Source: a virus. Taken from it: a DNA stretch of 38,764 bases. The notes beneath the pieces were generated by a model. The model did not search any database. It saw only the letters and a program-made list of their open reading frames with translations, and was not told the origin of the DNA. Shown one piece after another: positions 1 through 38,764 of the stretch (position 1 is the stretch's first letter; each line of letters begins with the position of its first letter). The stretch lies in the IMG/VR virus record IMGVR_UViG_3300009285_002221, positions 1 to 38,764 of that record; one strand, given 5' to 3'. Both the position numbers and the translations under genes were made by a program.

Positions 1-1
1 C

Positions 2-3000
2 AAAGCCAAAGCATCTGGTCAGTCTTTTGATGAGTGGGTGAAGAGGCAGAAGGGGAATATAGTTTTGAGACAAGGTGAAATACAAAAGGGCGGTGCTTAT
101 TTTACTTCTGGTGAGGGTGGTTCAACCTACTTTGACCTCCAAGAGTTAGGTAAAGCAAAAAAGGCATACGATATATCTGGGGCGAAAATAGTTAGTTCAG
201 ATACGCCAGAAATGAAACTCGTGATACAAGACGCCCTAAAACTGAAAAATAACCCAAAGGACATAAAAACACTAACAGAATCCCTTGACGATGGGTTTGT
301 GAACTACGGAATGAATGACAACATACCTTCAATTATAAAAGCCGCTAAAGCAAGGGGGTATGACGGAATCAAAGTATGGGAAGCCGATAGTGTAGGAAGT
401 CCCGACAGTTTGTTTATATGGAACACAGATAAGGTCAAAACCCGCTCCCAACTAAAAGCAGAGTGGGATGGGGTGGGGGCTAAGACCCCAGAGCAATTCC
501 TATCGCCCAGATCACCAATACAACGACAAATAGAAAGTAAAGCATTAAGTCCTATTATATCACAACGGGGCAGAGAGTCAACCTTCCTTAAAAAGAAGCT
601 ACAAGCAGAAGGAGTTATCGCAAGAAGGGGCGCTAGAGCCGGACAGAAAGTGGGCGAAGCAAAAGCCGAGAACATAGCCGAAGCCCGACAGGAAAAAGCA
701 GTAAGAAAAGAGCAACTTAAATCCCTTAGGGGGGGCATTGAGATTCGCGCAAGAAAAGACGCAATCATAGCACAGCTTCAAAATGCCGCCGGGTTAAGTC
801 AGCGCGTAAAGAACGATATAGTTGACCTTGCTAAAGATATTCTTGACCCGGCCGACAGAGGTAAGGCACTCTCTCTTGTGAGAGATGCTAAAAACTCAAG
901 AGACCTCACTAAAGCATTTGCACGTATTCTTCGCTGGGCCGAGGATTCAGCAAAGAAAGAGATAAGAAATGAAATCCTGAAACTACAAAAGAACATAATG
1001 GATTCTCCCTCTATTGCCATTGATTACAAGGCCAAAGTAAAAGAGCTGATGGGGGATTTTAACCTCAAAGGACAAAGAGAGAGTACGCTTGAAAGATTAA
1101 AGAAAACGCAAGAGTTTTTGCAAAGCGAAGCGGCAAAGGGCAATGACGTAGAAATGCCCAAGCGTGTTTTGAAAGCCCTTGAACTTCTTAACCGTACTCC
1201 TTTTGAGCAGATAACCATAAACCAGCTTAATGGTCTGAAAGCAGAAATGGAGCTTTTGGAAACTCTCGGAAGGACAAAGCTGGGCAGTCTTAGAAACATT
1301 TGGGACTCACAGAAAGAAAAGATATACGAGGAGATTTCTCTACAAGGAGCCAAGCCAATTCAAAAGATAGAACTTCTTAGGCCGGAGATCGGGGAACGCC
1401 TTACTATCACTCAAAAGTTTAAGAACCTTGTGTGGTCTATTTCCAACCAAGCCGCAAGAATAGATAAAGCCATCTTGCCAATGGACGTTATCTTTGACCT
1501 ACTCGACGGAGGGAATGGGCTTTATAACGGAGCGAACTTCCGACACTTTAAGGCACGGGTAGACGCAGGATACGGAAAGTATATCACCAGAAAAGCCGCG
1601 CTCCAAGAACCCGTTATAGACCTTGCTACAAAGTACAAACTTGAGGACACAAACTTTGAGCGCATGGGCGTTGTTGCGGCGCGAGAACAAGATGGGGGAA
1701 TGGAAAAACTAATTGCTTCCGGCTTTACGGAAGATACTGTGAATGCAGTAACGCTTTCTAAAGAAGAACAAGAGGTTCTTAACCTTATGCGCTCTACGTT
1801 CGATTCCCAGTTTCTTGAAATAAAAGAAATCATGCGCCTCGTCTACAACCAACCCGTTGAGAAAGTCAAAAATTACTTCTCGTTCATGACTGATTTCAAA
1901 GCAATGGATGATAGCGAGTTGTTCACCCGCTTTGGCTCGCAAACCCCAGAACAATTCGGAGTACCCAAAAAAAATGTAGAGGCGGGATTTGTTAAGACTC
2001 GCGTGGGGGGAGAACAGAAGATTAAGATAAACGCCCTCGATGTTTTTATTCAGCACACCGATAACACGTCCTATCTCTTAGAGGTTGGCGAAACTTCTAA
2101 AATGCTTGGTGAACTCGCGGCATCCCCTGAATACGCAGAACTTGTCGGAGAGGTAGGACAGCTTATGGTTCGCGAGTGGGTAGATGTTATAGCGAGAAAA
2201 GGAGGAGCATCAGGAGCGCAGAATATAGCAGTGCTCGATACACTTAGAAAGAATGTCGGCATAGGCATCCTTGGACTTAAACTCTCAACAGTAGCGATAC
2301 AGCCGACAGCTCTTATAGACGGCATGGGATTTATTGGAGTAGGGTATGGAACGAAAGGATTTACAAATTTTGTTACCAGCAAAGAGTGGCGTGCTTTTGT
2401 TTTGAATATGCCCGAAATATCAAACCGCTTAGGCGGCGAGTTCGCATTGAGGGAACTAACAAATGATAACTGGATGGAAGAAATCCAGCGCAAAGGGTTT
2501 ATACCCATGCAGACATTAGACCAAATGACCGCAGGAGCTATAGCCGCAGGAGCTTATGAGCGTAAAATGATAGAGCTTGGAAAAGAAATTGATTTTAACA
2601 ACTACGACCCAGAAGCTCTTGCTTACGCCCAGTTAGTAGTACGGAGAACACAGTCGTCGGGTTCATTTAAGGACGTTCCTCTTGCTGTTTCTCGTGGTGC
2701 CTTAACAGGTAATCGTTCTGTTGACAGGGCGGCACTTCAGTTTCAAAACTTTCTCCTTACCCGATGGAGCCGCATCAGGCACGACGCAATAAGAGCGGGC
2801 GTAAACACCAAAGACCCCAAAAAGGGTATACCGATATTTTTCGCTATCATTATGGCCGCGCTTGCTAGTTCAGGAATACGTCTTGGAGTAAACAAGGTGC
2901 AAGACTTCATAACCGGCAGAGAGGACGAGGATACCCCAATGGATGACTTACAGCAAGGATTTATCTACGAAATGACAGGAAATGTGCCGTTTCTTGGCAA

Positions 3001-3325
3001 TACAGTCGGCATGGCTTTGTATGGTGGAGAGATGTTTCCTATACTCGATGTTCCAAAGGGTCTAGTAAATGGGTTAAATAGAGTTATTGTGTCGAAAAGC
3101 GAGAAGGCAAAACTAAGAGGATTTACGGAATTTTTGGGTTCAAGTGGTATGTTGCTTGGTATTCCCGGTTCAGTACAAGCAGAGCAACTGCTTCGGGGGG
3201 CGTTGCAAGACGAGAAAAAATCTGGGGGACTAAAGCTCAACATACCTTCAATAGACCTTAAAAATCAAGGCACAAACGTAAATATACCAAGCATGAAAAT
3301 AAAAGTTCCTTCTATAAGTTTGTAA
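2..3325 (+). CDS. Large polyvalent ejection/internal virion protein with N-terminal ADP-ribosyltransferase-like domain (5' partial)
   Basis: The frame is open to the left edge, so the true start lies outside; at least 1107 residues are present. The first ~150 residues end in a GYDGIKVWE...SLFIWNTDKVKT segment, which resembles the ADP-ribosyltransferase-like domain found in phage polyvalent proteins. Next come long Lys/Glu-rich, probably coiled-coil stretches, and then hydrophobic segments near positions 2270-2350 and 2840-2890 (IPIFFAIIMAALASS) that could insert in a membrane. The C-terminal tail has repeated Pro-Ser-Ile/Met motifs (NIPSI, NIPSM, KVPSI). In phages, such proteins are carried in the virion and injected with the DNA. 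Position after the tail genes (if the genome is circularly permuted) and just before lysis fits this. The enzymatic activity of the ART-like part is inferred, not shown. Confidence 0.7.
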   Translation, partial: KAKASGQSFDEWVKRQKGNIVLRQGEIQKGGAYFTSGEGGSTYFDLQELGKAKKAYDISGAKIVSSDTPEMKLVIQDALKLKNNPKDIKTLTESLDDGFVNYGMNDNIPSIIKAAKARGYDGIKVWEADSVGSPDSLFIWNTDKVKTRSQLKAEWDGVGAKTPEQFLSPRSPIQRQIESKALSPIISQRGRESTFLKKKLQAEGVIARRGARAGQKVGEAKAENIAEARQEKAVRKEQLKSLRGGIEIRARKDAIIAQLQNAAGLSQRVKNDIVDLAKDILDPADRGKALSLVRDAKNSRDLTKAFARILRWAEDSAKKEIRNEILKLQKNIMDSPSIAIDYKAKVKELMGDFNLKGQRESTLERLKKTQEFLQSEAAKGNDVEMPKRVLKALELLNRTPFEQITINQLNGLKAEMELLETLGRTKLGSLRNIWDSQKEKIYEEISLQGAKPIQKIELLRPEIGERLTITQKFKNLVWSISNQAARIDKAILPMDVIFDLLDGGNGLYNGANFRHFKARVDAGYGKYITRKAALQEPVIDLATKYKLEDTNFERMGVVAAREQDGGMEKLIASGFTEDTVNAVTLSKEEQEVLNLMRSTFDSQFLEIKEIMRLVYNQPVEKVKNYFSFMTDFKAMDDSELFTRFGSQTPEQFGVPKKNVEAGFVKTRVGGEQKIKINALDVFIQHTDNTSYLLEVGETSKMLGELAASPEYAELVGEVGQLMVREWVDVIARKGGASGAQNIAVLDTLRKNVGIGILGLKLSTVAIQPTALIDGMGFIGVGYGTKGFTNFVTSKEWRAFVLNMPEISNRLGGEFALRELTNDNWMEEIQRKGFIPMQTLDQMTAGAIAAGAYERKMIELGKEIDFNNYDPEALAYAQLVVRRTQSSGSFKDVPLAVSRGALTGNRSVDRAALQFQNFLLTRWSRIRHDAIRAGVNTKDPKKGIPIFFAIIMAALASSGIRLGVNKVQDFITGREDEDTPMDDLQQGFIYEMTGNVPFLGNTVGMALYGGEMFPILDVPKGLVNGLNRVIVSKSEKAKLRGFTEFLGSSGMLLGIPGSVQAEQLLRGALQDEKKSGGLKLNIPSIDLKNQGTNVNIPSMKIKVPSISL

Positions 3326-3333
3326 GCAAATCA

Positions 3334-3576
3334 ATGAAAAACGTAAAGAAAGTAAAATCTTTCGGCTTTGTGGAGCCGGTAATCACCGAAGATAACTTTG
3401 TGTTCGGCGGTCTTGGTGTTGCCGGAGAGATTATAAACCCCTCGGGGGATTGGTTGCCTTATATTCCGAAAGGAGAAAGACAGAGCATTACTTACGAAAC
3501 CAACTCTTGTGTTAGTTTTGCAACTAACAATGCTATAGAAACTTTGTTATACTTTAAGTATGGACAAAACCAGTAA
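3334..3576 (+). CDS. Papain-like cysteine protease, N-terminal fragment (split gene)
   Basis: This 80-residue product carries a candidate catalytic cysteine, C59, in ETNSCVSFATNNAIETLL, a pattern like the helix that bears the nucleophile in papain-fold peptidases. It stops ten codons after the helix, where an HNH endonuclease gene begins (ATG 3560, overlapping by 17 bases). The missing half, with the catalytic His, is at 4149-4739 in another frame, so the ancestral gene was probably one peptidase of about 270 residues. It follows the ejection protein by 8 bases. Whether the fragments form a working enzyme is unknown. Confidence 0.6.
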   Translation: MKNVKKVKSFGFVEPVITEDNFVFGGLGVAGEIINPSGDWLPYIPKGERQSITYETNSCVSFATNNAIETLLYFKYGQNQ

Positions 3577-4156
3577 AAACCATTGGAACTATAAGGGTGG
3601 GGCATGGTGCGGAGAAAAAAGAAAAGAAACAATGAAGCTGTATAAAAGAGAAAGAAACAAGAGGCCTTGTGAGGTTTGTAAAAAGGTTTATAACGCCACA
3701 GTTGATGGCACTTATAAGTGGTGCGCTGACTGTTCTTATGTGGGGTTAGGGTGTGAAAATTGCAACGAGTTTTTTATAGTTGAAAGAAAAACCTTTAATC
3801 ACCGAGGAGCGAAATACTGTTCTTTGACGTGTTCTCGTGAGCACACATCTTTTTCAAAAGGACATCTTTCTGGGGAAAAACATCATAATTGGAAGGGGGG
3901 AATAAATAGTGTTATAGCAAGAAGGGCGAGATTAAAGGGAGCGGTTGGAGGACACACGTTAAAAGAGTGGGAGGAGCTTAAAAGAAAGCATAACTTTACC
4001 TGTTTAAGATGCAAAAAACAAGAGCCAGAAATCAAGTTATCAGTTGATCATATAAAACCTATATCTAAATGTGGCTCAAACTATATAGAAAATATCCAAC
4101 CACTATGCTTGCCGTGCAATCAGAAAAAACACGCAAGAGAAATATCCTATGTATAA
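3560..4156 (+). CDS. HNH homing endonuclease inserted in the protease gene
   Basis: The 198-residue protein has three Cys-rich knuckles: CEVCKK...CADC, CENCNEF...YCSLTC, and a C-terminal HNH domain CLRCKKQ...DHIKPISKCGSN...LCLPCNQKKH. The family makes site-specific double-strand breaks and spreads into uninterrupted alleles. The gene fills almost exactly the gap between the two protease halves; it overlaps the first fragment by 17 bases and the second ATG by 8 (ATGTATAA). All three reading frames differ, which excludes an intein, and no space is left for a self-splicing intron core. A TGTTATACT extended -10-like element at 3545-3553 would put a start at the ATG, but it lies in the upstream coding sequence and may be chance. 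Confidence 0.85.
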   Translation: MDKTSKNHWNYKGGAWCGEKRKETMKLYKRERNKRPCEVCKKVYNATVDGTYKWCADCSYVGLGCENCNEFFIVERKTFNHRGAKYCSLTCSREHTSFSKGHLSGEKHHNWKGGINSVIARRARLKGAVGGHTLKEWEELKRKHNFTCLRCKKQEPEIKLSVDHIKPISKCGSNYIENIQPLCLPCNQKKHAREISYV

Positions 4157-4739
4157 TTTTTCAGAAAGAGCTTTAGCAATAGCTAGCGATACAAATCCAA
4201 GCGTTGGTGCGGATCCACATCGGGCAGCCGAAGCGGCCAGAAAGCAACTGGGGTTTGTCCCTGAAGAGGTTTTGCCTTTTAACGAAAGCGTAAAGAGCGT
4301 GGAAGAGTTCTATTCTCCAAAACCTCTTACAAAAGAAATAATTGCAGAGGGACGGAAGTTTTTTGATAAATATGAACTAAAACACGAGTGGGTTTGGACA
4401 TATTCGCAAAATCTCTCTCCGATAGAAAAAAAGGAAAGGTTAGAAGAAGCGCTTACAAAGGGAACTGTTTGCGTTTCGGTATATGCATGGGCAAAGAACG
4501 AACATGGGCTTTACTTTAAGCCCCCCGGATCAAGAGATACACATTGGACAATGCTCCTTTCTTCCTCTGAAGAAAACTACAAAGTTTATGACTCTTATGT
4601 TGATGACGACACCTTTGTAAAACCCCTTGATCCCCTCTTTGATTTTGGAATTTCCAAAATATACTACCTTCTTCCGGCCACAAAGTTATCCACCTGGAAA
4701 AAGTTCCTCAAATGGTTTCGTGATATAATACGGGCATGA
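4149..4739 (+). CDS. Papain-like cysteine protease, C-terminal fragment (split gene)
   Basis: This 196-residue frame begins YNFSERALA and contains DTHWTMLL (H132) followed by YKVYDSYVDD (D148). That is the His and Asn/Asp arrangement expected for the second half of a papain-like active site; the Cys half is at 3334-3576. Joining ...LLYFKYG to YNFSERALA gives a smooth fold continuation. The ATG overlaps the end of the HNH gene, so translation may be coupled, yielding a two-chain enzyme, or the gene may be inactivated. Such proteases near lysis or ejection genes could act on virion or host proteins; the target is unknown. Confidence 0.6.
   Translation: MYNFSERALAIASDTNPSVGADPHRAAEAARKQLGFVPEEVLPFNESVKSVEEFYSPKPLTKEIIAEGRKFFDKYELKHEWVWTYSQNLSPIEKKERLEEALTKGTVCVSVYAWAKNEHGLYFKPPGSRDTHWTMLLSSSEENYKVYDSYVDDDTFVKPLDPLFDFGISKIYYLLPATKLSTWKKFLKWFRDIIRA
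4686..4736 (+). promoter_or_regulatory. Promoter of lysis operon, leaderless, with DnaA-like box
   Basis: An extended -10 (TG-A-TATAAT, 4721-4729) ends seven bases before the amidase ATG at 4736, so the transcript would begin at the start codon. Upstream, TTATCCACC at 4686-4694 matches TTATNCACA at 8 of 9 bases and lies 6 bp before the expected -35 position, the same layout seen at other promoters in this phage. It sits inside the protease fragment's coding region. Confidence 0.5.
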
Positions 4740-5386
4740 AGATAACCTATCTTTTTGTTCATCACGCAGGAGGATTTGCAAACGATCCTTATGCCAAGAC
4801 GCAAGGACTTACGGAGAAACAGATAGACAGCGCACACAAGCAAAACTGGCCGGACTTCATTTCAACTCTCGGTTTTTACATCGGATACAATATCATCATC
4901 TGGGCAGACGGATCGTGGAAGCAGTATAGAGAAATCGGGGCCGAGACTGCCGCTCAAACAGGTTATAATCACAATTCGGTTTCTATTTGCCTCGCGGGTA
5001 ACTTTACTAAACTAGGAAACGGTCATGTAGAAGCCCCCACTTTCGCTCAAGAGAAAACTCTCAAATCTCTTGAAATGGCGATTCTTTTCAGGCAGGGGTC
5101 AGTATGGGATTCATTGAAGAAAGTAGATGGCGTAGAAGTTGATGTCAGGGTACATAATATCTTGCCACACAGAGCGGTCGCCGTAAGAGATTGTTACGGA
5201 ACTCTTCTTTCAGATAGTTGGGCAAGGGATTTGGTTGTGTCGGTTATTCGAGAACGCCTTACCATCCTCACTCGACTGCTCATTATGTATCAAAATCTTT
5301 TAATGATTTATCAAAAGATGAAATTGGGCGTGAGAGTGGGAAGGTCGGCACCTCATGCGTGTTGGAGTTCTAATGAGAGGGGATAA
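4736..5386 (+). CDS. N-acetylmuramoyl-L-alanine amidase (endolysin)
   Basis: The 216-residue product matches the amidase_2/PGRP zinc-amidase fold, which cuts the bond between MurNAc and L-Ala in peptidoglycan. Visible signatures are FVHHAGG (H9 as first zinc ligand), WKQYREIGAETAAQTGYNHNSV with the characteristic Tyr and Asn-His-Asn region, and HNILPHRAVAVRDCYG, giving H145 and C153 with the 8-residue spacing seen in T7-type lysozyme. About 60 residues after the core are not recognised. No signal peptide is seen, so release would need the adjacent holin-like protein. The start ATG overlaps the preceding TGA (ATGA) and sits at the predicted transcription start. Confidence 0.85.
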   Translation: MKITYLFVHHAGGFANDPYAKTQGLTEKQIDSAHKQNWPDFISTLGFYIGYNIIIWADGSWKQYREIGAETAAQTGYNHNSVSICLAGNFTKLGNGHVEAPTFAQEKTLKSLEMAILFRQGSVWDSLKKVDGVEVDVRVHNILPHRAVAVRDCYGTLLSDSWARDLVVSVIRERLTILTRLLIMYQNLLMIYQKMKLGVRVGRSAPHACWSSNERG

Positions 5387-5390
5387 AAAT

Positions 5391-5690
5391 ATGGAAAAAT
5401 TGATAAATGTTTTATTGTCCAGTTCTGGCGAGGGTTTGTCGAAACGAGCGCAGGGGCTTGTGGGAATAGTGGTTGCTGTGGGGCTTTGGTTTGGCGTGGG
5501 TCTTTCCTCGGAAGGACTTGGCGAACTGGCCACGCAACTCGGCCCACTTTTAGAAAATCTTAAAGCTGTCGCCTCTGGCCTTCTTGGTGTCTGGGGTTTT
5601 GTTCGATGGCTTGATGGCTGGGTTAGAGCACGACGGTTTCAGGAAATGGGTCTTGGCAAATACGCGAAACTTGGAAAGAGAAGGGCATAG
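5391..5690 (+). CDS. Holin-like small membrane protein
   Basis: From ATG 5391 the protein is 99 residues with two hydrophobic stretches: GLVGIVVAVGLWFGVGL, and roughly residues 50-75 around AVASGLLGVWGFVRWL. A basic tail follows (RARRFQEMGLGKYAKLGKRR). Size, topology and position straight after the endolysin fit a holin that forms holes in the cytoplasmic membrane. This is one of the few genes with a plausible ribosome-binding sequence (GAGAGGGG about 8 bases upstream), which favours ATG 5391 over the in-frame ATG 5355. It could also be a generic tail or membrane protein; holins have no conserved motif. Confidence 0.6.
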   Translation: MEKLINVLLSSSGEGLSKRAQGLVGIVVAVGLWFGVGLSSEGLGELATQLGPLLENLKAVASGLLGVWGFVRWLDGWVRARRFQEMGLGKYAKLGKRRA

Positions 5691-5773
5691 ACCCTTCTTC
5701 GGTGGGTAGGTGCGCGGTGTTGTTGTAACTTTAACTTAATATAAATTTTTACCTACCTACCGAAGAGAGGTCT
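5689..5773. repeat. Long imperfect inverted repeat, 23-bp arms
   Basis: Arm 5689-5711 is the reverse complement of arm 5751-5773 with three differences, one of them inside the 15-base core CTTCGGTGGGTAGGT / ACCTACCTACCGAAG. The 39-base spacer is AT-rich. Bases 5692-5698 (CCCTTCT) can alternatively pair with AGAAGGG at 5679-5685, so two mutually exclusive hairpins are possible. No T-run follows either, so it is not a standard terminator. It may be a switch, a protein site or a recombination site. Confidence 0.6.
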
Positions 5774-5779
5774 GGGCTT

Positions 5780-5809
5780 ATGGCGCAGGGATTTCGCCCT
5801 CTGCGCCAT
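5780..5809 (+). promoter_or_regulatory. Hairpin occluding the start codon of the transglycosylase gene
   Basis: ATGGCGCAG (5780-5788) pairs with CTGCGCCAT (5801-5809), with GG/CC extending the stem. The 3' arm includes the first two bases of the ATG at 5808. No Shine-Dalgarno is visible, so the hairpin could restrict translation initiation. Confidence 0.45.
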
Positions 5810-6314
5810 GCGTCAAGACGAACGTCAAAAACGCTTGGCATTATACGGAATAGGAACATCGGTTTTTCTGATCTTGTTGCCCCTCTACGGAGTATTCGCA
5901 CCGATTGAGTTGAGAGCTGAAGCCGAAACGCATAATAGCGAAGTTAGGTTAGACGAGTATCAAAATCAAGACATTAAAACACTTATCTTGGAAATGTGCA
6001 AGGAGTATAAAGTGAACTGTTTGCTTGCCGTAGACCTTGCACAGTGGGAAAGTCAGTTCAACGAAAAAGCGCAGAACCCAATTACTACAGCAAGCGGCGT
6101 ATATCAGTGGATCGATAGCTCTTGGGACGCTTTCTGTGATGGCGATAAATATAATGCACGAGATAACATTCGTTGTACTATGGAAACTTTAAGTAAGAGC
6201 AAGGGCAATCTTTCTCACTGGTGGGCTGATGCCACCATTGCACGCCTACTCTGGGAGAATCATTTTATCGAGTGTACGAATTTTGAAACGCGAATCTGTT
6301 GGCCGATATTCTAA
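5808..6314 (+). CDS. Membrane-anchored lytic transglycosylase/lysozyme-like protein
   Basis: The 168-residue protein starts with a positively charged end and one hydrophobic segment (residues 12-35, YGIGTSVFLILLPLYGVFA), a signal anchor. The outer part reads LLAVDLAQWESQFNEKAQNPITTASGVYQWIDSSW. This matches the SLT/goose-lysozyme-like motif with catalytic Glu (E81 in WESQF), followed by the Gly-Val-Tyr-Gln-Trp element, and four Cys that could form disulfides. Such enzymes cleave the MurNAc-GlcNAc linkage and may help entry or lysis. It ends the lysis cluster, with a terminator directly after. No start upstream of 5808 is available before an in-frame stop at 5742. Confidence 0.7.
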   Translation: MRQDERQKRLALYGIGTSVFLILLPLYGVFAPIELRAEAETHNSEVRLDEYQNQDIKTLILEMCKEYKVNCLLAVDLAQWESQFNEKAQNPITTASGVYQWIDSSWDAFCDGDKYNARDNIRCTMETLSKSKGNLSHWWADATIARLLWENHFIECTNFETRICWPIF

Positions 6315-6324
6315 AAATAAAACA

Positions 6325-6348
6325 AAAGACCCCGTAAGGGGTTTTTTT
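6325..6348 (+). terminator. Rho-independent terminator after lysis genes
   Basis: CCCC-GTAA-GGGG (6330-6341) is preceded by AAAAGA and followed by seven Ts (6342-6348). It lies 15 bases after the transglycosylase stop codon. Confidence 0.9.
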
Positions 6349-6349
6349 A

Positions 6350-6411
6350 GAGGGTGCAAGTTGAATACAAAATTGTATGGGTGTAACTTGCCCTCATTGA
6401 TATTATATCAA
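6350..6411. repeat. Inverted repeat and 15-bp palindrome, possible operator
   Basis: GAGGGTGCAAGTT (6350-6362) faces AACTTGCCCTC (6385-6395) with a two-base bulge, and inside it ATACAAAATTGTAT forms a second inverted repeat. Next to it lies a perfect palindrome TTGATATTATATCAA (6397-6411). All are between the lysis terminator and the promoter of the DnaA-like regulator, so protein binding sites are likely. Confidence 0.45.
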
Positions 6412-6427
6412 AAAATGTACTTTTGAG

Positions 6428-6477
6428 TTATGCACAATTTTGGGTATGGATTTTTCTTTTGTTCTATAATGAAGAAA
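6428..6477 (+). promoter_or_regulatory. Leaderless promoter of the DnaA-like regulator with DnaA box
   Basis: A consensus -10 TATAAT (6465-6470) ends seven bases before ATG 6477. No good -35 is present; the 17-bp position reads GGGTAT. A perfect TTATGCACA (6428-6436) lies 5 bp upstream of that position. The weak -35 plus upstream box suggests activation or autoregulation. Confidence 0.65.
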
Positions 6478-7025
6478 TGGAAATTTATCGAAACAACATA
6501 CGCACGGCGGAAGTAAAATCACTTTATGGGGGAGCTAAATTTTGCAAAGAACACCAGAGAATTTATATCAATGAGTGTTGTGATTGCGGACTTGCCAAAA
6601 TACCGAGAATCAATAAAGGCAATGTTGTTCTGCAAAACATCCGAGCATACTACAAAAAAAATCCCTCTGCTTCGTGGAAAGAAATTTTTGAGAACACAGA
6701 ACATCACTACGGAACCCCCATCAGTCTTCTCTCTGCAATGTCTTTGCGAGGTTTCGCGCCACACGGAAGAAGCACAATCAGCCCCGAACAACTCGATAAC
6801 ATCGGGGATGCTCTCAAAGAAGCGGAGGCGTGCAGAAAAATAAAGAGCCGAACAAAAGAAAATGTCGAGCGTAAAGTAGAAATAGCTAAAACTCTTCACC
6901 ACAAACATAATCTGCGACCCGGAAAAATAGCAAAGCTCATGGGTAAAGACCGAACCACTATCATCTATTATCTAAAGCACTACAAAACCATAAAGAATTA
7001 TAAAAAACAGAAAAACACCCTATAA
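6477..7025 (+). CDS. DNA-binding regulator with DnaA domain IV-like C-terminus
   Basis: From ATG 6477 the product has 182 residues. The C-terminal part (about 128-172) reads KIAKLMGKDRTTIIYYLKHYK, close to the DnaA domain IV helix-turn-helix that contacts DnaA boxes (typical core G-x-D-H-T-T-V); here the His is Arg. The N-terminus has a Cys-rich cluster (C23, C34, C35, C37). There is no AAA+ domain, so it cannot be a replication initiator of DnaA type. The gene has its own terminator and a promoter carrying TTATGCACA, and TTATNCACA boxes recur at other promoters in the window. I infer a phage transcription factor that reads DnaA-type boxes. An upstream TTG at 6423 is less likely because it precedes the promoter. 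Confidence 0.6.
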   Translation: MEIYRNNIRTAEVKSLYGGAKFCKEHQRIYINECCDCGLAKIPRINKGNVVLQNIRAYYKKNPSASWKEIFENTEHHYGTPISLLSAMSLRGFAPHGRSTISPEQLDNIGDALKEAEACRKIKSRTKENVERKVEIAKTLHHKHNLRPGKIAKLMGKDRTTIIYYLKHYKTIKNYKKQKNTL

Positions 7026-7039
7026 TGGGTGCTTTTTTT
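7016..7039 (+). terminator. Rho-independent terminator
   Basis: CACCC-TATAAT-GGGTG (7016-7031), then C and seven Ts (7033-7039). The stem overlaps the stop codon of the regulator gene. Confidence 0.8.
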
Positions 7040-7091
7040 ATTCACAACCCCCCCCTTGACATATGATAGTTTGTCTTATATTATGACTCAT
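7038..7091 (+). promoter_or_regulatory. Early operon promoter with DnaA box and C8 tract
   Basis: TTGACA (7056-7061), 17 bp, TATTAT (7079-7084) is a near-consensus sigma70 promoter. A perfect TTATTCACA box (7038-7046) lies upstream, separated from the -35 by A plus eight Cs (7048-7055). The predicted start is near 7091. It would drive the repressor gene and the replication operon. Confidence 0.85.
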
Positions 7092-7103
7092 AAGAAAGGT
7101 CGA

Positions 7104-7120
7104 AGTTTAGTCAGCTAAAT
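7104..7120 (+). promoter_or_regulatory. Operator site 1 (TTTAGTCAGCTAAA)
   Basis: The core TTTAGTCAGCTAAA (7106-7119) has 5-bp inverted arms around TCAG. It lies in the leader between the early promoter and the LexA-like repressor gene. The same 14-mer occurs at 26008 and, reversed, at 9846; variants occur at 15251 and 19631. Confidence 0.7.
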
Positions 7121-7127
7121 AAATTAA

Positions 7128-7481
7128 ATGATAAAACCAACTACAAAAAGAGAGGGGGAGTTGTGGAAATACTGGAATGAGTACATTTTAGAAAATGATT
7201 ATTCCCCCGGCCACACAGAGGCCGCAAAAGAATTTAAGATTACAGTGCAAACCGTTCACACCCTTCTCCTGCGAATGCAGAAAAAGGGTTGGATGACAAG
7301 ATTAAATAAAACTAAAAGAAACTGGATTCCCACCACTCCCAAGAAAGATTTCCAAAGGGAAAAGTATCTTGAGAGTTTACGGGTTCAGTTTGATAAACTT
7401 CATGCCAAGAAAAACGAAGAATCAACCAATCATAGTACAACCGAAGGAAGGATTGCTGGTAAACGAAAAATCAAGCGATAG
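7128..7481 (+). CDS. LexA-like winged-helix repressor without peptidase domain
   Basis: The 117-residue protein resembles the LexA N-terminal DNA-binding domain. KREGELWKYWNEYILENDYS, then P-G-H-T-E-A-A-K-E-F, then TVQTVHTLLLRMQKKGWMTR follow the pattern of an open helix, 'sPt..eia' turn, recognition helix and wing. The rest is a basic tail; the Ser/Lys autopeptidase domain of LexA is absent, so cleavage-type induction is not expected. It is the first gene of the early operon and has the palindromic site in its own leader, a standard autoregulatory layout. I infer that it binds TTTAGTCAGCTAAA-type sites. Confidence 0.6.
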   Translation: MIKPTTKREGELWKYWNEYILENDYSPGHTEAAKEFKITVQTVHTLLLRMQKKGWMTRLNKTKRNWIPTTPKKDFQREKYLESLRVQFDKLHAKKNEESTNHSTTEGRIAGKRKIKR

Positions 7482-8505
7482 AAAAGAAGCGGCAATGGCG
7501 GTACGACCCGCGCAGACACCGGAGGAACTGGCTATTGCTCCCCCGCCGGATATTCTTCAGAGATACGTTGATGATGAAACCGCTCGCAGGAAAATACTGA
7601 AAGAGTACATTGCGAAGCATCTCGTTGCCGGAGTTGATTACGGTCCAATCCACGTCGTGTCAAAAGACAAATGTACTTTCGGAAACTCCTGCAAAACAAA
7701 ATCGCATTTCTCAAAGGACGTACTTTTCAAATCCGGATCGGAGAAGTTCGTTTCTCTTTTCAAACTTAGTCCGAGGTTTGAGAGAGATATTGAAACCCTT
7801 GAAATGTTAAAAGGAATGACAGGGCTCATTGCCTTCGTTTGTAAGTTGTATTCGGCAAATGGAGTTCTTATCGCGGAGGGCAGAGGATCTTCAACGATGA
7901 CAGAGCGTACATACGGCTGGACTCCGAACAATGCGATTAAGATGGCAGAGAAGCGAGCGCAACTTGACGCAGTTTTGAGAATGGGGGCATTGTCTGATTA
8001 CTTCACTCAAGACCTCGAAGACCAAAATGTATCTGAATTGCCAACACAACCTGACCCAGTAGGCGCCAGGACACCCCAAAACACCCCCCAAACTTCAATA
8101 AATCAGGGGGTTCCGACCCAAACGAGGGGTAATGTACCACCTCCGGCAAGAACGCCTCTTAAAACGCAAGTAAATGAATATGGCATGATTAACGTTCCCG
8201 GCATTTCAGATCGTATTCCGCCTATTTCAGAGAAACAAATCAAGTACGTCATGGTGCTGGCTAATCAGATAGGAGATGACCAAGAAAGGTCGAGAACTCA
8301 TGCCTTCATAAAATCTGCTTTCAAGAAAGAACACCTCAAGCAGTTGAACATCGAGGAAGCGGGAACGCTCATCACCAAACTTCAGGAGAAGGTTAAGCAG
8401 GTTCAGGAGCAAGCGGAAACTGTCCAGCTCGATGCTCCTGTCCTAGACGCTCCTTCCGGTGAAGATGCAATGGATGAGGCGTTAAGAAAGGCATTGGATA
8501 TATGA
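7402..8505 (+). CDS. Phage recombination-associated protein (single-strand annealing type)
   Basis: The core LKEYIAKHLVAGVDYGPIHV...LFKSGSEKFVSLFKL, then YGWTPNNAIKMAEKRAQLDA followed by VLRMGALSDYFTQDLED, is a pattern I recognise from phage proteins encoded beside recombination nucleases; the exact biochemical role is not certain. The middle is Pro/Thr/Gln-rich linker. The C-terminal domain (ISEKQIKYVMVLANQIG...LNIEEAGTLITKL) resembles a short helical domain common in phage annealing proteins. It lies two genes before a RecB-like exonuclease, as expected for an exonuclease/annealing pair. The start is uncertain: ATG 7402 (367 residues, overlapping the repressor gene) or ATG 7495 (336 residues). 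Confidence 0.55.
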   Translation: MPRKTKNQPIIVQPKEGLLVNEKSSDRKEAAMAVRPAQTPEELAIAPPPDILQRYVDDETARRKILKEYIAKHLVAGVDYGPIHVVSKDKCTFGNSCKTKSHFSKDVLFKSGSEKFVSLFKLSPRFERDIETLEMLKGMTGLIAFVCKLYSANGVLIAEGRGSSTMTERTYGWTPNNAIKMAEKRAQLDAVLRMGALSDYFTQDLEDQNVSELPTQPDPVGARTPQNTPQTSINQGVPTQTRGNVPPPARTPLKTQVNEYGMINVPGISDRIPPISEKQIKYVMVLANQIGDDQERSRTHAFIKSAFKKEHLKQLNIEEAGTLITKLQEKVKQVQEQAETVQLDAPVLDAPSGEDAMDEALRKALDI

Positions 8506-8750
8506 ACCAAATCAAACAAGAAGATTGTACGGGGTGTAGGGACGGGAAGTGGCATAAAAGTTGCTTGCGATTATCTAGGGCGATATTATCTAGGGCGATA
8601 GTTGAATCGCAAGGAACGAGTGATGAAAGACCAGTCGTAGAGTTCTTTCAATTTGTTTTCATTTGGGTTGTTGCTTGTTCGATTTTTCTCGGAACTTTAT
8701 TTGTGATTGGTTGGTTTGTGGCATATTTATTCTATCTCCACCAAATCTAA
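8502..8750 (+). CDS. Small membrane protein with internal duplication
   Basis: This 82-residue product overlaps the previous stop by ATGA. Its N-terminal half has Cys (CTGC, C21) and an exact tandem five-residue repeat LSRAI-LSRAI. The C-terminal half is one long hydrophobic region (FFQFVFIWVVACSIFLGTLF, continuing to LHQI) that should span the membrane once or twice. Its TAA shares a base with the next ATG (TAATG). Function is not recognised; its place in the operon is conserved-looking by coupling only. Confidence 0.6.
   Translation: MNQIKQEDCTGCRDGKWHKSCLRLSRAILSRAIVESQGTSDERPVVEFFQFVFIWVVACSIFLGTLFVIGWFVAYLFYLHQI
8565..8612. repeat. Tandem 15-bp duplication framed by inverted repeat
   Basis: ATTATCTAGGGCGAT occurs twice back to back (8570-8584, 8585-8599). 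TTGCGATT (8565-8572) and AATCGCAA (8605-8612) form 8-bp inverted arms around it. The duplication keeps the reading frame of the membrane protein. Confidence 0.85.
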
Positions 8751-9559
8751 TGACAAACACAACCAGCATTAAGAGAATCGAAACAATCGAGGGCAAGAGA
8801 GATTATTGGATACCAGAGGACAACCGCGCATACCCATCCGTAACCTCTTGCACTTCGATAATTGAAAAACCAGCGCTCGTTCCGTGGGCGGTGAAGTTGG
8901 CTATCGAGGCGATTGAGAAGCATGAGGTTGATTTAGCCAATGGCTCAATGAACTTAGAGCAAGTAAGGGATTTGCTGGCAAGAGCGAAGAGGGCGCACAA
9001 AGACAAGAAGGAAACTGCTGCGGCGTTTGGAACTCTTGCTCATGCGGAAGTCAGTGATTTCCTTGCTGATTGGATAAAAAATGGGAAGCCGGAGAAAAAG
9101 TTTATCTCCGGCAAGATGAAGTTTCCTATTCCCGAAGTTACCAGTTGTTGCAAAGCATTTGCGGATTGGGCGAGAGAGATTGACTTTTACCCCAGACTGA
9201 CCGAAAAAACTGTCGTATCTCGGAAGCATGGGTACGCGGGAACTCTTGATTTGGTGGGGTGGGTGAATGGGACTTTATCTCTCGTTGACATTAAGTCGTC
9301 CAATGGGATATGGCCGGAGTTTTTCCTCCAAGTCGTAGGGTACAGAGAAGCATTGAAAGAGATGAATCTTGAGAATACGGACGTGAAGCAAATGTTTATC
9401 GTGCGACTTGGAAAAGAAGACGGTGCGTTCGAGGTTAAAGATGTCCATAACCCGGACGGAGAATTACTTAATGCTTTTCTCGCGGCTAAAACTTTATACT
9501 TGACCATCAATAAGCTCAAGCATATCGGGAAGCCGGAAAAGATAACTATCAAAATATGA
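8750..9559 (+). CDS. PD-(D/E)XK exonuclease (RecB/Cas4-like)
   Basis: The 269-residue protein shows the RecB-family nuclease signature: GTLAHAEVSDFL (H98), AGTLDLVG (D167), LSLVDIKSS (D180, K182) and FFLQVVGYREAL (Q194, Y198). These give the metal-binding Asp residues and the QxxxY motif of lambda-exonuclease/Cas4-like enzymes. It would resect double-stranded DNA ends to produce single strands for annealing by the protein at 7402-8505 or for RecA. The ATG shares its A with the preceding TAA. An earlier in-frame start at 8663 would overlap the membrane-protein gene and is less likely. Confidence 0.8.
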   Translation: MTNTTSIKRIETIEGKRDYWIPEDNRAYPSVTSCTSIIEKPALVPWAVKLAIEAIEKHEVDLANGSMNLEQVRDLLARAKRAHKDKKETAAAFGTLAHAEVSDFLADWIKNGKPEKKFISGKMKFPIPEVTSCCKAFADWAREIDFYPRLTEKTVVSRKHGYAGTLDLVGWVNGTLSLVDIKSSNGIWPEFFLQVVGYREALKEMNLENTDVKQMFIVRLGKEDGAFEVKDVHNPDGELLNAFLAAKTLYLTINKLKHIGKPEKITIKI

Positions 9560-9858
9560 ACAAGTCATTATTCGTCCAGTATGCAACGCTTGATTCAAAT
9601 ATCAAAGCTCTTGAAGAAGAGAAAAATGCTCTCAAACCTAAAGTAATTGAGGAGATTAAAAAGTCGGGGGCGGAGAAAATAGAATCTGATTTTGGCAACT
9701 TCACCATAGTTTCCAAAAACACCTACTCCTACTCATCGAAGGTGAACGAAGCGGAAACAAAGTTAAAAACTCTAAAGAAGAAAGAGGAGGGGGATGGAAC
9801 TGCTAAGGCGAAAGTAACCGAGTTCCTCTATTTTCGTTCTCCGAGTTTAGCTGACTAA
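9556..9858 (+). CDS. Coiled-coil hypothetical protein, recombination operon
   Basis: The 100-residue protein starts in an ATGA overlap with the exonuclease gene. It is charged and helical (LDSNIKALEEEKNALKPKVI, then AETKLKTLKKKEE) with a short beta-like centre (DFGNFTIVSKNTYSYSS), a plan common to small phage proteins next to exonucleases. No catalytic motif is visible. Its last codons and stop overlap the repeated operator sequence at 9846-9859. Confidence 0.6.
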   Translation: MNKSLFVQYATLDSNIKALEEEKNALKPKVIEEIKKSGAEKIESDFGNFTIVSKNTYSYSSKVNEAETKLKTLKKKEEGDGTAKAKVTEFLYFRSPSLAD

Positions 9859-9860
9859 AC
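9845..9860 (+). promoter_or_regulatory. Operator site 2 (inverted copy)
   Basis: TTTAGCTGACTAAA (9846-9859) is the exact reverse complement of operator site 1 and extends to GTTTAGCTGACTAAAC. It covers the stop codon of the coiled-coil gene and ends two bases before the next ATG (9862). No clear promoter is adjacent; it could act as an internal repressor or roadblock site. Confidence 0.65.
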
Positions 9861-9861
9861 T

Positions 9862-10125
9862 ATGCCAACGCATGAAAAGTTTATTCGTTGCAAAGAGTGT
9901 TCCGAAGAGCTTCACCGGAACGAGGAGGGGGATTCGTTGGGACACGACCCAGCTTGTCCCATTCTCGTAAGGGCACGAACTCCTGCTGTTACGTTCAGTG
10001 TAGATAGAGTATCCGAGGGGGTGGTGCATTACAAAATAATAATCCATCAGCACAACGGAAGCAGTGAGATGCGCGGCCAATGCCTTCTCGGAGAAGATAT
10101 CCAGATCATGCAGTCCGAGTTGTAA
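9862..10125 (+). CDS. Small zinc-ribbon-like hypothetical protein
   Basis: The product has 87 residues. CKECSEELHRNE...SLGHDPACPI provides two Cys, a His and another Cys that could bind zinc; the rest looks like a small beta domain (VTFSVDRVSEGVVHYKIIIH). Function is not recognised. It is followed by a hairpin with a short T tail and then a new promoter, so it probably ends the first part of the early operon. Confidence 0.55.
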   Translation: MPTHEKFIRCKECSEELHRNEEGDSLGHDPACPILVRARTPAVTFSVDRVSEGVVHYKIIIHQHNGSSEMRGQCLLGEDIQIMQSEL

Positions 10126-10129
10126 AAAG

Positions 10130-10182
10130 ATATCCACAGACCACTGGTTTCGCGCCGGTGGTTTTGTGTTATACTTTAGGTA
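10130..10182 (+). promoter_or_regulatory. Promoter ahead of structured RNA, DnaA-like box
   Basis: Extended -10 TG-T-TATACT (10167-10175) would start transcription near 10182. ATATCCACA (10130-10138), 8 of 9 matches to TTATNCACA, is 8 bp upstream of the -35 position, which itself is poor. There is no ATG at the predicted start; the transcript leads into the structured element at 10213. Confidence 0.55.
10140..10165 (+). terminator. Weak terminator-like hairpin
   Basis: ACCACTGG (10140-10147) pairs with CCGGTGGT (10155-10162), including one G-T pair, followed by only four Ts. It overlaps the -35 region of the promoter just described. Confidence 0.45.
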
Positions 10183-10212
10183 AGAAAACTTTTATGGCGA
10201 AATCTTTGAGAC

Positions 10213-10308
10213 AACCGATTATTGTGGTGGGCTGTTCTCCGAAAGGCGTTCAGCCCGTAGGACGGCTTCTCAAAGAGCCGCGCCAACAGCTTACCACAAT
10301 GCTCGGTT
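10213..10308 (+). ncRNA. Candidate structured RNA, three-way junction
   Basis: Closing stem P1: AACCGATTATTGTGGT (10213-10228) pairs with ACCACAATGCTCGGTT (10293-10308) with one mismatch and one G-T. Inside are P2 GGGCTG/CAGCCC (10229-10234, 10251-10256) and P3 CGGCTT/GAGCCG (10263-10268, 10275-10280). The P2 loop GGCG (10245-10248) can pair with CGCC (10281-10284), a possible pseudoknot. The strand after P1 is T-rich (TTTTATTTTATG) and runs into the ATG of the HNH gene at 10316. An own promoter lies upstream. It matches no riboswitch or ribozyme class I could recall. A 41-codon frame (10194-10319) spans the same bases but has no protein-like features. Confidence 0.45.
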
Positions 10309-10315
10309 TTATTTT

Positions 10316-10639
10316 ATGAAAAACAAAGAGGGTATAATTGAAAAGTGTCCTTGGTGCGGCGAAGAAAAAAGCAACTTCCATAATCACCACTATCCCATAC
10401 CAAAAAGGTTTGGAGGAAAAGATACGGTTAGGATATGTATTGATTGTCATGCCGCATATCACGGAAGATTTATCGTAAGTGCATTAGATTGCAGAACAGA
10501 AAAAGAGATTAAAGACCATATTCAAAGCATCATAGTAAAAATAGCAAGAGAGTATTTTCCTTGTTTAGAAACAATAAGCTGGAATCCAAATCTTTTAATT
10601 ATTAACCCTTCTTGGGCTTGGAAAAAGTTAAAAAAATAA
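10316..10639 (+). CDS. HNH endonuclease-like protein
   Basis: The 107-residue protein has CPWCGEEKSNFHNHHYPIPK, then RFGGKDTVRICIDCHAAYHG. These are two zinc-knuckle Cys pairs enclosing the HH...(N/D)...H pattern of small HNH nucleases. The remainder is helical. It begins 7 bases after the structured RNA at 10213-10308 and ends just before the replication initiator gene. It could be a free-standing homing endonuclease that entered the replication operon, or a nuclease used in DNA processing. No Shine-Dalgarno sequence is present. Confidence 0.7.
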   Translation: MKNKEGIIEKCPWCGEEKSNFHNHHYPIPKRFGGKDTVRICIDCHAAYHGRFIVSALDCRTEKEIKDHIQSIIVKIAREYFPCLETISWNPNLLIINPSWAWKKLKK

Positions 10640-10640
10640 T

Positions 10641-11522
10641 ATGAAGAATAGTAAAGAAGAAAAAGAAATTTTAACCTACACCTTACTTCTTCACGGGGCA
10701 AAGAAGGAGCTTGGAATTACGGCAAATGAATACATTGTTGCCGACACCATTTACCATTTATCTAACAACCCATCAAGTCCTATTCAGGGTTGGTGCTATG
10801 CCTCAAAAGAAACTCTTGCGAAGTATGTTGACGCCCAAAAGAGAAACGTACACAAAATGATAAACCGCTTGATTGAAAAAGGACTTGTTGAAAAGAACGA
10901 CGATACTAAACACCTCAAAACAACTCCAAAATGGTACTCGTCGGTTGTCTTAGTTAGAATGTCAAGAGATGTCCCTGATAGGGACGAAACGTCCCTATCA
11001 CAGGGACGAAACGTCCCCATAGATAGGGACGAAACGTCCCACAATATAGATATCTATAAGGATAGGATAAAGAATGAAAATTCTAAAAAAGAATTTTCTC
11101 TTCCTTCTCAAGCTTTAGGAGAAGAAAGAAAAGAGAAAAGTTCCGTTAAAAGAGAAAAGAAAGAAATAGGGGATTTTTCCCTTGATCCGGACGAGGATAC
11201 CATCCCCACCCGCAGTTTTCAGAAGCAAACCAAAGGTCGGAAGCAAATTGAGGAAAAAGAGAACACTGCTAAGTTCATTGATTGGTTTCCAAAGATATGT
11301 GGGCGATACGGGGTTCCCGCCCCCTATGTGAACAAAACAGAACGGATGATAGTCCAAAAAAACATAGCCGCATTACTGAAAGCAGGTTTCTCAATGGTCA
11401 AAATAGGCGAAGCCGCAGAGCGTTTCGTTGAAGAACAGTCAAAAAACAAAAACCCTCTTTCCATCCGTCCTCAAGTAGCAACAGGATCGGACGCGATGAA
11501 TAGGTGGCTTCAGAATCAATGA
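10641..11522 (+). CDS. Replication initiator (winged-helix, iterons within gene)
   Basis: The 293-residue protein has an N-terminal winged-helix domain (GITANEYIVADTIYHLSN, later WCYASKETLAKYVDAQKRNV with HKMINRLIEKGLVEK), as in phage replication proteins that bind origin DNA. A low-complexity, charged linker (about 113-200) follows, then a helical C-terminal domain (FIDWFPKICGRYGVPAPYVN, continuing to AAERFVEEQ), where DnaD/lambda O-like proteins contact the helicase. Residues 114-134 are encoded by three iterons, so the origin seems to lie inside the gene as in lambda O. Downstream genes encode a DnaB-type helicase and a primase zinc domain, consistent with a replisome loader role. Confidence 0.65.
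   Translation: MKNSKEEKEILTYTLLLHGAKKELGITANEYIVADTIYHLSNNPSSPIQGWCYASKETLAKYVDAQKRNVHKMINRLIEKGLVEKNDDTKHLKTTPKWYSSVVLVRMSRDVPDRDETSLSQGRNVPIDRDETSHNIDIYKDRIKNENSKKEFSLPSQALGEERKEKSSVKREKKEIGDFSLDPDEDTIPTRSFQKQTKGRKQIEEKENTAKFIDWFPKICGRYGVPAPYVNKTERMIVQKNIAALLKAGFSMVKIGEAAERFVEEQSKNKNPLSIRPQVATGSDAMNRWLQNQ
10981..11090. other. Candidate replication origin: three iterons plus AT-rich region
   Basis: GGGACGAAACGTCCC occurs exactly at 10981-10995, 11003-11017 and 11026-11040 (spacing 22 and 23 bp, about two helical turns). Each copy is itself a 6-bp inverted repeat around AAA. A partial copy (GTCCC) precedes at 10971. An AT-rich tract follows (11041-11100, starting ACAATATAGATATCTATAAG), suitable for unwinding. 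It lies inside the initiator gene. Confidence 0.75.
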
Positions 11523-12184
11523 AATACTTTAGCACCTTTTCGGGCGTAGGAGGAATGGAACTTCTATTCCCTAAAGACTGGGAGCTTGTGGGGTACAGCG
11601 AGTGGGACAAGTACGCTTCGATGGTTCATAAATATCACAAACCTAATATCAAAAACTATGGGGACATTAGCAAAATTCAATGGAGCGGAGTACCCGACTT
11701 TGATATGCTTACAGGTGGAAGTCCTTGCCAAAACTTCAGCATTGCCGGAAAGCGTGAAGGAATTGTGGGGAGCAAGTCCCGACTTGTTTGGGAGTTTATC
11801 CGTTGCCTCCATGAAAAACAACCAAAACATTTTATCTTTGAAAATGTTAAAGGATTGTTGTCTAGCAGAAATGGATGGGACTTTGCCAACATTCTCGTTG
11901 CATTTTCCGAAGAAGGGTATTCTCTCTGGTGGCAAGTTCTCAACGCCAAAGACTTCGGTATCCCCCAAAACCGAGAGCGCATCTTTGTCGTCGGTACTAG
12001 AGAAGGAAGTCCCAAAGAAGTATTTTTTGAGCCAAGCACAAACCGAAAAGATATTCAGAACCTTGAACATGGAGCAGGGCAAGCAAACAGGCGATACGAC
12101 ACCGCCGGAATCAGCCCAACCATTCCAACAGCAGGGGGGGGGGCGACATATCCCGATGATAGCGGCAGAAAGAGGAAGATATAA
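11519..12184 (+). CDS. DNA (cytosine-5) methyltransferase, N-terminal part, frame broken at poly-G
   Basis: From ATG 11519 (ATGA overlap with the initiator stop) this frame holds C5-methyltransferase motif I (FSGVGG, residues 7-12), motif IV GGSPCQNFS with catalytic C70, motif VI FENVKGLL and motif VIII QNRERIFVVG. After GISPTIPTAGGG it enters a run of ten Gs (12134-12143) and stops 14 codons later. The real continuation is in the next frame (RHIPMIAAERG...) up to a second G run, then in a third frame from 12337. Removing one G from each run restores a single enzyme of about 349 residues. It would methylate cytosine in phage DNA, giving protection from host restriction. A sequencing or assembly error is the alternative. 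Confidence 0.85.
   Translation: MKYFSTFSGVGGMELLFPKDWELVGYSEWDKYASMVHKYHKPNIKNYGDISKIQWSGVPDFDMLTGGSPCQNFSIAGKREGIVGSKSRLVWEFIRCLHEKQPKHFIFENVKGLLSSRNGWDFANILVAFSEEGYSLWWQVLNAKDFGIPQNRERIFVVGTREGSPKEVFFEPSTNRKDIQNLEHGAGQANRRYDTAGISPTIPTAGGGATYPDDSGRKRKI
12134..12143 (+). repeat. G10 homopolymer tract (frameshift point 1)
   Basis: Ten Gs between GCA and CGACATATC. With nine Gs the frame would read A-G-G-G-R-H-I-P-M-I, a normal C5-methyltransferase sequence; with ten it is shifted. Confidence 0.9.
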
Positions 12185-12336
12185 AAATGGAAAAGCGGAA
12201 CAGATTTTGGAGATACGAGATGATGGAATTTCAAACACTATTACAAAAGTCGAGAAAGACAACCGATTGATTCTTAACATGCACACCTCTGCACGAAACC
12301 CAAAAAGAAAGACAACGAACAGGGGGGGGGCGTTCA
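12144..12336 (+). pseudogene. C5 methyltransferase, middle segment in shifted frame
   Basis: This segment has no start of its own. In the frame beginning CGA at 12144 it reads RHIPMIAAERGRYKNGKAEQ..., then GISNTITKVEKDNRLIL and ends at the second G tract in TTNRGG. It is the target-recognition side of the enzyme. It is expressed only if the first tract is one base shorter or if slippage occurs. Confidence 0.75.
12322..12330 (+). repeat. G9 homopolymer tract (frameshift point 2)
   Basis: Nine Gs between AACA and CGTTCAATG. With eight Gs the middle segment runs in frame into MDNKHTWDTYM at 12337. Confidence 0.9.
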
Positions 12337-12567
12337 ATGGACAATAAACATACTTGGGATACTTACATGATTAACGAACAAATAAGACGGCTCACCCCGC
12401 TAGAATGTGAACGGTTAATGGGCTGGCCGGACAATCATACGAAATATGGCATCAACGAAAAAGGAGAAAAGATTGAACTCTCCGATTCTCAAAGATATAA
12501 GATGTGCGGTAATGGATGTGTGCCTCAATGTGTTCAGTGGATAATAGAGAATGTTTTACCAACATGA
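12337..12567 (+). CDS. DNA (cytosine-5) methyltransferase, C-terminal part
   Basis: This 76-residue frame contains IRRLTPLECERLMGWPDNHT and YKMCGNGCVPQCVQWI, the motif IX and X region that closes the methyltransferase fold. It is in a different frame from the N-terminal part, after two G tracts. Alone it cannot be an enzyme. Its ATG may be just an internal Met of the full protein. It overlaps the helicase gene by ATGA. Confidence 0.75.
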   Translation: MDNKHTWDTYMINEQIRRLTPLECERLMGWPDNHTKYGINEKGEKIELSDSQRYKMCGNGCVPQCVQWIIENVLPT

Positions 12568-13421
12568 AAAAAGACCTTAGACAATATCAGGGAGATGACA
12601 GGGTTGTTTCCTCTCACGAGTTTATCGAAGCCCTAAAAAACATACCCGAACCCAATACCTTTTCTGTAAACATTCCCGCACTTCAAAGGATTACCGGAGG
12701 GTTTGCAGAGGGGGAGACGTGGGTTGTTACCGGCCCAACGGGATGTGGCAAGACAAGTCTTTTGCAAAACATCTCAAACCAATTCGGTGAAAAAGATATA
12801 CGATCTCTTTGGTTTAATTTCGAAGTCCCCGACAGGCAGTTCATAAAAAAGTTCAACGAACCCACCCCGCTATTCTACCTTCCTCTCAAAAGAAAAAACC
12901 ATGACTTCGAGTGGTTGAAAGAGAGAATGGTTGAATCAATGTTGAAGTATCAAGTGAAAGTTATTTTCATAGACCACCTGCACTACCTCTTTGACTTGGT
13001 GCAATCCAAAAACGTTTCTTTGGAAATCGGGGCGTTGGTAAGAAAATTAAAAACATTTTGCAATCTTACAGGAGCCGTTATTTTCCTCGTTTCACACATG
13101 GCAAAGGTAGGGAACGTAACCGCAGATTGGGAACCCCACCACGACGACATTCGGGACAGCCAACTCACGTCAGGAGAAGTTGATGGCGTAATAGCGATAT
13201 GGCGGAAACCAAATGAAGAAGGCAAGGGAAGGAACAGGAAGTCCTATCGGGACTTAAACGAAACAGATAACCTTGCCACCATCAAAGTTACCAAAAACAG
13301 GCGCACAGGAATACAGGGCAAGTTCGATGTAGTTTTTGAGAATGGAGTGTTTATTGAAATAGATAAAAAGGTCGAGCAAGATATTGATAGGGGGATAAAT
13401 CCCGAAGATATTTTCAAATGA
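12564..13421 (+). CDS. DnaB-type (SF4) replicative helicase
   Basis: From ATG 12564 the protein has 285 residues. It shows a RecA-fold ATPase core: Walker A GPTGCGKT (57-64), Walker B VIFIDHLHYL (D137), and VIFLVSHMAK as the third motif, then DSQLTSGEVDGVIAIWR and an Arg-rich TIKVTKNRRTG. This matches the C-terminal motor of DnaB-family and T7-type helicases; the N-terminal DnaB domain is missing or very short. With the initiator upstream and a primase zinc domain downstream, it is the likely fork helicase. It overlaps both neighbours by ATGA. Confidence 0.8.
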   Translation: MKKDLRQYQGDDRVVSSHEFIEALKNIPEPNTFSVNIPALQRITGGFAEGETWVVTGPTGCGKTSLLQNISNQFGEKDIRSLWFNFEVPDRQFIKKFNEPTPLFYLPLKRKNHDFEWLKERMVESMLKYQVKVIFIDHLHYLFDLVQSKNVSLEIGALVRKLKTFCNLTGAVIFLVSHMAKVGNVTADWEPHHDDIRDSQLTSGEVDGVIAIWRKPNEEGKGRNRKSYRDLNETDNLATIKVTKNRRTGIQGKFDVVFENGVFIEIDKKVEQDIDRGINPEDIFK

Positions 13422-13648
13422 CATACCAACTAGACGATTACGAAAAACGAACGGGGAGAATTAAGTTTATTATCGGAACCCAATACAGGGACGGAGGGAT
13501 TGTTGAACAACCTCATTATCTTTTGCCAGAGGAAGTTTATAGGGGAAAGTTAAAAGAACAGCTTAAGTTTATCCAGGAAGGACTTATCCTTCGCTTTCTC
13601 TGGGTTAAAGCGCGAGGGAAGTTAATACTTAAAAAGGACTTACGATGA
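13418..13648 (+). CDS. Hypothetical protein in replication operon
   Basis: A 76-residue basic protein, coupled by ATGA to genes on both sides. It begins MTYQLDDYEKRTGRIKFIIG and has short beta-like stretches and a Lys/Arg-rich end. No known motif is visible. The position between helicase and primase suggests a replisome accessory role, but this is inference from context only. Confidence 0.6.
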   Translation: MTYQLDDYEKRTGRIKFIIGTQYRDGGIVEQPHYLLPEEVYRGKLKEQLKFIQEGLILRFLWVKARGKLILKKDLR

Positions 13649-14244
13649 CAAGACAACAGGCGTACAATTTGGCAATGGGTTTTTATGGAATGAATGGTTG
13701 GCTACACATTCTCGGCAAAGTTTATTCTGATGATGATATGGAATTGCTGGAGGTTGTCGCGCAGGATATCGATGATGTTCTTGCGAATGAGAAGAGGTTG
13801 TATCGCCCGGCCTCTTACACCCTCAAAGATTTCTTCGGAGATGGGGCAGAGGCAATGCAGGATTGGGCGACATGGAGAAGGGCAGAGTATCTGAAAACCC
13901 GAATTAAAGAACTTGAGAAACAGCAGATGTGGAAAGAGGTTAAAAAACTGCGCTGGGATTTAAGATTTTTGACGGAAAAGCCAAAGGGTTGGATTTCAAA
14001 AGAAATGATTTCGAGAGCAAACCAATCCTCAATAGCAGAGATTATGGGAATTGAAAGGTCGGGTAGAGTAATCGTTACCAACTGCCCCTTTCAGGAGGGT
14101 GGGGACAAAAATCCGTCTTTCGCAATATATCCAGACCACTACTACTGTTTCGCCTGTAATGCTTCGGGAGATGCCATAGAGTTTCTTCGCAAGCGGGATA
14201 AAATATCGTTCAGGGAAGCAGTTTTGAAACTATGCTCACAATGA
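13645..14244 (+). CDS. Primase zinc-binding domain protein (CHC2-like)
   Basis: The 199-residue protein has a C-terminal DnaG-type zinc domain: ISRANQSSIAEIMGIERSGR, then VIVTNCPFQ, PSFAIYPDHYYCFACNASGD, AIEFLRKRD. C147, C168 and C171 are present, but the usual His of CPFH is Gln (Q150). The first 115 residues are helical and unrecognised. No TOPRIM or archaeo-eukaryotic primase catalytic domain is found here or in the neighbouring genes, so it may recruit or replace part of a host primase. ATGA overlaps link it to both neighbours. Confidence 0.75.
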   Translation: MTRQQAYNLAMGFYGMNGWLHILGKVYSDDDMELLEVVAQDIDDVLANEKRLYRPASYTLKDFFGDGAEAMQDWATWRRAEYLKTRIKELEKQQMWKEVKKLRWDLRFLTEKPKGWISKEMISRANQSSIAEIMGIERSGRVIVTNCPFQEGGDKNPSFAIYPDHYYCFACNASGDAIEFLRKRDKISFREAVLKLCSQ

Positions 14245-14807
14245 AAAAATACCAGATAATTTATGCTGATCCGCCGTGGCCATATACAGGAAATGAAGTT
14301 TTGGCAAAAACATCTCGACTCAATAAGAAAGAACATCATCATTATAAGATAATGACCCTGGAAGATATTAAAAAACTGCCAGTAGTGAATATAGCCGAAG
14401 AAGATTGTTTATTGTTTTTATGGGCAGTCAGTCCGTCTTTAGATAGTGGGATAGACGTATTAAAATCTTGGGGATTTAAATACGCGACGGTGGCGTTTGT
14501 TTGGCACAAAATAAAGACAAACCCAGGGTATTATACTCTTTCAAGTTGTGAGTTATGTTTAGTAGGAAAAAGGGGGAGAATACCACAGCCAAGAGGTTTA
14601 AGAAATATACATCAATTTTTATCTGCATCTCGTTTAGAGCATAGTAGAAAGCCGGAAACTATTAGAGAAAGAATATCCGCTATGTTTCCTACACAATCAA
14701 AAATAGAACTTTTTGCAAGAGAAAGACCCATAAATCTTTTTGGATATGATGAATATGCTGGTTGGGATGTGTGGGGCAACGAAGTAGAAAGCGATATAAA
14801 ATTATGA
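14241..14807 (+). CDS. MT-A70-family N6-adenine methyltransferase
   Basis: From ATG 14241 the product has 188 residues. It contains YADPPWPY (DPPW, residues 10-13), the catalytic motif of MT-A70 methyltransferases, and CLLFLWAVSPSLDSGIDVLK, GFKYATVAFVWHK, CLVGKRG and HSRKPETIRERI, all in the order usual for phage and bacterial members. It would methylate adenine in DNA using S-adenosylmethionine, giving the phage a second protective modification besides the C5 enzyme. The start overlaps the primase stop by ATGA; ATG 14232 is an alternative. Confidence 0.85.
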   Translation: MKKYQIIYADPPWPYTGNEVLAKTSRLNKKEHHHYKIMTLEDIKKLPVVNIAEEDCLLFLWAVSPSLDSGIDVLKSWGFKYATVAFVWHKIKTNPGYYTLSSCELCLVGKRGRIPQPRGLRNIHQFLSASRLEHSRKPETIRERISAMFPTQSKIELFARERPINLFGYDEYAGWDVWGNEVESDIKL

Positions 14808-15403
14808 CATCAATTTGCAAATGCGGAAACCAATACGAACCCTTCAACGAAAAAGGAAATCGCCTTCACCGATGTCCCGCCTGTTACGCCAGACAGGGTA
14901 GGCGCAACAAACGAAAGGGCAAAGCAAAAGAGAAAGACGTTGAGAAACTTTTACTTTCAGTTGTTGGCGGCGTGATACGGAGAACTCCGGGATCGGGCGC
15001 AATGGCGAACTTTAGCGGAGACGACTGGGCGGGAGACCTTTGGTTCAAAGACAATTTCCTCGCCGACGATAAAGTGGTTGCGGAAATCAAACATGGCTAT
15101 TCCTCCTTCTCAAAGAAATGGATTGAGCAAGCGAATGAATTGGGAGATTGGGGATTGGTTCCAAGGTTCTTTATCTGGTGGACACCGAAAAACTCAAGAG
15201 TTTCTGTGGTAGTGATACCGTTTGCGTGGTATGAGCAACTTTGTAAGGAGTTTAGCCAACTAAACTGGTCTGACGGCAGGTTTCCCAAAGAAGCATTAGA
15301 GAAAGTTGTTGTATGGCACCCAAAGGGTTATATTCCTCTCGCGGCAATGCCCCACAAAACATTTCTATCTATTTTGAAGAACTACAAACATAATAATAAA
15401 TAA
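14804..15403 (+). CDS. Hjc-like PD-(D/E)XK nuclease with N-terminal zinc ribbon
   Basis: From ATG 14804 (ATGA overlap) the protein has 199 residues. A zinc ribbon (C5, C7, C24, C27) is followed by basic KRKGKAKEKDVEKLL, then RTPGSGAMANF...GDLW (D78) and VVAEIKHGY (E94, K96). This is the order of catalytic residues in Holliday-junction resolvases of the archaeal Hjc type. It would cut branched intermediates before packaging. One variant of the repeated operator (15251-15264) lies inside the gene. Confidence 0.65.
   Translation: MTSICKCGNQYEPFNEKGNRLHRCPACYARQGRRNKRKGKAKEKDVEKLLLSVVGGVIRRTPGSGAMANFSGDDWAGDLWFKDNFLADDKVVAEIKHGYSSFSKKWIEQANELGDWGLVPRFFIWWTPKNSRVSVVVIPFAWYEQLCKEFSQLNWSDGRFPKEALEKVVVWHPKGYIPLAAMPHKTFLSILKNYKHNNK
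15251..15264 (+). promoter_or_regulatory. Operator-like variant inside nuclease gene
   Basis: TTTAGCCAACTAAA keeps both 5-bp arms of the operator but has a different centre. It is in coding sequence with no promoter nearby, so it may be chance. Confidence 0.3.
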
Positions 15404-15414
15404 AACAAAATATC

Positions 15415-16731
15415 ATGAACAAATTAAATTTAGGTTCAGTACAGATTCCTATAAACGCCGCTACTAAGACTTTCGCAATTTTGGCGAAGCGCGGGGCCGG
15501 AAAAACATACACAGGCGCAGTAATGGCAGAGGAGTTTTTGAAAGCCAACATACCCTTTGTTGTGTTTGATCCGATTGATGTATGGTGGGGTTTGCGTTTG
15601 GCGGCCAACGGGAAAGATAAGGGCTTGCCCGTGGTTGTGTTCGGCGTTCAACACGAAGATATTTTGCTTGATCGAGAAATGGGAAGACAAATCGCACAAG
15701 CAGTTGTAAAAGACAATGTATCGTGCGTGATAAACACATTCGGGCTTCCGAAATCGGCGCAACGACACCTGATTGCGGAGTTTGCCGATGAACTGTTGAA
15801 TATCAACAACACCCCACGCCACATTTTCATTGAGGAAGCGCACGAGTTTCTTCCACAACGTGTGTTCGGTGGACTTGGGGTAGTTTTCAACGCGGTATCG
15901 AATCTTGTCGTAATGGGACGCAATCGTGGTATAGGAGTAACGCTAATTAACCAAAGAGCCGCCACAATTAATAAAGACGTTCTCACACAGCTTGACACGC
16001 TCTTGGCATTTCAAAATACATCCCCACAAGACAGGAAAGCACTCGCTGATTGGGTTGAGTATCATTCGGCAGAGGGTGATTTCGACAAGTTCATGTCATC
16101 GCTTCCTTCTCTTGGAAAAGGAGAGGGTTGGATATGGTCGCCAGAGTTTCTTGAAACATTTGAGCGTATCAAAATCCGCAAGCGAGAAACATTCCACCCC
16201 GACAGAGAGAAGTTAGGGACTGATTTTGTAATGCCTACACTTGACTCAACCGATATTCAAGGATTCATTACGAAGTTCTCTCAATCAGTTAAAAAAGAAA
16301 AAACGCAAAAAGGAAGGGCAACAAAAGAATTGCTTGTTTTAGAAAAACCAACAGAAAACATCGCGCAAATAAGAAATGAGTATGAATCTCAATTATTAAG
16401 AAAAGATGTTGAGATACGAGGATTGCAAGCAGTTATAAGCTCTGTTCAATGTGCTGTCGGTTCTATAAAATCAGAACATACTACGGCAGGACCAGCATCA
16501 AACGGCGCAGTTGAATTGTGGAAAAATAAACTCGGCACCGGTTCACTCGCAACTCGTATTCTCACATTTCTAGCAGAGAACTCACCGAGAGAGTTTTCGC
16601 GTGAACAGGTTGCATTAGCTCTTGGCGTTGCCGCGAAAGCCGGACATACATCGAACGAATGGGGAAAACTAATGCGAACAAGCACGGTCGTCAAAAACGG
16701 TAGTATGTACCGCCTTAATCCGAACCTCTGA
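15415..16731 (+). CDS. HerA/FtsK-like ATPase
   Basis: The 438-residue protein has Walker A AKRGAGKT (24-31) and Walker B HIFIEEAHEFLPQR (E140/E141), followed by VVMGRNRGIGVTLINQRAAT and LLAFQNT. This pattern is typical of HerA/DUF87-type DNA-translocating ATPases related to FtsK. A linker with coiled coil follows, and the C-terminus (LATRILTFLAENSPREFSRE and onward) looks like a winged helix. HerA normally works with a nuclease in end resection; here the neighbours are an Hjc-like nuclease and RecA. A conjugation or packaging role is less likely because the phage has its own terminase. Confidence 0.75.
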   Translation: MNKLNLGSVQIPINAATKTFAILAKRGAGKTYTGAVMAEEFLKANIPFVVFDPIDVWWGLRLAANGKDKGLPVVVFGVQHEDILLDREMGRQIAQAVVKDNVSCVINTFGLPKSAQRHLIAEFADELLNINNTPRHIFIEEAHEFLPQRVFGGLGVVFNAVSNLVVMGRNRGIGVTLINQRAATINKDVLTQLDTLLAFQNTSPQDRKALADWVEYHSAEGDFDKFMSSLPSLGKGEGWIWSPEFLETFERIKIRKRETFHPDREKLGTDFVMPTLDSTDIQGFITKFSQSVKKEKTQKGRATKELLVLEKPTENIAQIRNEYESQLLRKDVEIRGLQAVISSVQCAVGSIKSEHTTAGPASNGAVELWKNKLGTGSLATRILTFLAENSPREFSREQVALALGVAAKAGHTSNEWGKLMRTSTVVKNGSMYRLNPNL

Positions 16732-16748
16732 AGAAAAGAAAAAAATAT

Positions 16749-17759
16749 ATGGCTAAAAAAGAAAAAGAACCTAAAATCGAAGTAGATTCTCTTGAAGATG
16801 CAATCGCCTATATCCGGGAAAGATTCGGGGAGGGTTCGATTATGACACTAGGAGAGGCGCGAAAGATTGAAACGGAAGTGATATCCACCGGCTCCCTTTC
16901 CCTAGACATTGCTTTAGGAATTGGGGGATTGCCGCGAGGAAGGATCGTGGAGGTTTTCGGGGTGGAGGCGTCAGGCAAGACCACGCTTGCCCTCCATGTC
17001 ATCAAAGAGGCACAAAAAAAAGGATTCAATGTCGCTTTCATAGACGCAGAACACGCATTAGACCCAAGTTACGCAGAAGCTATTGGAGTTAATACCAAGT
17101 CCATGCAAATCTCTCAACCGGATTCCGGCGAAGAAGCCGCAGTTATTCTTGAGGCGCTTGTGAGATCGGGAGAAGTTGGGGTTGTAGTTGTTGATTCTGT
17201 GGCCGCCCTTGCCCCCCTCAAAGAGATAGACGGCGATATTGAAGACCACCAAATAGCACTACAAGCAAGGTTAATGTCCAAACTCCTTCGCAAGATAACG
17301 GGCATTGCCGCGAGAACCAAAACAATGCTGTTGTTTGTAAATCAGCTTAGAACCAATGTCGGGCAGACTTACGGAAATCCAAATATCACCCCCGGAGGGA
17401 AAGCCCTCAAGTACCACGCTTCAGTGAGATTAGATGTTAGCAGAAAGGCAACCCTCAAAGACGGCGATGACGCAATCGGAAACAGAACAATAGTTAAAGT
17501 TTCAAAGAATAAGTTTTCAGCTCCTTTCAAAGTTTGCGAGTTCAATATACTTTTTGGTGAAGGCATCTCTTACGAACTCGATGTTATTGAAGCGGGAATT
17601 AAATATGGCGTTCTTAAAAAAGAGGGCAACTCTATTTTCCTTGGAGATAACAAGTTGGGGGTTGGAATGGGCAAGGCACGACAAGCCCTCATAGACAATA
17701 AAGACATACTGGAAGCCATAGTTAGGGGTGTGTATAAAGTTGTTGACAAGATAGTTTAG
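16749..17759 (+). CDS. recA: RecA recombinase (cellular type)
   Basis: The 336-residue protein is complete and close to bacterial RecA in length and order: Walker A GVEASGKTT (71-79; canonical GPESSGKTT), AFIDAEHALDP, VVVDSVAALAP (Walker B), QARLMSKLLRKITG, LLFVNQLRTNVGQTYGNP and TPGGKALKYHASVRLDV. The Lys/Glu-rich C-terminal tail is short. It forms filaments on single-stranded DNA and exchanges strands. In this phage it ends the replication/recombination operon, after the HerA-like ATPase, and gives an independent recombination pathway beside the annealing-type protein. The variant P-loop suggests divergence from host RecA. Confidence 0.95.
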   Translation: MAKKEKEPKIEVDSLEDAIAYIRERFGEGSIMTLGEARKIETEVISTGSLSLDIALGIGGLPRGRIVEVFGVEASGKTTLALHVIKEAQKKGFNVAFIDAEHALDPSYAEAIGVNTKSMQISQPDSGEEAAVILEALVRSGEVGVVVVDSVAALAPLKEIDGDIEDHQIALQARLMSKLLRKITGIAARTKTMLLFVNQLRTNVGQTYGNPNITPGGKALKYHASVRLDVSRKATLKDGDDAIGNRTIVKVSKNKFSAPFKVCEFNILFGEGISYELDVIEAGIKYGVLKKEGNSIFLGDNKLGVGMGKARQALIDNKDILEAIVRGVYKVVDKIV

Positions 17760-17779
17760 TTTTTGTTAAGATAAACATA
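17729..17779 (+). promoter_or_regulatory. Promoter after recA with DnaA box
   Basis: TTGACA (17743-17748), 18 bp, TAAGAT (17767-17772). A perfect reversed box TGTGTATAA (17729-17737) lies 5 bp upstream of the -35, inside the end of recA. Predicted start near 17779 leaves at most a few bases before ATG 17782. Confidence 0.75.
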
Positions 17780-17781
17780 TT

Positions 17782-18027
17782 ATGAAAAACTTACAAAACA
17801 CATACACAACTGCACAAATCGGGGAAAAAATGAGATTGATAGATTTTGACACGATAAAAGGGTTGGCCCAGAAAGTAACCGTACCGCTACTTCCAAAATA
17901 CACGAAAAGTTTTTCTGAAAGATGTATGAACAGGATAGGTTGGTATCGGCAAAGCGAATGGTATTTTATTGATAGCCATGAGTTTATGAGGTCAGTAAGG
18001 TTTCCGAAACACGATAGCTTAGAGTAG
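17782..18027 (+). CDS. Hypothetical small protein, first gene of accessory operon
   Basis: An 81-residue protein with no recognised domain. It is basic in the middle (LPKYTKSFSERCMNRIGWYR), with aromatic residues around WYRQSEWYF, which could suit nucleic-acid binding, but there is no clear helix-turn-helix. It is transcribed from a strong promoter with almost no leader, and an open stretch of 37 bases separates it from the next gene. Confidence 0.55.
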   Translation: MKNLQNTYTTAQIGEKMRLIDFDTIKGLAQKVTVPLLPKYTKSFSERCMNRIGWYRQSEWYFIDSHEFMRSVRFPKHDSLE

Positions 18028-18064
18028 AGTATATCGGTTTCTTCGTAGGTTAAATTTACTATAA

Positions 18065-18697
18065 ATGGAACTATCATCAAAGGAAAAATCTCTGATTATA
18101 AAACTCGAAAAAGATTTATTCGGGAACCTCGCAAAAAAAGAAAACACCCGCTTCAACCTTCACAAGAAACTATTAAATCTTTGGTTTGAGGAAGAACAGA
18201 AAGAGTTTGAGGGGAAGATTCGCAAGGGAATGATTCTTTGGTTCTGGTACAAGACCGAGTATTACAAGTATGGGGGGTATGAATCGTTCAGAGATTTTTG
18301 TCAGTCGCAGGAACTTGGTTTGAAGTTCGGATATATCCAAGCCACACAATATGTTAATGTAGTGGAAAAGATTATTATTGAATTTGGTGTCTCTCCCGCA
18401 AAAATTACGGAAAAATGTAAGAATTGGACTCAACTCGTAAATCTCAATCAAGCCCTCCAGGACGGAACCGTAACGAAGCAAAACTTCTTTGAAACAGTTG
18501 AAGAATTGAGCGAATTACCCGCGCCGGACGTGAGAATGAGAATTAAGGAATTGCGGGGAAAGGTCGAAGACGAGGAAACTTGCAATCACTCAAAGTTACA
18601 AATCGCTATTTGTCCCTCCTGCGAAACGCGCTTTAAGAAAAGATCGGGAGTATTAGATGGGGAGAAATGGGATATGATTCCCGTTCGGAAAGTGTAA
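18065..18697 (+). CDS. Hypothetical protein with C-terminal zinc-binding motif
   Basis: The 210-residue protein is mostly helical and charged, with aromatic-rich KGMILWFWYKTEYYKYGGYE. The C-terminus has CNHSKLQIAICPSCETRFKK, a C-x-H...C-x2-C cluster that may bind zinc. The helical part (LSSKEKSLIIKLEKDLFG) might bind DNA, but no family is recognised. It lies between the short gene at 17782 and the gene at 18723 on the same strand. Confidence 0.6.
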   Translation: MELSSKEKSLIIKLEKDLFGNLAKKENTRFNLHKKLLNLWFEEEQKEFEGKIRKGMILWFWYKTEYYKYGGYESFRDFCQSQELGLKFGYIQATQYVNVVEKIIIEFGVSPAKITEKCKNWTQLVNLNQALQDGTVTKQNFFETVEELSELPAPDVRMRIKELRGKVEDEETCNHSKLQIAICPSCETRFKKRSGVLDGEKWDMIPVRKV

Positions 18698-18722
18698 ATA
18701 TGAAATTTTTACTAAAAAACTT

Positions 18723-19217
18723 ATGACCCCAACACCCCAAGAAAAATGGAACAAAGGAGTCCGCAATCTTCGTGATAAGGAGTGTGCAGATGTGCTACAG
18801 GGCGGACTCACAACTTCTTATACTTCCCAACCCGATATGTATGAAAATATTATGAAAACAAAAATTATGACTCAACTAAAGCCAAAAAAAGTGTATATCA
18901 GCAAAGTAAGGAATATGCTTATTACCACCAAAGAATTAAAAAATGGGATTGTTTATGGTGATGAGATTTCTTTAATTGGAACAGAAAGTGTGCAATGGAA
19001 GCAAGGCGAAGAGAGACATTGTATAGGCACAGCTATTCCCGTTTACGCAGTGGTGGACAAAGATAGTGAGGTATTAACTGAACAATTACCATTTTACTTT
19101 GATAAAGAATTTGCCGTTTCCGCCATGAAACAAATGAATAGACACATCTCTCACAAAGAAAAGAAGCCATATAAGTTCAAAAAAGCGTATTTGTTTTATC
19201 CTAGCATACTGGAATAA
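18723..19217 (+). CDS. Hypothetical protein
   Basis: This 164-residue product is not recognised. It contains VYISKVRNMLITTKELKNGI and a basic end (HKEKKPYKFKKAYLFYPS). An internal ATG near 18852 (MKTKIMTQLKPKK) could be the true start, which would leave about 120 residues. A tiny eight-codon frame ends in an ATGA overlap with 18723 and might couple translation, but this is weak. Confidence 0.5.
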   Translation: MTPTPQEKWNKGVRNLRDKECADVLQGGLTTSYTSQPDMYENIMKTKIMTQLKPKKVYISKVRNMLITTKELKNGIVYGDEISLIGTESVQWKQGEERHCIGTAIPVYAVVDKDSEVLTEQLPFYFDKEFAVSAMKQMNRHISHKEKKPYKFKKAYLFYPSILE

Positions 19218-19275
19218 TCTTTTGAAAACCCATAACAAACACTAAAGAATTGGAGAAAGCAAAGGAAATACTTTT

Positions 19276-19617
19276 ATGAAAGAAATTAGCGAAAAGCAAG
19301 AAAAAGTTCTAAGGCACTTAGCCGAAATCTACGGTGACGATTCAAACTGTACCTATTTCAAGTACACAGCTAAGGGAACGGGACTTACTGTGCGCGAGGT
19401 TCGTCTTGCCTGTCGTGCCTTAAAAAGAAAAGGGTATGCAAGTTTTGAGAGGGGTTTATTTGATGATGAAGGCAAGGTTGCTGGTAGCGGCTATTGTGCA
19501 ACCAGAGAGGGAGCCATGCTTGTCAATGCTTGCAATAAGTGTGCAAAGAATCCTGCAGATGGTACAGATGGCACGTGCAGTCCTTGCTACGAGAAGTCTA
19601 ACCCCAATACAAACTAA
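19276..19617 (+). CDS. Winged-helix protein with C-terminal Cys cluster
   Basis: The 113-residue protein begins EISEKQEKVLRHLAEIYGDD, followed by TGLTVREVRLACRALKRKGY and ASFERGLFD. This is a plausible winged helix with recognition helix and wing. The C-terminus has CNKCAKNPADGTDGTCSPCYEKS, four Cys spaced as a zinc ribbon. It is probably a transcription regulator or DNA-binding accessory protein. A GGAGAAAG...AAAGGA purine stretch lies upstream but is spaced poorly from ATG 19276. Confidence 0.6.
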   Translation: MKEISEKQEKVLRHLAEIYGDDSNCTYFKYTAKGTGLTVREVRLACRALKRKGYASFERGLFDDEGKVAGSGYCATREGAMLVNACNKCAKNPADGTDGTCSPCYEKSNPNTN

Positions 19618-19630
19618 GCTTAGAAGAGAG

Positions 19631-19688
19631 TTTAGTCAACCAAACTCTTGTGGATAACCCCAAACCGTTCTATGGTATAATAAATTCT
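19631..19688 (+). promoter_or_regulatory. Promoter with operator variant and DnaA box, leaderless
   Basis: TTTAGTCAACCAAA (19631-19644, operator variant) is followed by perfect reversed DnaA box TGTGGATAA (19649-19657) and -10 TATAAT (19676-19681). The box overlaps where a -35 would be. The predicted start is one base before ATG 19689. Both types of regulatory site meet here. Confidence 0.65.
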
Positions 19689-19958
19689 ATGACATTAGAA
19701 ATCCAAGCTAAAAATTTCAAAACTCGAAAGGATTTAGAAGATTTTGTTGCCACAAAACTCGAACTTAACGCAGACAAAAAGGATGCCGTGATAATTGGAA
19801 AAATGGAGGATTTGAAACCCCTCCACCTTTCTCCAAGAAGCATTTTCTACGGTATAAAAATCCAAGCCACAAATCCGCCAGCTCAAAGGTCGGTTTCCCC
19901 TCCACATAGGGGGAAGATACACGATTTTGGTATAAACCAAAGGGATAAATCCAAATAA
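19689..19958 (+). CDS. Hypothetical protein expressed from leaderless promoter
   Basis: From ATG 19689 the product has 89 residues: an alpha/beta N-terminus (TLEIQAKNFKTRKDLEDFVA, then DAVIIGKMED) and a basic Pro-rich tail (AQRSVSPPHRGKIHDFGINQ). No family is recognised. A GTG further upstream (19650) would precede the promoter and is not favoured. The strict placement of -10 and ATG makes this a good example of a leaderless gene. Confidence 0.55.
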   Translation: MTLEIQAKNFKTRKDLEDFVATKLELNADKKDAVIIGKMEDLKPLHLSPRSIFYGIKIQATNPPAQRSVSPPHRGKIHDFGINQRDKSK

Positions 19959-19964
19959 AATAAA

Positions 19965-20138
19965 ATGTTTACAAAAATCTTGATAACAATTTCTGTGCTT
20001 TCAGCACTTTTCCTCTTAACCATTCCTTTATTTTTTATGGGACAGCATGTTCCGATAGTTGGGGCAGTGGGCATCTCGTTGGTTATTCTACCAGTGGGCA
20101 TTCTTCTTCTAAAAGATTTATGGGAAGAGCCATACTAA
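19965..20138 (+). CDS. Small two-span membrane protein
   Basis: A 57-residue frame starting MFTKILITISVLSALFLLTI and ending LLLKDLWEEPY. It has two hydrophobic stretches (residues 5-25 and 30-50) with a short loop containing GQHVP. It begins 6 bases after the previous gene and ends just before the next ATG (20140). The function is unknown; small membrane proteins like this may affect superinfection or lysis. Confidence 0.55.
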   Translation: MFTKILITISVLSALFLLTIPLFFMGQHVPIVGAVGISLVILPVGILLLKDLWEEPY

Positions 20139-20139
20139 T

Positions 20140-20397
20140 ATGAGAAGCCAGAGGACTTTGCTAGAAATTAAAAAGAAGGAAGATCAAGCGCACAAAAAGT
20201 TTGACGAAGCATATAAGGGACTTCGTGTAACCGGTTTTCTTGATTCACAAATAGCATACGATATGTTTTGGGAGTGTATAGACGCTTGGTGGGGACTTGT
20301 AGAGTTGGTTAAGTTTTTTGATAGTTGTGCCTTGTGTAAAATCAAGAGTTGCTTGAAAAAGCGGCGACATCTAAAGATCGCACGGAGGAAAATTTAG
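20140..20397 (+). CDS. Hypothetical small protein
   Basis: The 85-residue protein is helical, with an N-terminal charged part (RTLLEIKKKEDQAHKKFDEA), aromatic DMFWECIDAWWGLVELVKFF in the middle and CALCKIKSCLKKRRHLK at the end, where three Cys might bind metal. It follows the small membrane protein by one base. No family is recognised. Confidence 0.5.
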   Translation: MRSQRTLLEIKKKEDQAHKKFDEAYKGLRVTGFLDSQIAYDMFWECIDAWWGLVELVKFFDSCALCKIKSCLKKRRHLKIARRKI

Positions 20398-20448
20398 TTA
20401 GAGTAATAAAAGTCTTACAACAACAACACCGCGTCAAAACAATGAAAC

Positions 20449-22200
20449 ATGAAGTCAACAAAACTATTGTTAGGCGTAAAAGCGCAGGAAAAAATACTGG
20501 CGGGAGTGAATAGGGTTTACGAACCCTTGAAGCTCGCTCTCGGCCCAAACTCCGCCCGTGCTCTCATGTACAACACATGGAACAGGGGGCCGAGAATGAC
20601 AGAAGATGGATATACTATTGCGGGAGTAATTGATCCCGAAGATGAGTTTGAGAAGTTAGTAAAAGATGCTTTTGAGGAAGCCGTTAAAAGAACCAATGAA
20701 GAAGTTGGCGATGGCACAACTTCTACGGCCGTAGTTGCCGGCGCCTTAATCAATGGCGGCTTCAACCTATTCTCTGGAAGGGAATTGGCTATTCGCGTTG
20801 AGGGTTCTCACGAAACCCCCAAAAAGGCGCGAAGGAAGATGCTCGAACTTTCTAAAGTAGTTCAGGAGAAGGTCAGGGCAAGGGCAAAGAAAGTAGAAAC
20901 GAAAGAAGAGCTTAATCAGATAGCCCTTATTTCTACCGGAGATGAGAAAGTTGCAAAACTCGTTTCCGATGTTGTTTGGGAGGTTGGTACGGATGGGTTT
21001 GTAGATGTCGTTGAAGGGTTTAAGGGAGAAATAGAAACAGAAATAATCAAAGGCGCAAGATTTCCTGCCAAACCAGCAGACCGGGCGTTTTTGAACAACA
21101 AAAAGAAGTTTCAGATGGTTGCTGAACAATGCGCGGTGGCCATCACCGATTACAAGATAGATAACGAGGCACAAGCAAGGGCGTATTTCGAGGGCATGCT
21201 TCGCAACAATAAAAAGGTTGTTGTTATAGCCCCGAATTTCTCCACAAAAGTCCTTCAAATGATTTATCAAACTGTGTTCAAGCCAGTGAAGCAAGGCGAT
21301 GCAATCGTTTTGCAACCAACCGGCATAGACATATACCCCATCAAAGCCCCCTCATTGAGAACGGAACAATGGGAAGACCTCTCCGTTTACTTCGGCGCTA
21401 ACTTTATTTCCGAAAAGTCAGGGCGCAAGCTAGAAAGCATTAAGGACGAGGACTTGGGCTTCGCTGAAAAAGTTGTAACAACCGATACAGAGGCAAGGGA
21501 AGACGCTATTGCTGTTGGAGGACGGGGATCACAGAGAAGGAAGGTGCAGATAAACAACAGCGAAATGGAGGCAACTTCTCCGCTAGAGGAGCGCATCGAA
21601 ACATTGAAAGCTCAAGTAGACGAGGAAAGGCAACAGTCATTTAAAAACCTGTTGCGTAGGCGCATCGCTTCTTTGGGGGCTGGAGTAGCGGTTATCAGGG
21701 TTGGTGCTTCTACACAAGCCGAGAGCTTACCGATGAAATTGAAAGTAGAAGACGCGCAATATGCTTGCAAGGCCGCTCTTCAAGATGGGTATGTTCGGGG
21801 AGGCGGGCTTTGCCTTAAAGATATAGCCGATGAGTTGGAAAAAGAGCGCCAGGACGCGCCTGCGTTCTTTTTGGAAGCCCTACGCGCACCCTATGAGCAG
21901 ATACAGACCAACAACGAGGAGCCGTTTGAGATTCCCGAAGATGTCATTGACCCCACAAAGGTCGTTTGTCAGATAGTTGAAAACGCCGTAGAAGTTGCCG
22001 CAAACCTCCTCACTGTCAAAATCCTCATTCCCGAAGTAGACGAGAAACCCCCCTACGAAGGGTATAAAGCAATAGCTAAAGAGCTTGCCATCTACAATAT
22101 GCTTTTCGCTCGCAAGGAGGGCATACAACGCGAAAATCTTGAAGAGATGCAAGCCGATCACGAAAGGGCGGCGTTTCAGCATAGGGATGAACTCCTATAA
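20449..22200 (+). CDS. Phage GroEL-like chaperonin
   Basis: The 583-residue protein has all three chaperonin domains. Equatorial signatures are VYEPLKLALGPNSARALM, MTEDGYTIAGV and NEEVGDGTTSTAVVAGALI (the Asp of GDGTT acts in ATP hydrolysis), with the second half RIASLGAGVAVIRVGASTQA, YACKAALQDGYVRGGGLCL and VVCQIVENAVEVAANLL. The apical region lies between about residues 190 and 370. It is longer than host GroEL and lacks the Gly-Gly-Met tail. There is no GroES gene in the window, as in other phages with a lone chaperonin, which can work as a single ring. It probably folds phage structural or replication proteins. The first 80 residues diverge most. Confidence 0.9.
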   Translation: MKSTKLLLGVKAQEKILAGVNRVYEPLKLALGPNSARALMYNTWNRGPRMTEDGYTIAGVIDPEDEFEKLVKDAFEEAVKRTNEEVGDGTTSTAVVAGALINGGFNLFSGRELAIRVEGSHETPKKARRKMLELSKVVQEKVRARAKKVETKEELNQIALISTGDEKVAKLVSDVVWEVGTDGFVDVVEGFKGEIETEIIKGARFPAKPADRAFLNNKKKFQMVAEQCAVAITDYKIDNEAQARAYFEGMLRNNKKVVVIAPNFSTKVLQMIYQTVFKPVKQGDAIVLQPTGIDIYPIKAPSLRTEQWEDLSVYFGANFISEKSGRKLESIKDEDLGFAEKVVTTDTEAREDAIAVGGRGSQRRKVQINNSEMEATSPLEERIETLKAQVDEERQQSFKNLLRRRIASLGAGVAVIRVGASTQAESLPMKLKVEDAQYACKAALQDGYVRGGGLCLKDIADELEKERQDAPAFFLEALRAPYEQIQTNNEEPFEIPEDVIDPTKVVCQIVENAVEVAANLLTVKILIPEVDEKPPYEGYKAIAKELAIYNMLFARKEGIQRENLEEMQADHERAAFQHRDELL

Positions 22201-22201
22201 C

Positions 22202-22396
22202 ATGAAAAGATTTATTAGGAACTTACTTTTCGGAATTATGTTTAGTGATTCACGTTTTGGCGGCAGAAGATTGTCTTTTTTGGAACAAGATTTAGTTTAT
22301 TGTGATGGGTGTGGTGGATTTACCGAACCAAGTCTAGTGAGAGAAATGGGTAAACCAGATTTGTGTTCAAATTGTAATGAAAATTTACGACGTTGA
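22202..22396 (+). CDS. Small zinc-ribbon protein
   Basis: From ATG 22202 (two bases after the chaperonin stop) the product has 64 residues. VYCDGCGGFTEPSLVREMGK followed by DLCSNCNENLRR gives two C-x2-C pairs 19 residues apart, a typical zinc ribbon. The N-terminal half is basic and hydrophobic (MKRFIRNLLFGIMFS). It overlaps the next gene by 20 bases. Confidence 0.55.
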   Translation: MKRFIRNLLFGIMFSDSRFGGRRLSFLEQDLVYCDGCGGFTEPSLVREMGKPDLCSNCNENLRR

Positions 22397-22808
22397 GATA
22401 AAAACAGCGAAAAGAGATGGAGAAACGCTTTGGTCTTTTGCGCTTTTCGGCAACAGTTACACAAAAGGAACAGAAAGTGAGAACATTGAACAACTGGAAG
22501 AAGTGGTGAAAGTAACCATCAAGATAGCAGTTAGTGAGTACCTCAAAGAGGGGAAAAAATTGTATAGCTCGGGAAACGTCAATGTCGACTTCATTGAGAA
22601 AGAAATAAAAGATGGTCAGGCAGTTGTAACGTCCCCAAAATTCTTAAAGGCACTGAAAGAGATATCTGCGTACACGTCCCAATTCCCTGTTTATGTGGAC
22701 ATATTTTTGTCGTTTACCTATACAAGGGAAGGCGATACCTTTTACTTTCTTGACCACACAGAAGAAAATAAAAGGTGGGCTAGTGTGTTGGATGAGTTCA
22801 GAAGATAA
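22377..22808 (+). CDS. Hypothetical protein
   Basis: A 143-residue protein with no recognised motif. The sequence alternates beta-like (MKIYDVEIKTAKR, LWSFALFGNS) and helical segments (IEQLEEVVKVTIKIAVSEYL), and later FPVYVDIFLSFTYTREGDTF. It looks soluble and compact. It overlaps the zinc-ribbon gene before it and is followed by short genes on the same strand. Confidence 0.55.
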   Translation: MKIYDVEIKTAKRDGETLWSFALFGNSYTKGTESENIEQLEEVVKVTIKIAVSEYLKEGKKLYSSGNVNVDFIEKEIKDGQAVVTSPKFLKALKEISAYTSQFPVYVDIFLSFTYTREGDTFYFLDHTEENKRWASVLDEFRR

Positions 22809-22812
22809 AGAT

Positions 22813-22944
22813 ATGCTACGCAAGATTTACAATTTTTGGTTCTTTGTCGGTAGGTCGCTTTACAAGAAAGGTCGGCTCAAAGTCCCCCATAAGAAGAGAT
22901 TGGGCTGGTTGTGGCCGAGGTATCTCACATGGAAATCAAAGTAA
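22813..22944 (+). CDS. Very small basic protein
   Basis: A 43-residue frame, MLRKIYNFWFFVGRSLYKKG then RLKVPHKKRLGWLWP, strongly basic and aromatic. It starts 4 bases after the previous gene and its stop directly precedes the ATG of the next. The last codons (ATGGAAATCAAAGTAAAATG region) repeat the first bases of the next gene, a 14-base direct repeat. It may be a real small protein; coding evidence is weak. Confidence 0.35.
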   Translation: MLRKIYNFWFFVGRSLYKKGRLKVPHKKRLGWLWPRYLTWKSK

Positions 22945-22945
22945 A

Positions 22946-23365
22946 ATGGAAATCAAAGTAAAAAAACAGAAGCCGCCGAACTGGAATGATATTGTCAAAG
23001 CATTTCCCGCTGTGAACTGGGAAAGACCCCTTGCCTTTGCTTACGAAGATACTATATACCACAACCTTGAGAAAATGACGGAGCACCTGCTAGTACACGA
23101 ATCCACTCACCTTCAACAGCAAGAGTTTGGCAAAAAAACTAAAGAATGGTGGGACAAGTATATCCAAGACCCCCAATTCAGAGTCTCTCAAGAAATAGAG
23201 GCGTACGGGAATCAGTATAAGTTTGTTAGGGCAAGGACTAGCGCGAAAGGAGCGGACAACTTTCTCGATCAATGCGCCTACGCCCTATCCGGGGAAATCT
23301 ATAACAACGCTATTTCCTTCGTAGAGGCAAGGAGCAAAATAAGGAATCGTGCTAAAAATGCTTAA
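22946..23365 (+). CDS. Putative zinc metallopeptidase-like protein (HExxH)
   Basis: From ATG 22946 the protein has 139 residues. LLVHESTHLQQQ (HESTH, 51-55) is an HExxH zinc site, and QEIEAYGNQYKF downstream offers a Glu as a possible third ligand, as in gluzincin-like peptidases. The protein is small for a protease and could be inactive. Its role is unknown; a virion-associated or host-takeover function is possible. It overlaps the HNH gene that follows by 17 bases. Confidence 0.55.
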   Translation: MEIKVKKQKPPNWNDIVKAFPAVNWERPLAFAYEDTIYHNLEKMTEHLLVHESTHLQQQEFGKKTKEWWDKYIQDPQFRVSQEIEAYGNQYKFVRARTSAKGADNFLDQCAYALSGEIYNNAISFVEARSKIRNRAKNA

Positions 23366-23681
23366 CTTCTTCAAAAGATTATTGGGATCAGAGACCATGA
23401 GGGCTCTGGGAGCAAAGCGCGACCCGCGATGGCGGGAAGTGAGAAATAAGTTCGCAAAAGAAAACCCATTTTGTATGGTTTGCGATAGCAAGAGAGTTGA
23501 TGTCCATCACATTATCCCGTTCTCTCAAGACCCAGCACTAGAACTCGATTACATGAATCTTACGAGCTTGTGCCGGGATCACCATTTCTTCATAGGCCAC
23601 CTTAACTCATGGCGTAGTTACAACGTAACGGTATTGTCGGATGCCGCCCACTGGAGATATAAGATACAAACAAGACCATAA
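23349..23681 (+). CDS. HNH endonuclease
   Basis: The 110-residue protein shows RWREVRNKFAKENPFCMVCD, then VDVHHIIPFSQDP and DYMNLTSLCRDHHFFIGHL. This is a canonical HNH domain with zinc-binding Cys pair, catalytic HH, Asn and His. Such genes sit near terminases in many phages, where they help packaging, but here it is 2.4 kb before the small terminase candidate. It may instead be a homing endonuclease. Starts at 23358 or 23397 are also possible. The stop codon shares a base with the next ATG (TAATG). Confidence 0.8.
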   Translation: MLKMLNFFKRLLGSETMRALGAKRDPRWREVRNKFAKENPFCMVCDSKRVDVHHIIPFSQDPALELDYMNLTSLCRDHHFFIGHLNSWRSYNVTVLSDAAHWRYKIQTRP

Positions 23682-23824
23682 TGGCTAAAAAAAACAAAAA
23701 TGTAAGATGCGACATCTGTTCAAAATTATTCCACTCAAAGAATATGTTTGAGGAGCACTGTAATCGTTGCAAGCAGAAGATTGAATCGGGAGCAATTTTT
23801 ACAAAGAAAGCTAGGGATTTTTGA
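23681..23824 (+). CDS. Small C2H2/Cys-rich zinc-finger protein
   Basis: A 47-residue product: basic start MAKKNKNVRCDICSKLFHSK, then FEEHCNRCKQKI. CDIC...H...HCNRC fits a single zinc finger. Its ATG overlaps the HNH stop (TAATG). It is the last plus-strand gene before the minus-strand operon. It might act together with the HNH protein, by coupling only. Confidence 0.5.
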   Translation: MAKKNKNVRCDICSKLFHSKNMFEEHCNRCKQKIESGAIFTKKARDF

Positions 23825-23962
23825 AACTTTTACAAAAGGTTTCCACGGATTTTGCCCATTATTTCGTTATTTCAAGTTTGCACCGCCTCACCTAATGTTT
23901 CGGTCTTATCGCGCCGCCCGGCTTGCGCCTCTAGGCAAGCCCGCCGGCAAGCGCGAGAAAAC

Positions 23963-23991
23963 AAAAAAACCGCATGTCCCGTGTCATGCGG
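23963..23991 (-). terminator. Terminator of the minus-strand operon
   Basis: CCGCATG (23970-23976) and CATGCGG (23985-23991) form a 7-bp stem; on the minus strand it is followed by seven Ts (23969-23963). It lies about 50 bases after the last minus-strand gene. The 217-base gap 23825-24041 also has GC-rich repeats of GCTTGC/GCAAGC (23921-23952) and no gene. Confidence 0.8.
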
Positions 23992-24041
23992 CTTGTTGTG
24001 AAGCGATGCGGCCATTATGGCGTTGTCGCTTGTTGCAAGCG

Positions 24042-24791
24042 TTATTTATTTAATTCTCTTTTTATTCCCTTCGCTAGTCGCTTAATTTGCTCATTGTTGT
24101 CTTCGAGCAAAGCTCCGAGCGTTTTATTGTATCCTAGCGCATCTTTTCGCTTATCTTCCTTATCTTGCGCCTCCCAGTCTTCATATGCGCATTTTAGCGC
24201 ATCCGGAAGTATCTTGAGCATGCACTCCACGGCCTCATTGAATGCGGATATATCATCAGCAATCTTCGATAGCTCGTGTGTTTCTTTTTCTTCCAGCTCT
24301 TCCGCATCATACTTGAAGTAAAAACCTGAATTTTTACTATCCCAGTATTTATTCCAATACAATGTTGCTCCCATTCTTCCATGTTGGTATACATGATACA
24401 AGTCATGCTCCATACATGCGCCATCCGATGTTATTCCCGGTACCTGCTTATCAATTATACCTAGCTTTTTGGCTTCGGCATAACTCATCCAGCGACGATA
24501 TGCATCAATGTAACTCCGGCCATTATAGCCATTGTCTTTTTTGAAGTCATCGGCCGTGCATATAACTTTTCGAGCGCATCCGCATAGGTTACGATTGCCC
24601 GAGTCATTGCGCGGCTCATACTTCCATACTTCGATAAAGTCTTCTATGAGCATTGCGCAAGTATCCCAGAATATAATATTGGGAGCTTCCTCGGGAGCAT
24701 CGGGCAACTTCATTCCCAGTGTAGATATATTGTGATGTATATCCGCATCGCTCATTATGCGCTTTATAATATTATTCACTGACATCTTCAT
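24042..24791 (-). CDS. Hypothetical protein of the antirestriction operon
   Basis: A 249-residue protein, last in the minus-strand operon. It carries VNNIIKRIMSDADIHHNIST, a Cys-containing part (NRNLCGCARKVICTADD), GACMEHDLYHVYQHGRMGAT and a long acidic/charged helical C-terminus. Its HDLYH is similar to HxxxH metal sites but is not a known motif. Operon partners suggest counter-defence, which is inference by context only. Between this gene and the next one lie hairpins TGAGCGGTAGCCGCTCA (24829-24845) and CCGGGATAATCCGG (24853-24866). Confidence 0.55.
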   Translation of the reverse strand: MKMSVNNIIKRIMSDADIHHNISTLGMKLPDAPEEAPNIIFWDTCAMLIEDFIEVWKYEPRNDSGNRNLCGCARKVICTADDFKKDNGYNGRSYIDAYRRWMSYAEAKKLGIIDKQVPGITSDGACMEHDLYHVYQHGRMGATLYWNKYWDSKNSGFYFKYDAEELEEKETHELSKIADDISAFNEAVECMLKILPDALKCAYEDWEAQDKEDKRKDALGYNKTLGALLEDNNEQIKRLAKGIKRELNK

Positions 24792-24882
24792 TTTTTAATG
24801 TACCCACCCACGGGATAGTGAGCTTTATTGAGCGGTAGCCGCTCATCATAGGGCCGGGATAATCCGGCACTATGTCAGAGGC

Positions 24883-25392
24883 CTAAAGATTCCTAAAATA
24901 ATATCCCCCCTCCTCGCTATAGTCATACATCAACTCACGCGCGGCATATTCCCAGTCTATGCACGTTTGAGGCCATACGGCGCTCTTATCAATACTCCCT
25001 AACTGCTCGGCCATATCCTGCGCGAACTCCTCATGGTTTACAAACTTACCGGCGAAAGCCTCCTCGAAGTCTTCAAGCTTCCCGATATTCAATGATAGAT
25101 AAGCCGCGACCGCTTCCGCTCCATGCTCATCTACTAGGCGCATTTCCTCCTCGTACTGCTCCGCCGCTCCCTCGTCCTCGTCATTCTCCGGCTTCCATTC
25201 CTTAAACTCGCGCACCGTCATATTACGCGCTACGAAAAACTCTTTTCCGACCCGCGCGTATGCACCATAGACCGGCTCGCCCTTGTCGTTGTGCGTTGTG
25301 GGCTCGCCGACAAGGAAAGCATCGGCGCGCATAATAGCAGGCGGCAACACTTCCAGCATTTCATTATATATCCGTTCTGGTATTTTTTTCAT
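24883..25392 (-). CDS. ArdA-like antirestriction protein
   Basis: The 169-residue acidic protein has the ArdA C-terminal pattern: AVAAYLSLNIGKLEDFEEAF, then AGKFVNHEEFAQDMAEQLG and CIDWEYAARELMYDYSEEGG with a final YYFRNL. ArdA mimics DNA and blocks type I restriction enzymes. The N-terminal part (LPPAIMRADAFLVGEPTTHN and onward) is a separate small domain seen with other phage antirestriction-like proteins. No Shine-Dalgarno is present upstream. Together with two phage methyltransferases this would give several layers of restriction avoidance. Confidence 0.75.
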   Translation of the reverse strand: MKKIPERIYNEMLEVLPPAIMRADAFLVGEPTTHNDKGEPVYGAYARVGKEFFVARNMTVREFKEWKPENDEDEGAAEQYEEEMRLVDEHGAEAVAAYLSLNIGKLEDFEEAFAGKFVNHEEFAQDMAEQLGSIDKSAVWPQTCIDWEYAARELMYDYSEEGGYYFRNL

Positions 25393-25417
25393 GTTTTTAC
25401 TAATTAATTAAACTATT

Positions 25418-25639
25418 TTATGCACTCTCGACAAGCGCATACTCCCAGCCGGGCACATACTCGCCCCAACCCTCCCGCTCCAATCCCTCGAACAGCTCTC
25501 GCGCTTCCTCGAACTCTTTTTCGCGGGCTACTGTAACCCCATACTGATTCTCCAGCCGGTACGTTCCCATCACATCTTGAAACGCTACCAGCCGCGCCCC
25601 GCCTTCTGCAACCACCGCGCACAATGCTAGTTTATTCAT
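25418..25639 (-). CDS. Hypothetical acidic protein
   Basis: From ATG (25639) the protein has 73 residues and is acidic, especially REKEFEEARELFEGLEREGW and GEYVPGWEYALVESA. It begins MNKLALCAVVAEGGARLVAF. It may be a DNA mimic like its neighbour ArdA, but this is speculative. A TTG four codons upstream is a less likely start. Confidence 0.5.
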   Translation of the reverse strand: MNKLALCAVVAEGGARLVAFQDVMGTYRLENQYGVTVAREKEFEEARELFEGLEREGWGEYVPGWEYALVESA

Positions 25640-25704
25640 GGTATTGTTCAACTCTTATTTTTTAAACGCTTCATATTCGATCCTATGAGGCCGTTTTTTG
25701 GTAT

Positions 25705-25893
25705 TTAATCAACTATTGCATAAATATACCCATTCGTCGTTCTGTATAGATCGTAAGGTCCATCGGACTCCTTTTTTTGCATCTCATTCAACGAATCTCT
25801 TTTTTTTGTTAGACCTCTAAGAACAAGCCACCCATGAAACTCGCGCCGCCCAATATCCAACACAGAACCATCTCGCGTCTTTATTGTGTACAT
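25705..25893 (-). CDS. Hypothetical small protein, first in minus-strand operon
   Basis: A 62-residue protein starting MYTIKTRDGSVLDIGRREFH with NGYIYAIVD at the end; beta-like ends and a charged helical centre (LTKKRDSLNEMQKKESDGPY). Not recognised. It is the first gene after the minus-strand promoter. Upstream, GAAATAAAATACA shows no ribosome-binding site. Confidence 0.5.
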   Translation of the reverse strand: MYTIKTRDGSVLDIGRREFHGWLVLRGLTKKRDSLNEMQKKESDGPYDLYRTTNGYIYAIVD

Positions 25894-25951
25894 TGTATTT
25901 TATTTCTATTATCACCGGCACGCCCTTTATGTATTTACCGGTTATACCATA

Positions 25952-25995
25952 AGTATATCACAAGCCGTAAGACATTGCAACCCCCCTGTGCATAA
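25952..25995 (-). promoter_or_regulatory. Minus-strand promoter of the ardA operon with DnaA box
   Basis: On the minus strand TTGCAA (25980-25975), 17 bp, TATACT (25957-25952). A perfect TTATGCACA box (25995-25987) is 6 bp upstream of the -35, separated by six Gs. The box lies between divergent promoters and may serve both. Confidence 0.75.
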
Positions 25996-26045
25996 CTCCA
26001 TGGCTAGTTTAGTCAGCTAAACTATGCTATTGTATAGATACAACA
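25987..26045 (+). promoter_or_regulatory. Late promoter region with operator site 3
   Basis: TAGTTTAGTCAGCTAAACTA (26005-26024) contains the operator 14-mer at 26008-26021. -10 candidates are TATGCT (26023-26028) or TATAGA (26033-26038); the operator covers the spacer or -35 region. The DnaA box (25987-25995) is upstream. The first late gene starts at 26101 after a terminator hairpin. Confidence 0.6.
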
Positions 26046-26049
26046 CCAG

Positions 26050-26094
26050 CCGGGCTCTCCCCGGACACCACCGCGCCATAACAGGCGCTTTTTT
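26050..26094 (+). terminator. Leader hairpin and intrinsic terminator before first late gene
   Basis: CCGGG-CTCTC-CCCGG (26050-26064) is followed by GCGCC-ATAACA-GGCGC (26073-26088) and six Ts (26089-26094), only six bases before ATG 26101. It lies 40-60 bases after the late promoter, so most transcripts would end here unless something prevents it. Confidence 0.75.
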
Positions 26095-26100
26095 CATTCA

Positions 26101-26601
26101 ATGGCTAGGATAAAACGGAACAGACAACCTAACGGGCAATATGTAGCCCTCAAGGATAAGCCGCAACTAATAGACCTGCGACAGTCTTTATTTTGGCTTT
26201 ACTATACGGATCGCCAAAACCACCCCCAAACATTCTCTAATGCATTACAAAGCGCCTTAAAAGCAGGATACACTAAAGAGTATGCAAAAACCATAATATC
26301 GCAGTTACCGGCTTGGATATCAGAAAGTATCAGAAGGATGAAAAGTGAGAATATGATAGCGAAGGCGGAAAGGAATATTGAGAGAGATTTAGATATGCAG
26401 ATAGAGGACAAAAACGGATATAACAAGCATAAACACAGTATTCAACAGGATTCCAGCAAGTTCGTTCTCGAAGCTCGCACTATCGAATATAAAAAGAACC
26501 AAGTACCGGCACCGGCCAACTTAACCATTCTACAATTCAACTACAACCCTCCCAAAGACAATAAAGTGATAGAGAATGATGTAACGGATAGTAACGGATG
26601 A
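26101..26601 (+). CDS. Terminase small subunit-like DNA-binding protein
   Basis: The 166-residue protein has PQTFSNALQSALKAGYTKEY, then AKTIISQLPAWISESI. This resembles the helix-turn-helix of small terminase subunits ('N..qaal.AGYs...A....'), which recognise the packaging site. A charged helix (AKAERNIERDLDMQIED) and a short Pro-rich end follow. It is the first gene of the late operon, 0.7 kb before the large terminase, and a cluster of 7-base repeats lies at its 3' end. Family assignment rests on context and a weak motif. Confidence 0.6.
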   Translation: MARIKRNRQPNGQYVALKDKPQLIDLRQSLFWLYYTDRQNHPQTFSNALQSALKAGYTKEYAKTIISQLPAWISESIRRMKSENMIAKAERNIERDLDMQIEDKNGYNKHKHSIQQDSSKFVLEARTIEYKKNQVPAPANLTILQFNYNPPKDNKVIENDVTDSNG

Positions 26602-26603
26602 TT

Positions 26604-26664
26604 ACGCTAACGTCACGCTAACGTTACGCTAACTACATATATTGTCACGCTAACGTCACGCTAA
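26604..26664. repeat. Phased ACGCTAA repeats, candidate packaging (pac/cos) site
   Basis: ACGCTAA occurs at 26604, 26615, 26626, 26647 and 26658; intervals 11, 11, 21 and 11 bp keep the copies on one face of the helix. Linkers are CGTC, CGTT or similar. Two GTAACGGAT copies, 10 bp apart, directly precede (26581-26599). The array lies between the small terminase candidate and the large terminase. Confidence 0.7.
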
Positions 26665-26672
26665 GAATAACT

Positions 26673-26891
26673 ATGAAATGTACTAATTGTGATAAGGAGT
26701 TTAACGCTAAACGATCAACGGCAAAGTATTGCGACGCAAAGTGTAGGAAGCAATCAAGCCGCAAGCCGGACAAAAAACATTGCCTCACTTGCTCATGCTT
26801 CAATAAGTCCGCAGAACCAACAACGATAATGCGCCGCGCTCATCCCTCTTCTTGCTTCTGTGCTCTATGTAGACGAGATAAGGGCATATAA
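26673..26891 (+). CDS. Small zinc-finger protein
   Basis: The 72-residue product has CTNCDKEFNAKRSTAKYCDA then KCRKQSSR, a zinc-ribbon pattern common in phage proteins, and a second set CLTCSCFNKS...CFCALCRR. Basic residues dominate, so it may bind nucleic acid. It lies directly after the repeat array and before the large terminase and may assist packaging; this is inferred from place only. Confidence 0.6.
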   Translation: MKCTNCDKEFNAKRSTAKYCDAKCRKQSSRKPDKKHCLTCSCFNKSAEPTTIMRRAHPSSCFCALCRRDKGI

Positions 26892-27148
26892 CCGCATAAC
26901 CAAGCCATTTAATGGCGATGTGTCGCAAAATGCATATTGTGCGACAGATGATTAAGCTCTATATCGCTCTATGCAGCACGATATACCTTGTATGTACCCT
27001 TACCCCTCAAACACAAAAACAAAGCGCCTACGTTGATTCTGGTAGATATTGGTAGATATACAGAGGGTAGGGGGATAGTGAAGGGGGGGAGGGGGGTGTT
27101 TTCCTGCGTAGTTATTCCTATACACATAGCAACCCAATTTTTTCTAAA
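26892..27148. other. Intergenic stretch with two hairpins and G-rich runs
   Basis: TGTCGCA/TGCGACA (26921-26927, 26940-26946) and TATATCG/CGATATA (26960-26966, 26979-26985) each form 7-bp stems without T tails. A direct repeat TGGTAGATA follows, then G-rich runs (27084-27098). There is no gene; it may be part of the packaging site or a leftover of recombination. Confidence 0.5.
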
Positions 27149-27295
27149 ATGAAACCCTACATCCTCTTTGTTCTCAAGCAATTAAAAAGAAACCTCTGCA
27201 AATGCGGTAAGCAGGGGGAATATATTTTGCGCGGGGGAAAAACGGTTTACGACATTAAGCTAATATGCAAACAATGTTATGGACATAACAATTAA
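27149..27295 (+). CDS. Very small zinc-ribbon protein
   Basis: A 48-residue frame: MKPYILFVLKQLKRNLCKCG, then KQGEYILRGGKTVYD and LICKQCYGHNN. The C-x-C and C-x2-C pairs 21 residues apart could bind zinc. It overlaps the large terminase ATG by 17 bases, which suggests coupling. Not recognised. Confidence 0.45.
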   Translation: MKPYILFVLKQLKRNLCKCGKQGEYILRGGKTVYDIKLICKQCYGHNN

Positions 27296-28709
27296 TCCTA
27301 CTCGAAAACAGCACGAGGCATATCAGTTTATAAATGATGAGATAACGACTGAACTGCTGTTCGGAGGAGCGGCGGGGCCGGGGAAGTCCTGGCTTATTTG
27401 CGAATGGTTGATGACGCAATGTTTGAGATTCCCCATGGCAAGATTCCTTCTCGGAAGAAATGAATTGAAGCAATTAAAAGCCACCACGCTGAATACCCTT
27501 TTCAAAGTGTTCCGACACCACGGGTTAAAGAAAGATGTTCACTGGAATTATAATGGGCAGGCAGGAATTATTACTTTTCACAATGGATCGGAGATTTTGC
27601 TTATGGAATTAAAGTTAAACCCCTCCGACCCCGAAATGCAGGACTTAGGTTCTTTGGAACTGACGGGAGCCGCGGTGGATGAGGCTGGGGAAATATCCCA
27701 AAAGGCATACGATATTCTGACTACGAGGATAGGGAGGAATAACGAGTTTACCTTCGGGGGAAAAACGGAGAAGATAAAACCCGTCTTGGTATTGGCCTCA
27801 AACCCGATGAAGAATTTTTTATATCGGCTATTTTACAAACCGTGGAAGTTGGGGGAGTTATCGGAACACAGGGCGTTCGTTCAGGCGTTCGTGCAGGACA
27901 ATCCTTATTTGGATGAAACTTACATACAACAGCTTCGCAGGATTTCCGACAGGCAAACGAAACAAAGACTGCTTTACGGGAATTGGGAATATGACGACGA
28001 TCCGGCGAGATTGATTGACTACGATTCCATAACCGATCTGTTCACCAATCCTCCCGAAAAAGGGGAAAAGTACCTGACGGCGGACATAGCGAGGTTAGGA
28101 AAGGATAAGACCGTTATCCTTCTTTGGGACGGATTCCATGTTTACGGAGTTCACGTTTACGAAAAACAAACCCTTGATAAAACCACTCAAGCTATTCGGG
28201 ATATTGCGTTCAAAGAAAAAATCCCCTATTCCCATATCGCAGTAGACGAGATAGGAGTGGGGGGAGGGGTATCGGATAATCTGCCCGGCACTAAGGGGTT
28301 CATTGCCAACTCTTCTCCCCTGCCGGACGGTTCTGAAGATATACCTAACTTTGCTAATCTAAAATCGCAATGTGCATTTAAGCTGGCCATGCACGTTGTT
28401 GAACACAGAATGTCCGTAAACCCCGATACGCTTAACGAAGGGCAGAAAAATGAGTTTATCGAGGAGTTTGAAATTATTAAAGATAAAGACCCCGACAAAG
28501 AAGGGAAGCCGAGAATACAAAGTAAAGAAGAAATGAAGATAGAGTTGGGTAGGTCGCCGGACTTTTTGGATGCGGCGATAATCCGAATGATGTTTGAATT
28601 AAAACTTCCGCACATGAGTTCCATTATGCACATCAGAAAACCAACTCCCTCAATGGCTGTTTCTGTTTCGGGAGGAGATAAATTGAATGTGAGAAAGCCA
28701 TGGCAATAG
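27279..28709 (+). CDS. terL: Terminase large subunit
   Basis: The 476-residue protein has both terminase domains. ATPase: Walker A GGAAGPGKS (29-37), Walker B TGAAVDEAGEI (D134, E135) and the coupling motif VLVLASNP. Nuclease: LTADIARLGKDKT (D269), AVDEIGVGGGV (D323) and SPDFLDAAI (D428/D431), the RNase H-like metal-binding acidic residues. It pumps DNA into the prohead and cuts it. Length is typical. A perfect TTATGCACA lies at 28624-28632 inside the gene without a visible promoter. Confidence 0.95.
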   Translation: MDITINPTRKQHEAYQFINDEITTELLFGGAAGPGKSWLICEWLMTQCLRFPMARFLLGRNELKQLKATTLNTLFKVFRHHGLKKDVHWNYNGQAGIITFHNGSEILLMELKLNPSDPEMQDLGSLELTGAAVDEAGEISQKAYDILTTRIGRNNEFTFGGKTEKIKPVLVLASNPMKNFLYRLFYKPWKLGELSEHRAFVQAFVQDNPYLDETYIQQLRRISDRQTKQRLLYGNWEYDDDPARLIDYDSITDLFTNPPEKGEKYLTADIARLGKDKTVILLWDGFHVYGVHVYEKQTLDKTTQAIRDIAFKEKIPYSHIAVDEIGVGGGVSDNLPGTKGFIANSSPLPDGSEDIPNFANLKSQCAFKLAMHVVEHRMSVNPDTLNEGQKNEFIEEFEIIKDKDPDKEGKPRIQSKEEMKIELGRSPDFLDAAIIRMMFELKLPHMSSIMHIRKPTPSMAVSVSGGDKLNVRKPWQ

Positions 28710-28761
28710 TTATACACAGAACACAATGATAATAACGTCAAATTATTTTATAATTAAGGTA
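28710..28761 (+). promoter_or_regulatory. Second late promoter with DnaA box
   Basis: A perfect TTATACACA box starts at 28710, directly after the terminase stop, and -10 TATAAT is at 28749-28754. The -35 position (28726-28731, ATGATA) is poor. The start near 28761 coincides with the first bases of the terminator hairpin. Confidence 0.65.
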
Positions 28762-28762
28762 C

Positions 28763-28790
28763 ACGCCGCTAACAGCTCGGCGTATTTTTT
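28763..28790 (+). terminator. Terminator-like hairpin directly before the portal ATG
   Basis: ACGCCG (28763-28768), nine-base loop, CGGCGT (28778-28783), A, six Ts (28785-28790), then ATG at 28791. The hairpin is the whole 5' leader of the transcript. The sequence TACACGCCGCT recurs in the hairpin at 31696. Confidence 0.75.
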
Positions 28791-30686
28791 ATGAGGCATT
28801 TTGTTAAACAAAAAGATTCGCAAGTGTCCATGTACCAACCGAGCGAAGACGTTGCGGCTGTTTCCAAGCACCTTTTACAAGATGTGTGGAGGGGGGAAGA
28901 AATTTTGCATGAATCGAGAATGGAATATAACGGTCTTTCCGTTATCGAAAGAAACTCGAGGGACAAAAGGACATTTCATTCTTACGTTGATGATAGCCGG
29001 ACCCCCGAAGAATGGTGGAAGTGGAAAGGTACTAGGGGGTTAGCCAGAAAGAAGGCATTTGCTCAACACGCCCACCTCACCTCTTCTTTCTTGGTACCCA
29101 ATGTGGTTCCCGACAATTCTTCCCAAGAAGATGATATTGCGATGGCAAATGGCATGAGGGGGTTGGTGGAATGGCAGATCGTCAACTCAAACTATCGCGA
29201 AAACTTTTTACTGGCTTCAATGGGAGTTTTGTATAACCCCGTTACTTACTTGCGAGTTGAGTATTGTAATGCGGAGCAGGAAATAAAAGTTCCCACCGAA
29301 GACGGCTATACGACCGAATACATTATGGACGAAGAGCTTTCAGGGACCCAAACAGAAATCCTGTCTGCCTCACAAGTTTTAATAACCAACGCGTACATTC
29401 AAAACATACAACGGCAGAGAGCTATTGTGGAAATCGAATGGGTTGAATACTCCGAACTTGAACAGAAACACAAAGACCATCCTCACTGGGTTTTTATTCA
29501 GGAGGGGGTTAGGAGAATGTACGACCCCGATGATGGATTATTCTACGACATAAAAGACGAAACCAATCCCAATCTGGCAATGGTGATGACGTACAAGCAC
29601 CGGACATACGACGCGGAAATCAAGTTCATTGACGGAATTTATTTCGGGAATCCGAACGTAGACTATAACCCAATCAAGCATCGGGATAATAGAAACGCGC
29701 CGAAGTATAACGTGGTGCCGTTCGGCTATCACCGCGTCAACGAACACTTCTTCTACTTCGCAAGCATGATGCAGGAAGTGGGGTGGGACGACCAGCTTGT
29801 AGACGCGCTTTGGGGGGTTTCAATGAATCGCAAGTTCCTTGATCTTGAACAGCCCGTAATGTTTACCGGCGTAGACCAGATAGATTCTTCGGTAGTGTTT
29901 CCCGGTTCTGTTTTGTCCACACAAAATCCCAATGCCAGAGCATTTCCACTTGTGCCGGCTTACAACGAAGATTTTAGACATCTTAAAGAAGCAGAGGATT
30001 CCCTTTCAGAAGCATCCATCAATGAAACACAGGCAGGGCAATTACCCGCCGCGTCTCAAAAAGCGTTTACTGTATCAAGGGCTGAACAGAACGCCAGAAT
30101 ACTTTTATCCGGCGTAATGAAAAATCTTGGGAGTAGCGTTCAGCAGGCGGGAGAACTCATGGTTGACATCGCTCTCCAGCACCTTACCACCGCAGAAGCA
30201 GATGAGATAGTTGGAGGATTGAAATACCGAACATTTGTTTTGCAAGACCAAAAAGTTGATGGGAAGAAAGTGTCGAAAGAAATCAGGTTTGAGGAATCCT
30301 TAATGGGAAGGAAGATGAGCAGGAAAGAGTATCTGCGCAGGGGAGCCAAATTGCTTCGAGAGGCGGGGTATCCGAATAACAAGCGGGCAATCTATGTCTT
30401 TAACCCTCATCTGTTTTCAAAGATGAAGTATCTGACAAGGGTTGAACCGGACGAGATGCTTCCGAGAAACAGGGCGTTTGAACAGCAAATCTCCGAACGG
30501 ATGTATACCCTCTTGAGAAATGATCCCGAAATAGAACCCCAGGCGCTTATACGAAACCTGATAGAAACGTGGAAGCCGAACGATGTAGATTCCCTAATGA
30601 AATCACGATCAGTACAAAATATAATCGGGGGCCAAGCTATACCGGTGGAGAACTTACCTTCTTTACCGGCAGAAGCAATGGCGTAG
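28791..30686 (+). CDS. Portal protein
   Basis: The 631-residue protein follows the large terminase and fits a P22-type portal in length and style. Visible features are an N-terminal helical part (SKHLLQDVWRGEEILHESRM), a central wing region with repeated Asp-Pro and Tyr-rich strands, NEHFFYFASMMQEVGWDDQL and a C-terminal helical barrel part (AFEQQISERMYTLLRNDPEI). The segment SEASINETQAGQLPAASQKA resembles the portal loop region. The portal is the DNA channel at one vertex and the docking site for terminase. No short motif proves the call; gene order and length do. Confidence 0.75.
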   Translation: MRHFVKQKDSQVSMYQPSEDVAAVSKHLLQDVWRGEEILHESRMEYNGLSVIERNSRDKRTFHSYVDDSRTPEEWWKWKGTRGLARKKAFAQHAHLTSSFLVPNVVPDNSSQEDDIAMANGMRGLVEWQIVNSNYRENFLLASMGVLYNPVTYLRVEYCNAEQEIKVPTEDGYTTEYIMDEELSGTQTEILSASQVLITNAYIQNIQRQRAIVEIEWVEYSELEQKHKDHPHWVFIQEGVRRMYDPDDGLFYDIKDETNPNLAMVMTYKHRTYDAEIKFIDGIYFGNPNVDYNPIKHRDNRNAPKYNVVPFGYHRVNEHFFYFASMMQEVGWDDQLVDALWGVSMNRKFLDLEQPVMFTGVDQIDSSVVFPGSVLSTQNPNARAFPLVPAYNEDFRHLKEAEDSLSEASINETQAGQLPAASQKAFTVSRAEQNARILLSGVMKNLGSSVQQAGELMVDIALQHLTTAEADEIVGGLKYRTFVLQDQKVDGKKVSKEIRFEESLMGRKMSRKEYLRRGAKLLREAGYPNNKRAIYVFNPHLFSKMKYLTRVEPDEMLPRNRAFEQQISERMYTLLRNDPEIEPQALIRNLIETWKPNDVDSLMKSRSVQNIIGGQAIPVENLPSLPAEAMA

Positions 30687-30712
30687 TCGCTCCGAAATAA
30701 TAAATATAAAAT

Positions 30713-31255
30713 ATGCCACAATTAACCAAATCAGCGAAAAAGAATCCCAACGTTAAGAGAGAAAACCTCCCTGTTTTCTTGGGAGAGTATAGCCTCTTAA
30801 ATGCGGAAAAGTATAACCGCGTAATTAACGGGGTTTTGGGACGCGAGGGGCAGTTGGTTCAGAAGACCAACCGCAAGGGCAACATAGTCGTTCTTGGCCT
30901 CGGACTTGAAGCTGACCCCGCGATGGTTCTTGCTTGCTATGACCGGCTCGGTGGGGCAATCAAGCACAATGGCAAGAAACTTGAGCAAGGTTGTTTCTGG
31001 AACTTTGTTAAAGACAGGCCCAGAGAGAAGCCCGTTCTTGAAAAAGCAGAAGAGCCGAATCAAGAAGGTGCGAAGGCAACCGTAGATGATGAAGTTGCCG
31101 ACAAAGGTACGAACAAGCGCGAAGCATTAAACGCTTCAGGCGGAGCCGTTGAGCTTGCTGAACAACACGGCATCAACCTTTCAGAAGTGAAAGGAAGCGG
31201 TGCAGGGGGCAGGATTCTCAAGGCCGACATAGAAGCATTGGTAAATGCGGAATAA
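30713..31255 (+). CDS. Structural-region protein with C-terminal E3/E1-binding (PSBD-like) domain
   Basis: The product has 180 residues. The first 110 are not recognised (PVFLGEYSLLNAEKYNRVIN, later VLGLGLEADPAMVLACYDRL). A charged linker follows. Residues ~138-178 read NASGGAVELAEQHGINLSEV, then KGSGAGGRILKADIEALV. This matches the peripheral subunit-binding domain of 2-oxo-acid dehydrogenase E2 proteins, a small three-helix docking domain also reported in phage proteins. It may be an assembly or docking factor for portal or capsid. The end overlaps the next gene by 11 bases. Confidence 0.6.
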   Translation: MPQLTKSAKKNPNVKRENLPVFLGEYSLLNAEKYNRVINGVLGREGQLVQKTNRKGNIVVLGLGLEADPAMVLACYDRLGGAIKHNGKKLEQGCFWNFVKDRPREKPVLEKAEEPNQEGAKATVDDEVADKGTNKREALNASGGAVELAEQHGINLSEVKGSGAGGRILKADIEALVNAE

Positions 31256-31691
31256 AATAATAAAAATCTTGGGAGGGTTCACGGAAGATACTTTGAGGGA
31301 GGCAAGTACAGAAATGTTGCTTGAAGCCCTGAAATCCCAGACCGATGAAGTGTCAAAGCGAAAGATACTTGCGGAAGCGGTGAAGCACTTATGGAGTTCA
31401 GTAACCGCAGATGACATCTTACGCAATGACGGAAAGGGATGGACGTTCGAGGGTCTTCCAATAACAAATTCAGAGTTTGCCAATGTACGAGAAGAAGCCC
31501 AACGATTTCTTTCTATGCGGCTTTGGAAAGTTCTTCAAAAAGACATTAGGTATCAAGTCGGGAAAAAGATGTTTGAGCAAGCTCGGCATCCCGATGACGT
31601 TTTATGGGGCCAGCTATTGACCTTTATAAATGACGTTATCGAAACCCGATTAAGAGCACTTGCTGTTCTTGAGAAGGGCAAGCACCTGTAA
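31245..31691 (+). CDS. Hypothetical protein of the head module
   Basis: A 148-residue, helical and charged protein (TLREASTEMLLEALKSQTDE, later FANVREEAQRFLSMRLWKVL). No known motif. It lies between portal and scaffold and overlaps its predecessor; a head-assembly role is inferred from position. A long hairpin follows its stop. Confidence 0.55.
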   Translation: MRNKIIKILGGFTEDTLREASTEMLLEALKSQTDEVSKRKILAEAVKHLWSSVTADDILRNDGKGWTFEGLPITNSEFANVREEAQRFLSMRLWKVLQKDIRYQVGKKMFEQARHPDDVLWGQLLTFINDVIETRLRALAVLEKGKHL

Positions 31692-31695
31692 ACTT

Positions 31696-31744
31696 GATAC
31701 ACGCCGCTTTCAGAAGATTACGTCTTTTGAAAACGGCGTGTATC
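31696..31744 (+). other. Long stable hairpin between portal and capsid cassettes
   Basis: GATACACGCCG (31696-31706) pairs with CGGCGTGTATC (31734-31744), and inside TTTCAGAAGA (31708-31717) pairs with TCTTTTGAAA (31723-31732) with one G-T. About 21 bp of stem with a five-base loop. No T tail follows (GCCCGCCCACCC), so it could be an RNA-processing or stability signal. Confidence 0.7.
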
Positions 31745-31808
31745 GCCCGCCCACCCAAGCGTATTGGGATAGCATAACAGCTTAACGAGCACCATCTCAT
31801 AAAACTGG

Positions 31809-32510
31809 ATGTTCAATATGACTAAACCAATAACTCCCCCAGAGGGAGATGTGGAAATCACTGACAACCTTGACAATAATAAACCAGACTACGAAGCACT
31901 GCTCGCACAGGAAAAGGAACGAAGGGAAGAAGCGGAGCGCAAGTTAGAGGAAACTCGAAGCAAGGCGCGAGAGGCGTTTAAGGAACGCCAAAAAAAGCGA
32001 GAAGAAGACGGTGAGCCAGAGGATAAACCTCTGACAAGGGCGGAACTTGAGGATATTCTTTCCAATAACAGGGAAGAAGAACACAAGGATCGTCAGCGCG
32101 ACACTGTTCTCTCTGAAGCTAAGAAATTAGCCAAGAGCGATGAGGAAGCGCAGTACATCGTTGAAATTCATCGTAACCGCAGATTTCCCGAAGACATGAG
32201 TATTTCCGATCAGCTTTTGGAAGCCCAAGCTATATCGGCTCACAGGGCTTTACGCGCCGAGAATGATGAATTGAAACGCTCCCTTCTTTCAAAGGAAACA
32301 AAGGGTTCTCCTTCAAGGGGACACCAGCTTCCCGAAGAATCAGGGGGTGAATCAACCGCTCCATTCAAGGGCAAAGACGCTGAAGCATTGGCAAACATTG
32401 GTTATCAATGGGATGCCAAGTCAGGTCTTTACAATCGTAAAACAAAAGACGGAAGAACTATTGTCTACGATCCCAAAACCAAAAAGACGAGCGTGCAAAG
32501 TCGTTCGTAG
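31809..32510 (+). CDS. Scaffolding-like protein
   Basis: The 233-residue protein is highly charged and coiled-coil rich (EKERREEAERKLEETRSKAR, later RDTVLSEAKKLAKSDEEAQY), has no Cys, and ends in a small basic domain (GYQWDAKSGLYNRKTKDGRT). This composition, and its location two genes before the major capsid gene, is typical of phage scaffolding proteins that shape the prohead and leave or are degraded. ATG 31818 is an equally good start. Confidence 0.7.
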   Translation: MFNMTKPITPPEGDVEITDNLDNNKPDYEALLAQEKERREEAERKLEETRSKAREAFKERQKKREEDGEPEDKPLTRAELEDILSNNREEEHKDRQRDTVLSEAKKLAKSDEEAQYIVEIHRNRRFPEDMSISDQLLEAQAISAHRALRAENDELKRSLLSKETKGSPSRGHQLPEESGGESTAPFKGKDAEALANIGYQWDAKSGLYNRKTKDGRTIVYDPKTKKTSVQSRS

Positions 32511-32537
32511 TTTTAACAGCTTTTAGCTCACAAAAAT

Positions 32538-33050
32538 ATGGGATTAGGCGATTTACAATCCATCGGCTTCTGTTTCCCTCAAGGATTCCGTGTCGCGGCT
32601 TCGGCCACGCGCGGATACGCGGGGGAACCAATAAATAATCTCTCGGCTTACACCACTGGCGACGCCGACGTTAATACCGTCGTTGTGCTTACTGATGGAA
32701 AGCCGGTGATTGGAACTGATAACTTTTGTGGTGTTGCTGCGAAGAGTATGGCAGTTAATTCTGCCGGTACTGTTATCGCGCAAGACCAACTTATTGTTGA
32801 AGTTCCCGTAGCCCACGGAACTCGTATTCGAGGAAAAGGAAAAACAGCCGCCAGCGTTGACACAGATACCGAGATTCTCGGTCTTCTGTGGGACTTGGTT
32901 CTGTTTGACCTTACCTCCGCCGTTTACACCATTGATGAGGACGCGACCGCAGATACATCCGGACTTACTATCCGCGATGGAGATGCGCGACGCGGTACTC
33001 TCGATGTTGTCGTTGATGCCCGTGTCATGAGAGCTGATGTTGCGGCGTAA
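32538..33050 (+). CDS. Head decoration or capsid-associated protein
   Basis: The 170-residue protein is beta-rich, with Ala/Thr/Val/Asp composition (DADVNTVVVLTDGKPVIGTD, later VPVAHGTRIRGKGKTAASVD). It directly precedes the major capsid gene with a 2-base gap. Small beta-rich proteins at this place are often capsid decoration or stabilisation proteins. No motif is diagnostic. Confidence 0.5.
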   Translation: MGLGDLQSIGFCFPQGFRVAASATRGYAGEPINNLSAYTTGDADVNTVVVLTDGKPVIGTDNFCGVAAKSMAVNSAGTVIAQDQLIVEVPVAHGTRIRGKGKTAASVDTDTEILGLLWDLVLFDLTSAVYTIDEDATADTSGLTIRDGDARRGTLDVVVDARVMRADVAA

Positions 33051-33052
33051 CC

Positions 33053-34018
33053 ATGGGTAATATCACTGGAGGTTTTACACCCGATCTTTCTCCCGATGCA
33101 GTTTCGACTGCTATCGATACGGTACTTTGGGAGGAATACGACCGCGAGCGTCAGCCGGGCTATCTATCAGCCCGTGATGAAATGTTTTTCAAAACTGGCC
33201 CTGTAGACACCTGGACTTTCATCTACGATGAAGACCAGAATGTCGGAATGTTCGAGGAACATGGGGTACAGGAAGAAGTCATCACCTCCGACACTCGCAT
33301 TGACAACCAGGCAACCGCACAGGTTGTCAAATACATGAAGTCCATTCCTATCGCTTGGGAAGCATTTAAGGCAGACCAAGTAGGGAAGCGAGAGCGTATC
33401 GGCAAGCAGGTCGGAGACCGCGCCCGCCTTACGCAGGACTTCAATGCCGTTCTTAACACCTATGGAGATGGATTCGCAGGCAGCGTTTCCACAACTCCTG
33501 ACGGTGATGCGGCGGCATCGAACTCGCATACCACCATTACCGGTGGAAACGTAGACAATTTGGAAACCGCAGCTTTGACCCCTGATGCTCTTTGGACACT
33601 CGTTACTTCGTTAGCGAACCAGAGGGCGCAGGACGATGAGCCGGGTTCCTACCTTTTTGAAGGCATGGTTGTTCCCTTCACGCTTTACAAGACCGCCAAG
33701 GAGATTCTTAACTCCGAAGCACTTGCCAACAGCGCGGAAAACAACCTCAATGTCTTTGAAACGGACTACGGCCGTGTTGCTTTGAAAGCATCCGTTTTCT
33801 TGGGTTCTACCTACAACGGGGCTACCAACGCCAACACCAGCTACCACATCATTTCAGGCAACCATCACATTGCCCGAAAGGTGTTCGCTGACCTCAACAC
33901 CGACCTCATTGAACCGAAACACTCTCGCACCGATAGCTGGGAACATCGTTCCCGCTACGCGGAAGTGAGCTTCTTCGGAACTTGGGCCGGTTACGCTGCA
34001 AGTTCTGGCAGCGCATAG
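33053..34018 (+). CDS. Major capsid protein (HK97-fold candidate)
   Basis: The product has 321 residues. It shows LWEEYDRERQPGYLSARDEM at the N-terminus, a central helix with PIAWEAFKADQVGKRERIGK, then the Ala/Thr/Asn-rich loop (NSHTTITGGNVDNLETAALT) and YHIISGNHHIARKVFADLNT. The end, VSFFGTWAGYAASSG, resembles capsid C-termini with an aromatic-rich A-domain. Length, composition and order after scaffold and decoration genes support the call; the fold is inferred. It is likely the most abundant product of the late operon. Confidence 0.75.
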   Translation: MGNITGGFTPDLSPDAVSTAIDTVLWEEYDRERQPGYLSARDEMFFKTGPVDTWTFIYDEDQNVGMFEEHGVQEEVITSDTRIDNQATAQVVKYMKSIPIAWEAFKADQVGKRERIGKQVGDRARLTQDFNAVLNTYGDGFAGSVSTTPDGDAAASNSHTTITGGNVDNLETAALTPDALWTLVTSLANQRAQDDEPGSYLFEGMVVPFTLYKTAKEILNSEALANSAENNLNVFETDYGRVALKASVFLGSTYNGATNANTSYHIISGNHHIARKVFADLNTDLIEPKHSRTDSWEHRSRYAEVSFFGTWAGYAASSGSA

Positions 34019-34073
34019 GATTACCAATCAGTGTTTGCTCTGTCGGGCAAACTTAAACTAACCAGCTAACATC

Positions 34074-34685
34074 ATGAAATTAAAAGATGTTTTACTTGCG
34101 GGACTCGCAGGTGGCTTAGCCGCCTTGCTTGTCGTTGCAGTAGCGGGGCTGGTTGGTAATCAATCAGCCAATCCGCTAGGTTCACGCTTTCCGAACGGCA
34201 TTAGTGTAGATTCTACGCAATCTGTCGCAGGACAGATTCGTGGTACTACGCTTACGGTCACCGGAGCCGCGACCGGAGCTGCCGCAGACTATAGCGGGGA
34301 AGTAGAAGCCGCGCTCGTTGAAGAGGGTACTATTGTAACCCGAACAGCAGGCGCAACAACGACGATCTCGGCCGCAAATGTTTGCGATGCAAACATTGTG
34401 CAGTGGGCTCCGTTAGTTGCATTGGCTTCAACAACCCTGCCGACTGCGGTAGACGTTATCGCCGACTGTCTTACGACAAACGGCGACACGATCACCTTCT
34501 TATTCCGCAACACCACGTCAACCTCGCTCACCAGCGTCCTCGCAGCTGATGCCTCAACCACACTGGTCGGCTCTGCTGCAACAGACGATCAGATTGATGG
34601 AGGCAACGAAGCCCTCATCACTTTCTGGCGCACAGGTTCAGATACGGCAGTTGTGGAAATCGAAGAATTAGTAGCAGCGGACTAA
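34074..34685 (+). CDS. Protein with N-terminal signal/anchor, structural cluster member 1
   Basis: The 203-residue protein starts MKLKDVLLAGLAGGLAALLV then VAVAGLVGNQSANP, a signal or anchor sequence. The rest is rich in Ala, Thr, Ser and Val and probably beta-structured (TTTISAANVCDANIVQWAPL, later DTITFLFRNTTSTSLTSVLA). Two Cys may form a disulfide outside the cell. It lies between the capsid and head-tail genes. A 6-bp hairpin GTTTGC/GCAAAC (34033-34052) precedes it. Function unknown; a surface-exposed or envelope-directed phage protein is possible. Confidence 0.6.
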   Translation: MKLKDVLLAGLAGGLAALLVVAVAGLVGNQSANPLGSRFPNGISVDSTQSVAGQIRGTTLTVTGAATGAAADYSGEVEAALVEEGTIVTRTAGATTTISAANVCDANIVQWAPLVALASTTLPTAVDVIADCLTTNGDTITFLFRNTTSTSLTSVLAADASTTLVGSAATDDQIDGGNEALITFWRTGSDTAVVEIEELVAAD

Positions 34686-34686
34686 T

Positions 34687-34725
34687 GCGTTCGCTTGGCT
34701 TCTTTACGGAAGCCAAGCCGAGCGC
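34687..34725 (+). other. Long hairpin between structural genes
   Basis: GCGTTCG (34687-34693) pairs with CGAGCGC (34719-34725), and CTTGGCTTC (34694-34702) with GAAGCCAAG (34709-34717); one bulged C. No T run follows. It resembles in size the hairpin at 31696 and may regulate mRNA processing. Confidence 0.65.
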
Positions 34726-34742
34726 GTAAGCCGCAATAAAAA

Positions 34743-35150
34743 ATGAAACAAGCAAAATATACACCAATCTACATTCTCTCAATCTCGATTCTCGTGCTTG
34801 CTTCTGCTTTGTTTGCGTTACATTACGCACCAAGCGTAGAAGGAAGACTACGAAGCAATCCCAACGCATACACTTCCGCAAGCGTTACCAGCTCAACGGT
34901 TGGAATTACATTTGTTCAAGTGTTAGCAAGCAACGCTGATAGAAACTTCGCGCAGTGCGTTAACAACCTCTCTGCGGCTGTTTATTGCCTCAAAAACTCT
35001 ACCTCCACAGGATATGCAACCACATCCGCTCAACTGGTCGTAGGAAGCGGGGGAGCAATTACCCTTGACGACAGCGACCCGTATCTTGGCGCGGTGCTTT
35101 GCAGGACTAGCACGGCGACCTCAACTGTTGTCTGTTCAGAAAATCTATGA
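34743..35150 (+). CDS. Protein with N-terminal signal/anchor, cluster member 2
   Basis: The 135-residue protein has a basic start and hydrophobic segment YIPIYILSISILVLASALF-like (residues 8-27) followed by a Ser/Thr/Ala-rich domain (GYATTSAQLVVGSGGAITLD). Four Cys occur in the outer part (AQCVNNLSAAVYCLKNST, GAVLCRTSTATSTVVC). It overlaps the next gene by ATGA. Function unknown. Confidence 0.55.
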   Translation: MKQAKYTPIYILSISILVLASALFALHYAPSVEGRLRSNPNAYTSASVTSSTVGITFVQVLASNADRNFAQCVNNLSAAVYCLKNSTSTGYATTSAQLVVGSGGAITLDDSDPYLGAVLCRTSTATSTVVCSENL

Positions 35151-35962
35151 AAAAACAACTTCTTCTCACAATTCTTATAGCTGGAGTTCTTATAGTGAGT
35201 TCGGTTGGATTGGCGGGGGTATCTAATCCTTCAGATACATCTACTCTTCAAGCATCAGACGCTGACCTTGATACTCTTTCATCTCCGACAGTAAACCGCT
35301 ATGTGTATGCGACCACAACGGGCGCGTACGTGTTCGTGGCTTCCGGCACGCTTCGTTCGGACATAGGCGCGCAATCGCTTGATACCATTCTCACGAATCT
35401 ATCGGCGCTTGTTACGGCGGCAGATCAGCTTCCATACTTTATCGGTGCGGACGCATGGGGAACGACAACGATCACGGCTTCAGCGCGTGGACTTCTTGAT
35501 GATGATTCAACAACGACAATGAAGGCGACACTTGCGGCTGATAACATCACTACCGCAGGGCGATCATTGACACGCACAACGGATGATTTTGCGGCTGATG
35601 CAGAACTGTTTACGCGCACGGCAACCTTCAACCTCATAAACCCATCTTCAACGAATAACTTTACTGATGGGGCAGTAGCTTTCTTTCCCCGGTTAGCGAT
35701 AACGATAACAGAGGTTGGTTGCCATTCCTTACAAGCTGGAACTACTACCATTCAACTTGATGAAAGGGCAGAAAATACTCCAGGAACGGCAGGAACGGAT
35801 ATACTCTCCGCAACTATAGCTTGCGGTACAGCTTCTGCTTCAACCACTTCATTTGCCAACGCTACAATCGCCGCTGCTAACTTCGTGAACCTTGACGTGG
35901 ATGTTCAAGCCGGAGCGCCGTCAAGTACGGTATTGTATGTCGAGTTCGTTGTGGACGATTAG
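35147..35962 (+). CDS. Tail-fibre-like protein with signal peptide, cluster member 3
   Basis: The 271-residue product begins MKKQLLLTILIAGVLIVSSV then GLAGVSNPSD, a clear signal-type sequence. The middle reads ALVTAADQLPYFIGADAWGT, then TTITASARGLLDDDSTTTMK and ATLAADNITTAG. This is very like the 'aadqLPYFtg...RsLLddad...trttLgl' repeat of phage tail-fibre and spike proteins. A signal peptide on a tail fibre is unusual, since tail fibres normally assemble in the cytoplasm. A beta-rich C-terminus with two Cys follows. It may bind host surface or other virions. ATGA overlap with the previous gene. Confidence 0.6.
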   Translation: MKKQLLLTILIAGVLIVSSVGLAGVSNPSDTSTLQASDADLDTLSSPTVNRYVYATTTGAYVFVASGTLRSDIGAQSLDTILTNLSALVTAADQLPYFIGADAWGTTTITASARGLLDDDSTTTMKATLAADNITTAGRSLTRTTDDFAADAELFTRTATFNLINPSSTNNFTDGAVAFFPRLAITITEVGCHSLQAGTTTIQLDERAENTPGTAGTDILSATIACGTASASTTSFANATIAAANFVNLDVDVQAGAPSSTVLYVEFVVDD

Positions 35963-35989
35963 TTATGCCAAAAAGAACCCCAATTGTCT

Positions 35990-36727
35990 ATGAAGAAAAA
36001 ACTGGATATAAAATTTGGAATTGGGCTTGCCCTATTTTTAGTCCTTGTAGGAGGGCTTATCTGGTGGGGGCACGAAAAGAGAATTGAGGATTTAATTTTA
36101 GGGGCAGATACTAGCGCTACATTCCCTACAGCCTGTAGTGCATGGATAGCATGCACTGATGTGCTTACCGATAACGGTGTCTGCGGGGCGGGGAATGATG
36201 CCAACCCCCTTGGTACTTTCACGGATTTTGGCTTCACCTTCACGGCATCCACCATAGACGGCATCACTGTTGTTATAGAAGCGGCGGCGGCGACCAAAGA
36301 TTTAGACTCTGATCTATCATGGAACGCAGGTACGAACTATACTGCTGAAAAGAGAACGAGTGTTACTGGCGGTACGTGCGGTTCTCCTCAAGTGAAAACA
36401 TACGGAGGTTCTACCGATACATGGGGCAGAACGTGGGTTGATACGGAATTTTCAAATGCTAACTTTATCGCACGTATGAATAAAGATAGTGGAACTTCTG
36501 GGGGATCCATTGATACCGACTATATAAGCGTAACGGTTACTTATACCGCCGCCGTTACTACCAATACCGCTACTCAAGTTATTATTGTAATCTCTCGGCT
36601 CTGGGAAGGATTAAAAGATATTCACCTGCCTACTTTTGCAGAACTTACCGCGCCTCGTAGTTTTGCCCAAACAAGTGACGGCTATAATGTAGTAACAAAA
36701 GAAATACAACCATGGAACAACAACTAG
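35990..36727 (+). CDS. Protein with N-terminal anchor, cluster member 4
   Basis: From ATG 35990 the protein has 245 residues: basic MKKKLDIKFGIGLALFLVLV then GGLIWWGHEKRIE, a membrane-anchor segment, followed by a domain rich in Thr, Ala, Asp and Cys (FPTACSAWIACTDVLTDNGV) and beta-like repeats (YISVTVTYTAAVTTNTATQV). The last 40 residues (SRLWEGLKDIHLPTFAELTA) are different and may be a docking tail. It overlaps the next gene by 16 bases. A TTG two codons earlier is an alternative start. Confidence 0.55.
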   Translation: MKKKLDIKFGIGLALFLVLVGGLIWWGHEKRIEDLILGADTSATFPTACSAWIACTDVLTDNGVCGAGNDANPLGTFTDFGFTFTASTIDGITVVIEAAAATKDLDSDLSWNAGTNYTAEKRTSVTGGTCGSPQVKTYGGSTDTWGRTWVDTEFSNANFIARMNKDSGTSGGSIDTDYISVTVTYTAAVTTNTATQVIIVISRLWEGLKDIHLPTFAELTAPRSFAQTSDGYNVVTKEIQPWNNN

Positions 36728-37047
36728 CCACAATTTCATTTGAGCAGATAGAAAACATCGTAAGAATCGTTACATGGCAGGGCGTGGCGGCTTTGGGAAT
36801 CATCACGCTGTGGAAGTCGGGGATGTTTGGCGCGCTTGCTTCTCGGCTAGGTCGCAAGAGCGCAAATACCGAGGCAATTACCGAAGAGGTGTATGCGCTA
36901 GTTAAGGGAAACCACATGGGCGATATTCAAAAAGCGTTTGATAATTTAGGAGAAGATATCAAATCACTTCGAGAAGAAATCGGAAATATCCGGGACAGGG
37001 TCGCCCGGGTGGAAGGCATGATGGAGCGTAACGGGTTTAATCATTAA
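36712..37047 (+). CDS. Small coiled-coil membrane protein
   Basis: The 111-residue protein has a hydrophobic segment (VTWQGVAALGIITLWKSGMF) and a long heptad-like C-terminus (MGDIQKAFDNLGEDIKSLRE, then EIGNIRDRVARVEGMMER). This layout is similar to small phage membrane or head-tail connector-associated proteins; a second holin is also possible. Its function is not recognised. Confidence 0.55.
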   Translation: MEQQLATISFEQIENIVRIVTWQGVAALGIITLWKSGMFGALASRLGRKSANTEAITEEVYALVKGNHMGDIQKAFDNLGEDIKSLREEIGNIRDRVARVEGMMERNGFNH

Positions 37048-37052
37048 AAACT

Positions 37053-38234
37053 ATGGCTACCGCAATAAGCGAAATAAAAAATCACGTTTCTGGCCTTATG
37101 CACGGGGCAACCGTAAACAAGATTAAGAACTTTTATCACGCTTGCGAAAGAGCGCACAATGTCGTGCGTTCCAACATCAAACCCGTGGAACTCATGCGGG
37201 ATAACACGCTCTCTCAAACCGTCCACGATGATATTGATGTGTATTCAGTTCCGTCTGACTTCGGAGAAATTATAGACCTTGCCCCCCAAGCAGACAGGGG
37301 TTCTTACGATCAAGCTCTTCGCAGATTAGCCAGAGAGTTCGCGCAAAAAAGGAATGTTGAGAATAAGAGGATTTCTATTGAGGGAAGGGAGGGGACTAAG
37401 ATTTTAAGAATTAACTACAGAAAGAACGGCCCCAAAACTTTTCATAACATGAACTCGTTGACGGCTAATGGGACGTGGAGTGTGGTTGTCACTGCCGCTA
37501 ATTTAGTTGCTGACGAACTTGTGAAATGGAGCGGAAGTGCGGCAATACGATTTGATGTTGTGGCAAGCGGAGATGGGATTCAGAACACTACCGCGACTGT
37601 CCTTGACCTGACGGAATGGGATGAGGTTGCGGATATAATTCTTCCTTTTTACCTCGAAAGTACCACAAACTTTACCGGAGTTACGGGACTATGGGGAAAT
37701 GATTTGACTACGGCCTACTGGACGGGGGTGGCGCAGACAGCGCAGGCAGATGGTTCTGCGTGGCAAACGGGGTGGAATGTGGTAAGGATTCCGTGGAGCA
37801 CCGCAACAGAAACGGGAACTGTCGCTCCTGCCACAGTAGATTCATTCCGACTGACTGTTCAATCAACCGGAGCAGTTTCCAATATACGGGTAGACAACAT
37901 CCTCTTCTCTCTCGGAACGTCTTTTATGATTAAGTATTATTCAAGGTATGGGTTTAAGAATACGGCAGGAACTTATTTGCAAAGACCAACTCTTGATACT
38001 GACGAAACAGTTTATGACGAAACCTCGTTGCTCATCTTTATCTATGAACTAGCCAAAGTATCAGCACAGCAGATAGAGGGAAACGACAGCGTGTTTGACC
38101 TCAACTTTATCAATGGTGAGTTGGGAAACCCTGTTTTGGGAACGGGTTTATATGGGAGGTTCTTGTCCGAACATCCCAGCCAAGCTATGAAAGCGGCCGG
38201 GCGTTGGAGCAGTGGCCCGCGCTATCGAAATTGA
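37053..38234 (+). CDS. Head-tail/adaptor-type protein with carbohydrate-binding-like insertion
   Basis: The product has 393 residues. The first ~120 and last ~100 residues are helical (YDQALRRLAREFAQKRNVEN, later LLIFIYELAKVSAQQIEGND), as in tail adaptor proteins. Between them, residues ~130-290 form a beta-rich part (KWSGSAAIRFDVVASGDGIQ, WQTGWNVVRIPWSTATETGT, DSFRLTVQSTGAVSNIRVDN) that resembles jelly-roll carbohydrate-binding modules. The insertion may attach to cell-surface glycans. It is directly followed by the next tail gene. Confidence 0.55.
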   Translation: MATAISEIKNHVSGLMHGATVNKIKNFYHACERAHNVVRSNIKPVELMRDNTLSQTVHDDIDVYSVPSDFGEIIDLAPQADRGSYDQALRRLAREFAQKRNVENKRISIEGREGTKILRINYRKNGPKTFHNMNSLTANGTWSVVVTAANLVADELVKWSGSAAIRFDVVASGDGIQNTTATVLDLTEWDEVADIILPFYLESTTNFTGVTGLWGNDLTTAYWTGVAQTAQADGSAWQTGWNVVRIPWSTATETGTVAPATVDSFRLTVQSTGAVSNIRVDNILFSLGTSFMIKYYSRYGFKNTAGTYLQRPTLDTDETVYDETSLLIFIYELAKVSAQQIEGNDSVFDLNFINGELGNPVLGTGLYGRFLSEHPSQAMKAAGRWSSGPRYRN

Positions 38235-38235
38235 T

Positions 38236-38764
38236 ATGAGCCAACCACGTTTTGACATTATAGACGAGGTTTTAGAGTATAACTCGGCCGTCGACCCAAC
38301 CAATGCGCCAGAGAGGGTTTTGGTTTCGGGAAGCCAGAACGTCCTTATCAATCGCCAGAGAAAGGTTCAATCTCGTGGCGGCTATACTCGTTTGGGAGCT
38401 TCTAATTCCGCGCTAACCGCAATAAGGTCTGCCCTCACTTGGCATAACTCTACCGGGGGAGAGTTGCCGATACGTTTCTATGATGATGAACTGGAGGTGT
38501 ATCTCGGAACTATTGACGGCATAGACGTTGATGCATGGACGCGCATTGCCGATTCATGGAGCACAACGGAAATAATGAGGTTTGCTGTATGGTGGGACAC
38601 GGGGGAAAACCTTGACCAACTTCTTTTCGTGGTTGGAAACGCGAATCATTATAAGTGGGGTGGGGGAGCGGCAGTGATTTCTGCGGGGGGAACGAATACG
38701 CTCACCAAGAAAGGAACGAATACATGGGGGCAGAATAGATTTTACACCACAGGTACGCGGCGGG
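38236..38764 (+). CDS. Tail/stopper protein, 3' partial
   Basis: From ATG 38236 the frame is open to the right edge (176 codons seen). MSQPRFDIIDEVLEYNSAVD, then RVLVSGSQNVLINRQRKVQS and RGGYTRLG, followed by beta-rich repeats with many Trp and Gly (AVWWDTGENLDQLLFVVGNA), are typical of tail hub or needle-base proteins of podoviruses. The function is inferred from place after the adaptor-type gene. Confidence 0.6.
   Translation, partial: MSQPRFDIIDEVLEYNSAVDPTNAPERVLVSGSQNVLINRQRKVQSRGGYTRLGASNSALTAIRSALTWHNSTGGELPIRFYDDELEVYLGTIDGIDVDAWTRIADSWSTTEIMRFAVWWDTGENLDQLLFVVGNANHYKWGGGAAVISAGGTNTLTKKGTNTWGQNRFYTTGTRR

Follow-up and report, generated by a model that had tools for sequence, protein, structure and literature searches.

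A phage C5-cytosine methyltransferase gene broken by two poly-G tracts: a candidate for phase variation

A methyltransferase gene spread over three frames

The window, by which we mean the whole stretch of DNA analyzed here, is a single metagenome contig (IMG/VR virus record IMGVR_UViG_3300009285_002221, positions 1–38,764). This 38,764-base genome is tailed-phage-like, with genes for a terminase, UvsX, a DnaB-type helicase, and a GroEL-like protein; the last, a phage-encoded chaperonin at 20449–22200, matches PF00118 (9e-25) and PHROG 5725. The gene under study, at 11519–12567, is flanked by a replication-initiation gene (upstream) and the DnaB-type helicase gene (downstream). Its ATG (11519) overlaps the stop codon of the upstream replication gene, and its final stop codon overlaps the ATG of the helicase gene (12564). 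Given these start/stop overlaps with both neighbors, 11519–12567 is built as one cistron of a replication operon. Its parts are as follows:

11519–12133, + strand: N-terminal part of a C5-cytosine methyltransferase, motifs I–VIII (PF00145, 1.8e-55; PHROG 116, 1.9e-64)
12134–12143, + strand: G10 (tract 1), in the glycine loop of the target-recognition segment (SPTIPTAGGG followed by RHIP); one G over the joining frame
12144–12321, + strand: second-frame stretch separating the tracts (RHIPMIAAERGRYKNGKAEQILEIRDDGISNTITKVEKDN..), a variable/target-recognition segment homologous to target-recognition (TRD) segments of relatives
12322–12330, + strand: G9 (tract 2), one G over the joining frame; an ATG (12337) follows 6 nt later
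12337–12567, + strand: C-terminal part, motifs IX and X (IRRLTPLECERL..SDSQRYKMCGNG), in the third frame (PF00145, 3.4e-9; PHROG 116, 1.1e-20)

The frame starting at 11519 is open until 12184, the inter-tract segment lies in the next frame, and 12337–12567 forms the third. Frame 1 carries the motifs FSGVGG, GGSPCQ (catalytic), ENVKG, and QNRERIF, and frame 3 carries RRLTPLECERL and QRYKMCGNG. Motifs I–X are thus complete and in canonical order, as in a C5-cytosine DNA methyltransferase (PF00145). PF00145 matches the first and last parts as separate hits when the frames are left unjoined; a protein joined across both junctions gives a single match, with residues 1–345 covering the whole profile (1–322) at 231 bits. 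A preliminary description of this locus, which had placed all C5-methyltransferase motifs in three frames, is confirmed on this point. The closest solved structure to the N-terminal part is M.HhaI (1.3e-37). The segment at 12144–12321 is homologous to the TRD segments of seven related loci (L003, L058, L063, L077, L078, L082, and L105), and the C-terminal part is 58–62% identical to its relatives. Outside the tracts, 11519–12567 contains no frameshift, no stop codon, and no lost motif. The part after the tracts has a pN of 0.25–0.30, with pS saturated; judging by this pN, the downstream part remains under selection.

The two tracts are the only + strand runs of at least eight G in 38.8 kb, and a first-order model predicts 0.16 G runs of at least nine in the whole window. 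Both frame changes fall within them, one in G10 and one in G9, exactly where they had been located before; i.e., at each change a homopolymer of at least eight inside the ORF sets the frame. In the main ORFs, GGG accounts for 145 of 623 glycine codons, and neither of the two other triple-glycine sites consists entirely of GGG. A related locus, L009, writes the same loop peptide, PTIPTAGGGRHIP, as GGC GGG GGC, without a homopolymer, meaning that the protein sequence does not require one. RNA folding across the tracts gave no unusual structure (z 0.26). Elsewhere in the window, a C8 run at 7048–7055 (G8 on the minus strand) lies between ORFs 6423–7025 and 7128–7481 and is a possible second length-variable site.

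The junctions were scored against relatives, and one G fewer was preferred at both tracts with moderate support. At tract 1, this reading scored 33.5 bits vs 28.1 for the next-best one. At tract 2, the shift-by-one reading scored 42.7 bits and was tied with another, so that the one-G-fewer reading there rests mainly on the frame of downstream motif IX. The proposal that removing one G from each tract restores the frame agrees with the joined PF00145 match and, at moderate strength, with the junction scores. The description of each tract as one base too long agrees with a joining frame that needs one G fewer, with the qualification that this length is defined only modulo 3.

Related methylases with and without G runs

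To survey relatives without bias, close phage C5-methylases were collected by protein, and a tract was defined as a G run of at least 7 between motifs VIII and IX. Genes without such a run were intact in 69 of 70 cases; those with one were broken in two of four cases, or three of five including the window. Breakage was associated with G runs whether the window was left out (Fisher p 0.007) or included (0.0006). L004 and L006 (both G9) shift frame at the tract, and in L011, L104, and L130 (all G9) and in L003 (G7) it is in frame. The related runs occupy equivalent TRD glycine loops. In L006, the tract occupies a loop like that of the window (GIAPTTPTGTGGG followed by VMTKIAIIRGR); the L011 tract is in a different recognition segment, where L006 has AEPGDSINLS without a run. 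Within the family, tracts have thus arisen in more than one position.

Among more distant loci, junction scoring places the break at the G run in L100 (G10), L106 (G8), L132 (G8), L139 (G9), and L154 (G10), as well as in L141 (G7) and some of the five L115 tracts. Pattern scans for G8 yielded 6 additional viral loci near motif VIII and 48 near motif IX, together with two bacterial MAG loci. Replacing G8 with C8 before motif IX yielded 0 loci vs 48, a control of limited value given that the region encodes Gly-Gly. Searches of GenBank phages returned no near relatives for the window, L100, L105, L115, or L116, and two partial matches for L099. Two other arrangements were seen in this family. At L009:5500–5660, the methylase ORF is open, with its recognition segment GNRVYSKKGLSPTIPTAGGGRHIP encoded in a different frame; the segment looks as though it had been replaced through a pair of compensating indels. 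At L008:7–1350 and the end of L005, HNH-endonuclease-like +1 frames, noted by eye, lie inside the methylase gene, whose own frame is open throughout.

Not all frame breaks coincide with G runs. In the survey, 27 of 31 tract-bearing relatives were broken, many of them elsewhere than at the run. We rejected the full 27 of 31 as support because in many the G run is in frame and the break lies at a conserved site other than poly-G (L108, L113, L123, L131, L137, L140, L142, L144, L147, L152, and others), and junction-by-junction scoring was used in place of the raw count. The conserved site is a +1 break, found in ~18 loci before a TKSRRAxN..ETW recognition segment, with the adjacent G8–G9 mostly in frame:

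L108:2969–3010: +1 segment
About 17 further loci with the +1 segment: L107, L113, L120, L123–L125, L129, L131, L132, L134, L137, L140–L142, L144, L146, L147, L152, L154

In nearly all loci where both frames are readable, WxTKSRRAxNxxDxETWxxGGVxPTLNAFDN is +1 to the upstream methylase frame at the same site (immediately after DLVV), and a start codon often lies just within the +1 segment. This conserved break looks like a split enzyme or a programmed shift.

The preliminary description had also called for tract lengths to be compared in related phages, and differences were found in homologous genes of other phages, the search output possibly leaving out near relatives of the window phage itself. 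Six pairs of near-identical phages with tracts were available, the members of each pair coming from different metagenomes. Five of the six have identical tract lengths (G8–G9), several carrying two G9 tracts each. The sixth, L115 and L148, is 99.95% identical over 7,895 bp, with two substitutions and two single-base gaps. One gap is in the methylase tract (G9 in L115, G10 in L148, with G9 in frame), and the other is in an intergenic C7/C8 run. Since the pair also differs at this intergenic run, homopolymer miscalls in one of the assemblies are possible. In less similar relatives (~82–88% identical), L141 has G7 where L108, L123, and L142 have G8 in frame. The second tracts of L101 and L103 differ by substitutions and have the same length, and no further contigs of that phage with other tract lengths were found beyond those two. 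The agreement in length between independent assemblies argues against a general homopolymer error, and the differences between relatives argue for mutable tracts.

Probable phase variation and alternative explanations

We consider it probable, from the sequence comparisons, that 11519–12567 encodes an orphan phage C5-cytosine methyltransferase, phase-variable through slipping poly-G tracts, with a predicted anti-restriction role. Comparison with related phages supports phase variation as the best reading of the gene because relatives lacking a tract are intact, those with one are found both in and out of frame, and the members of one near-identical pair are one G apart. Both tracts, which lie inside the target-recognition region, would gain or lose single Gs by slipped-strand mispairing at replication. 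In the ON state, with G9 at tract 1 and G8 at tract 2 (or lengths equal modulo 3), a full enzyme of ~348 residues would be made and would methylate phage DNA, most likely as a shield against host restriction. The tract lengths found in the contig would turn the gene OFF: translation would end at 12184, upstream of motifs IX–X and what remains of the recognition region. Switching would presumably change the methylation state of virions, and its selective reason would probably be protection of part of the progeny from host restriction. The tracts, the frames, the intact motifs, the tracts of relatives in and out of frame, and the length differences between relatives are seen directly in the sequences; that the phage population switches, that the enzyme is active, and that it counters restriction we infer. 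The 38,764-base window also contains an MT-A70 methylase gene, which, with an ArdA-like ORF, fits an anti-restriction set. The ArdA-like ORF (24883–25392, − strand) is a weak match to PF07275 (E 2.2e-5, slightly below the curated cut-off).

Several points weigh against phase variation. First, both tracts must be in frame, i.e., the gene would be ON in 1 of 9 cases if lengths were random; this double requirement would make ON uncommon, except if tract 2 can be tolerated as the boundary of a split enzyme. Second, five of the six near-identical pairs are unchanged. Third, many broken tract-bearing genes break at the +1 site. Fourth, the G9/G10 difference of L115 and L148 may stem from homopolymer miscalls. 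The original suggestion of a phase-variable phage methylase is thus upheld in part, by tracts of relatives in and out of frame and by the G9/G10 pair; the need for two tracts in frame would make ON rare, and a recent loss or an M.AquI-like split at tract 2 are less likely alternatives.

The tracts might instead be assembly or sequencing errors, their true lengths being G9 and G8 and the gene simply ON. We disfavor this explanation as unlikely. Runs of G are prone to errors, the window is known as a single metagenome contig, and L115 and L148 differ at two homopolymers simultaneously; against this, the five pairs of independent same-phage assemblies agree at G8–G9, including those with two G9 tracts each, A8 runs in the window (1967, 6654, and 17014) sit in intact ORFs, and all but one of the 70 relatives without a tract, drawn from the same collection, are intact.

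It is rather improbable that the gene was recently lost, the tracts being ordinary mutational hot spots and switching not being selected. Both window tracts are out of frame and broken copies are common among tract-bearing relatives, as expected from such a loss. By contrast, the gene has no frameshift, stop, or lost motif beyond the tracts, the part after them retains motifs IX–X and a low pN, its stop codon still overlaps the start of the next gene, and several relatives have a G9 in frame.

Finally, the gene could encode separate polypeptides, or pieces linked by slippage during translation or transcription, that assemble like M.AquI, with poly-G perhaps serving as a Shine-Dalgarno-like sequence for ATG 12337. 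In M.AquI, one subunit contains motifs I–VIII and part of the variable region, and the other contains the distal variable region and motifs IX–X (PMC3404938). The window gene resembles this division: motifs I–VIII and IX–X are on separate overlapping frames, with the break in the variable region. ATG 12337, 6 nt past tract 2, overlaps the stop codon of the middle frame (12345–12347), and with tract 1 in frame, this is the M.AquI subunit layout. The conserved +1 break in about 18 other loci also resembles such a split. However, M.AquI is a natural two-subunit enzyme, whereas the window gene breaks in slippable G runs into three pieces. With tract 1 at G10, the recognition segment falls in a third frame and needs a third polypeptide (possibly from ATG 12156); a start codon just past the tract is absent in L004 and L106, and the majority of relatives have one uninterrupted frame. 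We regard a split or recoded enzyme as unlikely.

Known systems and implications for phages

Phase variation has been studied as a bacterial strategy, and phage methylases are generally taken to be fixed anti-restriction genes. In the literature searched, we found no phage-borne phase-variable methylase; bacterial cases are known. Methylase genes of Helicobacter pylori carry two homopolymer tracts, and switching has been shown (PMC3936762). In the Type IIG gene JHP1272 / HP1353-HP1354, as in the window, two homopolymer tracts put a methylase gene out of frame; activity returns once the frames are restored, and tract length varies among strains (PMC3936762). The two systems differ in that the H. 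pylori gene is on a bacterial chromosome and encodes a Type IIG adenine methylase-nuclease, whereas the window gene is a phage C5 methylase. Moreover, the second tract changes specificity in H. pylori, whereas in the window catalytic motifs IX–X follow it, and switching, shown in H. pylori, is predicted for the window phage. Phage orphan (multispecific) C5-cytosine methyltransferases (PHROG 116/PF00145) share with the window gene their family, motif order, glycine-rich recognition segments in the variable region, and location in the replication module. The tract-free members found here are single intact ORFs, unlike the window gene with its three frames.

Poly-G also occurs in phage methylases of other classes, at the following positions:

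L115:1800 and 2921; L004:4016; L104:2486: poly-G in other methylases (D12, MT-A70, PF05869 Dam)

The frame changes at a G9 in the D12 adenine methylase gene of L115. A G9 in the PF05869 Dam-type gene of L004 is in frame, as are the G8 runs in the MT-A70 genes of L115 and L104. A G11 tract in L105 is in a non-methylase gene. The occurrence of poly-G in several methylase classes is a pattern seen in single cases, not a measured enrichment. Phages may, as a tentative generalization that we hold at somewhat less than even chances, commonly keep contingency loci in their DNA-modification genes, with poly-G in the recognition loops of C5, Dam, D12, and MT-A70 methylases. Bursts would then contain differently methylated virions, a bet-hedge against unknown host restriction systems. 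If phages switch methylases at random by poly-G slippage, one lineage would have several methylation states, with consequences for host range and phage typing as well as for phage-host matching by methylation marks.
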